Source: Croceivirga thetidis (lineage in GTDB: Bacteria > Bacteroidota > Bacteroidia > Flavobacteriales > Flavobacteriaceae). Taken from it: 64,000 bases of DNA. This document shows positions 1 through 64,000 of the stretch, one piece after another. The translations under genes and the position numbers were made by a program. The stretch's first letter is position 1, and each line of letters starts with the position of its first letter. The notes beneath the pieces are model-generated. The model did no database searches. It was not told where the DNA came from and was given only the letters and a program-made list of their open reading frames with translations. The stretch lies in the NCBI RefSeq assembly GCF_012272815.1, contig NZ_JAAWWL010000001.1, positions 1,142,154 through 1,206,153 of the forward strand, in the 5' to 3' direction.

Positions 1-466
1 CGCCGAATAACTGCTCACTTACTTTGTGGGTCAAAATGATGGAATACTTGTCTCTTAATGCAGTTTCTTTATTGCCGTATTTCAGGGGTAGGTCAAAAAC
101 CTCAAAGAATTCTGGGTCTGCATAATCGGTTCTGTGTTGAAATTCATCGTTTTCGTTTTCTAGCCAAATATTGCCCCAACTGTGTAAATGAGTGCCCGCA
201 ATAACTTCAGGAGATGAACTGACCAACTCATCCAATAAGGGATAGGCAACTTCCCTATATTCAGTTCCCTCATTCGACTGAGTTTTTAAATAGACTATTT
301 GCTCTTGATTAGGAATATGTTCATTGGCCGTATAGTAGGCGTAGACCGAAAACATTAAGGTCAGAACACTTGATACCCCAATACTTAATCCAATGAGGTT
401 GAGCAATGAAAGGGTTTTGTTCTTCCAAAGATTTCGAAGTGAGATTTTGATATGGTTCTTAAACAT
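1..466 (-). CDS. ABC transporter permease, MacB/FtsX type (5' part, cut by window edge)
   Basis: The first 155 codons read open from an ATG at 466 to the window edge. The start MFKNHIKISLRNLWKNKT is typical of Bacteroidota MacB-type permeases and resembles the start of the full-length permease just upstream (MFKNYLKIAWRNLLKNKG), so the two are paralogues. One membrane helix (about residues 21-45) is followed by the beginning of the periplasmic MacB-like domain. The gene lies 161 bases beyond the preceding permease, and that gap carries its own candidate sigma-54 promoter, so it may be co-regulated with the efflux operon without being strictly co-transcribed. It probably works with the single ATPase encoded at 5020-5715. 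The C-terminal part is outside the window. Confidence 0.85.
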   Translation of the reverse strand, partial: MFKNHIKISLRNLWKNKTLSLLNLIGLSIGVSSVLTLMFSVYAYYTANEHIPNQEQIVYLKTQSNEGTEYREVAYPLLDELVSSSPEVIAGTHLHSWGNIWLENENDEFQHRTDYADPEFFEVFDLPLKYGNKETALRDKYSIILTHKVSEQLFG

Positions 467-501
467 GACTGCTCGTTAGTTGATTGACGATTTAATTCAA
501 A

Positions 502-516
502 TCGATCACTGTGCCA
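502..516 (-). promoter_or_regulatory. Candidate sigma-54 promoter for the partial permease
   Basis: On the minus strand the sequence is TGGCACA-GTGA-TCGA. It has the invariant GG of the -24 box and 10 bases between GG and the -12 dinucleotide, which here is GA instead of GC. The -24 half is identical to that of the efflux operon promoter at 8352-8366. The predicted transcript start near 490 leaves about 25 bases of leader before the ATG at 466. The match is imperfect at -12, so it is a candidate only. Confidence 0.5.
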
Positions 517-534
517 AATATTCAAAAGGCTGTA

Positions 535-561
535 AATCAGAATAATAATTATATTCTGATT
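535..561. repeat. Perfect inverted repeat, 10-base arms
   Basis: AATCAGAATA (535-544) and TATTCTGATT (552-561) are perfect complements around a 7-base AT-rich centre. No T-run follows on either strand, so an intrinsic terminator is unlikely. It lies between the candidate -24/-12 promoter and the candidate activator site at 570-586, so it may be a protein-binding site (for example a repressor or a DNA-bending protein). Confidence 0.45.
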
Positions 562-569
562 ACTTCTAG

Positions 570-586
570 TGTAAAAAAGTTTGACA
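570..586. promoter_or_regulatory. Candidate activator binding site (UAS), copy 2
   Basis: TGTAAAAAAGTTTGACA matches the 17-base site TGTCAAAAAAATTGACA at 8452-8468 at 14 of 17 positions. Its centre (578) is 62 bases upstream of the -24 box at 510-516. A weaker copy is centred near 600, 22 bases further upstream, inside the hairpin 587-613. Proposed to bind the NtrC-type regulator encoded at 8584-9948; this is inference. Confidence 0.4.
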
Positions 587-613
587 GCCTGTGCATAATT
601 TATTTACACAGGC
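587..613 (-). terminator. Hairpin after the 799-residue permease (weak terminator or part of the UAS)
   Basis: GCCTGTG (587-593) pairs with CACAGGC (607-613) around a 13-base AT-rich loop, just beyond the stop codon at 628. On the minus strand it is followed, after about 8 bases, by a run of six T. The loop is long and the T-run is displaced, so termination would be inefficient. The same bases coincide with a degenerate copy of the proposed activator site. Confidence 0.35.
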
Positions 614-627
614 CATATCAAAACTTG

Positions 628-3027
628 TTATTCTGTGCGAAGACTTTTTACAGGATTTTGCTTAGCGGCCCTAATTGCCTGAAAACTGACGGTTAGCACC
701 GTGATTCCAAAAGCACCGAGCATGGCAATTGCGAAAATCCACCACTTCAGGATTACGCGATAAGGGTACTCTTGTAACCAACCATTCATGACATAATAGG
801 CGATAGGCACGGCAATGAAACAAGAGATAACTACAAGTTTCAAAAAGTCTTTGGATAACATATTCCAAACATTGAAAACAGTGGCGCCTAAGACCTTTCG
901 TACACCTATCTCTTTAGTTCGTTGTTCAGCAACAAACGAGGTAAGACCAAATAGGCCTAAACAACTAATTAGAATGGCAAGGGCCGTAAATATTCCGGCA
1001 AGACTCCCGACCCGCTCTTCTGCAGCAAATTTTTCACCGTATTCCTCATCCACAAAATCATACTCAAACGGTATATCTGGAAAATTCTCTTTGAATACTC
1101 GTTCAACAATTGCAATGTTTTGACTCGCACTTTGATTGGGGTTCAACCGCAAAGTGTAATAGCTGAAATTATCGTAGCGATCGTATACATAAAAAGCTTG
1201 TTTCACCGGTTCATAAGGAGATTGAGCTATCACGTCTTCTATAACACCAATAATTTTCATTGTGGGTGCGGGATCTTCTTCATCGGTATCTCTAATGAGC
1301 ATCCCAACAGGGTTTTGAACACCCATATATTTCTTTGCCGACTCGTTGATTAAAATACCCACAGAGTCTGTAGCAAATTCCCTTGAAAAATCGCGTCCTT
1401 CAAGAATCTTTAGCCCAATGGTCTTGGCGTAGTCCACTGAAACTTCGGTCCAAGCCAAATCTTCTTGAAAGCCCTCTGGTTTTCCTTCCCATGTAAATCC
1501 ACTTCTATTTGACCAGATTCTTGTAGTGGGACTGCTGGAGGTGGCCATTTCTACGACGGCACCTGAATTTTTGAACTCGTTGCGCATCAGTTCGGTTTTG
1601 CCTTCAAAATCTTGGGCGAAAGTCGGAATCTGAATCAAGCCTTCTTTGTCATAACCCACTGGGCGGTTTTTAGCATGGTTGATTTGCTGCATTACGATAA
1701 AGGTGCCAATGATAAAAGCAACAGATACCGTAAACTGGACCACCACCAATATTTTTCGTGGTAAGCCTGCATATTTACCTGATTTGAAGGTTCCTTTTAA
1801 GACATCAACCGGCTTAAAAGATGAAAGGTAAAGTGCAGGATAACTGCCCGCCAATAGTGCAGTGAAGAGAATAAAAGCTAATGAAATCATCCAAAAAGTT
1901 CCGCTGTTCCATGGAAAGGTGATTTCTTTTCTTGCTAGATCATTAAACCCATTTAACGACAGAAGTACAATAGCAATACCTATCAAGTATGCAAAAAGGA
2001 CCACCAAAAATGATTCGCTTAAAAACTGATTGATCAACTGTCCTTTTTGAGAACCTATGGATTTTCGAATACCTACCTCTTTGGCTCGTTTTTCAGATCT
2101 TGCAGTGCTGAGGTTCATAAAATTTATGCATGCCAAAATCAATACAAAAGCCCCAATAATACCGAAAAGCCAAACGTATTTTATACGCCCTCCCGATTGT
2201 ACACCTTGATCAAAATTACTTTTCAGGTACCAGTCTTCCATTGGCAAAAGAAATATGCGAGGATTAAATTCTACAACCTCTTCATCAGAATTCTTCTTGA
2301 TATCGATTATGGCATTGGTAACACTTTCGAAACTGGTATTCCCCGCAATTTGAACGAACATTTGAAATGAGTTGTTTTGCCAATTATCCAAAGAATTTTG
2401 TATCCATTCTTGATTTGATACATAATGCTCCCATGGCATGATAAAATCAGTATCGTTAAACGAGTTGCTGTACGGTATGTCTTTATAGACGGCGGTTACC
2501 ATCATATCATACTGGTTGCTGATTTTTAAGACTTTACCTATGGGATTCTCAACACCAAAAAAAGCATCGGCCATTGATTCCGAAATCATAATCGAGTTGA
2601 TTTCGTCCAGACCGTTTTTAACTCCCTTAATGATTTCCAGGCCCAGAAGTTCAGGGCCATTGGGTTGCATATAATTTCCAGTTCTCGAAATACTATTTTC
2701 CTTGTACTTGACATAACTTGATTGCGTCCAAGAACACATTACGATATGTTCAAAATTGTCTCCATAGTTTTCACGCAGTGCAGGCTCAAGAGGTAAGGGA
2801 ATTGCTGGTCCCGTGCCCACGTTCCCATTAAAGGTTTGTGATTGAAATACTTGGGCGATTTTATCCTTGTTTTTGAAATAGCTATTGTAGGTGAGCTCAT
2901 CGTGCATCCAAAGGCCGATAATAAGTGTTACCGCCATTCCGAGGGCTAAGCCTCCAATATTAATAAGGGAGTAGCCTTTATTTTTCAAAAGGTTTCTCCA
3001 GGCGATTTTCAAATAGTTTTTAAACAT
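628..3027 (-). CDS. ABC transporter permease, MacB/FtsX type, full length
   Basis: This 799-residue inner-membrane permease has the duplicated layout of Bacteroidota MacB-like proteins. An N-terminal helix (about 21-41) is followed by a periplasmic domain and an FtsX-type helix bundle (about 285-400), then a second helix (about 425-447), a second periplasmic domain and a second FtsX bundle (about 680-785). Conserved EKRAKEVGIRKSIGS (after the first half) and EQRTKEIGVRKVLGA (in the second half) are typical FtsX coupling segments. It lies 23 bases after the DUF2911 gene in the same operon as the ATPase, adaptor and TolC-like genes, and so probably forms a tripartite mechanotransmission-type efflux pump. 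The substrate is unknown. Confidence 0.9.
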   Translation of the reverse strand: MFKNYLKIAWRNLLKNKGYSLINIGGLALGMAVTLIIGLWMHDELTYNSYFKNKDKIAQVFQSQTFNGNVGTGPAIPLPLEPALRENYGDNFEHIVMCSWTQSSYVKYKENSISRTGNYMQPNGPELLGLEIIKGVKNGLDEINSIMISESMADAFFGVENPIGKVLKISNQYDMMVTAVYKDIPYSNSFNDTDFIMPWEHYVSNQEWIQNSLDNWQNNSFQMFVQIAGNTSFESVTNAIIDIKKNSDEEVVEFNPRIFLLPMEDWYLKSNFDQGVQSGGRIKYVWLFGIIGAFVLILACINFMNLSTARSEKRAKEVGIRKSIGSQKGQLINQFLSESFLVVLFAYLIGIAIVLLSLNGFNDLARKEITFPWNSGTFWMISLAFILFTALLAGSYPALYLSSFKPVDVLKGTFKSGKYAGLPRKILVVVQFTVSVAFIIGTFIVMQQINHAKNRPVGYDKEGLIQIPTFAQDFEGKTELMRNEFKNSGAVVEMATSSSPTTRIWSNRSGFTWEGKPEGFQEDLAWTEVSVDYAKTIGLKILEGRDFSREFATDSVGILINESAKKYMGVQNPVGMLIRDTDEEDPAPTMKIIGVIEDVIAQSPYEPVKQAFYVYDRYDNFSYYTLRLNPNQSASQNIAIVERVFKENFPDIPFEYDFVDEEYGEKFAAEERVGSLAGIFTALAILISCLGLFGLTSFVAEQRTKEIGVRKVLGATVFNVWNMLSKDFLKLVVISCFIAVPIAYYVMNGWLQEYPYRVILKWWIFAIAMLGAFGITVLTVSFQAIRAAKQNPVKSLRTE

Positions 3028-3050
3028 GATGTGATTTTTTGATTGATGGT

Positions 3051-4157
3051 CTACTTAAAAATTTCTTTTCCTGCCTCAATATCCGTTATTAGGTTATCGA
3101 TATAGGACAAAAACATTTTGTCCGTTGTAGCTTTCTTAGCTGATTGGCAATATGCCAAAGCCTTAGTTTTGTCACCCATATAGAAATGTCCGCTTACCAT
3201 TCCTAAATGAGCGTAAAAATCATCAGGATTTTGATTATAGTTCAAGGTGAATATTTTAAAGGCCTCATTATGTAGATCCATTTGATTTAAACGAAGTCCG
3301 TAAGTCGCCAAATCCTGAGAGTTGCCCATGGGAATGGCCTTCTGCATTATAGAATCTGCCTCTTTACTTCTGTTCAGTTTTTGTAGTAGTCCTGCATAGG
3401 TAGACAGTGTTTTGAAGTTTGATTCTCCAAAATAAGTGTTTATGGAACGGTCCGCCCAGCTTAAGGCCTCTTCCAAATTGATATTATTCGTTAAGCAATA
3501 ATCTGCGGCCATTTGTAGGTTTTGCCAATAGCGATAAAAAATGCCAGAATCGGCTTCGTTTCTAAAAGCATCTACTAGTGTTTTTTGCAAATTAACGCTG
3601 ACCGTGAATGGAACTTGAATTTGCTCCCACTGCATGGAAATAACAGCACTATTTTCTGTTTGATTCACAAATTCATATTTGAGTCGCTCTACACTTTCCT
3701 CCACCTTAACCACTGGAACTTCAACACGGAGCGCATCATTTTCTTCTTTGTAATAAAAACTTCCCCAAGCATTGTTGAATTTAGAAAAGACCAGCGTGGC
3801 CTTTTCTTCCCCCATAGCAATGAAGAAGGCATATTTTCCCTTTTGTAATATTTTGTCTTGAATCAAGACATCCGTGGAAAATTCAATTGTAGTATTCTCA
3901 TTGGCTCCTGCTCGCCATGGTGCAGCCTTGCTTGTTCCGTAACCAAGGTCGGCAAAGCCGTAGTGTACCAATTTCCCCCAAATCTGTCCTTCACGCCCTT
4001 TCACCCCAGGCCTTGAGTAGTTGATTTTTACTTCCGTTATTCCGATATATTCAGAAACAGAAGCCTTCTTATTTCCATCAGGCGGGAAGGTAATTTGACC
4101 TTTCATACCAATAGAACAAACCATAAAAAGAAGCGTGACTATAAATTTGTTTTTCAT
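3051..4157 (-). CDS. DUF2911 domain protein with C-terminal TPR-like repeats, exported
   Basis: The 368-residue product begins with a signal peptide (about 20 residues, ending near GMKGQ). Residues about 25-165 match the DUF2911 pattern common in Bacteroidota (PPDGNKKASV near the start, then ITEVKINYSRPGVKGR, IWGKLVHYG, WRAGANENTTIEFS and GKYAFF). The rest (about 195-365) is helical and reads as TPR-like repeats (EALSWADRSI, AYCQSAKKA). It probably acts in the periplasm. The molecular role of DUF2911 is not known. It is the fifth gene of the efflux operon, 38 bases after the GIN-domain gene, with a hairpin between them. Confidence 0.8.
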   Translation of the reverse strand: MKNKFIVTLLFMVCSIGMKGQITFPPDGNKKASVSEYIGITEVKINYSRPGVKGREGQIWGKLVHYGFADLGYGTSKAAPWRAGANENTTIEFSTDVLIQDKILQKGKYAFFIAMGEEKATLVFSKFNNAWGSFYYKEENDALRVEVPVVKVEESVERLKYEFVNQTENSAVISMQWEQIQVPFTVSVNLQKTLVDAFRNEADSGIFYRYWQNLQMAADYCLTNNINLEEALSWADRSINTYFGESNFKTLSTYAGLLQKLNRSKEADSIMQKAIPMGNSQDLATYGLRLNQMDLHNEAFKIFTLNYNQNPDDFYAHLGMVSGHFYMGDKTKALAYCQSAKKATTDKMFLSYIDNLITDIEAGKEIFK

Positions 4158-4172
4158 TTTGTACTCTTTTTA

Positions 4173-4197
4173 AGGCCATTTTTTTAAAACATGGCCT
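4173..4197 (-). terminator. Intercistronic hairpin, possible attenuator
   Basis: AGGCCAT (4173-4179) pairs with ATGGCCT (4191-4197) around an 11-base A/T loop, starting at the stop codon of the GIN-domain gene. On the minus strand it is followed by TTAAAAAG, so there is no real T-run. It may partly terminate, process or stabilise the operon mRNA between the fourth and fifth genes. Confidence 0.35.
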
Positions 4198-4960
4198 AGT
4201 TTATTTTTTGAATGGTTGCTTCCCCTATTACGATTCCTTTTTTAAGCTCAGGGGATCCTTGATAAGCAATAGTTGCCTCACCAAAAGCTGTAACCTTAAG
4301 TCTATCTTTTACGTGCAGCCGGTAACTGCCTTCTCCATAGGCTGTAATCTTTGCACTATTCGTAGTTACCTCAAGGGTGTTGACCTTGGTCTCCCCATAG
4401 GCTGTTATTTTCTGATTTTCAATTGTTCCTGCTTTAAGTTCAAGATAGCTCTCACCATAGATTGTCGTGGCCATATTTCCCAATCGTACCTCATTAAAAA
4501 ATACTTCGGATTCTCCGTAGAGCTTTAATCGAAATTCAGCTTGTTCAAGAGCACTTGTTATTGTAAATCTTTCTTCTCCACGCAAGGAAAGCTCTTCAAG
4601 TTGTTTGTAAGTAACGGTAGCCGTGATAACGGTTCCCTTATAAATGGGCACCTTATAATCATAATTATCATCTTTAACATTCTCATTATCGGTATAAGTT
4701 TTTGCCCCATCAAGATATATTCTTAAGGTTGATCCAACCACTTCTATGTTTAGCTTATCCAAAGGTTCCGTAGTAGAGTGAATTTCAATTGTTTCAGAAT
4801 CGCCCTCTTCAAAAGTCACCGCAATATGTGGACTCACAATTACCTTCTCAAAATGTTCAACGGTAAAGTTTTTTACTTGAGCCAAAAGGCTTGAGGAAAA
4901 TAGTGCGAAACAAGCAAGTACTAGTTTCGCACTATAATGATGGTTGATTGATGATTTCAT
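4196..4960 (-). CDS. GIN-domain (DUF2807) exported protein
   Basis: The 254-residue product has a signal peptide (about 1-27, ending SSSLLAQ). The remainder is a right-handed beta-helix-like GIN domain with characteristic short repeats around the phrases YGESEV, YGESYLE, YGETKV, YGEGSY and FGEATI. Such proteins (formerly DUF2807, auto-transporter adhesin head domain) are very common in Bacteroidota and are thought to be periplasmic or surface exposed, but their function is undefined. Position as the fourth gene of an efflux operon suggests a role linked to the envelope or to the pump; this is inference. Confidence 0.85.
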   Translation of the reverse strand: MKSSINHHYSAKLVLACFALFSSSLLAQVKNFTVEHFEKVIVSPHIAVTFEEGDSETIEIHSTTEPLDKLNIEVVGSTLRIYLDGAKTYTDNENVKDDNYDYKVPIYKGTVITATVTYKQLEELSLRGEERFTITSALEQAEFRLKLYGESEVFFNEVRLGNMATTIYGESYLELKAGTIENQKITAYGETKVNTLEVTTNSAKITAYGEGSYRLHVKDRLKVTAFGEATIAYQGSPELKKGIVIGEATIQKIN

Positions 4961-5019
4961 GATTATTTGTTTTTTGATTGACCCTTCGACTTTTGGTCAG
5001 GGCAGGTGAATAAACTGCT

Positions 5020-5715
5020 TTATACCATTGCTCCAACAGCCCTGTTTTGGCTTTCGGTTACAATTTGACCGTCAAATAAATTAATGACCCTATGTGCATA
5101 ATGTGAGTCCCTGTCAGAGTGTGTCACCATTACAATTGTCGTACCTTCTTGGTTTAATTCGGTCAAGAGGTTCATGACCTCGATGCCATTTTTAGAATCC
5201 AAATTACCTGTTGGCTCATCCGCAAGAATGAGTTTGGGGTTTGTCACAACAGCCCTTGAGATGGCGACCCTTTGCTGCTGACCACCTGAAAGTTGTTGCG
5301 GGAAATGCTTTTCCCTATGGGCAATTTTCATTCGTTCTAAAACGGTTTTTACTTTTTCACGTCTTTCGGATTTACTCATCTTTAGATAAATCAATGGCAA
5401 TTCCACATTTTCAAAAACGGTTAGTTCATCAATCAAATTAAAGCTTTGGAATACAAATCCGAGGTTTCCTTTGCGCAATTGCGTACGTTGACTTTCTTTA
5501 AGGCCCGCAACTTCATGACCCGCAAAATTGTAGCTTCCTTCCGAGGGGTTGTCCAACATTCCGATTATGTTCAATAAAGTGGATTTGCCGCAGCCAGAAG
5601 GCCCCATTACTGCAACAAACTCACCTTCTTCTACACTTAGGTTGACCCCGTTTAAGGCCAAAGTTTCTACTTCTTCCGTTCTAAAACTCTTTTTTAAATT
5701 CTGGATCGTTATCAT
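5020..5715 (-). CDS. ABC transporter ATP-binding protein, MacB/LolD type
   Basis: The 231-residue cytoplasmic ATPase has a Walker A motif GPSGCGKST (38-46), the signature LSGGQQQRVAISRA (about 142-155), Walker B LILADEPTGNLD and the switch histidine in VTHSDR. The length and the DEPTGNLDS sequence place it with LolD/MacB/FtsE-type ATPases that pair with FtsX-like permeases. It is the only ATPase in the cluster and so probably energises both permeases. It starts 13 bases after the adaptor gene, in the same operon. Confidence 0.93.
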   Translation of the reverse strand: MITIQNLKKSFRTEEVETLALNGVNLSVEEGEFVAVMGPSGCGKSTLLNIIGMLDNPSEGSYNFAGHEVAGLKESQRTQLRKGNLGFVFQSFNLIDELTVFENVELPLIYLKMSKSERREKVKTVLERMKIAHREKHFPQQLSGGQQQRVAISRAVVTNPKLILADEPTGNLDSKNGIEVMNLLTELNQEGTTIVMVTHSDRDSHYAHRVINLFDGQIVTESQNRAVGAMV

Positions 5716-5728
5716 TTTTGATTGATTT

Positions 5729-6979
5729 TTATTTTAATACAATTCTTTCTGCTTCTCCGAAGCTATCATAATTACTGGTTATTACTCGTTCGCCGGGTTC
5801 AAGCCCCTCAAGAACCTCAAAGTATCTTGTGTTTTGTTTGCCAACCCTAATATTTCGTTTGATGGCTTCATTACCGCTAGGATCTACAACAAATACCCAT
5901 TGACCACCGGTACTTTGAAAGAACCCTCCTTTTGGTAGTAGTAAAGCATCGTTGGATGCCCCTAATTGCAATCTAATGTTATAACTCTGACCCGCACGGA
6001 TTGTCTCTGGCTTATCATCAGTAAATACGAGGTCAACATTGAATCGTCCATTACGAACCTCTGGATATACTTTTCGCAAGCGCAATTCAAATTCGTTTCC
6101 ATTGCGTTCCAAACTGGCAGAAAGATCACGCTTTACGCGATCGATATAATGTTCGTCAATGGCAGCTTCTATTTTAAAGTCTGTAAGCACATTAATCTGC
6201 CCTATTCGCTGACCTTGACTAATGTTCTGACCAATTTCCGCATCTAAAAATCCAAGCTGCCCATCTGCAGGGGCACGAACATTTAAATGGTCCAAACGTT
6301 CGTAAACCATACCCAATGTTTTCTTCATACGCTGTAAATCAGTATCTAATCCGGCCAATGAGGTTTTACGAAGCTCATCATCTTGCTCCGTTTGCAGTTT
6401 CACGATTTCGTATTGCTTTTTTGCCAATTCGTAATTTTCCTTTGAAGTAAGGTAGACTTCTTTAGAAATAAGCTCGTCAGCATAAAGGGCTTCATTCTGC
6501 TCAAAGTTTCTTTTGAGGCGCTGCAAATCGGTTCCGGTAGTTGCCAATGAACGACGGCCTTCGACTTGTCGTGCATCAAACGTAAGTCGAGTTGAACGTA
6601 GATCATTTTGTTTTAAAGCCAAGTTGCTTTCACTTGCCAAAATCTGTTCGTAGAGGTTCATATTTTCCAACTTCAAGATGATATCACCTTTTTTTACCAT
6701 CGCTCCCTCTTCAATTAATTTTTCAGACACCCGTCCTCCTTCATAGGCATCCATATAAATTGTAGCAATCGGGGCTACATTGCCGTTTATGGTAATGTAG
6801 TCATCGAATTTTCCATTGGTTACTTCAGAAATCGAAAGCCGCTCTTTTTCGGTCCTAAATGTAGACTTGGTATTGCCAAAAGCCAATTTCCATCCTACAA
6901 AAAGGAGTAGCGCTCCAATAGCGATGTACCCATAGTGTTTTGGGCGAAGTCCTTTTTTCTTTTCCAGTTTTATATCCAT
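5729..6979 (-). CDS. HlyD/MacA-family periplasmic adaptor of the efflux system
   Basis: The 416-residue product has an N-terminal membrane anchor (about 16-35), a first half-lipoyl segment (GNVAPIATIYMDAYEGG), a long alpha-helical hairpin (about 110-225), the second half-lipoyl segment (LNVRAPADGQLG) and beta-barrel and membrane-proximal domains ending near ERIVLK. This is the membrane-fusion protein layout that links an inner-membrane transporter to a TolC channel. It starts 2 bases after the TolC-family gene, so the two are translationally close, and precedes the ATPase. Confidence 0.92.
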   Translation of the reverse strand: MDIKLEKKKGLRPKHYGYIAIGALLLFVGWKLAFGNTKSTFRTEKERLSISEVTNGKFDDYITINGNVAPIATIYMDAYEGGRVSEKLIEEGAMVKKGDIILKLENMNLYEQILASESNLALKQNDLRSTRLTFDARQVEGRRSLATTGTDLQRLKRNFEQNEALYADELISKEVYLTSKENYELAKKQYEIVKLQTEQDDELRKTSLAGLDTDLQRMKKTLGMVYERLDHLNVRAPADGQLGFLDAEIGQNISQGQRIGQINVLTDFKIEAAIDEHYIDRVKRDLSASLERNGNEFELRLRKVYPEVRNGRFNVDLVFTDDKPETIRAGQSYNIRLQLGASNDALLLPKGGFFQSTGGQWVFVVDPSGNEAIKRNIRVGKQNTRYFEVLEGLEPGERVITSNYDSFGEAERIVLK

Positions 6980-6981
6980 GA

Positions 6982-8325
6982 TTAATTGATATTAAATATT
7001 GGTAGTCCTTTGTAAAAATCCAAAGTACTGTTGTTAACACGCAATCGCAGTTGCGCCTGTAAATTTTGATTTTGAGCAGTAGCATATAGTGTTTTGGCCT
7101 GACCAAGCTCAATGGCATTTATCATTCCTTTTTCATAGCGTTTTTGTGCTATGGAAAAAGCCAATCGTTGGGACTCCGATGTTTTGGAAGTTTGCTCGGT
7201 TTCCGCGATTAGTGCATCGTGCTCTTGTACCAACTGCTGTATTATTTGATACAATTCTTGCTCCGTTACCTTAGCCGTGTTTTTTGCTCGCTCAAGGGCT
7301 ATTTTTTGTTGTTTCACCCGTGATCTGTTCGCCCATCCGTTGAAGATTGGAACATTCAATGAGGCCCCAATATATTCGAATCTGTTTTCTTCAAATTGGT
7401 CCCTGAAAGGTACTGTAACACCCAAGGTATCTGTGATTGTTTCGAAGTATCCCGTACCAATTCCCCCTTGAAGCGTGAGTGAAGGATAAAGACTGCCACG
7501 GGTTGCTGCCAATTGTTTTTTGGCGGCTTTTACCCGGTAATTTTGGGCTTTTATTGAAGGCATGAATCCCTTGGCTTTTGTGAAAATCGAATCTGAAACA
7601 GTTATTCCAACTTCGTCGGAATTTGGGGTATCGTCTATTTGAGGTGCGATGGTAATGTCGCTTTCGCCTTCGATGTTCATTGCTTGTACTAAAGTCAATT
7701 TAGCGGCTTTATAACGGTTTTCATTTTGGGTCAAGGTTAATTTATCAGTAAATAACAATGATTCAGCTTCATAAAGATCTGCGCCGGCCATTACGCCTAA
7801 TTCCACTTGTTTTTTGACCAAATCGTAATTGGTTTGGGAGATTTCTACTTGTTCTTTCGAAATGCTAATTAAACCTTCAATGAATTGAATATCATAATAC
7901 GCAGACATGACACGAAAAGCCAACAAATATTTTTGTTGTAAATGCTCCTCTTTGGTCGCTTTGTACAAAAACTTTGAAGCCTTTAAGGTGTTGATTTTTT
8001 GAAAACCTTGAAATAGGTCAAACGCACCATCTATGGAGTAGTTATTTGAGAAAATATCTGTATTTACAATGCTGTTATCTTCAGGATTAATCTGACGACC
8101 ATACCTCACAAAATAATTGGCAAACCCACTAACTGTAGGAAGTAAATCGCGAATGGATTGTTTATAGGTTTCCTTGTTAGAATCTACATTGTATCCGAAA
8201 TCATTCAATTGTAGATTGTGCTCTATGGCGTGTGCGATGCACTCGTCTAAAGTCCAAACTTTTTGGGCTGTGCCCATCGCACAAACCAAGAGCGTACAAA
8301 TTAAAAAAAGCAGTTTATTGTTCAT
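6982..8325 (-). CDS. TolC-family outer membrane efflux protein
   Basis: The 447-residue product has a signal peptide (MNNKLLFLICTLLVCAMG, ending TAQ) and two outer-membrane-efflux (OEP) repeats with long helices, ending in the RLRVNNSTLDFYKGL segment common to Bacteroidota TolC homologues. The ATG at 8325 was chosen over an in-frame ATG at 8367. The later start begins directly with the signal peptide, and the upstream one lies inside the -24 box of a strong sigma-54 promoter. First gene of the six-gene operon TolC, adaptor, ATPase, GIN, DUF2911, permease. Confidence 0.92.
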   Translation of the reverse strand: MNNKLLFLICTLLVCAMGTAQKVWTLDECIAHAIEHNLQLNDFGYNVDSNKETYKQSIRDLLPTVSGFANYFVRYGRQINPEDNSIVNTDIFSNNYSIDGAFDLFQGFQKINTLKASKFLYKATKEEHLQQKYLLAFRVMSAYYDIQFIEGLISISKEQVEISQTNYDLVKKQVELGVMAGADLYEAESLLFTDKLTLTQNENRYKAAKLTLVQAMNIEGESDITIAPQIDDTPNSDEVGITVSDSIFTKAKGFMPSIKAQNYRVKAAKKQLAATRGSLYPSLTLQGGIGTGYFETITDTLGVTVPFRDQFEENRFEYIGASLNVPIFNGWANRSRVKQQKIALERAKNTAKVTEQELYQIIQQLVQEHDALIAETEQTSKTSESQRLAFSIAQKRYEKGMINAIELGQAKTLYATAQNQNLQAQLRLRVNNSTLDFYKGLPIFNIN

Positions 8326-8351
8326 TTTTTGATTGCTATGCCAAAGGTATT

Positions 8352-8366
8352 GCGATTCCTGTGCCA
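8352..8366 (-). promoter_or_regulatory. Sigma-54 (RpoN) promoter of the efflux operon
   Basis: The minus strand reads TGGCACA-GGAA-TCGC, followed by AA. This matches the consensus TGGCACR-N4-TTGC at all key positions, with the invariant GG and GC separated by exactly 10 bases. The predicted start site is about 12 bases below the GC, near 8340, giving a leader of roughly 15 bases before the ATG at 8325. The divergent neighbour encodes a sigma-54 activator, which strongly supports the call. Confidence 0.8.
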
Positions 8367-8428
8367 TTATTTTAATACGCTGAAAATCAGCAATTAAAAA
8401 AATAGAAGGTATATCTTCTTGTAATCAT

Positions 8429-8468
8429 TTGTAAAATATTTATACAAGATGTGTCAAAAAAATTGACA
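8429..8468. promoter_or_regulatory. Two inverted-repeat sites, probable upstream activating sequences
   Basis: The stronger site, TGTCAAAAAAATTGACA (8452-8468), is a perfect inverted repeat with 6-base arms. A weaker one, TTGTA...TACAA (8429-8447), is centred 22 bases away, about two helical turns. The centres lie 94 and 72 bases upstream of the efflux -24 box, and the strong one lies 71 bases upstream of a weaker -24/-12-like element facing the regulator gene. This spacing is typical of enhancer sites for NtrC-type activators. Binding by the neighbouring regulator is inferred. Confidence 0.5.
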
Positions 8469-8530
8469 ATTTAATTTTACTTTAGATAAGAGGCAGCCAT
8501 TAAACCAAGGCTTTACTGGGGTGTGCTTTT

Positions 8531-8545
8531 TGGTATGGATTTTGA
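8531..8545 (+). promoter_or_regulatory. Weak sigma-54-like promoter of the two-component genes
   Basis: TGGTATG-GATT-TTGA has the -24 GG and correct 10-base spacing but T for C in the -24 box and GA for GC at -12. If used, transcription would start near 8557, 27 bases before the ATG at 8584. It would make the regulator gene autoregulated through the shared activator sites. No better TAnnTTTG element was seen in this interval. Confidence 0.35.
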
Positions 8546-8583
8546 CTCGCAAAAAACAACTACCTACCTTAAAAGACTAGAAA

Positions 8584-9948
8584 ATGCTTGATGCAAAAAT
8601 TTTAGTGGTTGATGATAATAAAAGTGTGCTTAGTGCGCTGGAAATTCTTTTACAATTCGAGTACAAAAGTGTTCAGACCTTATTTAATCCAAATCAAATA
8701 TCATCTTTTCCAAAAATTGATGAGATTGATATCGTTCTATTGGACATGAATTTTTCTGCTGGGGTCAATACCGGAAATGAAGGGTTATTTTGGCTCAAAG
8801 AGATAAAGAAAAAATCACCTAATACATCGGTTATAATGATGACGGCCTATGGTGCGGTTGATCTGGCCGTAAAGGCTTTGAAAGAAGGTGCATCTGATTT
8901 TATTTTAAAACCTTGGAATAATGAACGCTTATTGACCACTGTCAAGTCAGCTTACGAACTTCGAAAATCGAAGAATGAAATTCACCAGCTTAAGAAAAAA
9001 GAAAGCCACTTAAAACAGGTAATTAATGAAGGCAAGAACAATATCATTGGGAAATCTCAAGCATTAACCGCTGTTTTGAATCTTGTTAAAAAGGTTGCCA
9101 AGACCGATGTGAATGTATTGATTACAGGAGAAAATGGTACCGGTAAGGAGTTAATTGCCCGTGAGGTTCACCGCCTCTCTGCAAGAAATAATGAAGTCTT
9201 TATCGGAGTCGATATGGGTTCTATCGCAGAAAACCTATTTGAAAGTGAGTTGTTTGGGCATATCAAAGGTTCATTTACTGATGCAAAAGAAGATAGGGCC
9301 GGTAAGTTTGAGGCTGCGCATCAAGGATCTTTGTTTTTGGATGAAATCGGCAACTTGACGTTACAGGCACAGGCCAAATTATTATCAGCGATACAGAATA
9401 AATCCGTTGTTAGAGTTGGTTCCAATAAGCCAATAAAGGTAGACATTCGCCTGATCTGTGCTACGAATTGCAATTTGGAACAAATGGTTGCCGATGGTCT
9501 TTTTCGAGAAGATTTATTGTATCGAATAAATACCATACATATTGAAGTACCGCCTTTGAGGGAACGAGAAGGAGATATCATGGTCCTAGCTGATTTTTTC
9601 CTAAAGCGATTTTCAACCAAATACGATAAACCTGGGCTTAAAATGAACACCATGGCTCTCGAGAAATTATCGGCATATCCATGGCCAGGAAATATTAGGG
9701 AGCTTTTACATACCATGGAAAGGGCTGTTATTCTTTCTGAAGGAAATGTTCTCAAGCCTTCGGATTTCTTATTACATTCAAGAGCTACTGGCACGACAGA
9801 AGATGGACCCCGAACATTGGATGAAATGGAATATCAAATGATTACTAAGGCTTTGGAACAGCATGATGGTAATTATAGTGCGGCTGCTGAACAATTAGGG
9901 GTTACTCGACAAACCCTATACAATAAAATGAAAAGGTTTAAAGTCTAA
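8584..9948 (+). CDS. Sigma-54-dependent response regulator (NtrC/AtoC type)
   Basis: The 454-residue protein has a receiver domain (1-125; acidic D10 D11, phospho-acceptor D54, conserved T in MMTAYGAVD and K in FILKPW). A sigma-54-interacting AAA+ domain follows (about 155-385; Walker A GENGTGKE near 181-188, DEIG Walker B, R-finger region REDLLYRINT), then a Fis-type helix-turn-helix (about 410-454; AAAEQLGVTRQTLYNKMKR). The loop that contacts sigma-54, usually GAFTGA, reads GSFTDA (about 229-234). It stands divergent to the efflux operon, whose promoter is sigma-54 type, and overlaps its kinase gene by one base (TAATG). Probably the direct activator of the efflux genes. Confidence 0.93.
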   Translation: MLDAKILVVDDNKSVLSALEILLQFEYKSVQTLFNPNQISSFPKIDEIDIVLLDMNFSAGVNTGNEGLFWLKEIKKKSPNTSVIMMTAYGAVDLAVKALKEGASDFILKPWNNERLLTTVKSAYELRKSKNEIHQLKKKESHLKQVINEGKNNIIGKSQALTAVLNLVKKVAKTDVNVLITGENGTGKELIAREVHRLSARNNEVFIGVDMGSIAENLFESELFGHIKGSFTDAKEDRAGKFEAAHQGSLFLDEIGNLTLQAQAKLLSAIQNKSVVRVGSNKPIKVDIRLICATNCNLEQMVADGLFREDLLYRINTIHIEVPPLREREGDIMVLADFFLKRFSTKYDKPGLKMNTMALEKLSAYPWPGNIRELLHTMERAVILSEGNVLKPSDFLLHSRATGTTEDGPRTLDEMEYQMITKALEQHDGNYSAAAEQLGVTRQTLYNKMKRFKV

Positions 9949-11294
9949 TGGCGAGTAGAAATTTTTACATTCAACTGATAGTACGAGTAATTCTATTGAC
10001 CTTAACGGCTATAGGGTTAGCGTTCTTGATCACCAATACATCTTACATCGGTATTGGGTTTTTACTACTACTGCTAATTGGTCAGGTCGTTGCCCTAATT
10101 CGATTCATCAATAGTACCAACCGTAAAATTGCCTATTTCTTTGACGCCATAAAAAACGAAGATTTCACTCTTAGATTTCCTGAAAGGGTAACCATTAAAT
10201 CTTTCAAAGAATTAAATCAAAGTTTGAATAGGGTTAATGGCCTAATTCAAGAGGTACACCTTCAGCTTCAAATACGTGAAAACTATTATCAGGAAATCTT
10301 GAAACAAGCCAATATCGGAATCATGACCTTTAATGATAAAGGGCATATTCTTTTTTCTAATCCAACACTTGAGCGTCTTCTTAATTATAGCCCTCTTAAC
10401 CATATAAAGCAATTGAATCAAATAGATAAAGGGCTTTATGAAATTTTCAAACCTTTTGAACCATTTGAGCGGAAATTGTTTCAATTAACCAATGAACGTG
10501 AGCAAAAACAACTTGCCCTGAAATGTACCCCCATGACCATGGACAAGAAACCTTTGTTACTGGCCGTGGCACAAGACATTCATCACGAATTGGATGAAAA
10601 AGAAACTGATTCATGGGTAAAGTTGATACGGGTATTGACCCATGAAATCATGAATACCATTACACCAATAACCTCAATTTCAGATTCCATTTTGAAGCAT
10701 TTTAAATCGGTGGAATCAGAGTCTTCACAGACGGTTGAAATTGAAAAGATGACAAGTTCCATTCGAGGTTTGAAAGTGATTCGGGATCAAGGAACAGATC
10801 TGATGGAGTTTGTACAATCGTATCGAAGCTTTTTAAATGTTCCCAAACCGGACAAGACCTTAATTGCCGCCCATAAATTATTTGAGAAAGCCCGTGTGCT
10901 TACCTCAAAAGAAGCGGACCCCACAACTAAAATAAACTGGTCAATTAAACCAAACGGGCTAGATTTATTTGTAGATGAAAAACAGATTACCCAGGTTCTA
11001 ATTAATTTGGTGAAGAATGCTGCCCACAGTTTAGAAGGAATGGAAAACGGGGACATTCATGTACTTGCTTCCATTGATGGGAATAACAGAAAATATATTG
11101 AAGTTAAGGACAATGGCCCTGGAATACCTGAAGAGTTGATTGACGAAATTTTTGTGCCATTCTTTACTACCAAGGACAAAGGAACAGGTATTGGTTTAAG
11201 TTTATCAAAACAAATAATGCAACGGCATGGTGGGAGTTTGAAACTGCATTCCATTCCCAACAAAGAGACGGTCTTCACATTATTGTTCCAATAG
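9948..11294 (+). CDS. PAS-containing sensor histidine kinase, partner of the sigma-54 regulator
   Basis: The 448-residue membrane kinase has two helices (about 10-30 and 33-53) joined by only a few residues, a HAMP-like linker, a PAS domain (about 110-210), a dimerisation/phosphoacceptor helix with H232 in LTHEIMNTITPI, and a HATPase domain (N box NLVKNAAHSLEG, G1 DNGPGIP, G2 GTGIGLSLS). The near absence of a periplasmic loop means the signal is probably sensed in the membrane or by the cytoplasmic PAS domain. The start codon overlaps the regulator stop, so the two are made together. The layout recalls NtrY-like kinases. Confidence 0.92.
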   Translation: MASRNFYIQLIVRVILLTLTAIGLAFLITNTSYIGIGFLLLLLIGQVVALIRFINSTNRKIAYFFDAIKNEDFTLRFPERVTIKSFKELNQSLNRVNGLIQEVHLQLQIRENYYQEILKQANIGIMTFNDKGHILFSNPTLERLLNYSPLNHIKQLNQIDKGLYEIFKPFEPFERKLFQLTNEREQKQLALKCTPMTMDKKPLLLAVAQDIHHELDEKETDSWVKLIRVLTHEIMNTITPITSISDSILKHFKSVESESSQTVEIEKMTSSIRGLKVIRDQGTDLMEFVQSYRSFLNVPKPDKTLIAAHKLFEKARVLTSKEADPTTKINWSIKPNGLDLFVDEKQITQVLINLVKNAAHSLEGMENGDIHVLASIDGNNRKYIEVKDNGPGIPEELIDEIFVPFFTTKDKGTGIGLSLSKQIMQRHGGSLKLHSIPNKETVFTLLFQ

Positions 11295-11312
11295 TTTTCT
11301 GGCAGGGTTAGC

Positions 11313-12173
11313 TTATTTCATTTGTCGTATCAATCCTTCTTGAGCTACTGAAGCCACTAGAACACCATTTGAATCAAAGAAACTACCTCGGGCAAACCCC
11401 CTTGCGTTCGATGCACTTGGACTATCAAGCGAATAAAGTAACCACTCTTGAATATCGAAATCCCTATGAAACCAAATGGCATGATCTAAGCTGGCGTAAA
11501 ACGCATTGGTGTTGTTCAGGGTTTCACGATGGGGCAAAGTGGCCGTAGTTAACAGATTGTAGTCTGATGCATAGGCCAAAATTTGTTGTTGCATCGGTAA
11601 ATCCAAGGTTTGCTTTTCAGCAGTCTTTATCCAAATATGATTGGAGGGTTCAGAATTCTTCGCCAATTTTGAGGTAATCCGTTCAATAGGTTTAAACTGA
11701 AATACTTCGGGAATTACGGTTTTTAATCGATTATACGCATTTGGGTTCATTGCTTTAATGTCCTCAATTTGTTCAAGACTGGTCATGAGCTTGTCTGGAG
11801 AGATGATATTCGGCATTGCAATCTGATGGTCCACACCCGCTTCCTTCACTTGAAAAGAAGCCGCCATGTTGAAAATCGGAGTTCCGTTTTGTTTGGCAAC
11901 TACCCTTCTGGTAGTAAAACTACCTCCATCTCGTATCGTATCAACCTCATAGGTAATCGGAATATCCAATTTGCCCACCAAAATGAAATACCCGTGCATT
12001 GAATGAGCTATTCTATTAGTTGGTACGGTCTGATAAGCAGCATGTAGGGATTGCGCCAAAACCTGACCTCCAAAGACACGGCCCCAAGGGGCATTATAGT
12101 TTTGACCTAAATATTGGTTTTTAGCTGTTTGCTCTAATGACAACAACTTTATGAGTTCTTTGAGGGAAGTCAT
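11313..12173 (-). CDS. tesB: Acyl-CoA thioesterase II family protein
   Basis: The 286-residue protein has the double hot-dog layout of TesB. GQNYNAPWGRVFGGQVLAQSLHAAYQ in the first half is the signature (given only as the segment near residues 22-47). The second half contains TTATLPHRETL, SLDHAIWFHRDFDIQEWLLYS and RGFARGSFFDSNG, which hold the usual Asp, Thr and Gln catalytic positions. It hydrolyses acyl-CoA to fatty acid and CoA in the cytoplasm. The gene converges on the kinase gene (18 bases between stops) and appears monocistronic. Confidence 0.9.
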   Translation of the reverse strand: MTSLKELIKLLSLEQTAKNQYLGQNYNAPWGRVFGGQVLAQSLHAAYQTVPTNRIAHSMHGYFILVGKLDIPITYEVDTIRDGGSFTTRRVVAKQNGTPIFNMAASFQVKEAGVDHQIAMPNIISPDKLMTSLEQIEDIKAMNPNAYNRLKTVIPEVFQFKPIERITSKLAKNSEPSNHIWIKTAEKQTLDLPMQQQILAYASDYNLLTTATLPHRETLNNTNAFYASLDHAIWFHRDFDIQEWLLYSLDSPSASNARGFARGSFFDSNGVLVASVAQEGLIRQMK

Positions 12174-12271
12174 GTAATTGAATTTTGGATAAAGCTAGCC
12201 TATTTAGATTGCCTAGCCGTAATTTCGTAATTAGACTACATGAAATAATTCAACTAAGTTTTCACCACGGC

Positions 12272-12715
12272 ATGAAAAAAGAATTGTTCGACCATTGCCA
12301 AAATTATTGCAAGGAAAGGCTAGAACGAATAAGAGGAGAGATTAAAAAAATAAGCGATTCCTTGTCTTCTGAAACAAAAAGTACTGCCGGCGACAAACAT
12401 GAAACAGGTCGTGCCATGCTACAACTAGAACGTGAGAAATTAGGAAAACAACTTTTACAGGTAGAAAAGATGCAGTCGGTTTTAGATCGAATACCACTTG
12501 ATAAGAGTACTGGGCACATTGCATTGGGCAGTTTGGTCTCAACCAATAAAGCCAACTATTATATCTCAATCTCTGCAGGAAAATTCAAAATCGGTTCGAT
12601 TGATGTTTTTTGTATTTCTTCTGTTTCACCAATAGGCCAATTACTGCTGGGAAAGGGCATAGGAGATGAAATAGCTTTTAATGGTCAAAGATTCGATATT
12701 ATCAATGTTGAATAA
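12272..12715 (+). CDS. GreA/GreB-like small protein
   Basis: With the ATG at 12272 the product has 147 residues. The N-terminal half is a charged helical segment (YCKERLERIRGEIKKISDSLSSE; ETGRAMLQLEREKLGKQLLQVEKM) and the C-terminal half is a small beta domain ending in VSPIGQLLLGKGIGDEIAFNGQRFDIINV. The phrase SPIGQLLLGKGIGDEI corresponds to the SPlGkALlGkkvGDev motif of the GreA/GreB C-terminal FKBP-like domain. The acidic coiled-coil tip that gives Gre factors their cleavage activity is not obvious. It is therefore best described as a Gre-related protein that may bind RNA polymerase. An in-frame ATG at 12185 gives a longer, unlikely start. Confidence 0.7.
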   Translation: MKKELFDHCQNYCKERLERIRGEIKKISDSLSSETKSTAGDKHETGRAMLQLEREKLGKQLLQVEKMQSVLDRIPLDKSTGHIALGSLVSTNKANYYISISAGKFKIGSIDVFCISSVSPIGQLLLGKGIGDEIAFNGQRFDIINVE

Positions 12716-12740
12716 TTTGGGTTTAACCTTTCCTTAAAAA

Positions 12741-12768
12741 TTGCCTTTAGAATTCTTCTTTACCTTAG
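12741..12768 (+). promoter_or_regulatory. Bacteroidota-type promoter (-33/-7) for the SnoaL-like gene
   Basis: TTG (12741-12743), 17 bases, then TACCTTAG (12761-12768), one mismatch from TAnnTTTG. The start site would fall near 12774, about 23 bases before the ATG at 12797. Confidence 0.45.
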
Positions 12769-12796
12769 AGAGGTTAACCAATAAAAAGCGAACAAA

Positions 12797-13168
12797 ATGA
12801 CAACACAAGAAGTTGCGAATCAGCTAGTAAAATTATGCCGCGAAGAAAAGTACCAAGAAGCTTATGATTTATATGCCGAAGATGCGGTGAGCATTGAAAT
12901 GGATGGTATGCCCGGCGAAAAAGTTACCTCTGGTAAAGAAAATATCTGGAATGGTTATCTGCAATGGGCTCAGGGCATTGAAGAAATTCATGGAGGTTCT
13001 GTGGGTGACCCCGTGGTTGCCGCCAATCATTTTGTAGTGCCCATGTCAATGGATGCTACTTTTAAGGAAGGTGGACGCTGGGCCTTTGATGAGTTATGTG
13101 TCTACCAAGTTGAAAATGGTAAAATAAAGCAAGCACAATATTTTTATGAGGTACCAGAAATGGGCTAA
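12797..13168 (+). CDS. SnoaL/NTF2-like small protein
   Basis: The 123-residue cytoplasmic protein has the NTF2-like cone fold pattern: an N-terminal helix with AYDLYAEDAVSIEMDG, a central helix (GKENIWNGYLQWAQ) and a C-terminal antiparallel sheet (WAFDELCVYQVENGKIKQAQYFYE). The family includes enzymes and ligand-binding proteins, so no reaction can be assigned. Its stop codon overlaps the stop codon of the convergent release-factor-like gene by three bases. Confidence 0.75.
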   Translation: MTTQEVANQLVKLCREEKYQEAYDLYAEDAVSIEMDGMPGEKVTSGKENIWNGYLQWAQGIEEIHGGSVGDPVVAANHFVVPMSMDATFKEGGRWAFDELCVYQVENGKIKQAQYFYEVPEMG

Positions 13169-13569
13169 TCAAACAGTGGTTTTTTTCGATTGGATTTTTT
13201 CTCTGAATTCATCTTTTTTGATTTAAGCCTTTTCTCAATTACGGATTTCGAAGGCTTTGTGGTTTTTCTTTTTTTAGGAAGTTGCAGGGCCTTTTCCAAT
13301 AATTTGAAAAAACGCTTTGTCACCAATTCTTTGTTTTTATGCTGGCTTCTTGAGGTTTCGGAACTAAGTTGCAACCATCCTTCATTTGAAATATGATTAC
13401 TCAATTTATTGACCAGCAGATTTTTTTCGAAATCACTTAGCCCTTCTGAATGTTCTGGATGGAAGCTTAGCTGAACTTTAGAAGAAACTTTATTCGCATG
13501 TTGACCACCGGGACCGCCACTTCTGACAGCCCTGTATTGTAGTTCATTTGTGATTTTCGCTTTATCCAA
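13165..13569 (-). CDS. arfB: ArfB-type peptidyl-tRNA hydrolase (class I release factor domain)
   Basis: The 134-residue protein starts with a release-factor catalytic domain carrying the GGQ motif in RSGGPGGQHANKVSSKVQL (about 17-35). It lacks codon-recognition domains and ends in a lysine/arginine-rich tail (KKRKTTKPSKSVIEKRLKSKKMN). This is the layout of ArfB (YaeJ), which hydrolyses peptidyl-tRNA on ribosomes stalled without a stop codon, the basic tail entering the mRNA channel. It is 33 bases downstream of the lipoprotein gene on the same strand. Confidence 0.9.
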   Translation of the reverse strand: MDKAKITNELQYRAVRSGGPGGQHANKVSSKVQLSFHPEHSEGLSDFEKNLLVNKLSNHISNEGWLQLSSETSRSQHKNKELVTKRFFKLLEKALQLPKKRKTTKPSKSVIEKRLKSKKMNSEKKSNRKKPLFD

Positions 13570-13602
13570 GACCTTAATTCTTGGATAAAATTACATTCAT
13601 TT

Positions 13603-14424
13603 TTATAGTTTGCTATAGGAAATACCCACAATATTGAAGTCAGAGTTATTTTCCTGATTTCCGCTTTCATTATTGTAATTTCGATTTTCTGGGTCTCCAT
13701 TTCCATAGCCAAATCCCGTGGCCTCAATTTCCAAACTGTACAGGGGCTGGTTTGACTCAAGGTCAATCGGATAAATACCATAAGAATCCCCATCTAATTT
13801 TACTTCCTTCCCCAGATTACTGTCATTTGCGCCAAGTACACCCTCCGCAATTTGGTTGCCCTCTTGGTCAAAACCAGTCCATTTGCCTGTTTCACCATCA
13901 GGATGACCCTCATTTGCACCCATCATGCCTACGGTTAAGGTGATATCCAAAGCGCCATCTTCAAATGAGATTACCACTTTTTCACTCGCATTTACTTCTG
14001 CACCTTGATACATTACATAGTAGTCAATTTGATTCCAACGTGCGCCTGCCACTCCAAAGCCTTCGTCTCTGAATTCTGTGTCAAAAACTAAGGTCGCTTG
14101 CGAGCCATCAATTTTAAATGCTTCAATAGTAACTTCATCGCTCCAGTCTTGGAGACCTATTCCATTATTTGAAATAATGTCAGGGGTTGCGATCAATGAA
14201 ATTTCTGTACCTGATGTCTCATCATTTTCAGACTCCTCTTCTTCTGAATTCGAATCGTCGGTATTGTCTTCAGATTCATTAGGATCTGTGGTACTTTCTT
14301 CGTCTTCATCGTTTTGAGCAATCATTTCCTCCTCTTGGGGCAGGTCAGATTCCTCACAGGCGAAAAATAAATTCATGGAAATAGCCAAAAAAAAGGCTAG
14401 TGGGGCTAACTTTTTCATTTTCAA
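13603..14424 (-). CDS. Acidic lipoprotein of unknown function
   Basis: The 273-residue product starts with a lipoprotein signal (hydrophobic segment ending ISMNLFFAC, lipid-bearing Cys near residue 23). A linker of about 60 residues, almost all D, E, S, T and N, follows, and then a predicted beta-rich domain of about 190 residues (SDEVTIEAFKIDG, DYYVMYQGAEV, GEGDP-like glycine/asparagine tail). I do not recognise the domain. The acidic linker may act as a spacer from the membrane. An alternative start is the Met at residue 3. Confidence 0.7.
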   Translation of the reverse strand: MKMKKLAPLAFFLAISMNLFFACEESDLPQEEEMIAQNDEDEESTTDPNESEDNTDDSNSEEEESENDETSGTEISLIATPDIISNNGIGLQDWSDEVTIEAFKIDGSQATLVFDTEFRDEGFGVAGARWNQIDYYVMYQGAEVNASEKVVISFEDGALDITLTVGMMGANEGHPDGETGKWTGFDQEGNQIAEGVLGANDSNLGKEVKLDGDSYGIYPIDLESNQPLYSLEIEATGFGYGNGDPENRNYNNESGNQENNSDFNIVGISYSKL

Positions 14425-14501
14425 AGATTTTAGGGTTCTTATTGCGGAACGTAAAATCTGATTTAAAAAGTATCGTGCTTTTTGATTTTTCGATGAACGA
14501 A

Positions 14502-15491
14502 CTATACGTTTTTCGAAACCATTCTTTTGTTTATCAGAGGCTCTGGTATCGAGAGACTGATTTGGGAATGCGCTTTAATAGCATTCGGATGGTTGAAATA
14601 AATGGTTGGCCCGTCTTTGGCAATTGATTCAATGAGGTAGTGACTTCCTTTAAAATGATTATTAACGACGTAAACTTCAATATCCGAATTCTCTGAGACC
14701 TGAAATTCATGCGGATAAATTAGAATATTACTATCCTCGGCGGGGGCTTTGTCCTTCAATATTTCAATGGGCAGTTCGTTCACATAGCCGAATAAGGAAG
14801 CAATATATCGGCTTCTAGGTTTGTCAAATAGAATCTTAGTCTGTTCTTGGGCCAGTATCCGGCCTTTTTCAATAACTAGAATAGAATCTGTGAACGGAAT
14901 TACATCTTCTGGATCGTGACTGGCCGTAATCAAAGTGATTCCTTTTTCCTTCAAATTTGCAAAGAATTGCAGGCGAAGCTTCCCTTTTAAAAACTGGTCA
15001 ATATTACTGAAAGGTTCATCCAACAATAGTATTTCGGGTTCCTGGGCAATTGCCCTAGCCAAGGCGACACGTTGCTTTTGACCCCCGCTTAGGTTTTTGA
15101 CTTTGGTATCAATATAAGTCTCCATTTCTACAATACTGAGCAATTCTTGTATTCGCTCGTCATGTGACTCCATATCAAATGCAGATAGGTTTTGACGAAT
15201 ATTTTCACCAACTGAAATATAGGGCATCAAATCAAGGTCTTGGGAAACCAATTTCATAGAGCGTTCTCCTGCTATGAGTTGGAAATTAGGGCCCATTACC
15301 TGACTGTTTTGCCAATAGACTTGACCCCCATCAGGTGCAAGCAAACCGTAAATGACCCTTAATAAAGTACTCTTGCCAGAACCACTTTCACCCATGATTG
15401 CCATGTGCTTGCCTTTTTCAAGGATAAAAGAGACGTTCTTTAATGCTCTGACCTCTTCATAAGAAAATGATATGTTGATGACTTCTAACAC
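14502..15491 (-). CDS. ABC transporter ATP-binding protein with C-terminal TOBE-like domain
   Basis: The 329-residue protein has Walker A GESGSGKST (near 34-42), signature LSGGQKQRVALARA, Walker B ILLLDEPFSNID and the H-loop TASHDPEDV. About 100 extra C-terminal residues (ILIYPHEFQV, VVNNHFKGSHYLIES, AHSQISLSI) look like a TOBE_2-type regulatory domain as in CysA/PotA/ModC-type importers. No permease or binding protein is encoded next to it, so it is an orphan ATPase here. It follows the prolyl oligopeptidase gene after a terminator. Confidence 0.85.
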   Translation of the reverse strand: MLEVINISFSYEEVRALKNVSFILEKGKHMAIMGESGSGKSTLLRVIYGLLAPDGGQVYWQNSQVMGPNFQLIAGERSMKLVSQDLDLMPYISVGENIRQNLSAFDMESHDERIQELLSIVEMETYIDTKVKNLSGGQKQRVALARAIAQEPEILLLDEPFSNIDQFLKGKLRLQFFANLKEKGITLITASHDPEDVIPFTDSILVIEKGRILAQEQTKILFDKPRSRYIASLFGYVNELPIEILKDKAPAEDSNILIYPHEFQVSENSDIEVYVVNNHFKGSHYLIESIAKDGPTIYFNHPNAIKAHSQISLSIPEPLINKRMVSKNV

Positions 15492-15503
15492 GTGGCGAAA
15501 ATA

Positions 15504-15531
15504 AAAATCCGTCCCAAAAGAAACGGATTTT
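15504..15531 (-). terminator. Rho-independent terminator of the prolyl oligopeptidase gene
   Basis: AAAATCCGT (15504-15512) pairs with ACGGATTTT (15523-15531) around a 10-base loop. On the minus strand the stem runs into TTTTTATTTT. It lies 25 bases beyond the stop codon at 15556. Confidence 0.75.
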
Positions 15532-15555
15532 ATGAAAATTTAGTGGATTACTTTT

Positions 15556-17709
15556 TTAATCCTTGAACTCTTTTAGAACTGCTTGATTGGGTAGCTCATC
15601 GTATCCCATATTGAAAAATGTAAATCCGAAGATGTCGGCATACTGTTCAATAGTTTTACTAACCGGTGTTCCAGCACCATGGCCAGCGTTGGTCTCAATA
15701 CGAATCAATGTGGGGTTTTCACCACTCTGCTTTTCTTGCAATTCTGCCGCAAACTTAAAACTGTGCGCAGGGACTACCCTGTCATCATGGTCGCCCGTGG
15801 TGATTAAAGTGGCCGGATATTCAACGCCCGGTTTAACATTATGTACAGGAGAGTATCCTTTGATATACTTAAACATTTCTTCACTTTCTTCAGATGTTCC
15901 ATAATCATAGGCCCATCCTGCACCTGCAGTAAACGTATGGTAACGAAGCATATCTAAAACCCCAACGGCGGGTAATGCAACTTGCATTAAATCGGGGCGT
16001 TGGGTCATGGTCGCACCAACTAACAAGCCACCATTTGAACCACCTCTAATAGCCAAGTATTCTTTTGAGGTATATCCTTTTTCGATTAAAAATTCTGCGG
16101 CAGCAATAAAATCATCAAATACGTTTTGCTTTTGCATTTTGGTACCAGCAATGTGCCATTTCTTACCGTACTCTCCGCCACCTCTTAAATTGGGAACTGC
16201 GTAGACACCACCTTGTTCCATCCAAACCGCATTGACTATACTGAAACTAGGTGTAAGACTAATGTTGAAACCACCGTAACCATAAAGGATGGTTGGATTT
16301 TTGCCATTGAGCTCGACGCCTTTTTTATGGGTAATGATCATAGGAACCTTAGTGCCATCTTTAGACTCATAAAATACTTGGGTAGATTCGTAGTCTTCAG
16401 GATTAAAGTCGATATCAGGCTTCCAATACTGCTCGTATTCTCCAGTTTCCACATTATACTTGTAAGATGAACCAGGGGTATTGTAGTTTGTAAAGGAGAA
16501 GTAGAATTCTTTGTCTTCTTTTTTACCGCCAAAACCACCAGCACTGCCAACTCCAGGAAGTTTGACCTCACGCACTAAATTACCATTATAGTCGTACTGC
16601 AACACTTTAGAAATGGCATCCACCATATATTCTGCAAAGAAATATCCACCACCGGTTCCAGTTGTTAACACATTTTCAGTTTCGGGAATAAAGTCTTCCC
16701 AATTCTCAGGACCCGGATTGGCTGCGTCTGTAACGACAATTTTTTTGTTGGGGGCATCCATATTGGTTACCAACCAAAGTTTTGAACCTTCATTTTCGAT
16801 GACATAGGTATCAGAATCCGTGTGGTCTAAAACAGTTACAAGAGGATTACTGTCCTCAGATAAGTCTTTTAAAAACAGCTTGTTACCAGACGTTGAAACC
16901 GAAGCTGTAATGAAAAGATACTGCTGGTCTTCAGATAAATAACCGCCAACATATCGGTGCTTTTCTTCTGGTTTTCCTCCGAAAACTACTTTGTCTTCTG
17001 ATTGAGGTGTTCCTAGTTTGTGGTAGTATAATTTGTGTTGGTCAGTTTTAGCGGATAACTCACTTCCATCAGGTTTATCATAACTTGAATAGTAGAATCC
17101 ATCATTTCCTTTCCAAGATATTCCACTGAACTTAATGTCAACCAAAGTATCTTCAACCTGTTCCATGGTCTCTGTATTGAGAACTATAGCTTTTCGCCAA
17201 TCACTGCCACCTTCAGAAATCATATAGGTTGCCAAGCTTCCATCTCTAGTGAAACTTAATCCGGCCAAAGAAGTCGTACCATCTTCAGAAAAGGTATTGG
17301 GGTCTAAGAAGACCTCGGCCTCAGCTTCTCCTTTTTTTCGATATACCACATATTGGTTTTGTAGACCGTCATTTTTGTAGAAATAAGTATAGTCCCCTTC
17401 TTTAAAAGGTGAACCTAACTTTTCATAGTTCCATAGTTTTTCAAGGCGATTTTTTAAATCTGCCCGAAACGGGATTTTATCAAAATAGCCGAAGGTGGTC
17501 GTATTCTGCTCTTTGACCCATGCGGCTGTTTCGTCGCTCATGTCATCTTCTAGCCATCGATATGGGTCTGGTACTTCAGTACCAAAATAGGTGTCAACAG
17601 TGTCGACTTTTTTTGTCGGTGTGTAATTCACAACAATAGGTTCTCTTTTGGTTTCAGTTTTACAGGCAGCTAAGATAATTACCGCCATTAGAATGCTGAT
17701 TCGTTGCAT
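15556..17709 (-). CDS. Prolyl oligopeptidase family serine peptidase (S9A), lipoprotein
   Basis: The 717-residue protein begins with a lipoprotein signal ([19 protein letters not shown]; Cys near residue 16). The N-terminal S9A strand pattern [18 protein letters not shown] is followed by a seven-bladed propeller (about 80-430) and an alpha/beta-hydrolase domain. The catalytic triad is visible: Ser in [12 protein letters not shown], Asp in [14 protein letters not shown] and His in NAGHGAGTP. It cleaves short peptides after proline, here probably in the periplasm. Length is normal for the family. Confidence 0.95.
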
Positions 17710-17788
17710 AGTTTTTAGGATTAGTCAATTCCTAAAAATACCATGAAACCAATTGAAAATAAAAGGTTTTGCTGAGGCTTAACTTTTT

Positions 17789-18796
17789 TTAACTAAGTAC
17801 TTCTGAACCAATTAAATTATGGGAAACAAGATATTCTGCAATTTGAACTGCATTTGTGGCAGCACCTTTTCTTAAGTTGTCAGATACAATCCACATGTTC
17901 AAGGTATTACGTTGGGTTTCATCACGGCGAATTCGACCGACAAAAACCTCATCTTTATCATGTGCGTAGATGGGCATGGGATAGGTGTTGGTTTCTGGAT
18001 TGTCTTGAACAACTACACCCGGAGTTGCTGATAATAATTCACGAACTTCATTCAGTTCAAAATCATTATGAAATTCTACATTAACTGATTCTGAGTGACC
18101 ACCAGCTGTTGGTATGCGAACAGCAGTAGCAGAGACTGAAAATGTTCGGTCGTCCAGTATTTTTTGTGGCTCTCGTGCCAATTTCATTTCTTCTTTGGTG
18201 TAACCATTTTCCAAAAACACATCGCAATGAGGGAGGGCGTTGCGGTTAATTGGATAGGGGTACGCCATTTCACCTTGAATACCTTTGGTTTCGTTTTCAA
18301 GTTGCTCTACTGCTTTTACACCCGTACCAGAAACGGATTGATAGGTAGAAACCACCACACGTTTCATTTGATACTTCTTGTGCAAAGGATTTAGCGCCAT
18401 AACGAGTTGGATGGTCGAGCAATTGGGGTTAGCAATTATCTTATCATCAGTTGTTAAGACATTGGCATTTATTTCGGGGACGATTAATTTTTTTTCAGGG
18501 TCCATTCGCCAAGCAGATGAATTATCAACCACTGTTGTACCCACTTCTGCGAATTTTGGAGCCCATTCCAATGAAGTACCTCCACCTGCTGAAAAAATAG
18601 CCAAATCAGGTCTGGCATCAACTGCAGTTTGAAGTCCTACAACAGTATAATCCTCGCCTTTGTAGTTAAGTTTTTTGCCTACAGAACGTTCCGAGGCGAC
18701 CAATAACAATTCAGAAATCGGAAAATTGCGTTCTGCCAATACTTTTAACATCACTTCTCCGACCATACCCGTGGCTCCAACAACAGCTACTTTCAT
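17789..18796 (-). CDS. asd: Aspartate-semialdehyde dehydrogenase
   Basis: The 335-residue enzyme has the N-terminal NADP-binding motif VGATGMVGEVMLKVL, the catalytic cysteine in IANPNCSTIQLV, the SVSGTGVKAVEQL loop and the substrate-binding RIPTAGGHSESV segment with catalytic His. It reduces aspartyl phosphate to aspartate semialdehyde, the branch point to lysine/diaminopimelate, threonine and methionine. It appears monocistronic with its own promoter just upstream. Confidence 0.96.
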   Translation of the reverse strand: MKVAVVGATGMVGEVMLKVLAERNFPISELLLVASERSVGKKLNYKGEDYTVVGLQTAVDARPDLAIFSAGGGTSLEWAPKFAEVGTTVVDNSSAWRMDPEKKLIVPEINANVLTTDDKIIANPNCSTIQLVMALNPLHKKYQMKRVVVSTYQSVSGTGVKAVEQLENETKGIQGEMAYPYPINRNALPHCDVFLENGYTKEEMKLAREPQKILDDRTFSVSATAVRIPTAGGHSESVNVEFHNDFELNEVRELLSATPGVVVQDNPETNTYPMPIYAHDKDEVFVGRIRRDETQRNTLNMWIVSDNLRKGAATNAVQIAEYLVSHNLIGSEVLS

Positions 18797-18815
18797 ATTC
18801 TTTTATTTGAGATGT

Positions 18816-18845
18816 TAAAGGTAAGCCAGCATTCGAAACCCACAA
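18816..18845 (-). promoter_or_regulatory. Bacteroidota-type promoter of asd
   Basis: On the minus strand TTG (complement of 18843-18845), 19 bases, then TACCTTTA (complement of 18816-18823), one mismatch from TAnnTTTG. The predicted start is about 12 bases upstream of the ATG at 18796, a very short leader. Confidence 0.5.
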
Positions 18846-18964
18846 GGTTTTTTAATTGTATTTGTAAAAAAATAACAAAATGTTATATATAAAACATTCT
18901 GTATCTCGGTCAAGTTTTTCTTCAACTATAAAGTGCCTTAAGTAAAAATCTTGCAAAAAAATAA

Positions 18965-18990
18965 CCGCTTTCTAGAATGCTAGAAAGCGG
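18965..18990 (-). terminator. Rho-independent terminator of mscL
   Basis: CCGCTTTCTAG (18965-18975) and CTAGAAAGCGG (18980-18990) form an 11-base stem with a 4-base loop. On the minus strand it is followed by TTATTTTTTTG. It lies about 45 bases beyond the mscL stop. Confidence 0.85.
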
Positions 18991-19036
18991 CTTTTGATTA
19001 AATAAAAGTGATGTAGCGGTTTGCCGCTATCGACAA

Positions 19037-19438
19037 TTATTTTTTAAGGGCATCCCGTATTTCTGCAAGAAGTTCTTCTGCAGTTGGTCCGGCTGGTTCA
19101 GCCGGTGCCTCTTCTTCTTTTTTCTTCATTTTGTTCACGCCTTTAACAATCATGAACATTACAAAGGCTACGATAATAAAATCAATAACATTTGTTAAGA
19201 AATCACCATACAAAACCGCAACTTCACCTACTGCTTCTCCAGCATCATTCATGGTACCTTCTTTTACAATGTATTTTAAATCTCTAAAGTCAGAATCGAA
19301 TAAAAGTCCGATTAACGGAGAAACAATTCCTCCAGTAAATGAGGTGACAACTTTATTAAAAGCCGCACCCATAACGAAACCAACGGCAATATCCACCAGG
19401 TTTCCTTTCATTGCAAATTCCTTGAATTCTTTAAGCAT
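19037..19438 (-). CDS. mscL: Large-conductance mechanosensitive channel
   Basis: The 133-residue membrane protein matches MscL: the amphipathic N-terminal helix MLKEFKEFAMKGN, first pore helix VDIAVGFVMGAAFNKVVTSF with the glycine-rich constriction, periplasmic loop, second helix (FLTNVIDFIIVAFVMFMIVKG) and a charged cytoplasmic helix (EELLAEIRDALKK). It releases solutes under hypo-osmotic shock. It has its own strong terminator. Confidence 0.96.
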   Translation of the reverse strand: MLKEFKEFAMKGNLVDIAVGFVMGAAFNKVVTSFTGGIVSPLIGLLFDSDFRDLKYIVKEGTMNDAGEAVGEVAVLYGDFLTNVIDFIIVAFVMFMIVKGVNKMKKKEEEAPAEPAGPTAEELLAEIRDALKK

Positions 19439-19502
19439 TGTTTTATAGTTTAAAGTGGTTACAGGGGGATAAGGTACTTAAAAATTAAAATCTTGAAAAG
19501 CG

Positions 19503-20609
19503 TTATTCTTTGATTTTTCGTGTAACTCGCTGAGAAATAGCGGTTAAAATTTCATAAGAAATGGTTTGAGCAGAGTTGGCAAAATCCTCCGCAGAGTGAT
19601 TTCCACCAAAAATTATAACCTCATCTCCCTCTTTGCAATCAGCTCCGGTTACATCAATCATAATCATATCCATACAGACATTACCAATTATAGGCACCAG
19701 TTTCCCGTTTAAAAGGACCATCGTGTTTCCGCCCCCATAATGCCGCCCAATACCATCAGCATGCCCTAGGGGTAATGTTGCTATAACTCGATAGCCATCG
19801 GATTTGTATGCTCGATTGTATCCTACAGATTCATTTGGTTCAATCTTATGTATTTGAGAGATAATGCTCTTTAAGCTAGCCACTGGTTTTAATTCTGAAT
19901 CAATTTGTGCATCATTGGCATAACCATACAAACCAATACCACTTCTCACCATTTCGAATTGGGCTTCAGTGTAATTCAAGATACCGGACGTATTCAGCAT
20001 ATGTCGAATGGGCTGATATCCAATCTTTTCTGCTAGTTCTGAGCTTGATTTTTTAAAAGATTTGATTTGCTTTAAACTAAAGTCCTTTTCATTTTCGTCT
20101 TCGGAAGCTGCCAAATGGGAGAATATGGACTTTATCTTAATTGCATTGGTCCCATTTAAATGTTTTAGAATCCAATCGACATCATTTTCCCAAAAGCCAA
20201 GGCGATTGAGGCCGGTATTGAATTTAATATGAACAGGATATTTTTTTTGATTTTTTGCTTCTGCAACTTTGAGAAATTCCTTTAAAATTCTTGGGCTATA
20301 TAGACTGGGTTCTAAGAAGCGTTCTATAAGCGTATCAAAATTCACAGCTTGCGGATGTAATACTAGAATTGGGGTCCTTATACCTGCATCACGCAGTAAG
20401 ACGCCCTCTTTAACATAAGCCACTGCAAAATAATCAACCCCTAATCCCTCCAGTTTTTTGGAGACAGAGACCATATCGCTACCGTAAGCAAAAGCCTTAA
20501 CTACAGCCAAAAGTTTTGTCTCGGCACCAAGCTTAGACTTTAAATATCGAAAATTATGTTCGAGTGCTCTTAGGTCAATTTCTAAAGTGGTTTCAGAAAC
20601 CTTACTCAT
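19503..20609 (-). CDS. alr: Alanine racemase
   Basis: The 368-residue PLP enzyme carries the PLP-binding lysine K38 in [11 protein letters not shown], the fold-type III barrel, the conserved HMLNTSGI segment and the C-terminal catalytic tyrosine in [10 protein letters not shown]. It interconverts L- and D-alanine for peptidoglycan. The start codon lies within the end of tdk (8-base overlap), so the two genes form an operon. This alr-tdk pairing is often seen in Bacteroidota. Confidence 0.95.
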
Positions 20610-21246
20610 TTGCAGCCTTCTTTGATGGGTTTACCTCTTCTGCCTCAACATCCATTTTACTGATTTTTTCACGAAGCATGGCTTTGTAAAATGCTGCCCG
20701 ACTCAAAGGTTCGTATTCATCGGTTTCGCCTAGTAGAACGAGCTTGTCATTGTTCGATTTTCTAAAACTATAATTGGCCAAATTCCCCGTTCTGGTGCAT
20801 ACGGCATGTACTTTGGTCACGTATTCTGCCGTTGCCATTAAGGCTGGCATTGGCCCGAATGGATTACCCTTAAAGTCCATGTCCAAACCTGCCACAACAA
20901 CACGAACACCTCGATTTGCCAAATCATTGCATACGGTAACTATCTCATCATCAAAAAATTGGGCCTCATCAATACCTACCACATCACAATCATCAGCAAG
21001 AAGACGAATATTTGCTGCCGCTGGTACTGGAGTAGAGCGTATTTCGTTCGCATCGTGGGAAACGACCATCTCTTCATTGTAACGGGTATCTATCAAGGGT
21101 TTAAAGATTTCTACACGTTGTTTTGCAAACTGAGCACGCTTTAATCTACGTATGAGTTCTTCGGTTTTTCCTGAAAACATCGAACCACAGATTACCTCAA
21201 TCCATCCAAATTGTTCATCATGGTTGACTGTATTTTCAAGAAACAT
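20602..21246 (-). CDS. tdk: Thymidine kinase
   Basis: The 214-residue type II thymidine kinase has the P-loop [11 protein letters not shown] (about 21-31), the DEAQFF catalytic motif, and the lasso-region segment [16 protein letters not shown], where only the first Cys of the usual zinc CxxC pairs remains. It phosphorylates thymidine to dTMP in nucleoside salvage. Followed by alr with an 8-base overlap. Confidence 0.94.
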
Positions 21247-21404
21247 AGCGCACTTTTAAACGAAAGTAAGGGGTTTGTTCGTTTTACTTATTGAAGATTT
21301 AAAAGTACTAAAATATATGACGGGGGTATTTTCAAATTTTAACCTTTTATTCTTAGCAAGGCATAAAATTTGATTTTACTTTTATTACTAAATACTTTGG
21401 GGCA

Positions 21405-22073
21405 ATGAAACGAAAAATAAGAGAAGAATTAATTAAGATTTCTACCGATATCATCACATCTAGGGAGGATAAGGAATTGACGGATTTGTATGATGCTGCC
21501 AAAGACATCTATGAGAAGTTGGCAGTTCTAAAATTCATAGACGAAAAATTGAACGATATAGAAGTTGATGTCTCTAAAAACATATTAGCCAGTAGATTCG
21601 AGACCATGGCTAACCGCGTTATGAGTGGTAATAAAACAGTACCCGAATCAAATCCTCATGACGAGGATATTATTACCCCAGGTATGAATACTATCAAAGA
21701 AATGGTCTCTGAGATGCCAACGGAAGCAATTGAGTATATCTTCGGTGATTTCGTGCCCAAATCGGAGGTCATGGCCACAGAGAAAACTGCTGAGGTCGTA
21801 ACGCCGGTTGAAAACAAAGTCGCCTCAATAAATGATAAGCTTGGTAAAGGCCTTAAAATCGGCTTAAATGATAAACTTGCCTTCGTAAAGCACTTGTTCG
21901 ATGATAGTATGGAAGACTATAATCGGGTGCTCTCACAATTAAGTACCATTGATACAGAAGACCGTTCATTGGCTTTTATCAATAATATGGTTAAGCCCGA
22001 ATACAATAACTGGGAAGGTAAAGAGGAATACGAAAACCGTTTCAAAGGTATTATTGAGAGGAAGTTTGCCTAA
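21405..22073 (+). CDS. Conserved hypothetical protein, helical
   Basis: The 222-residue soluble protein is charged and largely helical: an N-terminal helix pair (KIREELIKISTDIITSREDK; YDAAKDIYEKLAVLKFIDEK), a proline-rich linker near 85-150 (VPESNPHDEDIITPGMNTI; KTAEVVTPVENKV) and a C-terminal helical domain (GLNDKLAFVKHLFDDSMEDY; LAFINNMVKPEYNNW). No signal peptide or catalytic motif is seen. I believe similar proteins occur across Flavobacteriaceae but have no assigned function. A small hairpin (22074-22090) follows the stop codon. Confidence 0.75.
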   Translation: MKRKIREELIKISTDIITSREDKELTDLYDAAKDIYEKLAVLKFIDEKLNDIEVDVSKNILASRFETMANRVMSGNKTVPESNPHDEDIITPGMNTIKEMVSEMPTEAIEYIFGDFVPKSEVMATEKTAEVVTPVENKVASINDKLGKGLKIGLNDKLAFVKHLFDDSMEDYNRVLSQLSTIDTEDRSLAFINNMVKPEYNNWEGKEEYENRFKGIIERKFA

Positions 22074-22106
22074 ATTCGATGTTATCGAATAACTAACTTT
22101 TCAATC

Positions 22107-22460
22107 ATGCTTCAAAAAGTTCTCTTTTGGGCATCAACCGGTCTTTTATCCATTTTGATGCTTTTCTCTGTTTACAATTACTTCTTCAATTATGAAATGA
22201 TCAAGGGCTTTTTTGAAGGCTTTGGTTACCCTACCTATTTGATCTATCCCCTGGCTATAGCCAAAATACTTGGTCTTGTTGCCATTTGGGGCAACTTTTC
22301 AAAATGGCTAAAAGAATGGGCATATGCGGGTTTTTTCTTTGATACGGTACTTGCTTTTTTCGCTCATTATATGATTTCAGATGGCCAACATATGGGGGCG
22401 GTCATTGCTTTTGTGTTGGTATTGGTTTCTTATTTCACAGCAAAAACGGTAAGGCCTTAA
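22107..22460 (+). CDS. DoxX-like small membrane protein
   Basis: The 117-residue protein has four predicted membrane helices (about 5-25, 43-61, 70-88 and 95-113) and the pattern GFGYPTYLIYPLAIAKILGL in the second helix region, typical of the DoxX/DoxD-like family. Function in this family is poorly defined (links to redox and sulfur chemistry exist in some members). It is only 9 bases upstream of rsmI and probably co-transcribed. Confidence 0.8.
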   Translation: MLQKVLFWASTGLLSILMLFSVYNYFFNYEMIKGFFEGFGYPTYLIYPLAIAKILGLVAIWGNFSKWLKEWAYAGFFFDTVLAFFAHYMISDGQHMGAVIAFVLVLVSYFTAKTVRP

Positions 22461-22469
22461 TTTAGTCCA

Positions 22470-23141
22470 ATGTGCAAATTATTTTTGGTTCCCACACCTA
22501 TCGGTAATTTAGAAGACATGACTTTTCGAGCAATTTCCGTTCTAAAAGAAGTCGATTTAATTTTGGCCGAAGATACCCGCACAAGCGGAAAGCTTTTACA
22601 GCATTATGGTATAGAAACCCCTACGCAAAGCCATCATATGCACAATGAACATAAGACGTTGGATAGCATTATTAAAAGGCTTATGCAAGGGACTAAAATT
22701 GCCTTAATTTCAGATGCCGGAACACCTGCTATTTCAGACCCAGGTTTTTTATTGACACGTGCGTGTGTCGACAACAATATTGAAGTTGAATGTTTACCAG
22801 GAGCAACTGCATTCGTGCCTGCTTTGGTAAATAGTGGCATGCCGAATGACCGCTTTATTTTCGAAGGTTTTTTACCGATAAAAAAAGGTCGTCAGACCCG
22901 TTTGCAAGAGTTATCAAAAGAAACAAGGAGCATGATATTCTATGAGAGTCCGCACAAGTTGCTAAAAACGTTGACTAATTTTAAGGAGTACTTTGGTGAA
23001 GAACGCCGTGTTTCGGTCTCAAGGGAGCTCACGAAATTATATGAAGAAACAATTCGAGGTTCGGTTAAAGAAGTATTGGAACATTTTGAAAGTAATCCTC
23101 CGAAAGGTGAATTTGTTATTGTAGTTGGCGGATTGAAATAA
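22470..23141 (+). CDS. rsmI: 16S rRNA (cytidine1402-2'-O)-methyltransferase
   Basis: The 223-residue enzyme has the SAM-binding tetrapyrrole-methylase fold: PTPIGNLEDMTFRAI at the start, AEDTRTSGKLL, the ALISDAGTPAISDPG glycine-rich loop and the MIFYESPHKLLKTL segment. These are hallmarks of RsmI, which 2'-O-methylates C1402 in the ribosomal decoding centre. The protein is shorter than the E. coli enzyme because the extra C-terminal domain is missing, as is common in Bacteroidota. Confidence 0.95.
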   Translation: MCKLFLVPTPIGNLEDMTFRAISVLKEVDLILAEDTRTSGKLLQHYGIETPTQSHHMHNEHKTLDSIIKRLMQGTKIALISDAGTPAISDPGFLLTRACVDNNIEVECLPGATAFVPALVNSGMPNDRFIFEGFLPIKKGRQTRLQELSKETRSMIFYESPHKLLKTLTNFKEYFGEERRVSVSRELTKLYEETIRGSVKEVLEHFESNPPKGEFVIVVGGLK

Positions 23142-23153
23142 ATCCTACATTTA
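23125..23153 (+). promoter_or_regulatory. Candidate promoter for the carboxypeptidase-like/DUF819 pair
   Basis: TTG (23125-23127), 18 bases, TACATTTA (23146-23153). One mismatch from TAnnTTTG. It overlaps the end of rsmI and would start transcription near 23160, about 14 bases before the ATG at 23174. Confidence 0.4.
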
Positions 23154-23173
23154 GCGGACCAACATATTAGCTT

Positions 23174-24211
23174 ATGAAAATCAGGCTGCTACTTTTCTTC
23201 ATTTGTACTTCCTTTTTAGGGGTTGCTCAAAACAATATTCCCATTGTTGAACGTGTTGACCTTTCAATTTTAGAAAAAGGGAAAATTCATAAACTTTGGT
23301 TGTCACTGGGAGAAGATTTTCAGAACAAACCAATTACAATACCAGTTTTCATTGCTAAAGGGAAGGAAGAAGGTCCTGTTTTAGGACTAACAGCTGCCAT
23401 TCATGGCAATGAATTGAATGGCATTCCCATAATTCATAACATATTTGAAAATTTAGACCCATCCTCATTGAAAGGAGTATTAGTGGCAATTCCAGGGTTA
23501 AACCCTTTGGCAATCGACCGAAACCAACGAGAATTTATTGACGGTACTGATTTAAATCGGATTTTTCCGGGTAAAGAACATGGTAATCGTTCTGAACAAA
23601 TGGCGTACCAGATAGGTAAAAAAGTCATATCGTTATTCGATTACCACATTGATTTACATACCGCCAGTTTTGGTCGAATTAATTCATTATACGGTCGGGG
23701 TGATATGAATGATTCAACGCTATCAACAATGCTTCGATTAATTGAACCAGACCTAATTGTTTCCAATAAAGGGAAGGCAAGTTTCGGTACAGCCTCTGGC
23801 CTGACAATGAGGGCATATGCCCTCTCATTGGGAGTAAAATCAATAACTGTTGAATATGGAAATCCGCAAGTTTTCCAAAACGATATGATTGCGAGAGGAG
23901 TATCGGGAATCAAAAATCTGATGACCCATTTGGGAATGCTCAAAGGCAAGGTTTCCATTCCAGTAGTTGAAAACGTTTGCTCCAAATCGTACTGGATTTA
24001 TACACAAGAAGGCGGGTACTTGGAAGTGCTTGTTCAATTAAATCAGAAGGTGGAAGAAGGCGAACAAATTGCCGTAGTGAAAGATTCATTTGGGACGATA
24101 GTACAAACATATAGTGCTCCAGAATCAGGAATTGTGGTTGGGAAAAGCACCAACCCAGTAGCAATTTCTGGTAGTAGAATAATACATCTTGGAGTGTTAA
24201 CCGAAAAGTAA
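23174..24211 (+). CDS. Succinylglutamate desuccinylase/aspartoacylase family protein, exported
   Basis: The 345-residue product has a signal peptide (about 1-18, ending GVAQ). The zinc carboxypeptidase-like core shows the HxxE metal motif in AAIHGNELNGIP, the third ligand in DYHIDLHTASFGR and the SVTVEYGNP region with the catalytic Glu (ITVEYGNPQ). The C-terminal 70 residues form a beta domain typical of AstE/AspA proteins. It probably hydrolyses an N-acyl amino acid or small peptide in the periplasm. Its stop overlaps the start of the next gene by one base (TAATG), so it is coupled to the DUF819 transporter-like protein. Confidence 0.85.
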   Translation: MKIRLLLFFICTSFLGVAQNNIPIVERVDLSILEKGKIHKLWLSLGEDFQNKPITIPVFIAKGKEEGPVLGLTAAIHGNELNGIPIIHNIFENLDPSSLKGVLVAIPGLNPLAIDRNQREFIDGTDLNRIFPGKEHGNRSEQMAYQIGKKVISLFDYHIDLHTASFGRINSLYGRGDMNDSTLSTMLRLIEPDLIVSNKGKASFGTASGLTMRAYALSLGVKSITVEYGNPQVFQNDMIARGVSGIKNLMTHLGMLKGKVSIPVVENVCSKSYWIYTQEGGYLEVLVQLNQKVEEGEQIAVVKDSFGTIVQTYSAPESGIVVGKSTNPVAISGSRIIHLGVLTEK

Positions 24212-25338
24212 TGGACGCAATTCCTTGGATTATTACTGTCTTTACCGTAACCGCAGTATACTATCTAGACCGTTGGGAAAACAAATACATTAAATCAGTT
24301 TTTGATTTGGTACCAGCGATTTTGCTGGCGTATTTGATTCCGGCATGCGTTTCTTATTTTTTTGATGTTGATTTTTCTAATAACAACATTCATTCATACA
24401 GCAAGGACTTTTTTATCCCTCTAGCCATTATTTCGGTAATGTCAAGTTTGTCATTTAAACAATTAAAATCAGTGGGATTCAAGCCAATTGTCGTATTTGC
24501 AGCAGGGTCAATGTTCATTGCCTTATTTCCGGTATTATTTGTGTCTGTGTTTTCTTCTGCAGACTGGGTGAATAATACCATGGTATTGAATCAATATTGG
24601 ATGGGAATTCCTCCAATAGTAGGAGGATGGATAGGTGGAAGCACAAGCCAATTGGTACTAAAAGAATTAGTTGGTTGTCCTGAAAGTATTTTCCTTACGA
24701 TTTTGGTAATGGACAATATTTTGGTCAATATTTGGACGATTCTGATGTTTCAAGGGATAAAAGGAAGTTCCAAGCTAAATAACTGGTTTGGCATTACGGA
24801 TAATAAGATGCCAGAAGAATTGAATTTGACCAAAGACAAGACAATGTCTTCACTTGTCACAATTATTTTTTTCATCGGATTGGTTGTGGCATTTCATTTT
24901 ATAATTGAGGCTTTTGTGGTTAAAGTGGTGCTTTTTTCAATTTTGGGACTTTGCCTAAGCAACTTCTTTAAAAACTGGAATAGTACTTTTTCTTTGAAAA
25001 TTGGAGGCATCATGATTATAGTTGTGATGGCAGTTTTAGGTCTTAAACTTCAATTTTCATCATTCGGTTTTGACGTTCCCTTCTTTGGCTTTCTACTAAT
25101 TTGGTTGGTGGGGCATTTTATATTTACAATTTTGGTTGCCAAACTACTCAATGTAAACATGGCCTGGGTGCCAATTGCGAGTATGGCCAATGTAGGAGGA
25201 ATTGCAACGGCTCCCGCGGTCACGGCAGCCTACGAGAAAAAGTGGATGCCTCATGCCATTGTTCTCGCTATATTAAGTATGGCCACTGGGACTTTTTGGG
25301 GAATGTTGACGATATACCTTTTGCGACTACAGTTTTAA
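24211..25338 (+). CDS. DUF819 family multi-pass membrane protein
   Basis: The 375-residue protein has about ten or eleven membrane helices and the DUF819 features VGGWIGGSTSQLVL, LVMDNILVNIWT and MANVGGIATAPAVTAAYEKKWMP, the last two forming inverted-repeat-like re-entrant segments as in ion-coupled transporters. Translational coupling to an exported amidohydrolase suggests uptake of the product released by that enzyme; this is inference. No substrate is known for the family. Confidence 0.85.
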   Translation: MDAIPWIITVFTVTAVYYLDRWENKYIKSVFDLVPAILLAYLIPACVSYFFDVDFSNNNIHSYSKDFFIPLAIISVMSSLSFKQLKSVGFKPIVVFAAGSMFIALFPVLFVSVFSSADWVNNTMVLNQYWMGIPPIVGGWIGGSTSQLVLKELVGCPESIFLTILVMDNILVNIWTILMFQGIKGSSKLNNWFGITDNKMPEELNLTKDKTMSSLVTIIFFIGLVVAFHFIIEAFVVKVVLFSILGLCLSNFFKNWNSTFSLKIGGIMIIVVMAVLGLKLQFSSFGFDVPFFGFLLIWLVGHFIFTILVAKLLNVNMAWVPIASMANVGGIATAPAVTAAYEKKWMPHAIVLAILSMATGTFWGMLTIYLLRLQF

Positions 25339-25510
25339 GAATCAATCGCAAGTAAAAAATAGCACAAAAGCACCTATTCAATATCTCCCTTCTGGCACCC
25401 ATTATACTGGCACAAATTCTTCATAAGCATTTATATATTCAAAAGATGTTGATTAAAACAGTAAGTAATTGTCAATCACATTGACCAATCATTTGAAGAA
25501 TAGCCCTAAA

Positions 25511-26548
25511 ATGGTTAAGAAGTTTTATCCGGAAATAGACAACGTATACTTTATCAATCAGTATACTTTTTTTCATATTCTATCGGGTTCGGGAAGTATT
25601 CAAGTTGATTTTAAAAACTATACTGATTGGCAAGACAAGGCTATTTATTTAGAACAAGGACAATATATTAAGTTCCTTTCGGACGATTTCGAGGTTCGGA
25701 AGATTGAATTCCATGACAAGCAACAGTTTTATAATAAAGAAGTTCGGGTACTTTTCAAGCACTTGGTTTCATTGGGATATATCGATTTTACCGAATGTGC
25801 AGATTGTCAAAACTTCCTTTCAAAGACGATTTTTTCTGATGATGCCAGTGATATCATTGACATATCATCGAAACAGTGGTATTGGCAAAACCCATTTCAT
25901 GCAAACAAAAATGAGTATCAGGTAATTTTTGATGTCAAAGAAATTATTGACAATGAGTTTAAAAACCAATTGAGCAATGCAGACCTCACCAACTTGATTT
26001 CTGAAAATGGCTATGAAGCCCAGGCACTGGTAAAGGATAAAGTTGGTCTTACCATTAAATCTTTGTTTTCGAATAAGAGAATTTTAGAGAGCAAAAAAGA
26101 AATTGCGTTTACGGACAAGAGTATTCAAGAAGTTGCTTTTGATATGGGCTATAAAGACCCTGCCTATTTCAACCGAGTATTCAAAAATAATACTTCACTA
26201 ACCCCTGCTGAATTTAGAAAAAACTTCAATTTTCAAACCTCTGATACGTTTACCCAGAACATTTTGGAGCTATTAAAGCTACATCATACAGAAAACCGTT
26301 CCCTTGAATTTTATGCTGACAAAATGAACTTGTCTGTTAAGGCGCTTTCAAAGAAGACACGTATAAAATTGAACGCCTCGTTAGGGCAGTTAATTCGGAA
26401 TGAACTTCTTAATACCGCAAAGCGAATGCTACTTCAAGGAGCACCAATTAAAGAAGTGGCTTTTAAACTCGGCTTTGAAGAAGCCAATCATTTTTCAGCT
26501 TTTTTCAAACGTTACTCCAACCAGACTCCCTCAGAATTTAAAAATTAA
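25511..26548 (+). CDS. AraC-family regulator with two tandem C-terminal HTH domains
   Basis: Read from the ATG at 25511 the product has 345 residues. An in-frame TTG at 25469 directly after a stop codon would add 14. The N-terminal part (about 1-140) contains a cupin-like segment (FFHILSGSGSIQVDF; AIYLEQGQYIKF). Two AraC-type domains follow. The first ends IQEVAFDMGYKDPAYFNRVFKNNTSLTP...FRKNF (read as segments), the second IKEVAFKLGFEEANHF...SNQTPSEFKN. Each ends with the family signature, so the DNA-binding domain is duplicated. Downstream on the same strand lie SnoaL-like, YHS and SPW-repeat genes that it may control. Confidence 0.85.
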   Translation: MVKKFYPEIDNVYFINQYTFFHILSGSGSIQVDFKNYTDWQDKAIYLEQGQYIKFLSDDFEVRKIEFHDKQQFYNKEVRVLFKHLVSLGYIDFTECADCQNFLSKTIFSDDASDIIDISSKQWYWQNPFHANKNEYQVIFDVKEIIDNEFKNQLSNADLTNLISENGYEAQALVKDKVGLTIKSLFSNKRILESKKEIAFTDKSIQEVAFDMGYKDPAYFNRVFKNNTSLTPAEFRKNFNFQTSDTFTQNILELLKLHHTENRSLEFYADKMNLSVKALSKKTRIKLNASLGQLIRNELLNTAKRMLLQGAPIKEVAFKLGFEEANHFSAFFKRYSNQTPSEFKN

Positions 26549-26654
26549 AAAGTACAATAGCCTGCGTCTTTTTTGTACCTAAATACCCTAGTACACCTCT
26601 GAAATTTGCAATGTAATTACAAAACAATTTTGTCAAACATTAAAGATTATCAGA

Positions 26655-27008
26655 ATGGATATTAAAGCATTAGCAACAGAAATGGACGGTATAGTGGCCA
26701 ATGGGGCCATCGTCGACGCGGTAAAGCAATTTTTTGCTGAAAAAGCAACAACTTCAGATTACAATGGGGTGGCTACCTCAAACAAGCGACAAATGATTGA
26801 AAAAATGGAAGGTTTTGCTGGGGCCATTGCCCAAGTAAACGGCATTACAAACCATACTACAATCGTTGACGGTTTGGATTCGGCTTCAGAATTCACATTT
26901 GACTTTAAAATGAAGGACGATAGTGCAATTTACTGGCATGAGATCATTCGCAGAAAGTGGGATACCAATGGGCGGGTAATTCATGAGGAATATTTTAACG
27001 CCCAATAA
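26655..27008 (+). CDS. SnoaL/NTF2-like small protein
   Basis: The 117-residue cytoplasmic protein starts with a helix pair (AVKQFFAEKATTSDYNG), has the central helix KRQMIEKMEGFAGAIAQV and a C-terminal sheet (FTFDFKMKDDSAIYWHEIIRRKWDTNGRVIHEEYF). This fits an NTF2-like fold. No catalytic residues can be assigned. It lies 106 bases after the AraC gene and 165 bases before the YHS gene. Confidence 0.7.
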   Translation: MDIKALATEMDGIVANGAIVDAVKQFFAEKATTSDYNGVATSNKRQMIEKMEGFAGAIAQVNGITNHTTIVDGLDSASEFTFDFKMKDDSAIYWHEIIRRKWDTNGRVIHEEYFNAQ

Positions 27009-27173
27009 ACAAAATGGAGATGGGCCATTTGCGAACACAATTATCCAATGAGGGTACACCCGATAAAAAATTGGATTTAGGGTTATTATTTATGAGTGCA
27101 AGATGGCAATACCAAATCCGAAATATGAATAACAAACACACACAATTTAATAATGAACATAAAAAATAATACA

Positions 27174-27647
27174 ATGAAAAAATTAGTAAGAACAGCAGTT
27201 TTTTTAGTGGCAATAACCATAAATACAATGGGTTTTGCACAAGACAAAATGGAGAACAATATTGATAACAGTAATATCGCCCTTCAAGGTTATAGCCCGG
27301 TCTCTTATTTAGATTTGGGATTAGCTCAAATCGGGAACAAAGCCTATAAATCAGAATACGAAAAGGTAGTTTACTATTTCACTAGCGCTGAACAAAAGAA
27401 CATCTTCGATAAAAATCCTGAAAGATATTTACCTCAATATGGCGGTTTCTGTGCCTTTGGAGTGTATGCAGGTGCCAAATTTCGAATTGACCCTTCAAAA
27501 TTCGTTGTAAAAGACGGTAAGTATTATTTGTTTTTAAACAATGTGGAACTCGACGCTAAACAATTATGGCTGGCAGAAAACAATCACAACAAATTAAAGG
27601 GAGTTGCTGACGGCAATTGGGAAAATCTGAGCAAGACGCATAATTAA
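27174..27647 (+). CDS. YHS-domain exported protein
   Basis: From the ATG at 27174 the product has 157 residues with a signal peptide (MKKLVRTAVFLVAITINTMG, cut after FAQ). The mature part carries a YHS-type domain: ALQGYSPVSYLDLG, YYFTSAEQKNIFDKNPERYLPQYGGFCAFGVYAG. In the family the Cys in GGxCAxG and nearby aromatic residues are linked to metal or redox chemistry. An ATG 21 bases upstream in frame was not used because the later one begins the signal peptide. Probably co-expressed with the SPW-repeat gene 27 bases downstream. Confidence 0.85.
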   Translation: MKKLVRTAVFLVAITINTMGFAQDKMENNIDNSNIALQGYSPVSYLDLGLAQIGNKAYKSEYEKVVYYFTSAEQKNIFDKNPERYLPQYGGFCAFGVYAGAKFRIDPSKFVVKDGKYYLFLNNVELDAKQLWLAENNHNKLKGVADGNWENLSKTHN

Positions 27648-27674
27648 TGTTTTAATCATAGAAAATTTGAAATC

Positions 27675-28028
27675 ATGAAATTCGTTACAAAGAGAATCCA
27701 TGCATTTTTAGACTACCCAGTGGCCATTGCATTAATTGTACTGCCGTTTTTACTCGGGTTGGGAACATCGAACAGTTTTGCCCTGACACTTTCAGTAGTT
27801 ACTGGTGTTGCAGCTTTTATTCTAACATTATTGACCAATCACCATTTAGGTGTATTTAAGGTTGTTTCTTATAAGCATCACTTACTAGTAGACTTTACCG
27901 TCGCAATAGTATTTATTCTGGCACCTTTTGTTTTCTCTTTTGAGGGTATAGATGCTTATTTCTATTGGATTAATGGAATTGCCGTTCTTACGGTTGTAGG
28001 CCTTCATAAACCTGAACCAAGTATTTAA
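27675..28028 (+). CDS. SPW-repeat small membrane protein
   Basis: The 117-residue protein has four predicted helices and two SPW-like repeats, the first HAFLDYPVAIALIVLPFLLG and the second HHLLVDFTVAIVFILAPFVF, which resemble each other (H-x-L-x-D-x-x-V-A-I). Such proteins are small integral membrane proteins without a defined activity. It ends the small cluster; a terminator follows. Confidence 0.8.
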   Translation: MKFVTKRIHAFLDYPVAIALIVLPFLLGLGTSNSFALTLSVVTGVAAFILTLLTNHHLGVFKVVSYKHHLLVDFTVAIVFILAPFVFSFEGIDAYFYWINGIAVLTVVGLHKPEPSI

Positions 28029-28060
28029 GCAAGCCTAGAATACAAGTCAATAAATGAAAA

Positions 28061-28095
28061 AGTACACCAATGTGACGTTGGTGTGCTTTGGTTTT
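28061..28095 (+). terminator. Rho-independent terminator after the SPW-repeat gene
   Basis: ACACCAA (28064-28070) pairs with TTGGTGT (28078-28084), with further A-T/G-C pairs outside, around a 7-base loop. It is followed by TTGGTTTT. Confidence 0.7.
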
Positions 28096-28108
28096 ATAAT
28101 TTGAGATA

Positions 28109-28684
28109 ATGAAAACGCTAATAGCCAGAATAAAAAGTTGTAACGCATGTAAGGCCCACTTGCCTTTAGGCCCAAGACCAATTGTCGCAGCGCACGAACA
28201 ATCAAAAATTGCAATAGTTGGTCAAGCACCGGGCAGCAAAGTGCACAAAACAGGAGTCCCGTGGGATGACCCAAGTGGTAGGCAACTTCGAAAATGGCTT
28301 GGGGTAACTGACGAAGATTTTTACAACGAGGAATTATTTGCACTTATCCCAATGGGATTTTGTTACCCCGGAAAAGGGAAATCAGGTGACCTTCCACCTC
28401 GGCCTGAATGTGCACCACTGTGGCATGAAGAACTGTTTGGACAAATGCCAAATTTGAAACTAATTGTTCTCATTGGGCAATATGCACAACACTATTATCT
28501 GGGGGATAAGATGGACAAGAACCTTACCGAAACAGTTCGGAATTTTAGAAACCATTTACCTAACTATTTTGTTTTACCACATCCATCTCCTAGGAATCGG
28601 TTTTGGTTGACAAAGAACCCTTGGTTTGAAGATGACGTATTGCCAGACTTCAGGCATCGCATTAGTACTTCACTGAAGCCCTAA
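28109..28684 (+). CDS. Uracil-DNA glycosylase family protein
   Basis: The 191-residue protein contains the UDG-superfamily motif 1 VGQAPGSKVHKTGVPWDDPSG (as the segment around 37-57) and motif 2 HPSPRNRFW near residue 155. Four cysteines at 11, 14, 85 and 101 (CNAC near the start, MGFC and PECA in the middle) have the spacing expected for the [4Fe-4S] ligands of family 4-type enzymes. It probably removes uracil or a related base from DNA, but the exact activity cannot be told. Its last 23 bases overlap the end of the convergent Crp-type gene. Confidence 0.85.
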   Translation: MKTLIARIKSCNACKAHLPLGPRPIVAAHEQSKIAIVGQAPGSKVHKTGVPWDDPSGRQLRKWLGVTDEDFYNEELFALIPMGFCYPGKGKSGDLPPRPECAPLWHEELFGQMPNLKLIVLIGQYAQHYYLGDKMDKNLTETVRNFRNHLPNYFVLPHPSPRNRFWLTKNPWFEDDVLPDFRHRISTSLKP

Positions 28685-29246
28685 GTCGGCTAAATGTTTC
28701 AGGTTTCATATTAAGATAGGACGCCAGATATTTTTGGGGAATGACCTTTAGTTCATCTGGGCAACGACGCATGAAAGCAATATAGCGCTCTTCAGCTGAT
28801 AAGGTTAGAAGTTCGACCTCTCGAAATAACCGCCCAAAAAGTATATCCTGAAAAAATTGATAGCCCCATTTGTAAAAATCGACTTGCTGATCAAGAAGGG
28901 ATTGGTAATTTTTTAAAGAAAGCGCGAGTAATTTACTTGGTTTAAGGGCTTCAAGAAACGTATCAGCGGGTTTTTGATAGATAAAAGAATCAAAAACGCC
29001 AGAAGGGCTTTCAGAATATGAAAAGCCCAAGACCACTTTTTCACCTTTTTGGTTCAACAAATAAATAGCTTGTACCCCAGAAACCACGATGTAAAAGTAT
29101 TTTTCCAAGCTTCCAGCTTCAGTAATCAGTTCGTTTTGTTTGAAGTTTTTCTCCTCCCACATTTCAAAAAACGAAACCTCCGTTCCCGCATCAAATGAGA
29201 TGGGTTTAAAAAATGATTTAATGAGCTGCTTATGGGCTTCTTCCAT
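28662..29246 (-). CDS. Crp/Fnr-family transcriptional regulator
   Basis: The 194-residue protein has a cyclic-nucleotide-binding-like beta-roll (about 30-120; NELITEAGSLEKYFYIVVSG, VLGFSYSESPSGVFDSFI) and a C-terminal helix-turn-helix (IPQKYLASYLNMKPETFSRLRAS). The conserved phosphate-binding cassette of CRP is degenerate, so cAMP binding is doubtful. Such Bacteroidota proteins are often stand-alone regulators of a few local genes. A DinB gene lies 24 bases upstream on the same strand and may be in its operon. Confidence 0.85.
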   Translation of the reverse strand: MEEAHKQLIKSFFKPISFDAGTEVSFFEMWEEKNFKQNELITEAGSLEKYFYIVVSGVQAIYLLNQKGEKVVLGFSYSESPSGVFDSFIYQKPADTFLEALKPSKLLALSLKNYQSLLDQQVDFYKWGYQFFQDILFGRLFREVELLTLSAEERYIAFMRRCPDELKVIPQKYLASYLNMKPETFSRLRASVKY

Positions 29247-29270
29247 ATCGATTAAAGATACAGATGATCT

Positions 29271-29840
29271 TTAGGAACCCAGAATTTCATCAATTTGAAT
29301 TTTGTGTCGTTCCGCATGGCAAATCAAAAATTCAAACGCTTCGGGCAAATGAAATTTTACTATGGGACCAATTGCAGAAGTTATTTTCTTGTGTTCTATT
29401 CGTTTGGTCCTACTTTCAACAATAAAAGATTTCAATTGATTATGTGCGTTTTTAAAACGATTGAAAACTTCCTCAATAGTTGCTTCGTTCAAAGAGTTGG
29501 GTAAAAGTGGTTCAAACTTTTTGAGTGTCTTCATTTTAAAGGGTCTTTTCGAACCTTTAGGTCGCTGACCTTCAATTACAAAACGATTCCAGAAGCCTGG
29601 CTTATATTCCCAAGGACCGTTGTTGTCGTCTTTTAACTTTTCTAAGGTCGAATGTATATTATCTGCATAAAGGGAATAAGCGATGTTCAGGTGCTCCAAA
29701 ACCTCAATGGTATTCCAAGACTTTTCATTGGGCCTATTTTTCAATCGTTCGACCCCAATGGTTTTCAGGTCGTCAACAAAGTTGAGCAGTTGATTGAGCC
29801 GTTGAATTTGGTTTTCGGGAGTAAGAAGCAATTTAGCCAT
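29271..29840 (-). CDS. DinB-family protein
   Basis: From the ATG at 29840 the product has 189 residues. The four-helix DinB fold is indicated by the first metal-ligand helix (NTIEVLEHLNIAYSLYADNI) and the last (LPEAFEFLICHAERHKIQIDEIL), whose histidines would bind a metal. A second upstream in-frame ATG (29876) was judged unlikely. DinB-like proteins include thiol transferases for bacillithiol or mycothiol, but no substrate can be assigned here. Confidence 0.8.
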   Translation of the reverse strand: MAKLLLTPENQIQRLNQLLNFVDDLKTIGVERLKNRPNEKSWNTIEVLEHLNIAYSLYADNIHSTLEKLKDDNNGPWEYKPGFWNRFVIEGQRPKGSKRPFKMKTLKKFEPLLPNSLNEATIEEVFNRFKNAHNQLKSFIVESRTKRIEHKKITSAIGPIVKFHLPEAFEFLICHAERHKIQIDEILGS

Positions 29841-30004
29841 AACTGTTCGTTTTTGATTAAAACAAAGGTCTGGCAATTACTTTTTTTAAAACTTGATACA
29901 GGTCAAGAAATTAGACTAGATATAAGACCGTTTCGCTTTCAGAATTAAGATTTAAGCAAGCTATTTCTTTCTTGTTGTATATAATTCCTGTTCGAAAGAA
30001 AAAT

Positions 30005-30202
30005 CTAATTTTCATCTAAGAAAAAAACTTCTTCTACCGTCATCTTGAAAAGTCTGGCCATTTTAATCGCAAGTGTTACAGATGGATTGAATTTATTCTT
30101 CTCAATGGCGTTAATGGTCTGGCGTGATACTCCAAGTTTGTCCGCCAATTGTGCTTGTGTTAGGTCCAACCTAGCCCGTTCTACTTTTACTAGGTTTTTC
30201 AT
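30005..30202 (-). CDS. Small XRE-family HTH regulator
   Basis: The 65-residue protein is a single Cro/CI-type helix-turn-helix (LTQAQLADKLGVSRQTINAI, then LAIKMARLFKMTVEEVFFLDE), typical of the YozG/HipB-like short regulators. Its start overlaps the stop of the upstream membrane-protein gene by 4 bases. The pair is therefore made together, a common arrangement of a membrane protein with a small XRE regulator. Confidence 0.9.
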   Translation of the reverse strand: MKNLVKVERARLDLTQAQLADKLGVSRQTINAIEKNKFNPSVTLAIKMARLFKMTVEEVFFLDEN

Positions 30203-30609
30203 AAATCTTGATTTTTTTTAAAATGAAAAACCACCAAAAACAGAAGCATAAATAAGGAAAGTGCCATATCTAAACTAAATTTTATCTGTGGAGATAAAAC
30301 ATACAAACCAAAGGAAATCAACAAAGTAATAATCACAGTTAATTGATAGGTTGAAAGTCGTAATAGCTTCAAATAATCATCTTCAATTTTCTCCTTAGAT
30401 AACATATAAACTAAAAGTCCAACGGTTGGCAGGATGTTTAGAATATAATAAATCGTTTGTCCAAGAAAATCTTTAAAATAATGATGTGTTCCTTCTTCAA
30501 CGCCCTTAAATCCGTCCATAAATGGGTCACCTGCAGTAAAGATGGTAGAGACTATAAACACACCTAAACCTAGCTTTTTAAACCAATTTGGGAATATTTG
30601 AAAACTCAT
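30199..30609 (-). CDS. Four-helix membrane protein paired with an XRE regulator
   Basis: The 136-residue protein has four predicted membrane helices (about 12-28, 47-66, 83-103 and 107-128) with short loops and a charged cytoplasmic region (KEKIEDDYLKLLRLSTYQ). I do not recognise a named family. Translational overlap with the small HTH gene suggests a functional pair, perhaps a membrane-tuned regulator. Confidence 0.75.
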   Translation of the reverse strand: MSFQIFPNWFKKLGLGVFIVSTIFTAGDPFMDGFKGVEEGTHHYFKDFLGQTIYYILNILPTVGLLVYMLSKEKIEDDYLKLLRLSTYQLTVIITLLISFGLYVLSPQIKFSLDMALSLFMLLFLVVFHFKKNQDL

Positions 30610-30762
30610 ATTGCTATTATTTTTTCCTAAAAGTAAATAAAACTTTACATTTTGACAAATAATAATTACAAATAAGAAATATTAGTCTCTCTTTTTTAGT
30701 TAAATACTTTAAAAATCAATTTACTCGGAAATCTAAAATCTAGTAGCGAAGCGGTTTAACGT

Positions 30763-31365
30763 TTAATATCTAGAACCATCATGTTTCCCTTTTTCCCAGC
30801 CATATTTACCTAAGTATTGGTCAGCACTTTCCACAGCTCCATCTTCTATCGAAGTGCCCATGCTGTCGTTCCAACGGTTGAGATAGCCAAATAGGGAGAT
30901 AACTCCTAGCATTTCAACAATTTCACCATCGTTCCAATGTTCATGAAGACGTTTTTTAATATCAGCGTTTACGGTATTGGGTACTTGCGATGCGGCCAAT
31001 GAAAAATCCAATGCAGCGCGCTCAGCTTCTGAAAAAGCAGGATGTGTTCGGTATTCCCAAATGTTATCCAATTGTTCTTGTTCAGCACCATAACGTTCTG
31101 CGGCGCGTATGGCATGTGCCTGACAATAGCGGCAACCGGTCGCATTGCTGCTTACCCAGGCAATCATACGCTTTAGGGCAGAGGTTACGCGGCCTTCGTT
31201 GGCCATGACCGCTTTATTAAGATTTATAAAAGCTTTTGATATGGCCGGTCTATGCTGCATTGTCAGTACTGAATTTGGACAAAAGCCTAGGGTTTCGTTA
31301 AAAAATTCAGCTAATTTTTTAGTGTCAGGGTCGTGGTTTGGGTCAAGAGGTTCAACAAGTGCCAT
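30763..31365 (-). CDS. AhpD-like/carboxymuconolactone decarboxylase family (peroxidase-related) protein
   Basis: The 200-residue helical protein contains the redox motif CRYCQAHA (about 78-85) with a downstream His, the AhpD-type active site, in the context MIAWVSSNATG before it. The C-terminal half (LHEHWNDGEIVEMLGVISLFGYLNRWNDSMG) is typical of the uncharacterised peroxidase-related enzyme family. Probably a thiol-dependent peroxidase-like protein. It stands divergent to an OsmC gene, another peroxide-related family. Confidence 0.85.
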   Translation of the reverse strand: MALVEPLDPNHDPDTKKLAEFFNETLGFCPNSVLTMQHRPAISKAFINLNKAVMANEGRVTSALKRMIAWVSSNATGCRYCQAHAIRAAERYGAEQEQLDNIWEYRTHPAFSEAERAALDFSLAASQVPNTVNADIKKRLHEHWNDGEIVEMLGVISLFGYLNRWNDSMGTSIEDGAVESADQYLGKYGWEKGKHDGSRY

Positions 31366-31479
31366 CGAGTTAGTTTTAAGGTTTTGGCCAAGGTATTGTA
31401 GGGATAAAATATGGTAGGAATCGGGGGACAGAATTCTCCCAATTTAAGTCGTATTTTTAACTTTAACAAATTCGATAAA

Positions 31480-31908
31480 ATGGCAGCTATAAATCATATT
31501 TCAACAAAATGGATGGCCAATATGGCTTTGGAAAGTAACAATCCTTCAGGCCACCAACTACGTATGGATGCTGGCCCTGATGACGGTGGTGAAGGGTCAG
31601 GTTATCGACCAAAAGCCTTAATGCTTTCAAGTCTTGCAGGGTGTTCTGGCTTAGATGTGGCATCCCTAATCAAAAAGATGAAGTTATCGGTAGAAGACTT
31701 CCATATCGAAACCATAGGCGAATTGACCGATGAACATCCACGATATTATCACAAGGTCAAAATCGAATACCATTTTTTCGGGCCAGAATTGAACGAAGAA
31801 AAGTTACAGCGCGCTGTCGATTTATCAGTAGAAAAATACTGTGGGGTCATGGAGATGTTTCGGCGGTTTGCGGAGTTGGAGATTGAAACGGTGTTTCATC
31901 AAAAGTAA
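31480..31908 (+). CDS. OsmC-family protein
   Basis: From the ATG at 31480 the product has 142 residues; an upstream in-frame ATG at 31411 is less likely because it overlaps the promoter region of the divergent gene. Two conserved cysteines typical of OsmC/Ohr peroxiredoxins are present in SSLAGCSGLDVASLI and EKYCGVMEMFRR. The family reduces organic hydroperoxides through these thiols. The stop codon is immediately entered by the left inverted repeat of the element at 31907-32316. Confidence 0.9.
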   Translation: MAAINHISTKWMANMALESNNPSGHQLRMDAGPDDGGEGSGYRPKALMLSSLAGCSGLDVASLIKKMKLSVEDFHIETIGELTDEHPRYYHKVKIEYHFFGPELNEEKLQRAVDLSVEKYCGVMEMFRRFAELEIETVFHQK

Positions 31909-32316
31909 GTTCAAGCGCAAGTTCAAGAGTCAAGTTTAAAATGGCAGATAAAAAGTATGACTTAGAAGATAGGTTAGTGGATTTTGCTGCCAAAACAGCA
32001 ATTCTTGCTGAAAATCTTCCGAAAAATTTTACTGGAAATTACTATGGGAGTCAGTTACTACGTTCTGGAGGAAGCTCAGCACTAAACTTTGGCGAAGCCC
32101 AGGGCACTAACACTGATCGTGATTATATTAACAAGGCATCAATTTGTTTGAAAGAGTTAAAAGAAACACGAGTTAACTTGAAAATTTTGAAGAAGTTAAA
32201 TTATGGAGACTCAACAATAGAGAAGCTATTAGATGAAGCAGAACAATTGATAAAAATTATTGCAACAATAATCAGAAATAAGAAATAATTGAACTTGAAA
32301 CTTGCACTTGAACTTT
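31907..32316 (+). repeat. Inverted-repeat-bounded element carrying the four-helix-bundle gene (IVS-like)
   Basis: The left arm (31907-31927) and the right arm (32294-32315, reverse complement) match as AAGTTCAAG, then C or T, then GCAAGTT, with one extra T, then CAAG. That is one mismatch and one single-base bulge over 21-22 bases. The left arm begins in the stop codon of the OsmC gene, and the right arm ends 6 bases before the recJ ATG. The arms enclose one complete 23S-rRNA-intervening-sequence-type gene. As RNA they would form a long stem with the gene in the loop, as in rRNA intervening sequences. Whether the unit is mobile is not known. Confidence 0.6.
31941..32288 (+). CDS. Four-helix-bundle protein (23S rRNA intervening-sequence/S23 family)
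   Basis: The 115-residue helical protein matches the S23/bIVSP family pattern. An aromatic-basic first helix (YDLEDRLVDFAAKTAILAEN) is followed by LPKNFTGNYYGSQLLRSGGSSALNFGEA (read as segments), TNTDRDYINKASICLKELKETRVNLK and a last helix of lysine and isoleucine. Relatives are encoded inside 23S rRNA intervening sequences and, as Avd, in diversity-generating retroelements; they probably bind nucleic acid. This copy is outside any rRNA gene and sits inside flanking inverted repeats. Confidence 0.88.
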   Translation: MADKKYDLEDRLVDFAAKTAILAENLPKNFTGNYYGSQLLRSGGSSALNFGEAQGTNTDRDYINKASICLKELKETRVNLKILKKLNYGDSTIEKLLDEAEQLIKIIATIIRNKK

Positions 32317-32321
32317 GAAAG

Positions 32322-34010
32322 ATGCGCTGGACCCTAAAACCAATACCTGAACAAAATAATGTGAAACGACTTTCTGCAGAGTTGAAAGTTGATGCATTGG
32401 TTTCACAGTTATTACTTCAACGGGGGATAGCCAATTATAATGAAGCCAAAGACTTTTTTCGTCCAGAATTGAACGATTTACACGACCCTTTTTTGATGAA
32501 GGGAATGCTAGAAGCAGTAAATAGAATTGAGGATGCCATTGCCAAGCAAGAAAATATTTTGGTGTACGGTGATTACGATGTTGATGGTACCACTTCTGTT
32601 GCCTTGTTAGCTTCTTTTTTGTTAACGTCTTATGATAAGGTAGCTACCTATATTCCCGATAGGTATGCTGAGGGCTATGGGGTTTCGTTGCAGGGTATTG
32701 ACTTTGCCGATGATAATGGATTTACACTCATCATTGCTTTGGACTGTGGTATAAAGGCCATAGAAAAGGTTGCCTATGCCAAAGAAAAAGGAATTGATTT
32801 CATTATTTGTGATCATCACCGTCCTGGTAAGGAGCTTCCTGAAGCCGTGGCTGTTTTAGATCCTAAAAGGGAAGATTGTACCTATCCTTATAAAGAGCTT
32901 TGTGGATGTGGGGTCGGTTTTAAATTGATTCAGGCCCTAAATAGCAATAGCGGTGGTTCAATTGAAGAAATACTGCCCTTTCTTGATTTGGTGGCAACCG
33001 CAATTGCTGCAGATATCGTTCCAATAACAGGTGAGAACCGTGTCTTGGCTTTTTGCGGATTACAGGTAATCAATACTGCACCAAGAACAGGAATTCGGGC
33101 AATTGTTCAGCAACTCAAGAAAAAAGTACTGACCATAACCGATGTTGTTTTTATAGTTGCACCTAGAATTAACGCGGCGGGTAGAATGGTGCACGGTCAG
33201 CATGCCGTGAATTTATTAATGGAAAGCGATGTTGAAAAAGCAATGCAGTTTGCTTCCGAAATTGAAAAATATAACGCTGATAGACGGGATTTAGACAAGG
33301 AAATAACCGCGGCTGCATTAACACAAATACAGGAAAACAAAGAAGAGGAAAAGTTCACTTCGGTCGTTTTTGATGAAGATTGGCACAAAGGGGTTATCGG
33401 TATCGTTGCTTCAAGGTTGACAGAAACCTACTATCGTCCAACCCTTGTTTTTACCAAAAGTGGTGACAAGTTAGCAGCCTCTGCCCGTTCTGTAAAAGGT
33501 TTTGATGTATATGAAGCGCTACAAGGCTGTTCAGATTATCTAGAACAGTTTGGGGGACATAAGTATGCGGCCGGGTTAACATTATTAGAAAGTCAATATC
33601 AAAATTTCAAAGACCAGTTTGAAAAGGTGGTTTCACAAACCATCGACCCAAAGCTTTTGACACCCGAAATTCATATCGATGCCCAAATAGAATTGCATCA
33701 AATAACACCAAAGCTCTTTCGAATTATTAAGCAATTCGCACCTTTTGGTCCAGGGAATATGACACCGGTTTTTATGGCACAAGGAGTTCAAGATACGGGT
33801 TACGGTAAAGGTGTCGGGGAAGATGAAAAACATTTAAAACTGACCCTTGTCCAAAACGGTTCAAAACCTATTGGGGCCATAGGATTCAATCTAGGAGAAA
33901 AACTAAGTTTGATCAAAAGCAAGCAACAATTTGATATTGTCTTTTCAATTGAAGAAAACGAATGGAATGGGCAGGTGAATTTGCAATTAAAAATTAAGGA
34001 CATCAGATGA
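32322..34010 (+). CDS. recJ: Single-stranded-DNA-specific exonuclease RecJ
   Basis: The 562-residue protein has DHH-family motifs: YGDYDVDGTTSVALL (about 86-100, metal-binding DxD), ALDCGIKA, IICDHHRPG (DHH) and the DHHA1 part with RINAAGRM, FGGHKYAAGL. The C-terminal OB-like domain is present. It degrades single-stranded DNA 5' to 3' in recombination and mismatch repair. The start is 6 bases after the right arm of the inverted-repeat element, and the stop overlaps the next gene by 4 bases. Confidence 0.95.
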   Translation: MRWTLKPIPEQNNVKRLSAELKVDALVSQLLLQRGIANYNEAKDFFRPELNDLHDPFLMKGMLEAVNRIEDAIAKQENILVYGDYDVDGTTSVALLASFLLTSYDKVATYIPDRYAEGYGVSLQGIDFADDNGFTLIIALDCGIKAIEKVAYAKEKGIDFIICDHHRPGKELPEAVAVLDPKREDCTYPYKELCGCGVGFKLIQALNSNSGGSIEEILPFLDLVATAIAADIVPITGENRVLAFCGLQVINTAPRTGIRAIVQQLKKKVLTITDVVFIVAPRINAAGRMVHGQHAVNLLMESDVEKAMQFASEIEKYNADRRDLDKEITAAALTQIQENKEEEKFTSVVFDEDWHKGVIGIVASRLTETYYRPTLVFTKSGDKLAASARSVKGFDVYEALQGCSDYLEQFGGHKYAAGLTLLESQYQNFKDQFEKVVSQTIDPKLLTPEIHIDAQIELHQITPKLFRIIKQFAPFGPGNMTPVFMAQGVQDTGYGKGVGEDEKHLKLTLVQNGSKPIGAIGFNLGEKLSLIKSKQQFDIVFSIEENEWNGQVNLQLKIKDIR

Positions 34011-34393
34011 AGATTGAGCACCTAGCTATTTGGGTTTCAGACCTAGAAGTGTCCAGAACATTTTACACCACCTATTTTGGTGCTAAAAGTGGGGAGAAAT
34101 ACCACAATCCCAAAAAGAACTTTACATCTTATTTTCTGAGTTTTGAGGCAAGTCCAAGGTTGGAAATAATGCATAGACCAGACATTACAAAAATGTTGGA
34201 GGCAGGTCAGGAGGTGCTTGGACTCACCCATTTTGCAATCGCTGTCGGTTCAAAAGGCAAAGTAGACCTTTTGACCGAACAACTGAGAAATGCGGGCCAT
34301 ATTATCGTTGGAGAACCCAGAACAACGGGTGATGGGTACTATGAAAGCGTCGTCTTGGACCCTGAAGGCAATCGAATAGAAATAACAGCCTAA
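34007..34393 (+). CDS. VOC/glyoxalase family protein
   Basis: The 128-residue protein has the paired beta-alpha-beta-beta-beta units of the vicinal-oxygen-chelate fold: MKIEHLAIWVSDLEVSRTFY at the start (metal-ligand His5), RLEIMHRP, LGLTHFAIAVGS (second His) and VLDPEGNRIEI (Glu ligand). The set H, H, E fits glyoxalase-I-like metal binding. Substrate unknown. It overlaps recJ by 4 bases and precedes the MFS gene by 1 base. Confidence 0.88.
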   Translation: MKIEHLAIWVSDLEVSRTFYTTYFGAKSGEKYHNPKKNFTSYFLSFEASPRLEIMHRPDITKMLEAGQEVLGLTHFAIAVGSKGKVDLLTEQLRNAGHIIVGEPRTTGDGYYESVVLDPEGNRIEITA

Positions 34394-34394
34394 A

Positions 34395-35663
34395 ATGTCA
34401 AAACCGCTAGATCCATACGCAGCCCTTCGTTATAAGGAATTCAACATTTTTTTGCTCGTTCGCTTTGCTATGGTCTTTGCATGGAGTATGCAGTTTATTG
34501 TGATTGAATGGCAGGTATATTCCTTGACCAAAGACCCACTTTCACTGGGCATCATAGGGCTAATGGAAATCATTCCGGCAGTGAGTATTGCCCTTTTTGC
34601 AGGGCATATCGTGGACCAAAGTGAAAAGCGTAATCTTCTTGTCAAATGTATTTTGGGATTTTCAGTGATAAGCCTTGGATTGTTTCTGGTAACTCTACCC
34701 TCTGTAGAATCCACTTACACCCAAAGAACCATTTTATACACCATCTATGCCTTGGTTTTTTTAGGAGGCTTGGTTCGCGCGTTTATTGGCCCAACAATAT
34801 TCTCCCTTATCGCGCTGATTGTCCCAAAAAGAATCTATCCGAATGCTGCAACTTGGAGCAGTTCTACATGGCAGGTAGCTTCCGTAGTCGGACCGGCATT
34901 TGCAGGTTTTTCCATTAGCTGGATTGGGGTGCATTGGTCACTTTGTGTCATTTTTGGTTTCTCGATACTAGCCTTACTATTCCTTGCCCAAATTGCCAGA
35001 AAACCTATTCTCAATCCAAAGTTGGGCGAACCTGTTTTACAAAGCTTGAAGGACGGACTGAAATTTGTCTTTAGCACCAAAGCAATTCTTGGAGCACTTT
35101 CCTTAGATATGATTGCGGTGCTTTTTGGTGGAGCGGTGGCCTTATTACCCATTTACGCCCAAGATATTTTAAAGGTAGGTTCAGAAGGTTTTGGTGTTTT
35201 GAGAGCTGCACCTGCGGTTGGTGCGTCTATAACAATGCTGGCTTCAACCCGATTTCCATTGCACAAAAATGCGGGCAAGAAACTCTTGTGGGCCGTTTTC
35301 GGATTCGGGGTTTGCATTATCGTATTCGGACTTTCGAAACTGTTTTGGCTATCGGTCTTCGCCTTATTTGTAAGTGGAGCAGTTGATGGGGTATCCATGA
35401 TTATCAGGCAAACCATATTGCAATTGAAAACTCCAGATAATATGCGTGGTAGGGTTGCTTCGGTGAATTCCATTTTTGTGGGATCTTCGAACGAATTGGG
35501 AGCTTTTGAAAGTGGGGTTACTGCTAAACTCATGGGAACCGTAACCGCTGTTGTTTTTGGGGGATGTATGACCTTACTTACCGTAACGGGAATGGCCTTT
35601 ATTTCACCAAGTTTTAGAAAGTTGGATTTAAGTAAGGATGTTGAGGAACAGGAAAAAGAATGA
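34395..35663 (+). CDS. MFS transporter (EntS-like)
   Basis: The 422-residue protein has about 12 membrane helices, with the DHA3/enterobactin-exporter-like pattern: MQFIVIEWQVYSLTKDPLSLGIIGLMEI near the start (as segments), AGHIVDQSEKRNLL in loop 2-3 and LKTPDNMRGRVASVNSIF near the end. It probably exports a small molecule. It ends the recJ-VOC-MFS operon and converges on lpxH with 5 bases between stop codons. Confidence 0.9.
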   Translation: MSKPLDPYAALRYKEFNIFLLVRFAMVFAWSMQFIVIEWQVYSLTKDPLSLGIIGLMEIIPAVSIALFAGHIVDQSEKRNLLVKCILGFSVISLGLFLVTLPSVESTYTQRTILYTIYALVFLGGLVRAFIGPTIFSLIALIVPKRIYPNAATWSSSTWQVASVVGPAFAGFSISWIGVHWSLCVIFGFSILALLFLAQIARKPILNPKLGEPVLQSLKDGLKFVFSTKAILGALSLDMIAVLFGGAVALLPIYAQDILKVGSEGFGVLRAAPAVGASITMLASTRFPLHKNAGKKLLWAVFGFGVCIIVFGLSKLFWLSVFALFVSGAVDGVSMIIRQTILQLKTPDNMRGRVASVNSIFVGSSNELGAFESGVTAKLMGTVTAVVFGGCMTLLTVTGMAFISPSFRKLDLSKDVEEQEKE

Positions 35664-35668
35664 CTTAC

Positions 35669-36436
35669 CTAAGACTTAAATTCTTGCAATTTTAGTTCCT
35701 TCCCATCGAAAACAGCATAGGTGAAATACTGAATCCAATCGCCTAGATTGGTATATCGCGAATTGTTTTTGAGGTCTATTTCTAGCGGCAGGTGTCGATG
35801 TCCAAATATGAAATGATCATGATGTTCTGCTTCCAGTTTACGTTTGCAATATTGTACCAACCACTCTTTGTCTTCACCCAAGAATTTAGCATCGGCATCA
35901 CCCGAAATTATCTTATTGTTTACAGAAAGGTATTGTGCCAAACGTACTCCTAAATCGGGGTGTAGCCAGCGAAAGAACCATTTTGAAACCGGATTGGTAA
36001 AAACCTTTTTCATTCGTTTGAAGCCTTTATCCCCAGGGCCCAAACCATCACCGTGACCAATAAAGAATTTAGTTCCGTTGATTTCCAATTGTTGTGGATG
36101 GTGAAAAACCGGAATGTTCAGTTCTTCTTCAAAATAGCCATTCATCCATAAATCATGATTTCCGACAAAATAATAAATCGGGATGCCGGCATCTGTCAAC
36201 TCTGCCAATTTGCCTAGTGTACGGGTAAACCCTTTGGGTACAACGGTTTTATACTCAAACCAAAAGTCGAATAAATCCCCCATCAAAAAAATGGCCTGAG
36301 CATCTGCTTTTATGGCCTCTAGAAAAGAAACAAATTTCTTTTCACGTGGTAGACTGGCTTTTGTATTAGGGGCCCCCAAATGATTATCACTGGCGAAATA
36401 AACCTTCTTTCCTTCAGCTAGTTGTATTGACTGCAT
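35669..36436 (-). CDS. lpxH: UDP-2,3-diacylglucosamine diphosphatase
   Basis: From the ATG at 36436 the product has 255 residues. Calcineurin-like metal motifs are clear: ASDNHLGAPN (first D and H; here DNH rather than DxH), LMGDLFDFWFE, VGNHDLWM, GHGDGLGPGD and FGHRHLP. This set and size fit LpxH-type enzymes that make lipid X for lipid A. The longer in-frame start would run into the upstream oxidoreductase gene, so the later ATG, 13 bases after that stop, was chosen. Confidence 0.9.
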   Translation of the reverse strand: MQSIQLAEGKKVYFASDNHLGAPNTKASLPREKKFVSFLEAIKADAQAIFLMGDLFDFWFEYKTVVPKGFTRTLGKLAELTDAGIPIYYFVGNHDLWMNGYFEEELNIPVFHHPQQLEINGTKFFIGHGDGLGPGDKGFKRMKKVFTNPVSKWFFRWLHPDLGVRLAQYLSVNNKIISGDADAKFLGEDKEWLVQYCKRKLEAEHHDHFIFGHRHLPLEIDLKNNSRYTNLGDWIQYFTYAVFDGKELKLQEFKS

Positions 36437-36449
36437 ATATGTGCTAAAG

Positions 36450-37622
36450 TTATTCAGATTTGAAGAATACGTCCCAACTAATGGTTTTTCCGGTTTCGGC
36501 CGAAACTTTAGCAGCTTCCAGAATTTGCATAACCAAAACATTATTTTCTAGCGAAGAAACATCATATGGCTCCAACTGATGGCCGTGTTTTACGACTTGA
36601 TTCAGCAATGCGAAAGGGTCATGAAAACCTTGCTGAAGTGCTTTTGCTTTTTGCTCGTATGCTCCGTCTTCTTCTTTTTCAAGAATTTTTAAGTCCTGTC
36701 CGTTGGAACAAATAACATATCCGGTTTTGCCATACAATTCCATATCCTTTCGGTTATGGGACCAATTCCAAGAAGCCTGAACAATAACCTGTTTGTCTTT
36801 ATAATCAATGACAATAGTAGCGTCATCATCAACTTTGGGGTACATATCAGGTTTGTAATTTCGGGTTATTGCTGTAACACCGGTCGGTACTTCTCCATTC
36901 AAGAACCAAGTGGCTAAATTGGCACCATAACAGCCGAAATCAGTAAGTGCTCCAGCTCCATTCAATACAGGGTCGGTTAGCCATTCCAAAAATTCTTCGT
37001 TGCAGCCTATTTCAATGGGTCCGGGATGACCGTGATGAAATACCATTCGTTGAATTGGTCCGAAAAGGGAATCGCCTACGGCCATTTTTTTCGCTTTATG
37101 ATGACTACTGTACCAAGAGGTTTCGTAGTTGGTCAATAAGGGAACATTATGCTCTTTTGCCAGTTGGGTCATTTTTTGGGCATGCTCCCAGTTCACGGCC
37201 ATTGGTTTTTCGACCATAATCGGGACACCTTTTGGAGCGAAAAATTCGACCACTTCAAGATGCCCATAAATATCATTAAACGCAGTTACGGCTTCCGGTT
37301 TCACGGAGGCATACATCGCTTGCATGGAATCATAGATCAAATCGACTGAAAGCCCATGTTGTTCGCAATAGCGTTCTGCCAAATCACGGTTGGATTCCAC
37401 AATGGCTACGATTTCAATATCACCGAGATCTTCTCGCCCCAAAATCCAATGCACATGGGTATGTGTCAACCCGATTACGGCAACTTTTAATGGTTCCCCT
37501 GAATAGTAAGAAGTCTTGACCTTTTCTTCTGGTGCAGTATTATCCTCAACCATTGGTTTTTTTTCATTGCATCCAATAAAGAGCAAGGTAACAAAGGCGA
37601 TGGAATTGAATAATTTTTTCAT
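36450..37622 (-). CDS. Gfo/Idh/MocA family oxidoreductase, lipoprotein
   Basis: From the ATG at 37622 the product has 390 residues. It begins with a lipoprotein signal (MKKLFNSIAFVTLLFIGC; lipid Cys18). The NAD-binding fold follows (LKVAVIGLTHTHVHWILG) with the EKPMAVNWEHA motif (catalytic Lys), then the C-terminal beta-sheet domain with GCYGANLATW. It probably oxidises or reduces a sugar derivative outside the cytoplasm, which is a frequent feature of Bacteroidota members of this family. Start one base after the DUF3592 stop. Confidence 0.88.
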   Translation of the reverse strand: MKKLFNSIAFVTLLFIGCNEKKPMVEDNTAPEEKVKTSYYSGEPLKVAVIGLTHTHVHWILGREDLGDIEIVAIVESNRDLAERYCEQHGLSVDLIYDSMQAMYASVKPEAVTAFNDIYGHLEVVEFFAPKGVPIMVEKPMAVNWEHAQKMTQLAKEHNVPLLTNYETSWYSSHHKAKKMAVGDSLFGPIQRMVFHHGHPGPIEIGCNEEFLEWLTDPVLNGAGALTDFGCYGANLATWFLNGEVPTGVTAITRNYKPDMYPKVDDDATIVIDYKDKQVIVQASWNWSHNRKDMELYGKTGYVICSNGQDLKILEKEEDGAYEQKAKALQQGFHDPFALLNQVVKHGHQLEPYDVSSLENNVLVMQILEAAKVSAETGKTISWDVFFKSE

Positions 37623-37623
37623 T

Positions 37624-38037
37624 TTAGTAAAACTCATAAAGTAAATACGCCCCACCAATCACCAGTAAAGGAGAGGCAATCATTAGCAAAATGACCGAAC
37701 CACGATAAAGGCCCCAAAACGAGATGGTCTTTACTTTGGATTTGTCACTTCTATCGTGGATTATAGCGACTTTAGCTCCAATCTTATAGGGTGGGGGATA
37801 CGATTTTATGGTACTTGTATAAGTGTGTGTTATTTGATTTCTGTCTTTAAACTCAAAAACGGGTTGGTACATATCGTTATCATCACCTCGTGAAACTACA
37901 TATTCTTTGACCAAAACTTTGGTCTTTCTACCATTGGCCAACAACGATTTTGTTTTTTGAAACTCTGAGTAGGCGCCATAAGCCAAGAGGCACCCAAGTG
38001 CAAAAAAGAAACCATATAAAAGTACCCACCAATTCAT
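37624..38037 (-). CDS. DUF3592 membrane protein
   Basis: The 137-residue protein has an N-terminal helix (about 4-24), a soluble beta-rich segment (VLVKEYVVSRGDDNDMYQPVFEFKD; PPPYKIGAKVAIIHD), and a C-terminal helix (about 112-134). The combination VxxY...YxPVFEF...YxxGxxVxVxYxP is typical of DUF3592. No function is known. It is followed by the oxidoreductase gene one base later. Confidence 0.85.
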   Translation of the reverse strand: MNWWVLLYGFFFALGCLLAYGAYSEFQKTKSLLANGRKTKVLVKEYVVSRGDDNDMYQPVFEFKDRNQITHTYTSTIKSYPPPYKIGAKVAIIHDRSDKSKVKTISFWGLYRGSVILLMIASPLLVIGGAYLLYEFY

Positions 38038-38046
38038 AGGTATGGT

Positions 38047-38163
38047 TTATTTGCGTTTGTATTTGTTGTTATTTCGAATTCGCATCGTAACATAGATGGC
38101 AATTACCAGAACCGCTATGCCTGGTAAAACGATGTCGCTATTTAGGAAGTCGAGGATTTCCAT
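38047..38163 (-). CDS. 38-residue single-helix membrane protein
   Basis: A short open frame from an ATG at 38163 to TAA at 38047 encodes MEILDFLNSDIVLPG, a hydrophobic stretch (IAVLVIAIYV, about residues 16-25, with flanking hydrophobics from 11) and a strongly basic tail (RIRNNNKYKRK). The gene lies 18 bases after the enoyl-CoA hydratase stop and 9 bases before the DUF3592 start, filling the gap exactly on the same strand. The N-in or N-out topology with a positive C-terminus suggests a membrane anchor. The family is not recognised. Confidence 0.6.
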   Translation of the reverse strand: MEILDFLNSDIVLPGIAVLVIAIYVTMRIRNNNKYKRK

Positions 38164-38181
38164 TTTTATTTGAACTTTAAT

Positions 38182-38949
38182 CTATTTCTTAAACTTTTCA
38201 AGCGCTGCTTTTGTTGCCTCAGACAAGGCCAATTTTCCAGACAGTTCTGCTCTTTCAGTCAATAAGGTATCCCAGTGTTCAGTTCCCTCCCAAAGCACTT
38301 TTTTCATGTTAGCCAAAGCTTCTGGATTGTAGGTGGCCAATTTTTCTAGATGTATGTCCAGTTCTTTATCCATTTCTGCAATGGAATCGTACACCTTTGC
38401 ATATAGACCCTTTTCCTTTGCCCAATAGGCATTTTTCCATTCAGTGGGATACAAGGAAAGTTCGGCAAGGGCCGCCTTCCCGATTTTTTGTTCCACAGCC
38501 GGGGCAATTACAAATGGCCCAATACCGATTGCGATTTCAGAAAGTTTAATTGCAGCATCTACCGTGGCATGTACATAATCGCAGGCTGATGCCAAGCCCA
38601 CGCCGCCACCTACGGTTTTACCTTGAATTCTGCCAATAATTGGTTTTGGACATTTGCGCATGGCATTGATTACATTGGCGAATCCTGAAAAAAAAGCTTT
38701 GCCCTCATCCAAATTTGAGACAGCCACCAATTCATCAAATGAGGCTCCAGCACAAAATGCGCGCTCACCTTCTGATTTCAAAACGATTACTGAAACGGAA
38801 TCATCTAGAGCTAGCTTATCAAATTCATTGGCCAAACGACCCAATAACTCAGAAACAAAGGAATTACTTGCAGGATGCCCAAATTCAACATGTGCAATAC
38901 CGTTTTCAATTTGGGTGTAAAGGCTTCCGTTCGTTCTACTTGTAGCCAT
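38182..38949 (-). CDS. Enoyl-CoA hydratase/isomerase family protein
   Basis: The 255-residue protein has the crotonase fold with the oxyanion-hole segments ERAFCAGASFDEL and GKTVGGGVGLASACDYVHA. The typical second catalytic Glu region (LSEIAIGIGPFVIAP) differs from that of E. coli hydratases, so the exact reaction is uncertain. Probably fatty acid or aromatic CoA-ester metabolism. The next gene on the strand upstream (NTF2-like) ends 7 bases before its start. Confidence 0.85.
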   Translation of the reverse strand: MATSRTNGSLYTQIENGIAHVEFGHPASNSFVSELLGRLANEFDKLALDDSVSVIVLKSEGERAFCAGASFDELVAVSNLDEGKAFFSGFANVINAMRKCPKPIIGRIQGKTVGGGVGLASACDYVHATVDAAIKLSEIAIGIGPFVIAPAVEQKIGKAALAELSLYPTEWKNAYWAKEKGLYAKVYDSIAEMDKELDIHLEKLATYNPEALANMKKVLWEGTEHWDTLLTERAELSGKLALSEATKAALEKFKK

Positions 38950-38956
38950 ATCAATT

Positions 38957-39340
38957 CTATTCTTGGTTTAACAAAGCTGCACTTTGGCCCGCGTTGTAAA
39001 TTATTTGTAGCGTTCTAATTTTACCTTCTTCATTCAATTCAAAAATATCAACTACATCAAAGTTAGATGCATTGCCATTCGCCATTTCCCAACCATAATT
39101 AAAGAATAGGGCAAAGCGATTGGAATCTGGTTCATCAAAAAACCCCTTGAACTTCAGCTCTGAGTTACTAGTGTCAGCGTCCAATACTTTAAAAAAATCA
39201 ATTGGAGATTTGTTGCCATAAATAGGGGAAATCACCACACCATCTGGAGCGAATAGACGAACCAAACTATCCACCTTTCCTTCAGCAAGAAACTCTAAAT
39301 AGCCATCTGCCAGTACACGTTTATCTGAGGTCCCAATCAT
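38957..39340 (-). CDS. NTF2-like (SnoaL) protein
   Basis: The 127-residue protein has the NTF2 pattern: LEFLAEGKVDSLVRLFAPDGVVISPIYGNKS (as segments), helix PIDFFKVLDADTSNSE, and the sheet FALFFNYGWEMANGNASNFDVVDIFELNEEGKIRTLQIIYN (as segments). It is likely a small ligand-binding protein or enzyme. It lies 12 bases after the MATE gene and 7 bases before the enoyl-CoA hydratase gene, so it is in the same operon. Confidence 0.8.
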   Translation of the reverse strand: MIGTSDKRVLADGYLEFLAEGKVDSLVRLFAPDGVVISPIYGNKSPIDFFKVLDADTSNSELKFKGFFDEPDSNRFALFFNYGWEMANGNASNFDVVDIFELNEEGKIRTLQIIYNAGQSAALLNQE

Positions 39341-39352
39341 ATATTCGGAAAG

Positions 39353-40693
39353 TTACTGGTTTTGCAGAAGGGGTCGAAATTTTCTTCGGAATTTCCATAC
39401 CAAGGGTGCGGAGCGAAAGAACATCCACACCAGAAAAGCCAACCATATCGCATGAAGTCCCAGCCCAAAATGTAGCCCTAGATAAAGTGTTGGTACAAAT
39501 CCTAACAAAGTTGCACCCAACAGCAAATTCCTTAAATATTTCATCTCGCCCATACCTTTGAACATGCCGTCGAATAAAAAGGCAACCGCATTCATGGGAA
39601 AGCCAATTAATACCAAATAAAATATGGCATAAAAGGCATTTAATACAGTTGCATCTTTCGAGAACAAACGCCCAAGCGGCTCATATAATAGAAATCCTAA
39701 AACGAGCAAAACGATGCTAACAATAAAACCATACCAATTGATTTTTTTGGCAAGGGTCCATAGACCATTGTAGTCTTTTGCCCCTAAAAGACGACCTCCC
39801 ATACTGTTACCAGCGCCAGAATATCCATCAATAAAAAAGGCTGAGAACAACCAAATATTTATGGCAATGGTATGCGCACCAATAAATTCGTCACCTAGGG
39901 CAGTGGCTTCTCTTACTGCTAGCATTAAAGCCAAATTAAGTGCCAAAGTGCGTACAAATAAATTAAGCGCCATAAAAATGAGTGATTTGAGCTCTTTATT
40001 AAAGGGAAGCTGAAATTTTAGCGAAATTTTGGTCTTAACGTTTAGAAGTACAAAGGCGAGAATGGCCATGACCATTTGAGCAATTAAACTTGCCCAAGCG
40101 GCGCCTTCTAAATAAAGAGGGTCTAATACACCTTCTATACCGTAAACCAAGACAAAATCTAATACGATGTTTAGCACTGCTCCGATAATGGCTACAAGCA
40201 TGGGGTAAAATGTGTTCTGCAATCCTCTAAAAATTCCGAAAATAGCAAATGTGAAAAGGGTCAATGGAAACCCCCAGACCCTTATGGAATAATAGGAAAC
40301 TGAAAACTCCAAGATTTTACCCTTGGCTTCAAAAAGACTGAATATTTCTTCAGAAAGAAAAAAGGTCGAGCCGAGGATTAGAAAACTCAAGGTAATATTG
40401 AGACCTATGGCTTGGGCAGGTAGATTGGCAACTTCTTCCAGTTTATTAGCACCGAGGTATTGTGATATAATGGCAGAAATTGCACTTCTTGTTTGACCTA
40501 AAACCCAAATTAACATTGATAAAAAGGAACCAACAATACCAACTGCGGCCAAAGACTCCAATCCATCAATTGGAATATTTCCTACGATTGCCGTATCGGT
40601 AATTGATAAGAGTGGTTCAGCAATACCTGAAATAGTGGCAGGAATCGCTAATCGATTTATTGTTTTAAAGTTTACAGCTGTTTTTGTAATCAT
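39353..40693 (-). CDS. MATE family efflux transporter
   Basis: The 446-residue protein has about 12 membrane helices. Features: RLAIPATISGIAEPLLSITD in helix 1, GQTRSAISAIISQYLG, WGFPLTLFTFAIFGIFRGLQ and the second half GYSGAGNSMGGRLLGAKDYN. DinF-type MATE proteins drive drug or toxin export by a Na+ or H+ gradient. The start lies 6 bases after the upstream GNAT stop, so both are co-transcribed. Confidence 0.92.
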   Translation of the reverse strand: MITKTAVNFKTINRLAIPATISGIAEPLLSITDTAIVGNIPIDGLESLAAVGIVGSFLSMLIWVLGQTRSAISAIISQYLGANKLEEVANLPAQAIGLNITLSFLILGSTFFLSEEIFSLFEAKGKILEFSVSYYSIRVWGFPLTLFTFAIFGIFRGLQNTFYPMLVAIIGAVLNIVLDFVLVYGIEGVLDPLYLEGAAWASLIAQMVMAILAFVLLNVKTKISLKFQLPFNKELKSLIFMALNLFVRTLALNLALMLAVREATALGDEFIGAHTIAINIWLFSAFFIDGYSGAGNSMGGRLLGAKDYNGLWTLAKKINWYGFIVSIVLLVLGFLLYEPLGRLFSKDATVLNAFYAIFYLVLIGFPMNAVAFLFDGMFKGMGEMKYLRNLLLGATLLGFVPTLYLGLHFGLGLHAIWLAFLVWMFFRSAPLVWKFRRKFRPLLQNQ

Positions 40694-40699
40694 AGCCGA

Positions 40700-41200
40700 T
40701 TAAAGGACCAATTCGTAACAATGAAACGGATGTTCACTTTGTTTCGGGAAAAAAACATCTCCGAGGCGCTGATATCCTCGATTTTCATAGAATCTTTGAT
40801 TTCTTTTATTTTGAGAAAAAGTATCCAACCTAACGGAAACGAAGTTCTGTGTTTTAGCCAATTCTTCTGCAAATTCCATTAACTGCCGAGCAATACCTTG
40901 ACCTTGTGATTTTGGATGAACAAATAAACGATGGATGTATATATTTTTTCGGTTTTCAGAAAGCCAAGAGATACTTCTGTATTCTTCATCCATGATTGTT
41001 GAAACTACAATACCGCCAATGATCCTGTTGTGATCTACGAAAACATAAAGTTCTTGCCGATTAATATCACTTTCAAATGCTTGTTTGGATGGGTAGTGTT
41101 CATTCCATTGAAAAATACCAATTGAAGCTAAGTGAAGTCCACAAGCATTTGTAACAGCTAATATTTCGGGTATTTCTGATAATTTTGCCTTGCGAATCAT
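40700..41200 (-). CDS. GNAT family N-acetyltransferase
   Basis: The 166-residue protein has the acetyl-CoA-binding loop IHRLFVHPKSQGQGIARQLMEFAEE (motif A, Q/RxxGxG/A as QGQGIA) and a C-terminal Y with NQRFYENRGYQRLGDVFF. It acetylates an amine; the substrate cannot be read from sequence. First gene of the group with the MATE transporter. The divergent universal stress gene starts 53 bases away. Confidence 0.9.
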   Translation of the reverse strand: MIRKAKLSEIPEILAVTNACGLHLASIGIFQWNEHYPSKQAFESDINRQELYVFVDHNRIIGGIVVSTIMDEEYRSISWLSENRKNIYIHRLFVHPKSQGQGIARQLMEFAEELAKTQNFVSVRLDTFSQNKRNQRFYENRGYQRLGDVFFPKQSEHPFHCYELVL

Positions 41201-41253
41201 TGGAACACTTTGATTTCGTTGTAAATTTAAAGGATTAACCTAAGCTACTCGTT

Positions 41254-42048
41254 ATGAACAATATTTTAGTGCCATTAGGCACTTCAAGTACAGCTCACGA
41301 AACTTTACAATACGCTATAGATTTCGCTTCTGATTTTGGAGCGAACGTTTACATCATGGATGTATTCAATTTTTCCACTGGGGCAGGGGCACTTGGTAAA
41401 GTTGAAGAAAAGGTCGTTCAATCAAGTAAAGAGCGTGCTAAAGAACTTGTTGCAAAGGTTGATTCTAAAGGGCTTGATATTAAGATTGCTTCATATAATG
41501 GGGAAATAGTGGATGGCCTAAAAGAGCTTAAACAAGAACTTAATATCGATTTAATAATTCTCGCTCCAAGAAGTAATGAGGTTAATGAAGAGGTTTATTT
41601 AGGGAATACTACCGGCAAAATTGTAAAACAAACTAATGTTCCTGTACTTATAATTCCGCAAGGAACAACATATAAACCATTAAAGAACATATTGGTGGCA
41701 TTCAAGTCAGGAGTATTGAAACGAAGCAAGATTCTACATCCTATAGTTTCGATTAAGAATAAATTTCAATCCCAAATTGAGTTGTTATTTGTTAAAACGC
41801 CTGGTTATGACGAAGAAGATTTACAAATCAACACGGCCTTGTTGGATTTGAGTAGGAACCTGACCATAACTGAAAATCAAACCACCTATTTAGGAGTATT
41901 GGAGCACTTTCAATCAAAACATCCGGACATGCTTTGTGTCTTCAGGAGAAAAAGAGGGTTTTTCAAAAAGCTTTGGGAAAAGAGTACTATTCTAAAGTCA
42001 GAATTTTATGCGCCTATTCCAGTACTGGTTCTTAGTGTTAAGAAATAT

Positions 42049-42051
<3 letters not shown>
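41254..42051 (+). CDS. Universal stress protein (UspA family)
   Basis: The 265-residue protein has an N-terminal UspA domain (MNNILVPLGTSSTAHETLQYA at the start; LGNTTGKIVKQTNVPVLIIP with the G-x2-G-x9-S/T-like ATP loop) and a more degenerate second domain (LKNILVAFKSGVLKRSKILH; FYAPIPVLVLS). Tandem Usp proteins of this length are common in Bacteroidota and often respond to stress or oxygen limitation. Followed directly by a stable hairpin. Confidence 0.88.
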
Positions 42052-42148
<97 letters not shown>

Positions 42149-42219
42149 TGGGCGATTGCAAAGGAAACATATTTTAGGCTAGTTTCAAAATTGATTATTG
42201 ACCAGCAAGTTTTGTGATT

Positions 42220-42933
42220 ATGGAGAATTTAAAAGGAAAAGTTGCCTACATAACCGGTGGGAGTAAAGGAATTGGTTTGGGTGTTGCAAAGTGCCTCTTG
42301 GATTCAGGAATGAACGTAGCGATTAGCGGGCGTGACCAATCTGCATTGAATGAGGCATTAGCACTGCTAGGGAATCAAGATAACATTTTACCTATTGTCT
42401 CCAATGTGACCAAGTATGAAGATGAACTCGAAGCGGTAAAAATGATTAACGCTAAATGGGGGCAATTAGATGTGGTTTTGGCAAATGCAGGAGTGGGTCA
42501 TTTTGCACCCGTAGATGAGATGTCTCATGACCAGTGGAATCAAATGATTAATACTAACCTCACGGGGGTATTTAATACGTTAAAGGCTACCGTAGAAGCT
42601 CTGAAGGAGTCAAAGGGCTATTACATGACCCTAGCCAGTCTTGCAGGCACAAATTTCTTTCCTTCAGGTGCAGGTTATAATGCAACCAAATTTGGGGTTG
42701 TAGGTTTTACCCAAGCCGCGATGTTGGATTTACGAAAATATGATATAAAGGTCACTACGATTATGCCTGGTTCGGTAGCTACCCATTTCAATAACAATGA
42801 GCCTTCAGACAAAGATTCATGGAAGATACAACCTGAAGACATGGGCAAACTGGTGGTTGATTTGTTGACGATGCACCCTAGAACCCTACCCAGTAAAATA
42901 GAAGTGCGGCCAAGTAGACCTGACTTAAAATAG
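42220..42933 (+). CDS. SDR family oxidoreductase
   Basis: The 237-residue protein has the NAD(P)-binding motif AYITGGSKGIGLGVA, the structural NAG motif in LANAGVGHF, and the catalytic Ser and YxxxK in TLASLAGTNF/GAGYNATKFG. A 3-oxoacyl-reductase-like enzyme, but the substrate is unknown. ATG at 42220 preferred to GTG at 42214. The neighbour on the opposite strand converges with 2 bases between stop codons. Confidence 0.9.
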   Translation: MENLKGKVAYITGGSKGIGLGVAKCLLDSGMNVAISGRDQSALNEALALLGNQDNILPIVSNVTKYEDELEAVKMINAKWGQLDVVLANAGVGHFAPVDEMSHDQWNQMINTNLTGVFNTLKATVEALKESKGYYMTLASLAGTNFFPSGAGYNATKFGVVGFTQAAMLDLRKYDIKVTTIMPGSVATHFNNNEPSDKDSWKIQPEDMGKLVVDLLTMHPRTLPSKIEVRPSRPDLK

Positions 42934-42935
42934 AT

Positions 42936-45632
42936 TTATTCCCCTGTATCAATAAAGGGAATTTCGGGATTCAATATTTCTTCATACAGCAGGTTAAGAC
43001 GCTCCTCGAATTGATCAATAACGATATCTGAACATGGGTGTTCAAATTCTTTTGCCCTAGTTAAAAGATGAATTTTTTCATTAGGCTTCTTAACTGCCAA
43101 AATTCCAGCTTCATTTAAGACTGTTCCATTCTTTCTTTTAAGTAATACATAGCATAAAAGCTGAAAAGCCTGGCTATATTTTGGTTCTGAAAATAAGGGT
43201 TCAATGGCATCTATTTTTAAACCGCTGGTATTCACTGTGCCAGTTTTGTAATCTATAATTCTGAGTGTACCGTCTATTTCGTCTATTCGGTCCAATTTTC
43301 CTTTTAAAACGAAGGGTGTATTCGCATTCGATTCAGAAATGGTGGCAATCAGACTTTCTTCTAATGATAGAATTTTGAAGTCGTGGCTTAAAGCAATGAC
43401 CTTGTCTCTTTTTATTACTGATTGAATGTATTTGATAAGTACGTTGTAAAGTATCAGATTTTTTCCTTGATAAATAGCTGATTTGTCATAGTGCTTTTGA
43501 AAATGACTTAAGATGTGACTTTCAACGAAAGGAAGGAGATTAGTAAAGTCTTCTTCTTGAAGGGATTTCTTTGGTAATAATTTATAGATTGACTCAAGGG
43601 AATCATGTACAATGGTTCCGAGTATATTATATGCCACATTTTCGTCAACATTTTCTGATTCACCAATTTTAAGAATATGTCTTTTGTAAAATTGATATGG
43701 GTTTTTAATGTAAACACTCAGAGATGAGGGAGACAGTCCATTTTCCAGTTTTTTAGCCAATTCACTCAAAAGCAAGGGAGTTTTTGATATTTGATTTGCC
43801 TGCTTTTTTTTGTAATTGAATTTGGGTGAAACCAATTTATGAGTAATGAAAGGCTCAAGGTTGGGATCTGCAAGTAATTGATGGATAAATCTACTTGGCT
43901 GTCCACCATTCAGAACATCTGGTTCGGTATTATAGGTCAGGTATACGTTTTTGGCTCTTTGCAATAACCTATAAAAATGATAGGTGTAAATAGCATCTTT
44001 TTCCTTTACTGTTGGCAGGCCAAATTCTTTTTTGACATCGTAGGGAATAAAAGAATTAACCGCTTTTCCGGCTGGGAGAATTCCCTCATTTAAAGAAGTT
44101 ACAATAACGGTTTCAAAATCCAACGCTCTAGTCTCTAAAACACCCATTACCTGCAGACCTTTATCGGGGTTCCCCCTGAAATTGAGCTTCCCTTTGGATA
44201 TAAAAGAATTCAACACTAATTCGAATGAATTGATATCCTCAAGGAAGGGATAGGCAGTAATAGAATCATAATAGCCTATCAGAAAATTTTCAAGTTGTGA
44301 AATTGCTTCTTTTTCAATTGATGAAAGGTCTTTCTTGTTGGACACAATTTTCAAGATTTCTCTAATAGATTGAATAAATTCACTTGCTTTTAGATTGTCA
44401 ACAAATAAAAATTCAAATGTCGGGTCAGAGAGGAAATCTTTAAAGCTTGGAGCATCTATATAAATAAGGTTATGTTTTTTTATGTTCTTAGAAAGAGCCG
44501 AACACTTTCCATCTGATACAAATACCCCTGTTGTGGGCATTGATAAAAAATTCAATACTTCTTGATATGGGTAACCTTTTTCGTTTAAACTTTTTTTCAA
44601 CTTTAGAATTGACTCTACAAACTTTATAATTATTGATAATTGTAGTGGATAGCCCATACTAACATTAAGATTCTTGATATGGGGAGGGATAGAGTTCAAG
44701 AGCAATGGTAAAAGGGTTTCATCTGCCAATACCAATGCAACAGGTTTGGTATTGATATCGATTTCTTCCAGTAATTTCCCAACGTATTGTGCTTGGGCCG
44801 TATTTTTTGGTGCCCCTATTATTGAAATATGTTGTTTTTTTAAATAGTCATTTGTTGAACACAGTAATTGCTTCGCTGCGTTTTTAATGAAATAATTACG
44901 GTTTTTTCGATAGAAATAACCTGCTTCATGAATGGAATCAGAGCGAAAATGGTCGTCCAAATCCCAATAGATTTTACTGTTAGTATGTTCTAGTAGAAAA
45001 TTAAAAATATATTTCTCCGCTTCGTTCAGTGCATTTAAACCAATAATGAAAAAGCTCTTTTCTGTATTAGAGGAAACAAATTCAGAAATTTTCTCACTTG
45101 CTACACAATATTGAATTCCTTGACTACCTTTTTTTTGGTCTATTAGCTCTTTTCTGTATTTCTCATATAATTGAGATGCCTTAGCAGAAAATTTGGCATA
45201 TTCCTTTATTAGTTTGGTCGGAACATTGTTTGGATTCCAATTCTTTATTCTCTCAATAGCCTCTAAATACCCGTATAGCTTTTCATGTGCTATCAAGTAT
45301 CTATCTATTTCATTGAAATCTCCTAAGATTGTATTGCTCCACCCACTAAATACCGAGAATGTATCATTTTCCTCTGGATTGAGTGATTTGTATAAATCAA
45401 AAAGCACAAACTGTTGTTCAAGTTCATCGGCTGTCTCTAGACCAGAAACCTCTTTAATAAACTGCTCAACCGAAAGCATTGCAGGGCTAAAAATGGGCGT
45501 CTGATATTTATTGGCCAGTAATTTTTTTAAGGCACGAATTGAGCGATTACTTGGTAGAATGAAAACTGTATGTTCTAAAGTTTTATACTCTAGAAGAATA
45601 TCATCAATAACCCTATTTAAAAAAGACTGCAT
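42936..45632 (-). CDS. addB: AddB-like PD-(D/E)XK nuclease/inactivated helicase subunit
   Basis: From the ATG at 45632 the product has 898 residues. The N-terminal part has helicase-like segments (HTVFILPSNRSIRALKKLL), without a clear functional Walker A, and the C-terminal part has the RecB-type nuclease motif GKLDRIDEIDGTLRIIDYKTG (as the region near 810-830). This is the AddB layout. It would pair with the AddA-like gene at 48349-51462 to process double-strand ends. The 4Fe-4S cysteines of B. subtilis AddB are not evident. Convergent with the SDR gene. Confidence 0.85.
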   Translation of the reverse strand: MQSFLNRVIDDILLEYKTLEHTVFILPSNRSIRALKKLLANKYQTPIFSPAMLSVEQFIKEVSGLETADELEQQFVLFDLYKSLNPEENDTFSVFSGWSNTILGDFNEIDRYLIAHEKLYGYLEAIERIKNWNPNNVPTKLIKEYAKFSAKASQLYEKYRKELIDQKKGSQGIQYCVASEKISEFVSSNTEKSFFIIGLNALNEAEKYIFNFLLEHTNSKIYWDLDDHFRSDSIHEAGYFYRKNRNYFIKNAAKQLLCSTNDYLKKQHISIIGAPKNTAQAQYVGKLLEEIDINTKPVALVLADETLLPLLLNSIPPHIKNLNVSMGYPLQLSIIIKFVESILKLKKSLNEKGYPYQEVLNFLSMPTTGVFVSDGKCSALSKNIKKHNLIYIDAPSFKDFLSDPTFEFLFVDNLKASEFIQSIREILKIVSNKKDLSSIEKEAISQLENFLIGYYDSITAYPFLEDINSFELVLNSFISKGKLNFRGNPDKGLQVMGVLETRALDFETVIVTSLNEGILPAGKAVNSFIPYDVKKEFGLPTVKEKDAIYTYHFYRLLQRAKNVYLTYNTEPDVLNGGQPSRFIHQLLADPNLEPFITHKLVSPKFNYKKKQANQISKTPLLLSELAKKLENGLSPSSLSVYIKNPYQFYKRHILKIGESENVDENVAYNILGTIVHDSLESIYKLLPKKSLQEEDFTNLLPFVESHILSHFQKHYDKSAIYQGKNLILYNVLIKYIQSVIKRDKVIALSHDFKILSLEESLIATISESNANTPFVLKGKLDRIDEIDGTLRIIDYKTGTVNTSGLKIDAIEPLFSEPKYSQAFQLLCYVLLKRKNGTVLNEAGILAVKKPNEKIHLLTRAKEFEHPCSDIVIDQFEERLNLLYEEILNPEIPFIDTGE

Positions 45633-45640
45633 AAAACAAA

Positions 45641-45665
45641 AAAGCCCTGGCATTGCCAGGGCTTT
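45641..45665 (-). terminator. Rho-independent terminator of the OmpA gene
   Basis: AAAGCCCTGGC (45641-45651) and GCCAGGGCTTT (45655-45665) form an 11-base GC-rich stem with a 3-base loop. On the minus strand it is followed by TTTTGTTTTATG. It lies 27 bases beyond the OmpA stop and just upstream of the addB start. Confidence 0.88.
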
Positions 45666-45691
45666 AAAGATATTAAGAAAGTTACTTAAAC

Positions 45692-47050
45692 TTATTTAAT
45701 CAAGTTGATTTCAACTCTTCTGTTTTGAGCTCTACCAGCTCTAGTATTGTTTGTAGCGATTGGCTTCTCTTCACCATATCCAATAGCACTTAATCTGTCA
45801 GATCCAATGCCTTCGTTGATTAAGAAATCACGAACTGCATTAGCACGCTTGTCAGAAAGGCTTTGATTTAATTTCGCACTACCTACACTATCAGTGTGAC
45901 CTTCAACAGTAAATTTAGCAGTTGGATATTCATTCAAGATTTGAATGATATCAACCATTACTGATGTAGACTCAGCTTTGATTGAAGACTTTCCAGTATC
46001 AAACAAGATTGTTCTAGCATAATCGTTCAATTGTTTTTGAACCTCTTCAGTTACTTCTGGGCAACCGTTGTTAGCAACAGTACCAGCAACTTCTGGACAT
46101 TGATCATCTTTGTCCAATACGCCGTCACCATCACCATCAGGCCATGGGCATCCACCGTTCTCTGCAGGACCAGCTTCGTTAGGACACTGATCATCTTTAT
46201 CAGCTACACCATCGCCATCAGCATCAGGGCAACCAGCAAGTTCAGCTTTACCAGCTTCGTTAGGACAAGCATCATCTTTATCAGCGATACCATCACCATC
46301 AGCATCAGGACAGCCGTTCATTTCTTTTGAACCAGCTTCGTTAGGACAAGAATCTTTACCATCTTCGATACCATCACCGTCAGAATCAGGACAACCGTTG
46401 AAAGCTTCTAAACCAGCTACTTCTGGACAAGCGTCATCTTTGTCATAAATACCATCACCATCAGTGTCAGTACCACCGAATCTAACGTTGATACCACCTA
46501 AATGTTGAAAGTGCTTAACACCGTAATCTTCGAAAGCGTGCTTGTAAGACGTTTGAAGTACAACACCGATGTTATCTGAGAACCAGTAATTAAAACCAAT
46601 ACCACCATTAACAGTACCAGCTCCAATTTCATCAACCCAAGTATATCCACCACCAACTTCGATGAAAGGGTCTAGTTTTGTATTTCTAAGGATGTTGTAC
46701 TTAATAGTACCGTCGATAGCATAGTGCGATAAATCGTCTACACTTACATCTCCTAGTTTATCAATTCTGTTTAATGAACCACGAGCTCCTACAGAAAAGC
46801 CGTCGCCTATGTATCGCGATACGCCAATGTAAGATACAGATGGAAGAATATTCCAGTGATCAGAAACGTTAAAATATTCATCAAACAAGGTGCCAGTAGG
46901 ATAGGCAGCACTTGCATCGTTAGTTGGCCACACATCAATTGCGTTTACACCAAAGCTAACTTGCCAAGGGTTGTTTTCGTCTTGAGCTTGTAGATTGTTA
47001 GCACCTATAATCAATAGCGCAACAACCAATAATTTGCTAAGATGTTTCAT
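45692..47050 (-). CDS. OmpA-family outer membrane protein with thrombospondin type 3 repeats
   Basis: The 452-residue product has a signal peptide (about 1-22, ending NNLQAQ), an N-terminal beta-barrel (about 25-190; alternating aromatic strands), and five or six calcium-binding TSP3 repeats (about 195-330; pattern DxDGDGIxDKDDxCP). A C-terminal OmpA domain follows ([34 protein letters not shown]; peptidoglycan-binding). It links the outer membrane to peptidoglycan and is probably abundant. The gene has its own consensus promoter and strong terminator. Confidence 0.93.
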
Positions 47051-47084
47051 GTTCTAAATTTTAAGTTTAAGTGTTTGTCAGCTG

Positions 47085-47115
47085 CAAATGTAAGTTGTTA
47101 AGAACTATTAACAAA
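47085..47115 (-). promoter_or_regulatory. Consensus Bacteroidota promoter of the OmpA gene
   Basis: On the minus strand TTTG (complement of 47112-47115), 19 bases, then TACATTTG (complement of 47085-47092), a perfect TAnnTTTG. The start site would be near 47079, about 29 bases before the ATG. It is the best consensus promoter seen in the window and supports the phylum assignment. Confidence 0.8.
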
Positions 47116-47153
47116 ATTCACAACTTATTTTTTTAGTAGGGTAAAATATTGTG

Positions 47154-48347
47154 CTAAATGATATTTAACTCCTTCCCAACCTCAGTAAAAACAGAAATGG
47201 CCTTATCAAGATGTTCTTTAGTATGAGAAGCCGAAAGTTGAACTCTTATTCGTGCTTTTCCTTTGGGAACAACCGGGTAAAAGAACCCAATAACGTAGAT
47301 TCCCTTTTCCAAAAGTTCATTGGCCATTGTTTGTGATAATTTAGCATCGTAGAGCATAATTGGTACAATGGCTGAGTCACCGTCAACAATGTCAAATCCA
47401 GCTTTTAGTATTCCTTCCTTAAAATAACTGGTGTTTTCTTGGAGTATATCCCTTAACGTAGTGTTGTTTTCGAGCATTTCAAAAACCTTTATTGAGGCTC
47501 CAACTATTGCTGGGGCCAAAGAATTTGAAAATAGATATGGTCTTGAACGTTGACGCAATATCTCGATTATTTCCTTTTTGCCAGTTGTATAACCACCCAT
47601 GGCCCCACCTAGAGCTTTACCAAGTGTACCCGTAATGATATCTATTTTGCCCATAACACCTTTTTCTTCAAGAGTGCCTCGTCCAGTTTCTCCTATAAAT
47701 CCTGCCGAATGACATTCGTCGATCATTACTAAGGCGTCATATTTCTCTGCTAATTCACAGATATCATCGAGTGGCGCCAAGAGACCATCCATCGAGAAGA
47801 CACCATCGGTTACGATTATCCTAAATCTAGAACCATCTGATGTGGCTACTTTTAGTTGATTTTCCAAATCAAGCATATCATTGTTTGCATATCGATAGCG
47901 TTTTGCCTTACACAATCGCACCCCATCAATAATTGAAGCATGATTTAAAGAATCTGATATTATAGCGTCTTCAGCCGTAAGGAGTGGCTCAAAAACCCCA
48001 CCATTAGCATCAAAGGCAGCCGCATAAAGTATGGTATCCTCTGTGCCATAAAACGATGCGATTTTTGCTTCCAATTCTTTATGTATGTCTTGCGTACCAC
48101 AAATAAACCGAACCGATGACATACCAAAACCGTGCGTATCCAAGGTCTTTTTAGCGGCTTCCACAACTTCTGGGTGCGAGGAAAGTCCTAAGTAATTGTT
48201 TGCACAAAAGTTGATTACCTCTTGACCTGAATCCAATTTGATAACCGCTCCTTGAGATGAGGTAATAATGCGTTCTTCTTTAAACAATCCCTCGTCCTTA
48301 ATATTTTTTAACTCCGTTTCAAGGTGTTCTTTAATTTGACCGTACAT
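47154..48347 (-). CDS. kbl: Glycine C-acetyltransferase (2-amino-3-ketobutyrate CoA ligase)
   Basis: The 397-residue PLP enzyme of the alpha-oxoamine synthase family has the start [44 protein letters not shown], the PLP lysine in [15 protein letters not shown] and [18 protein letters not shown]. These fit KBL, which splits 2-amino-3-ketobutyrate into glycine and acetyl-CoA in threonine breakdown. The start is one base after the addA stop, so it is co-transcribed with addA. Confidence 0.93.
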
Positions 48348-48348
48348 T

Positions 48349-51300
48349 TTAAATAGCTAAAGTTTTGATGTTATCGTTTATGTATACTAGAATTTTATTT
48401 TCTATCGTAAAGCCCATTTTTCCAAGGCAATCTGCATACTCGGATAATTGTGTCTTGTGTTTTGATGATTCAACCCCTGTTTTGTAATCTATTATGGTTG
48501 CGTTAGCTCCATCAATAATGATTTTATCAGGCCGAACTTGAGTGCCATCCTCCTTTAAAATTTCTACCTCATTTAATACTTCTAGTCCTTTTTTGAAATA
48601 ATGATTCAAATCATCATGATGTACAACTTTTTTAATTGTCTCTTCAAGATGATTTGCACTATCAAAGGAAAGTTTATTATTAATCCGAGCCTTGTTAACT
48701 GCTTTCGAAATATCATGTTCTTCAAAAACATTAGCCAATGCTTCATGGACAAGGGTACCATAAAACATTGACTGTTTGGTTTCAGAGGTTGAATTTAGTT
48801 TAGTTTCCGCAGAAATATCGAAGTTGTACTCCAGAAAAGACTGCCCAGAATAGTCAATTGGCAATGAGGTGTTTGTCTCATGAATTTCTGCATTTTGTAC
48901 CAGCTCTCCAATGGCATAATTATCATTGCTCTCAGCAAATTCCCTTTCTCTATTAACGTATTCATTAAAAAGTGAAGAATAGGAATCGTTCTTCGAAGAT
49001 GATATTTTGTTTACGGGTGTACTTATAATGTATAAGCCTAATACCGCTCTGGTAAGTGCAACATACAATACATTGAAGTCGTCAAGTTCTGCTTTTTGAT
49101 TTTCAATTTCATGAGCACTTTTTGAAATATTGGAAAAATGCTCCATATATCTGTTGTTTTTAACCAAAAGTTCTGAAAAACCAGCGAACTGTTCTTTATT
49201 TACCTGAAACCAAAGGTTTTCTTGCTTAGTAGCATCATTGATTACACTGTCAGCGAAGGGATAAATTACAAAAGGAAATTCCAATCCTTTGGCTTTATGA
49301 ATGGTCATTATTTGAATTGCATTTTCACCTTCATTAAACCTAACCGAAAGTTTTTCGCTATGTACTCCCCAAAATTCTAAAAAGTCAAGTATTGACCCTT
49401 TCTTCTTGTTTTCAAATTCAAATAATTCATCAATGAAGAAATTTAAAAAAGCACTGGACTGTTTTGCAAGATCAAAGGTTATAATCAATTCATGCGCAAG
49501 CGAAAGTAAACCTAAACTTTTCAGTGAATCAATCTTTAATTCATAGGTTTCTTCAATAAACTGAGGAAATCTAACAAGATTTTCGCGTATAAAATCGTGT
49601 GAACCCTTTTTGTCCAGATAGTTAAGTATATTAAAAATATCTTCCTCAGATTCCGGGTTTACCAAAATTCTGAAAAACGATAGGATAAACTGAACTTCAG
49701 TATTGTTCTTTAAAAGGAGCGCTTCACTTGAAACTATTGGTATATTCTGTTGTTGAAGAAAGTCTGCCATGGTAATTCCGTCTTTCTTTGATCTTACCAA
49801 AATGCATATGTCTTCAAATAGATATCCTTTATTTAAAATTGATTGGATTATCTCTTTCGTTTTATTGCAGTGAGGGCTTTCATTTATAGGGTTGATGTTT
49901 TTCTTGGGCAGGAAAGATATGCTAACAATCCCGCCTTTTTTGGTGTTGGTTAGTTGCTGGTTTCCATCTTTATAGGCCTTTGCGAATTCTGTATTTGAAA
50001 ATTTTGTAGAACAAAAAGAAAAAAAAGAATTATTGAAATTCACAATTTCCTCATGACTACGCCAATTTTTTGAAAGTTGTTCAATTTCAGGGGAAACCAT
50101 AAATGGATTTTCATTTTGAACCACTAAGTCCAAAAACTGTTTTGGCTCTCCACCTCTCCAACGGTAAATAGATTGTTTCACGTCACCAACCAAGAACAAT
50201 GAGCCCGTTTTTCCCTTTAAATTTTCACTTTCAAGTGCATGCGAGATTAAGGGAATCAGGTTATTCCACTGTAGAGTTGAGGTATCTTGAAATTCGTCTA
50301 TAAAATAATTTTGATAACGCTCTCCTAAACGTTCGTATATGTAGGGTACAGGTTGCTTTTTCAGTTCTTGGGAGATTAGTTGATTGAATTCAGGAATAGT
50401 AAGAAAGCCTTCTTCTTTTTTAAGGGTCTCGAATTCAGTAATGATTTCTGCCAATAGTGATAATGGGACAACATTTTTTTGACACTTTTTTAAAAACTCT
50501 GACTTATTAAAAGAAGTCATGATTACTTCAAAGAATTTTACGAATTCTGGAAGCAATGAATTAATCGAACTTTTAATTGTTTCGTCCTTGGTCTTGGTGT
50601 AAAGTGGTTCTTCCCCAAAGTTCTGCTTCCACTTTGCAGTGAAATTTAGTATGCCGGGATTGTTTTTGGCTTGCTCAAGGAATTTTGGAAAATAGCTGCG
50701 ATTAAAATCAGAAAATTCGAGTCCAGACTCATCAATCAATTTCAGGCATTTCGTTGCAGATTCTTTGATGGTGCTTGAATAATTGATTTCTTGCGATTTC
50801 AGGGTGTTTTTTAAATCAACAAAATCGCTTTGTGATTTTGATTTGAGGTTTAAGAGATGATTGTAATGATTTTCGTTGAAGATCAGTTTCCCAATTTCAA
50901 GCAAGTTTTGAACGATATCCCAACTTTTATCATCTTCGATTTTTTCCAATGAAAAGTCTATCAATGTTTTAGTAAGAACCTCGTCACTACCGACCCTATT
51001 TAAAATTCTGGAAATAACTTGCCCAAGTATTAAATCCGTATCAAGCTCAACCTCAAAATTTTGGGCAACTTTTAGATCTTTTGCAAATGTGCGTATTAGG
51101 TTATGGTTGAATCCGTCTATGGTCGTGATCTCGAAGAAAGCGTAATTATGTAGAAGACGTTTGAGTACTTTTTTGGATTTATCTTTTAGTCCCGAATAGG
51201 ATAAATTCAATTCTAAAGACAGTTCCGTGAAGAGCGTATTGTCTTGAGCTACTGATTCATTGAATGCGAAGTCTTTTAAATTGTTCAAGATTCGCTGTCT

Positions 51301-51462
51301 CATTTCACCAACTGCTTTGTTGGTAAATGTAATTGCTAAAAGGTTTCTCAAATTCTGACCCCCCTCCGGATTCAATAAAAGAGAAAGATAAGCTTTGGCC
51401 AAACGATATGTTTTTCCAGTTCCGGCAGATGCACTTAATATTTTAAAATTTGAGGTTTTCAA
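48349..51462 (-). CDS. addA: AddA/RecB-like UvrD-type helicase-nuclease
   Basis: The 1037-residue protein has Walker [14 protein letters not shown] (near 9-21), motif Ia [13 protein letters not shown], motif [15 protein letters not shown], motif [19 protein letters not shown], motif [17 protein letters not shown] and motif [13 protein letters not shown]. The C-terminal PD-(D/E)XK nuclease is marked by [16 protein letters not shown]. This is the AddA layout for end resection in recombination. It pairs with addB but is separated from it by kbl and the OmpA gene. Confidence 0.92.
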
Positions 51463-51532
51463 AGTAGTTACAAAGTACGTAATCTTAGAATCTTCTTAAC
51501 ATTAAGCGCAATACTTTTAAATGTTAAAGCTG

Positions 51533-51540
51533 TATTTTTG
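51533..51540 (+). promoter_or_regulatory. -7 element of sodA
   Basis: TATTTTTG fits TAnnTTTG exactly and lies 35 bases before the ATG at 51576. No clear TTG is seen at the -33 distance. The same octamer occurs in front of acpP at 57082-57089. Confidence 0.5.
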
Positions 51541-51575
51541 AAAGACACGAAAAAATTAACTTAAAACAATACAAA

Positions 51576-52184
51576 ATGGCTTTTGAACTACCTAATTTAC
51601 CATATGACTATGATGCTTTGGAACCGCATATTGACGCCCGTACTATGGAAATACACCATACAAAACATCATAACGGTTACACTACAAAATTAAATGCTGC
51701 CATTGCTGGGACTGATTTGGAAGGGAAGGATATCTTGGACATTCTAGGAGGTCTCGATATGTCTAACGGGGCAGTTCGAAATAACGGAGGTGGATTTTAT
51801 AATCACTCGTTATTCTGGGAAGTTATGTCGCCTGACGGAGGGGGCAACCCTTCAGGTGAACTAGCTGATGCAATAAATAGCGCATTTGGTTCTTTTGATG
51901 CTTTCAAGGAAAAATTCAGTGCTGCTGCAGGAACTCGTTTTGGTTCAGGTTGGGCTTGGCTTTGTGTTATGCCAGGTGGCAATCTTGAAGTTTGCTCCAC
52001 ACCTAACCAAGATAATCCGCTAATGCCTGAAACAGGATGTGGAGGAACACCTATTTTGGGATTGGATGTTTGGGAGCATGCGTATTACCTAAATTATCAG
52101 AATAGAAGGCCAGACTATGTGACCGCTTTTTTCAACGTAATCAATTGGGACAAAGTAGCAGAGAATTACGCCAGCGGAAAGTAA
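51576..52184 (+). CDS. sodA: Superoxide dismutase [Fe/Mn]
   Basis: The 202-residue enzyme has the metal ligands in HTKHHNGY (His26 region), [15 protein letters not shown] and the [15 protein letters not shown] segment (Asp and His). The N-terminal [21 protein letters not shown] is typical. Metal preference cannot be told with certainty. It removes superoxide in the cytoplasm. A strong terminator follows. Confidence 0.95.
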
Positions 52185-52212
52185 CTCGTAATAACAATTA
52201 AATCATAATTAG

Positions 52213-52238
52213 AACGCACCTATTTGGTGCGTTTTTTT
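52213..52238 (+). terminator. Rho-independent terminator of sodA
   Basis: AACGCACC (52213-52220) pairs with GGTGCGTT (52226-52233) around TATTT, followed by a run of T to 52238. Confidence 0.85.
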
Positions 52239-52254
52239 GTGGGTTGATTTATGT

Positions 52255-52328
52255 GAATAGAAAAGGGCAGGAAAACCTGCCCTTTTCGTCCCAAATCTTA
52301 CCATAAACTTAACCTACTTATGCTATGG
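52255..52328 (-). ncRNA. Small-RNA-like unit 1 (of three tandem copies)
   Basis: On the minus strand TTTG, 19 bases, TAATTTAG (complement of 52334-52341), then 5 bases, then the conserved block that begins CCATAGCATAAGTAGG (from 52328 down) and ends TAAGATTTGGG, then a 12-base terminator stem (AAAAGGGCAGG/CCTGCCCTTTT, loop TTTT on the transcript) with TTTTC. The unit is about 74 bases. Of the three, this copy has the best -33 element. A coding role is unlikely because only the few codons after a shared ATG (MVRFG) are conserved. Confidence 0.6.
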
Positions 52329-52436
52329 CGAGACTAAATTACTGGTATTGTGTTAAATAACAAAAAAATATAAGGTTTTTTTAGCTTTTGAAAGGGTGTG
52401 ATTTGGAAAATATAAAGTCTAAAATGTTGGTAGTCA

Positions 52437-52511
52437 AACAAAAAGAAGGCAGGTATTAACCTGCCTTCTCACCCCAAATCTTACCATGAACTTAACCTAC
52501 TTATGCTATGG
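52437..52511 (-). ncRNA. Small-RNA-like unit 2 (of three tandem copies)
   Basis: On the minus strand a perfect -7 element TACATTTG (complement of 52517-52524) stands 5 bases before the conserved block starting CCATAGCATAAGTAGG at 52511. It is followed by a 10-base terminator stem (AGAAGGCAGG/CCTGCCTTCT, 6-base loop) and TTTTGTTTG. The -7 octamer is the same as that of the OmpA gene. Spacing of promoter, block and terminator is the same as in units 1 and 3, while the terminator stems differ in sequence. Confidence 0.65.
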
Positions 52512-52654
52512 TTTTCCAAATGTACTTCAAGCTGCTTCGAGGGCCTTTATTTATTAGATAAACACCGCTAAATTGGGTTGAAATACCAGTAAGGGATAAT
52601 TTGATTTCAACTATTGAGGAAAAGGAGTACAATTCTTGAAAGCTGGATTGCTAG

Positions 52655-52729
52655 AAAATAAAAAAGGTGGAAAGAATCCACCTTTTTTGCCCCAAATCTT
52701 ACCATGAACTTAACCTACTTATGCTATGG
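52655..52729 (-). ncRNA. Small-RNA-like unit 3 (of three tandem copies)
   Basis: On the minus strand TAAATTAG (complement of 52735-52742), 5 bases, the conserved block from 52729, then an 11-base terminator stem (AAAAAAGGTGG/CCACCTTTTTT, 7-base loop) running into TTTTTTATTTT. It is the copy nearest to purF (stop at 52829), with about 100 bases between. The block is identical to that of unit 2 across about 38 bases. Confidence 0.65.
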
Positions 52730-52828
52730 TGATTCTAATTTACTTCTTGAGAATTGTATAAAATTAAAAAGACGCTAAAATGTTAATTTCATCGACGAAC
52801 GGTACTTAAGTATGGATGAAATGAAGTT

Positions 52829-54727
52829 TTAGTAGGCTCGTTTGTTCTTTCCTTCATAGAAATTAATGAAAGCTCGATTGACTACCTTATTGCCTCCAGG
52901 TGTTGGATAATCACCTGTAAAATACCAATCACCAAGATTTTTAGGACAAGCCAAGTGAAGGTTAGCAATGGTTTGATATATAATCTCTACTTCAGCTTTT
53001 AAGTCTTTAGGACTCAATAACTCCCCTATTTTTTTAGAAATTTCTTCTGTAGTGAATGGGGCATAGAATTCCTTTACATGATTGACAACTTTTTTGTCTT
53101 TCAAATTGACCTGTTCTTGACATTTTTTATAAATGTTGTCAATAATGTGGGTGGTACCTTTTTCTTTATGTAATGCAAGTGCGGCCCTAAAGGCTACAAA
53201 GTCTTCAAGTTTGGCCATATCAATACCATAACAATCAGGGTAGCGAATCTGAGGAGCTGATGAAACCACAACGATTTTTTTAGGGTTCAAACGGTCAAGC
53301 ATTCGCAAAATACTTTTTCGCAATGTCGTTCCCCTAACAATACTATCGTCAATGATAACCAAGTTATCATCATTATTTATTGAGCCATAAGATATGTCGT
53401 AGACGTGGGTAACCAAATCATCTCTGCTACTATCTTGTGTAATAAATGTTCTAAGCTTTGCATCTTTAATCGCCACCTTTTCAATGCGAGGTCTTACATC
53501 AAGAATTTTGTGAAGATCATTCCTGTCAATATTATTTCCAAGTGCAAGGATTTGTTCCTCCTTTTTTTGGTTCAAATAATTTTGAGCTTCTTTGATCATA
53601 CCCAAAAAAGAGGTTTCGGCAGTATTTGGTATGTAAGAGAACACAGTATGGGTCAAATCATCTCCGATAGCCTTGAGAATTTCTGGAAAAACCAGTTTAC
53701 CTAGTTGTTTGCGCTCCCTGTAAATTTCGTGGTCACTACCGCGTGAAAAGTAAATACGCTCGAATGAACAAGCCTTTCTCTCAGTAGGTTCCAATATTTC
53801 TTCTACCGAAATCTTACCACTCTTTTTAATTATAAATGCATGGCCAGGAGGTAGCTCTTGAACAGCATCAAAAGGCACATTGAACACAGTTTGAATAGCT
53901 GGACGTTCAGATGCGACTACAGCTATTTCATCATCATGATAAAAATAAGATGGGCGAATTCCTGCCGGATCGCGAAGCATAAAAGCGTCTCCATGTCCGA
54001 ACATTCCACCCATGGCGTAGCCGCCATCCCAATTCTTCGCTGACTTTTTCAATATTTTGGCAACATTGAGTCGTTCTGCAATATGTGGTGAAGCCTCACG
54101 CTTATTGAACCCTTCTTTTTTAATTTCCTTGTATAATTTGGCAACTGCATCATCTAAGAAATGACCAATACGTTCCATTACCGTTATTGTGTCTGCCATT
54201 TCTTTTGGATGTTGACCCAATTCAACCAAGTTTCCAAAAAGTTCGGTAACATTCGTCATGTTGAAGTTTCCTGCAACAATTAAGTTTCTGTGCATCCAAT
54301 TGTTCTGCCTAAGAAAGGGATGTACACTTTCAATACTATTCTTGCCGAATGTGCCATAACGTACGTGCCCTAGCAATAATTCACCTATGTAAGGTATATG
54401 TGATTTTTGATAGCCAACATCATCCCATAGTTGTGGTTTTTGAGCAATCTCTGTATTTATTCGCTCATTAATCTGGGAAAAGATGTCTTGAATAGGTTGC
54501 TGTTTAGCAGACCTTATTCTACTTATATAACGTTGTCCAGGTTCAACATCTAGTTTGATACTTGCAAAACCAGCACCGTCTTGGCCACGATTGTGCTGTT
54601 TTTCCATCATCAGGTACATTTTATTAACCCCGTAAAAGGCCGTACCATATTTTTCTTTATAGTATTCGAGTGGTTTTAACAATCGAATTAATGATATGCC
54701 ACATTCGTGCTTTATGGGGTCACTCAT
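52829..54727 (-). CDS. purF: Amidophosphoribosyltransferase (long Bacteroidota form)
   Basis: The 632-residue protein starts MSDPIKHECGISL; Cys9, exposed after removal of the short leader, would be the glutaminase nucleophile. NTN-domain motifs QHNRGQDGAG and LLGHVRYGTFG follow, and the PRPP loop is NLVIIDDSIVRGTTLRKSI (about 455-473). It is longer than most PurF (about 470-510), with an extra C-terminal region of about 90 residues (VNHVKEFYAPFTTEEISKKI to the end). It catalyses the first step of purine synthesis. Ten bases after the PfkB-type kinase gene, so probably co-transcribed. Confidence 0.9.
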   Translation of the reverse strand: MSDPIKHECGISLIRLLKPLEYYKEKYGTAFYGVNKMYLMMEKQHNRGQDGAGFASIKLDVEPGQRYISRIRSAKQQPIQDIFSQINERINTEIAQKPQLWDDVGYQKSHIPYIGELLLGHVRYGTFGKNSIESVHPFLRQNNWMHRNLIVAGNFNMTNVTELFGNLVELGQHPKEMADTITVMERIGHFLDDAVAKLYKEIKKEGFNKREASPHIAERLNVAKILKKSAKNWDGGYAMGGMFGHGDAFMLRDPAGIRPSYFYHDDEIAVVASERPAIQTVFNVPFDAVQELPPGHAFIIKKSGKISVEEILEPTERKACSFERIYFSRGSDHEIYRERKQLGKLVFPEILKAIGDDLTHTVFSYIPNTAETSFLGMIKEAQNYLNQKKEEQILALGNNIDRNDLHKILDVRPRIEKVAIKDAKLRTFITQDSSRDDLVTHVYDISYGSINNDDNLVIIDDSIVRGTTLRKSILRMLDRLNPKKIVVVSSAPQIRYPDCYGIDMAKLEDFVAFRAALALHKEKGTTHIIDNIYKKCQEQVNLKDKKVVNHVKEFYAPFTTEEISKKIGELLSPKDLKAEVEIIYQTIANLHLACPKNLGDWYFTGDYPTPGGNKVVNRAFINFYEGKNKRAY

Positions 54728-54737
54728 TGCAATACAC

Positions 54738-55673
54738 TTAACTTGGGTTTAGCAATTCTATATTAAACTGTGTCAATTGGGTAAATTGATCTAACCTGCT
54801 TTCCATTTCCTCTTTCGATAGATTTTGCATTCGCTCAGTTCCGAATTTTTCAACACAAAATGAAGCAAGGTTCGACCCATGAACAATGGCATTCTTCATA
54901 TTTTCAAACGATATGTTCTTGGTTGCGGTCAAATAACCACTAAAACCACCTGCAAAAGTATCGCCTGCACCTGTGGGATCAAAAACTTCTTTTAAAGGTA
55001 ATGCAGGGGCAAAAAACACATTATTGCCCTCAAATAGCAAGGCCCCGTTTTCCCCTTTTTTAATTACCACATATTTCGGACCCATTTCATGGATTTGGGC
55101 GGCTGCTTTTACCAACGAATGTTGGTTGGTCAATTGACGAGCCTCCTCGTCGTTGATTGTTATTACATCAATTTCTTTTATCACCTCCAATAAATCATCC
55201 AATGTATGGTCCATCCAAAAATTCATGGTATCCAAAACAATGAGTTTTGGTCGTTTCTCCAATTGTTTGATTACACTCATTTGAATTTTAGGATCTAAAT
55301 TGCCCAACATCACCACATCTGCATCTTTGAAGTGCTCAGGAACAACAGGTTTGAAATCTGCAAGTGTATTTAATTCTGTGACCAGTGTTTCTCGAGAATT
55401 AAGGTCATTGCTATATTTTCCACTCCAGAAAAAGGTTTTGCCTCCTGAAACGATTTCAACCCCTGATACGTCGATATTTCTATCGTTCAATAAATCGAGA
55501 TATTCTTTTGGGAAATCATCTCCGACAACGGAGACAATTCCAGATTTTACATCATATTTAGAGGCAGCCAAACCAATAAAGGTTGCAGCACCACCAAGAA
55601 TTTTATCAGTCTTTCCAAAGGGAGATTCAATTGCATCGAAGGCGAGTGTGCCTACAATTAGAAGTTTGCCCAT
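54738..55673 (-). CDS. PfkB-family carbohydrate/nucleoside kinase
   Basis: The 311-residue protein has the two PfkB signatures: the N-terminal glycine-rich GGAATFIGLAASKYD and the C-terminal DPTGAGDTFAGGFSGYL with the catalytic Asp (about 245-261). LVIGTLAFD-like start (LLIVGTLAFDAIESPFGK) and the short lid resemble ribokinase/adenosine-kinase-like members. The substrate could be a nucleoside or sugar. It shares a transcript with purF (10-base gap), which fits a role in nucleotide metabolism. Confidence 0.88.
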   Translation of the reverse strand: MGKLLIVGTLAFDAIESPFGKTDKILGGAATFIGLAASKYDVKSGIVSVVGDDFPKEYLDLLNDRNIDVSGVEIVSGGKTFFWSGKYSNDLNSRETLVTELNTLADFKPVVPEHFKDADVVMLGNLDPKIQMSVIKQLEKRPKLIVLDTMNFWMDHTLDDLLEVIKEIDVITINDEEARQLTNQHSLVKAAAQIHEMGPKYVVIKKGENGALLFEGNNVFFAPALPLKEVFDPTGAGDTFAGGFSGYLTATKNISFENMKNAIVHGSNLASFCVEKFGTERMQNLSKEEMESRLDQFTQLTQFNIELLNPS

Positions 55674-55689
55674 GCAGCGAAATTTGCTG

Positions 55690-55697
55690 CAAAGATA
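55690..55697 (-). promoter_or_regulatory. -7 element of the PfkB-type kinase/purF unit
   Basis: The complement of 55690-55697 reads TATCTTTG, a perfect TAnnTTTG. It would start transcription only about 10 bases before the ATG at 55673. A GCAGC-N7-GCTGC inverted repeat (55674-55690) overlaps the start-site region and ends at the base before the ATG. Confidence 0.5.
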
Positions 55698-55782
55698 CTT
55701 TTATTTAAGGATTATTTGGACTGCTAATATGTATGTTCTCTGGGGAATGGAAGTTCGAAGATTTTTGAACTAGTAAAGTAGC

Positions 55783-56415
55783 TTATTTTCTACCAAAATC
55801 TGCAGGTATTTCACCCCATGCCTTGGTTTCCCATTTCACGATAACGGTATTGAAACGATTGGTTTTGAGCCATTTTTCCGCGCGTTCAATCAATTCAAAG
55901 AGCGATTTATTTTTCTCATTTTTAGAGAGTTTGGTATTGCACTTTTTCTTCCGAACCCAACTCATCGCTGTTCGTGAATCTGTATAAATAATTCGGTCAC
56001 TTTTACGTTCTTTTAGGAAAGCCAGACCATGTACAATGGCAAGAAATTCTCCAATATTATTGGTACCTTCTTTAAAAGGTCCTTGTTTGAACAACACTTT
56101 TTTGGTTTTAGTATCCACCCCTTGATATTCCATTTTCCCTGGGTTTCCACTTGAAGCAGCGTCCACAGAAATTGAATGAAAATTGGGTTCGCCGTATTTC
56201 AATTTTTCAGCAGGGGAAAGTTCTTCGCTTCCCTTTTTCTTTCCTTTATAATTTTCATAGTTGCCATTGAACGCTTTTTTGGCATCTGCGAATTCTGAAA
56301 AGGATTTATACTGCGCTCCCTTAACCCCTTTAATTTGAGCTTGGCAATCATCCCAAGACTCATAGATGCCTGGTCTTTTTCCTTTCCATACTACATAGAA
56401 TTTTTTTTTAGCCAT
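55783..56415 (-). CDS. rnhA: Ribonuclease H1 with N-terminal viroplasmin domain
   Basis: From the ATG at 56415 the product has 210 residues. The N-terminal viroplasmin/hybrid-binding domain is clear (KFYVVWKGKRPGIYESWDDC; GAQYKSFSEFADAKKAF). The RNase H domain follows a linker, with the catalytic acids in ISVDAASSGNPG (D), NNIGEFLAIVHGL (E) and IIYTDSRTAMSW (D). It degrades RNA in RNA/DNA hybrids. The start overlaps the purN end by 8 bases; a longer in-frame start was rejected. Confidence 0.92.
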   Translation of the reverse strand: MAKKKFYVVWKGKRPGIYESWDDCQAQIKGVKGAQYKSFSEFADAKKAFNGNYENYKGKKKGSEELSPAEKLKYGEPNFHSISVDAASSGNPGKMEYQGVDTKTKKVLFKQGPFKEGTNNIGEFLAIVHGLAFLKERKSDRIIYTDSRTAMSWVRKKKCNTKLSKNEKNKSLFELIERAEKWLKTNRFNTVIVKWETKAWGEIPADFGRK

Positions 56416-56977
56416 TTTCCAAAAGAATTTTTTCAATGACTCTAGGAAAATGTTCGTATTCCAGACCGTGAACTTTTTGAGCTATTTCTTCTGGAGTTTC
56501 CGTTCCATTTAAATCAACCTGAGCTTGATGAATTATAGCACCTTCATCATATTCACCATTTACATAATGAATGGTAATCCCAGTTGAGGAGTCTCCATTT
56601 AGTTTAACAGCATTATGCACATTCATTCCGTACATACCCTTGCCACCATATTTCGGTAAAAGTGCAGGATGAATATTGACAATCTGGCTTGGAAATGCTG
56701 AAATAAATTCAACGGGAATTTTTCTTAGAAAACCGGCTAAAACAATTAAGGTAGGATCAATTGTTTGCAATAATTTCAGTACTGAACCATCAGAATATGC
56801 AGCCTGATTAAAGTAAAACAATGGAATTTTAAGTCTTTTACAGCGTTCTATGACACCTGCATCCTCTTTATTTGTAAGAATACAAGCAATTTCGATATTA
56901 TCGATTTTCTTGAAGTAGTGATGTATATTCTCGGCATTTGAACCAGATCCAGATGCGAATATTACAATTTTCGACAT
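56408..56977 (-). CDS. purN: Phosphoribosylglycinamide formyltransferase
   Basis: The 189-residue enzyme has the N-terminal ASGSGSNAENI motif, ACILTNKEDAGVIERC, VLAGFLRKIP, and the active-site segment NIHPALLPKYGGKGMYG followed by VNGEYDEGAIIHQ (catalytic N, H, D). It adds the formyl group from 10-formyl-THF to GAR in purine synthesis. The rnhA gene overlaps its end. It stands divergent to acpP. Confidence 0.95.
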   Translation of the reverse strand: MSKIVIFASGSGSNAENIHHYFKKIDNIEIACILTNKEDAGVIERCKRLKIPLFYFNQAAYSDGSVLKLLQTIDPTLIVLAGFLRKIPVEFISAFPSQIVNIHPALLPKYGGKGMYGMNVHNAVKLNGDSSTGITIHYVNGEYDEGAIIHQAQVDLNGTETPEEIAQKVHGLEYEHFPRVIEKILLENG

Positions 56978-57081
56978 AAATTTTTTTGTACTCTAAAAAC
57001 GCAAAGTTAGCTGCAAGTACCGTAAATAGGTAATTTACAGGACATTTTATCGACAAATGGTGTATTTAAACCAAAGTTTTT

Positions 57082-57089
57082 TATTTTTG
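57082..57089 (+). promoter_or_regulatory. -7 element of acpP
   Basis: TATTTTTG matches TAnnTTTG. The start would lie near 57096, about 24 bases before the ATG. No clear -33 TTG was found. Confidence 0.5.
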
Positions 57090-57119
57090 CGCACATTAAA
57101 ATTTTAAACTACTAGAACT

Positions 57120-57353
57120 ATGTCAGACATTGCATCAAGAGTAAAAGCCATTATCGTTGATAAATTGGGTGTTGATGAGAACGAAGTCGTACCTGAAGCA
57201 AGCTTCACCAACGATTTAGGGGCGGATTCTTTGGACACTGTTGAGCTGATTATGGAATTTGAAAAAGAATTTGATATTCAAATACCTGACGACCAGGCAG
57301 AGAACATCGCCACAGTGGGTCAGGCTATTAGCTATATAGAAGAGGCCAAGTAA
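57120..57353 (+). CDS. acpP: Acyl carrier protein
   Basis: The 77-residue acidic helical protein has the phosphopantetheine serine Ser37 in [12 protein letters not shown] and the usual four-helix layout ([14 protein letters not shown] at the start, helix [16 protein letters not shown]). It carries acyl chains in fatty acid synthesis. It is followed by a terminator and then fabF, so its mRNA can end separately. Confidence 0.97.
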
Positions 57354-57380
57354 TCAATGACTACTTGCTGAAAATTATTA

Positions 57381-57419
57381 TTATCCATGTGGTAACCCTA
57401 TCACATGGATAATTTTTTT
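57381..57419 (+). terminator. Terminator/attenuator between acpP and fabF
   Basis: TTATCCATGTG (57381-57391) pairs perfectly with CACATGGATAA (57402-57412) around a 10-base loop, followed by seven T. No strong promoter is seen between it and fabF, so read-through probably supplies part of the fabF mRNA. Confidence 0.85.
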
Positions 57420-57449
57420 AAATTAAGCCTTAAGGTTAAAACACTGTTT

Positions 57450-58700
57450 ATGCAACTAAAACGCGTTGTTGTTACCGGACTTGGAGCGCTTACCCCTATA
57501 GGAAACACATTAGAGACCTATTGGGAAGGTTTAAAAAATGGGAAGAGTGGGGCTGCTCCAATTACCTATTTTGATACTGAGAAGTTTAAAACCAAGTTTG
57601 CTTGCGAGCTAAAAGACTACGATCCACAGAATTATTTTGATCGAAAGGAAGCGCGCAAACTAGACCGTTTTGCACAATATGCACTGGTTTCTTCAGATGA
57701 AGCCATTGCAGATGCAGGTCTTGATTTGGAAAAAATCGACAAATTTAAAGTTGGAGTCGTTTGGGGCGCTGGAATAGGCGGCCTTCAAACATTTCAAGAT
57801 GAAGTAATGAACTTTGCTGGTGGGGATGGAACGCCTCGTTTTAATCCCTTCTTTATACCAAAGATGATTGCTGATATTGCGCCAGGTAATATTTCCATTA
57901 AACATGGATTTATGGGGCCAAATTATACAACCGTTTCAGCTTGTGCATCATCAGCAAATGCATTAATTGATGCCTTGAACTACATACGTTTGGGACATTG
58001 TAATGTTGTGGTAACTGGCGGGAGTGAGGCTGCAGTAACTATCGCGGGGATGGGTGGATTTAATTCCATGCACGCCCTGTCGACCAGAAATGATAGTCCA
58101 GAAAGCGCTTCAAGACCTTTTGATGCCACACGTGATGGCTTTGTTCTTGGTGAAGGTGCTGGAGCACTAATTCTTGAAGAGTACGAGCATGCAAAAGCAC
58201 GTGGGGCGAAAATTTATGCAGAAGTATTGGGTGGAGGATTATCAAGTGATGCTTATCATATGACGGCACCTCATCCTGATGGAATTGGAGTGGTTAAGGT
58301 AATGGAAAATTGTTTGGAAAATGCAGGACTTAAACCTGAGGATGTTGATGCAATCAACACCCATGGTACCTCAACTCCTCTTGGGGATGTCGCCGAGTTA
58401 AAAGCGATAAGTCAAGTATTTGGAGAACATGCGCCAAAAATTAATATCAATTCGACCAAATCTATGACGGGTCATTTATTGGGTGCAGCGGGAGCTATTG
58501 AAGCAATTGCATCGATAATGGCCATGCAGCATAATTTGGTTCCACCGACAATCAACCATAGCGTGGTTGATGAAAATATTGACCCAAAACTCAATTTAAC
58601 GTTGAACAAGGCTGAAGCCAGAGAGGTAAACGTTGCCATGAGCAACACCTTTGGTTTCGGAGGTCATAATGCTTGCGTATTGTTTAAAAAAGTTAGCTAA
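57450..58700 (+). CDS. fabF: Beta-ketoacyl-ACP synthase II
   Basis: From the ATG at 57450 the product has 416 residues. The catalytic triad is visible: Cys in TVSACASSANALIDA, His in NTHGTSTPLGD and His in SMTGHLLGAAGAIEA; the GFGGHNACV ending is typical. It elongates acyl-ACP with malonyl-ACP. The upstream in-frame ATG at 57405 lies within the terminator hairpin and was rejected. Followed by rnc after 8 bases. Confidence 0.95.
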   Translation: MQLKRVVVTGLGALTPIGNTLETYWEGLKNGKSGAAPITYFDTEKFKTKFACELKDYDPQNYFDRKEARKLDRFAQYALVSSDEAIADAGLDLEKIDKFKVGVVWGAGIGGLQTFQDEVMNFAGGDGTPRFNPFFIPKMIADIAPGNISIKHGFMGPNYTTVSACASSANALIDALNYIRLGHCNVVVTGGSEAAVTIAGMGGFNSMHALSTRNDSPESASRPFDATRDGFVLGEGAGALILEEYEHAKARGAKIYAEVLGGGLSSDAYHMTAPHPDGIGVVKVMENCLENAGLKPEDVDAINTHGTSTPLGDVAELKAISQVFGEHAPKININSTKSMTGHLLGAAGAIEAIASIMAMQHNLVPPTINHSVVDENIDPKLNLTLNKAEAREVNVAMSNTFGFGGHNACVLFKKVS

Positions 58701-58708
58701 TTCGTAGC

Positions 58709-59449
58709 ATGAAGTTTGGGCCAAAAATATTTAATTCCCATCCGAAATCGGATGGGGATTTTTTTTATAGCCTCAAATCTATTCTAGGGTTTAAGCCCAA
58801 AAACATTGCACTTTATAAAAAGGCCTTTTTACACCGCTCCTTAAACCAAAAAGATAAAAGTGGAAACCCACTTAACTATGAAAGACTGGAGTTTTTGGGA
58901 GATTCAATGCTAGGCACAATAATTTCGAAGCATTTGTACAACGAGGTGCCAGGGGGTGATGAAGGATACCTAACGAAAATGCGTTCGAAAATCGTTAGCC
59001 GAAAGCACCTTAACGAATTAGGAAAGGATATGGGGCTACTCGAATTTGTGGAGAGTAGGATACCAAAATCCCATTTTGGTGAAAATATTCATGGCAATGT
59101 ATTTGAAGCTTTAGTCGGTGCAATTTACTTGGACAAAGGGTATAATTTTTGTGAAAAATTCATAAATGAACGGGTTATAGACCCCTATGTTGACATTGAG
59201 CAGTTAGAAGGTAAGGTCATCAGCTACAAAAGTTTGGTTATAGAATGGTGCCAAAAACAAAAAAAGCAATTTAATTACAACGTTTATGAAGATAGTGGCA
59301 ATGAAGAACAAAAACATTTCGCCGTCAAACTATCGATAGGTAACAGAATAATTGCAAAGGCAAGGGCAACATCAAAAAAGAAGGCTGAAGAAAAGGCCTC
59401 AAAAAGGGCGTATTTCGCGCTTCAAGATAAAATCGAAACTAACATCTAG
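58709..59449 (+). CDS. rnc: Ribonuclease III
   Basis: The 246-residue enzyme has the signature NYERLEFLGDSMLGTI (catalytic E and D), HGNVFEALVGAIYLD (second Glu and Asp) and a C-terminal double-stranded RNA-binding domain (VIEWCQKQKKQFNYNVYEDS; ARATSKKKAEEKASKRAYFAL). It cuts double-stranded RNA in rRNA maturation and mRNA decay. The ATG at 58709 is the only plausible start because there is no later Met before the catalytic core. A terminator-like hairpin lies within its first codons. Confidence 0.93.
   Translation: MKFGPKIFNSHPKSDGDFFYSLKSILGFKPKNIALYKKAFLHRSLNQKDKSGNPLNYERLEFLGDSMLGTIISKHLYNEVPGGDEGYLTKMRSKIVSRKHLNELGKDMGLLEFVESRIPKSHFGENIHGNVFEALVGAIYLDKGYNFCEKFINERVIDPYVDIEQLEGKVISYKSLVIEWCQKQKKQFNYNVYEDSGNEEQKHFAVKLSIGNRIIAKARATSKKKAEEKASKRAYFALQDKIETNI
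58733..58766 (+). terminator. Terminator-like hairpin inside the rnc coding start
   Basis: AATTCCCATCC (58734-58744 region) pairs with GGATGGGGATT (58750-58760), with one G-U pair, loop of about six bases, followed by TTTTTT. It has every mark of an intrinsic terminator yet sits in codons about 9-20 of rnc. It could end fabF transcripts unless ribosomes translate into rnc, or serve as a target for RNase III itself. Function is inferred. Confidence 0.6.
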
Positions 59450-59559
59450 TTAAGAAACGGTAAACTCAATCGTTTTCGAGAAGTCATTGTTACAAATCTG
59501 AAGTAAAAAACGGTTCATTTGTAGCATTTCAAGTTATATTTACAATTCGCTTTAATTTT

Positions 59560-60021
59560 ATGGCTACCACATACAAGATTTCGTCAGAGCTTTACGATGA
59601 ATCTTTTGGGCTGATTGCCCTTCATTCATCAATGCCCGCATATACCCTTGTGTACTATTTGAATAGCACAATGGAATTAAGGCTTTCCCGTTTAGAAAAT
59701 GATTTTAAGATTGGTCGAGGTAACTTCCCCGTTTATGAGTGGTATGACGAAAAAACGGATAGTTCGTACTACGTCTATGGAAATCAATCGACTGAGGAAG
59801 AAACTTTGGAATCCGTAGGACTCTTTTCCAATGCGTCTACGATAAAATCTTATTATCTGTTGGATGAAAAAAAGGAATGCGATTACTTTTTTAGAATAGA
59901 TACTGATTTTCCTAAAATTGAAAGTAATGTGCTGCGACAAATAAAATTAATTGAAGGAATCGCATTGGCTTATTTGGTTGATGTCGATACGCTAAAATCA
60001 AAACAAAATTTAATTCTTTAA
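59560..60021 (+). CDS. IPExxxVDY-type conserved protein
   Basis: The 153-residue protein ends RQIKLIEGIALAYLVDVDTLKSKQNLIL, where the family motif, usually IPExxxVDY, corresponds to the IEGI and AYLVDVD region. Earlier segments (SFGLIALHSSMPAYTLVYYLN; LSRLENDFKIGRGNFPVYEWYDE) are typical of this small Bacteroidota family, which is often encoded next to pyruvate kinase. No function is known. It ends 2 bases before pyk, so they are probably co-transcribed. Confidence 0.8.
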   Translation: MATTYKISSELYDESFGLIALHSSMPAYTLVYYLNSTMELRLSRLENDFKIGRGNFPVYEWYDEKTDSSYYVYGNQSTEEETLESVGLFSNASTIKSYYLLDEKKECDYFFRIDTDFPKIESNVLRQIKLIEGIALAYLVDVDTLKSKQNLIL

Positions 60022-60023
60022 GA

Positions 60024-61451
60024 ATGCCAACTAGAAAAAAAACCAAGATTGTTGCCACTTTGGGCCCCGCCACCAGTAAAAGGGAAGTGCTTAGAGCTAT
60101 GATTCTCGCCGGGGTAAATGTCTTCAGGATAAATTTCTCCCATGCTAGTTACGATGATGTTGCTGAGCGTATAAAAATGATTCGCGAACTGAATGAGGAG
60201 CTTGACATTTATACTGCAATTTTAGCTGATCTCCAAGGTCCTAAATTACGTGTAGGTGTTATGGGTGGTGAAGTAGTAGTTTCACCAGGTGATGAAATCA
60301 TATTTGCCACAGGAGAACCATTTGAAGGCTCTGCAGAGCGGGTTTATATGAACTATGCAAGTTTTCCGAAAGATGTAAAAGCAGGGGAACGTATTTTACT
60401 GGACGATGGTAAGCTTATTTTTGAGGTCCTTGAAACTAATGGTGAAAATGAGGTCAAGGCCAAAGTGGTACAGGGAGGGCCCTTAAAATCCAAAAAAGGG
60501 GTAAATCTTCCAAACACCAATATCTCTCTTCCGGCACTTACCGAGAAAGATATTAAGGATGCCATTTTCGCAGTTGGTCAACAAGTTGATTGGATTGCCT
60601 TGTCTTTTGTTCGATTTAGCCAAGACCTAATCGATTTACAAAATCTTATTAAGGAACATTGCGAACACAAGATTCCAATCATTGCAAAGATTGAGAAACC
60701 AGAAGCAGTGGACAATATTGATAAAATTGTTTCTTATTGTGACGGTTTGATGGTGGCTCGAGGAGATTTGGGGGTTGAGGTTCCTGCACAAGAAGTTCCT
60801 TTGATTCAAAAGAGACTCGTACTTAGAGCTAAAAAAGCTAGGATTCCTGTAATTATTGCTACACAAATGATGGAAACAATGATTACTAGTCTTACTCCAA
60901 CTAGGGCAGAGGTTAATGATGTAGCCAATTCAGTTATGGATGGAGCGGATGCAGTTATGCTATCTGGTGAAACATCGGTCGGTAACTATCCTGTAGAGGT
61001 AATTGAAAAAATGACCAGTATCCTTAAAAGTGTGGAAAATTCTGAGTTGATTACAGTGCCTCAAAACCCACCACATATTAGAACGAAAAGGTACATCACA
61101 AAATCAGTTTGTTACCATGCTGCATTAATGGCAAATGAAATTCAAGCTAAGGCTATTTCTACGTTGACAAATAGTGGTTATACTGCATTCCAAATCTCAG
61201 CATGGAGGCCAAGCGCCCATATTTTGGTTTATACCTCAAACAGAAATATCCTAGGTCAACTCAATTTACTTTGGGGCGTAAAGGCATTTTATTATGATAA
61301 GTATGTTTCAACGGATGAGACAGTACAAGACGTAAATAAAATAGCTTTTGAAAAAGGCTTTGTAGAGAAGGGAGACATGGTTGTTAGCCTTGCTGCTATG
61401 CCGATTAAAGCAAAAGGTATGGTTAATACGTTGAGGGTAACCGAGATTTAG
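60024..61451 (+). CDS. pyk: Pyruvate kinase
   Basis: The 475-residue enzyme has the substrate and metal motifs FRINFSHASYDD, ILADLQGPKLRVG, IIAKIEKPEAVDNID (catalytic Lys), GLMVARGDLGVEVP and AVMLSGETSVGNYP. The C-terminal regulatory domain is complete. It makes ATP and pyruvate from phosphoenolpyruvate. Positioned directly after the IPExxxVDY gene. Confidence 0.96.
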   Translation: MPTRKKTKIVATLGPATSKREVLRAMILAGVNVFRINFSHASYDDVAERIKMIRELNEELDIYTAILADLQGPKLRVGVMGGEVVVSPGDEIIFATGEPFEGSAERVYMNYASFPKDVKAGERILLDDGKLIFEVLETNGENEVKAKVVQGGPLKSKKGVNLPNTNISLPALTEKDIKDAIFAVGQQVDWIALSFVRFSQDLIDLQNLIKEHCEHKIPIIAKIEKPEAVDNIDKIVSYCDGLMVARGDLGVEVPAQEVPLIQKRLVLRAKKARIPVIIATQMMETMITSLTPTRAEVNDVANSVMDGADAVMLSGETSVGNYPVEVIEKMTSILKSVENSELITVPQNPPHIRTKRYITKSVCYHAALMANEIQAKAISTLTNSGYTAFQISAWRPSAHILVYTSNRNILGQLNLLWGVKAFYYDKYVSTDETVQDVNKIAFEKGFVEKGDMVVSLAAMPIKAKGMVNTLRVTEI

Positions 61452-61462
61452 GAAGTATTTTG

Positions 61463-61945
61463 TTAAGCTACTGCCTTCTCAAAAGCGATAAAATTGACTA
61501 CTTCACCTTTCTTGTTTTTCACAGGAAAGCCAGTAATCCAGCATTTATAAAGTGACTGGTCTTTTTTGTAGTTGATGAGGGTTTCATCAAAGCCCTTGTT
61601 GCTTTTAATTGCTTTAGCTATTCTACTTCGAATACTTTTGCTCGTCTTTTCTCCTTGAAAGATTTTGGGTGATTGGCCAATGATTTCAGAGGCCTTATAC
61701 CCATTCATTTGGAAAATATTACTTGTTGCATGTACAATATGCAATTGAGGATTGGTAACTAATATTACCTTATTTTGATTTAAAAACTCTTCTTCAATTC
61801 TTTCCAAATCAAAGTCCCAATCAAGGGATTTAGCCAAGGATTTTAATTTTGTTGACTCCTTAAGCTCTTCGTTTAAGCCTTGATATCTTGTTGTGTAGAA
61901 ATCAGCTGAAATTAGCGGAAATCGTGGAAGGTTCTTATCAATCAT
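61463..61945 (-). CDS. Stand-alone PAS-domain protein
   Basis: The 160-residue protein is essentially one PAS domain (about 52-158: NKVILVTNPQLHIVHATSNIF; MNGYKASEIIGQSPKIFQGEKTS; YKCWITGFPVKNKKGEVVNFI). The GQSPKIFQG segment aligns with the GxNCRFLQ motif of LOV photosensors, but the photoactive Cys is replaced by Pro. No output domain is attached. It might sense a ligand or act through a partner. It converges on pyk. Confidence 0.85.
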   Translation of the reverse strand: MIDKNLPRFPLISADFYTTRYQGLNEELKESTKLKSLAKSLDWDFDLERIEEEFLNQNKVILVTNPQLHIVHATSNIFQMNGYKASEIIGQSPKIFQGEKTSKSIRSRIAKAIKSNKGFDETLINYKKDQSLYKCWITGFPVKNKKGEVVNFIAFEKAVA

Positions 61946-62077
61946 TTTTGTTTATTTCCCTACAAGGATAGGAAAAGCATTGGTTTTCAAGCAAAAAGAA
62001 GGAATGATTAACACTTTTGTTGAAAAATAAGTGTAATTCACTAAAAAAACCCCATCAGAAGTTAAACAGTTTTTTAG

Positions 62078-62650
62078 TCAAATTTCTTTCAAAACCCCAT
62101 CAAGTGCCAAGTTTTTTGCCATGTAAATAGGCCAATCGCTACCGTGTAAATAGCTCTCGGTTATAGCAGATTCATAGAGTAAATAGATGCTTTGTGCAAT
62201 TTTTTCTATTTGCGCCCTTGAAAGTTGGATGGAGTTTTCTTCAACGGTTTTATCCAAAAAGGATAATACCTCATTTTTTTGTTGACGAACTGCTTCAAAC
62301 AGAATCTTATCGGTCTTAGAGATTTCTCCCAACATTCGTTGTCCCCAACAACCTTGAAAGTCATCATCCCTGTATAGTTCCCTAAGAAGATCAAAAATAG
62401 CTGTGAGTTTGGCTTTGGGAGAGTTGGCGTTTTTAGTAAAGTCTTCCAGTCCTTTTAAAAAGAAATCGTGGCGTTGCTTTAAGTAAGCAAGCCCCAGTTC
62501 TTCCTTAGATTTAAAATGATGATATAAGGTAGCTTTAGCTATATCTGATTTGGCAATGACTTCGTTAATACCCGTTTTATTGTAACCATGAGAGTAAAAT
62601 AGTTTACTCGCTGTATCAATAATATGCTGCTTAAGGTTCGCTTTTGCCAC
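62078..62650 (-). CDS. TetR/AcrR-family transcriptional regulator
   Basis: The 190-residue protein has an N-terminal TetR HTH (IIDTASKLFYSHGYNKTGIN; DIAKATLYHHFKSKEELGLAYL) and a helical ligand domain (LLRELYRDDDFQGCWGQRMLGEI). The CWGQ segment fits the TetR subgroup with the C-x-G ligand-pocket motif seen in several oxidant or lipid-responsive regulators. Its targets are not apparent. The oxidoreductase gene upstream on the strand ends 58 bases before it. Confidence 0.88.
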   Translation of the reverse strand: MAKANLKQHIIDTASKLFYSHGYNKTGINEVIAKSDIAKATLYHHFKSKEELGLAYLKQRHDFFLKGLEDFTKNANSPKAKLTAIFDLLRELYRDDDFQGCWGQRMLGEISKTDKILFEAVRQQKNEVLSFLDKTVEENSIQLSRAQIEKIAQSIYLLYESAITESYLHGSDWPIYMAKNLALDGVLKEI

Positions 62651-62708
62651 CTTTAAATGTATGGAAATTTCAAATTTTCTTTATTTCACTGGAAATTATT
62701 TCAAAAAA

Positions 62709-64000
62709 CTAGACCATTTGCATTGTAGTTGGGTCCCAGCGAACAGGCTGTTTTTTATAATAGCTTTCGTTTGCCAAAAGTGCTGCACCAGCTGCTCTAA
62801 GTCCAAAAGTTGGGTCTTGTAGAACTTTTCCATTTTCTCTTATCGCAGAAAAGAAATTATAGAAATGATCATGGTGAGAACCTTTATAATTCCTTGGAGT
62901 TTCCCAAGTTGTGGTTCCGGTGGCTAATGCAGATTTTCGGTTGATTTCATTAGTTGTTGCATAACCCATTCGTATTTTTTCTTGAGTGGCTTCGGTATAC
63001 GCAACCATAGAATAATCACCAGGAACCATATTTAGCTTTGAACGTTTAACGGTAACCGAATTCCAGCCTATTTCCATTTCACCTTCAGTACCAATTAATT
63101 TAAAACCAGATCCACCTCCTGAGCCTGAAATAAAATTTACTCGAAACACAGCATTAAAGGCAGCATGGCTTTTCGCTTGTGGAAAGTCATACAGCGTAAT
63201 ACTTACATCCGGAACATCCCTACCATCTTTCCAATACCGTAGCCCACCGGTGGCCAGGGCTTTTGTTGGGCCCATAGAATCAAGTATGTAGTGTAAAGAA
63301 GAAAAAGCATGGACAAAGAGATCCCCGGCAACTCCAGTACCATAATCCTTATAGTTTCTCCAGCGAAAAAATCTTATTGGGTCGTAAGCCACTTTTGGGG
63401 AATTGCCCAAAAAAGTGTCAAAATCAACGGTTTCTGGATTTTCATCTGGCGGGATAGGGTATTGCCAAGCACCTTCAGAAGAATAACGGTCATTGAAAAA
63501 ATCTAGCATTACAAGGTCTCCTATAGCGCCTTGCTGATACAACTGTTTTGCCTTTTCATTGGTTAAGGAGGCCATGGCCTGACTTCCTATTTGACAAATC
63601 TTCCCAGAGTTTTTCTGCGTTGTAATTATTTCTTGACCTTCTTCCCACTTCTGTACCATTGGTTTTTCACAGTACACATGTTTGCCTGCTTTTAATGCAT
63701 CAACGGTAATTTTTTTATGCCAGTGGTCAGGTGTGGCCACAATTACAGCATCAATATCTTTTCGCTCCAGTAATTTTCTATAATCTCTAGTAGTAAAAAT
63801 ATGATCTCCCCATAGCTCTTTGGCCCGATCTAGTCTGCCGGTGTAAAGGTCACAGGCTGCAACAAGTTTTACGCCCCCTACGGAAAGTGCTGCCCTTGTA
63901 TCGTATATCCCCTGAATTCCGGAACCTATCAATCCAAGATTGATATGGTCGTTGCTCGAAAAAGTTTGATTACGATATTGCTTCGATAAGACTATTTTTT
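62709..64000 (-). CDS. Gfo/Idh/MocA family oxidoreductase (5' end cut by window edge)
   Basis: The frame reads open from TTG at 63932 to the window edge (further residues KIVLSKQYRNQTFSSNDHIN upstream of the NAD-binding LGLIGSGIQG), so the true start is outside. Over 430 residues are visible with EKPMVQKWEEGQEI (catalytic Lys region), the YGTGVAGDLFVHAFSSLHYI segment, and a C-terminal domain ending TTMQMV. The upstream residues look like the end of a Tat- or Sec-type leader, so the enzyme may be exported. Acts on a sugar or inositol-like substrate, not known. The following gene on the strand is the TetR regulator. Confidence 0.88.
   Translation of the reverse strand, partial: KIVLSKQYRNQTFSSNDHINLGLIGSGIQGIYDTRAALSVGGVKLVAACDLYTGRLDRAKELWGDHIFTTRDYRKLLERKDIDAVIVATPDHWHKKITVDALKAGKHVYCEKPMVQKWEEGQEIITTQKNSGKICQIGSQAMASLTNEKAKQLYQQGAIGDLVMLDFFNDRYSSEGAWQYPIPPDENPETVDFDTFLGNSPKVAYDPIRFFRWRNYKDYGTGVAGDLFVHAFSSLHYILDSMGPTKALATGGLRYWKDGRDVPDVSITLYDFPQAKSHAAFNAVFRVNFISGSGGGSGFKLIGTEGEMEIGWNSVTVKRSKLNMVPGDYSMVAYTEATQEKIRMGYATTNEINRKSALATGTTTWETPRNYKGSHHDHFYNFFSAIRENGKVLQDPTFGLRAAGAALLANESYYKKQPVRWDPTTMQMV

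Follow-up and report, generated by a model that had tools for sequence, protein, structure and literature searches.

Three tandem small RNA genes predicted between purF and sodA in Croceivirga thetidis: a Flavobacteriaceae family with complementary sites in mRNA leaders

The window analysed here, a stretch of 64,000 nucleotides from Croceivirga thetidis, contains three minus-strand units at 52255-52742, bounded by two fixed neighbours, a PurF-like amidophosphoribosyltransferase gene upstream (52829..54727, minus strand) and a convergent superoxide dismutase gene downstream (51576..52184, plus strand). As the original prediction had it, the units are real, each having a promoter box, a gap of exactly 5 bases to the CCATAGC start, a shared core and a terminator of its own. 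In copy 1 the -7 box TAAATTAG (52735..52742), which matches the Bacteroidota sigma-A box TAnnTTTG described in PMC9723704, is followed by a type A core (52691..52729, predicted +1 at 52729) and a 12-bp terminator hairpin (52660..52688). In copy 2 the -7 box TACATTTG (52517..52524) precedes a type B core (52473..52511, predicted +1 at 52511) and a 12-bp hairpin (52443..52470), and at about -47 there is the motif TCTAATA (52552..52558), which is common to type B copies across genera and is possibly an activator site. In copy 3 the promoter region (52334..52370), for which 32 non-redundant type C copies give the consensus TTTTATTTCCCACAATACCAGTAATTTAG, contains the -7 box TAATTTAG and is followed by a type C core with U at position 24 (52290..52328, predicted +1 at 52328) and again a 12-bp hairpin (52260..52287). 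All features of the three copies lie on the minus strand. The three boxes fit TAnnTTWG, while a -33 TTG is clear for copy 3 only. The 39-nt core, CCATAGCATAAGTAGGTTAAGTTYATGGTAAGATTTGGG, has one internal difference, C24 versus T24 (copy 3), and the next base, 40, is G, G and A in the three copies; the 12-bp stems are perfect and differ in sequence (AAAAAAGGTGGA, GAGAAGGCAGGT and GAAAAGGGCAGG), with a T-rich stretch after each. With the +1 and 3' ends read from the sequence, the predicted RNAs are about 72-77 nt long; they begin with a small hairpin at the 5' end, continue single-stranded and end in the terminator. A 21-nt core pattern with at most 3 mismatches has 3 matches in the window versus 0.01 expected, and none elsewhere in the 3.7-Mb genome. 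A promoter, a short predicted transcript and a terminator with compensating changes, which are found together here, are what intrinsically terminated sRNA genes would be expected to have.

The core pattern is present in 235 of 299 Flavobacteriaceae genomes, with 1-7 copies each, and a covariance model built from 50 copies gives strong matches, of 57-95 bits, in Flavobacteriaceae only; with the same model the other families of the order score about 33 bits or below, which is not above noise. Of 111 loci, which come from many genera, 107 have purF upstream and/or the convergent sodA downstream of the array; this points to a single locus that was inherited and duplicated in tandem rather than to a mobile repeat. 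Moreover, the three copy types recur in the fixed order A-B-C, and some genomes that are negative for the pattern carry diverged copies at the same purF/sodA place. In other Flavobacteriaceae without the sRNA (loci L270, L274, L277 and L278) the purF-sodA gap is shorter than about 150 bp, a clean empty site.

In the terminators it is the pairing that is conserved while the sequence changes: a perfect stem of at least 8 bp (G-U allowed), typically 13 bp, occurs in 341 of the 342 copies with a readable terminator, and among these there are 109 different 5' arms, which bears out the compensating stem changes noted originally; the spacers between copies, described there as unconstrained, are indeed unrelated. 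The core is conserved as sequence, with 28 invariant columns in 50 diverse copies. For the 5' hairpin, covariation was looked for and no compensating change was found, and the hairpin may be less important than its conservation suggests. In diverged Flavobacterium copies the variation falls mainly at positions 4-11, with UAGUAGGUUAAG and GGUAGAUUUGGGG kept. A conserved peptide encoded in the core was considered and rejected, as one-base indels (TAAGATTT/TAGATTT) break the frame. Each copy type has its own conserved upstream region, with a TCTAAAA-like motif at -46/-47 in many copies of types A and B and, in type C, a conserved stretch of about 40 bases that reaches the start. From this we infer that the copies are under different transcriptional control; because the promoters differ and are conserved separately, the copies would respond to different signals. 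Between genera, the copy 3 promoter region shows much stronger conservation than promoters normally do, and it may hold an activator site or have another function.

No Rfam family reaches the gathering level in the array, nor does Flavo-1 in the whole window. Flavo-1 RNA occurs in the same broad bacterial group, and a relation to it had been suggested, but Flavo-1 gives no match to the array at E values up to 10; it and all other Rfam families are rejected as the identity of the array RNAs. The nearest family, FopS of Bacteroides (RF04319), scores 18.1 bits versus a gathering score of 56. FopS RNAs repress susC-type mRNAs at the start codon and are bound by the RRM protein RbpB (PMC11697453). 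They resemble the array RNAs in being multicopy Bacteroidota sibling sRNAs with sigma-A promoters and terminators of their own (predicted here) and in pairing at the start codons of envelope-protein mRNAs (here in complementarity only), whereas the shared sequence is limited to UUCAUGGUA..AGAUUU. The FopS genes are scattered, and their RNAs have no 5' hairpin, AAGUAGGUUA segment or GGGG; they have a single-stranded 5' seed R1/R1', UUCAUGGUAUUAGAUUUAAGG, and the terminator comes straight after it. The array RNAs are built differently, with a 5' hairpin and with GGGG in place of the FopS AAGGUUAA. In addition, the C. thetidis genome has no RRM_1 protein. Over 247 genomes of the class, the FopS model exceeds its cut-off in 7 genomes of other families only, and not at this locus. 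With 18.1 of 56 bits and a different seed layout, the array RNAs are not classed as FopS; what the two have in common may go back to a remote shared origin or to a similar pressure exerted by leaders that contain AAAUCU.

Two other groups of sibling sRNAs, Qrr and OmrA/B, require Hfq. Together with LhrC and csRNA, they are like the array RNAs near-identical sRNAs with an invariant seed, varied promoters and shared targets, but are unrelated to them in sequence; all four are among the sibling sRNAs listed in PMC11697453. From the same bacterial family as the array RNAs come the Rfp1-Rfp89 transcripts of Flavobacterium psychrophilum (PMC9723704, which lists 85 new RNAs). Rfp18 is described there as conserved in the genus Flavobacterium and as affecting secreted metalloproteases, and it differs from the array RNAs in being described with at least three stem-loops; one of the 85 new RNAs may belong to the array family. 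A literature search with the core sequence gave no match, and the best reading would be a new sRNA family without an Rfam entry.

Two segments of the RNA are invariant, AAGUAGGUUA in the loop of the 5' hairpin and (UA)AGAUUUGGG in the single-stranded tail, and both are complementary to sites that lie within the first codons or 2-30 nt ahead of a start codon (CCCRAAUC-N-AACCUACUU-AUG). The proposal of the GGG-rich end as the pairing segment proved correct. In C. thetidis, 757 leaders in stretches totalling about 0.8 Mb, around a quarter of the genome, were scanned, together with genome-wide pattern searches, and in the scan, complements to the two conserved segments were found next to each other. 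The candidate targets in this genome are a 123-aa lipoprotein, a subtilase-like protein, a TPR histidine kinase and a GH5-cellulase lipoprotein, where the subtilase-like protein, which is named from sequence, has a C-terminal sorting-type end and gives no Pfam match in its first 186 residues. Cofolding of C. thetidis targets gives ddG values of -24.0, -21.8 and -18.6, versus about -9 for shuffled targets, and the best duplex, that with the mRNA of the 123-aa lipoprotein, consists of two helices, 12 and 13 bp long, between which 8 nt of the sRNA form a loop. A 172-aa exported protein also shows strong pairing, and a CAP-domain lipoprotein is a recurrent candidate in other genera. A PorP/SprF-like type IX secretion gene (L298:7181-8092) with a CCCAAATC...CACCTAACTTAAG leader has z of -3.3, and it is possibly a weaker target.

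The two-part pattern CAAATCTN{0,8}AACCTAC, searched in 120 genomes, gives 71 matches versus about 40 with the reversed control, and at 19 of 30 program-chosen loci a start codon lies at or right after the site; the pattern alone is thus mildly enriched over the control, and the signal lies in the location. Orthologues of the 123-aa lipoprotein were then gathered by protein only, being present in 35 of 199 genomes, and 30 leaders were read. In 17 of these 30 leaders, two of which belong to search seeds that had themselves been found by the site (the seed proteins being 42% identical), CCC[AG]AAT-N(0-16)-CCTAC is present, starting at -29 to -21, versus 0 of the 757 control leaders, and the site ends 2-11 nt before the start codon or overlaps it. 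Compared with 200 shuffled cores, 16 of the 30 leaders fall in the lowest 2.5% of energies, with 4.8% of control genes at a comparable level, where the p-values overstate independence because the lipoprotein orthologues share ancestry. Conserved complementary sites in several mRNAs, as seen here, would be expected of base-pairing sibling sRNAs. Two further candidates were rejected. SusC genes are FopS targets but are not preferred by the array RNA, with 29 SusC-like/TonB-type leaders pairing no better than 107 other genes, and a longer start-codon complement, AAATCTTACCATGAA, has matches near the backward control, the sRNA genes themselves aside.

A special case among the candidate targets is an unannotated ORF of 33-42 residues with the end (K/R)KLFML or similar, which lies just after scoB in many genera (loci L339-L368). 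It is conserved as a protein across Flavobacteriaceae, with synonymous changes, and has no Pfam match. The leader of this ORF is, in one large clade, complementary to almost the entire sRNA core (CCCCAAATCTACCATAAACTTAAAAACTTATG, the ATG of which is the start); codons 4-13 contain a second site, and some genomes have further copies upstream. When genomes are sampled by scoB alone, the ORF is found in about 10 of 17 that bear the sRNA (one with a broken frame) and in 0 of 7 that lack it. In four genomes (G059, G115, G044 and G107) UAGAUUU in the sRNA is matched by AUCUACC or AUCUAUC in the leader. For the C. thetidis copy, at C1:925723 on the minus strand (L405/L445), the pairing is weak, with ddG of -8.5, the same as shuffled once folding is counted.

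Based on these data, we consider with a probability of about 0.78 that the units encode trans-acting sibling sRNAs of about 75 nt with a two-part seed, which repress mRNAs of envelope and secreted proteins without Hfq. The reading as sibling regulatory RNAs had been proposed from the array itself, and it is supported by the conservation across the family at one locus, the compensating changes in the 109 terminator arms, the promoters specific to each type and the complementary mRNA-leader sites. Each unit would be transcribed from its own promoter to its intrinsic terminator, and the RNA would bind a leader via both segments and keep the ribosome off, so that the synthesis of envelope and secreted proteins would be lowered, with the copies acting additively. 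As the segments are complementary to sites before start codons, translation switch-off is what we infer, and with site ends 2-11 nt ahead of the AUG, one would expect the ribosome to be blocked; it is the position of the sites that would point to repression. Hfq was detected in none of 12 genomes, C. thetidis included, in a search that recovered its positive controls, and RRM_1 neither in C. thetidis nor in 10 of 11 relatives (present in 1 of the 12), which would suggest chaperone independence.

The same searches for a chaperone would also suit RNAs that mainly bind and titrate a protein in the manner of 6S or CsrB-type RNAs, with the leader complement being coincidental or otherwise caused; the extreme conservation of the core and the multi-copy arrays are in keeping with such a role. 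However, both invariant segments are matched, in order, at the start codons of several unrelated gene families, and the sites are present too in orthologues chosen regardless of the site, so we regard protein titration as very improbable. Alternatively, the mRNA of the scoB-linked ORF could be a sponge that titrates the sRNA and is its main partner, which would be in keeping with the near full-length complement and the additional repeats that its leader has in many genera. This is improbable, for the ORF is conserved as a protein and is missing next to scoB in several genomes that have the sRNA, and other targets have single sites.

It could also be argued that the sRNA activates its targets, for instance by mRNA stabilisation or leader opening, since deletion of Rfp18 lowered target mRNAs in F. 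psychrophilum (PMC9723704). We consider this unlikely, given that the sites lie immediately before or over the start codon, a position at which pairing prevents initiation, an effect demonstrated in vitro for FopS-10 on susC (PMC11697453). Practically negligible is the explanation, raised with the original prediction, that the repeats are mobile-element end copies or a repeat family without RNA function: several near-identical copies do stand side by side, but they are not transposon ends because the similarity stops at the promoter and the terminator and the locus is syntenic across the family; moreover, there are no dispersed copies in the C. thetidis genome, and the terminators are conserved as pairs only.

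Flavobacteriaceae are dominant degraders of marine algal polysaccharides and include fish pathogens, and to our knowledge little is known about sRNA control in them. A deeply conserved sRNA family that is absent from Rfam and offers concrete candidate targets and mutable base pairs would make base-pairing sRNA action in Bacteroidota without Hfq directly testable, and would be an independent parallel to the FopS control of envelope proteins. More tentatively, and rather doubtfully when all parts are taken jointly, there would be a family-wide Hfq-free regulon in which a two-part seed spanning a looped-out hairpin arm controls the surface and secreted proteome, including the scoB-linked protein with its near full-length antisense leader, and some phages would carry a shortened two-seed mimic.

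Finally, we note that two IMG/VR contigs, L448 (reverse complement 5951-5975) and L450 (reverse complement 5180-5204), contain AAGTAGGTT-(4-5 nt)-TAGATTTGGGGAAATC with a terminator-like hairpin behind it. In these elements, which lie near terminase or structural genes, the two sRNA seeds are joined and the hairpin arm is missing; they could represent a phage mimic, but in a collection of this size a match to 19 fixed bases may also be a chance event.
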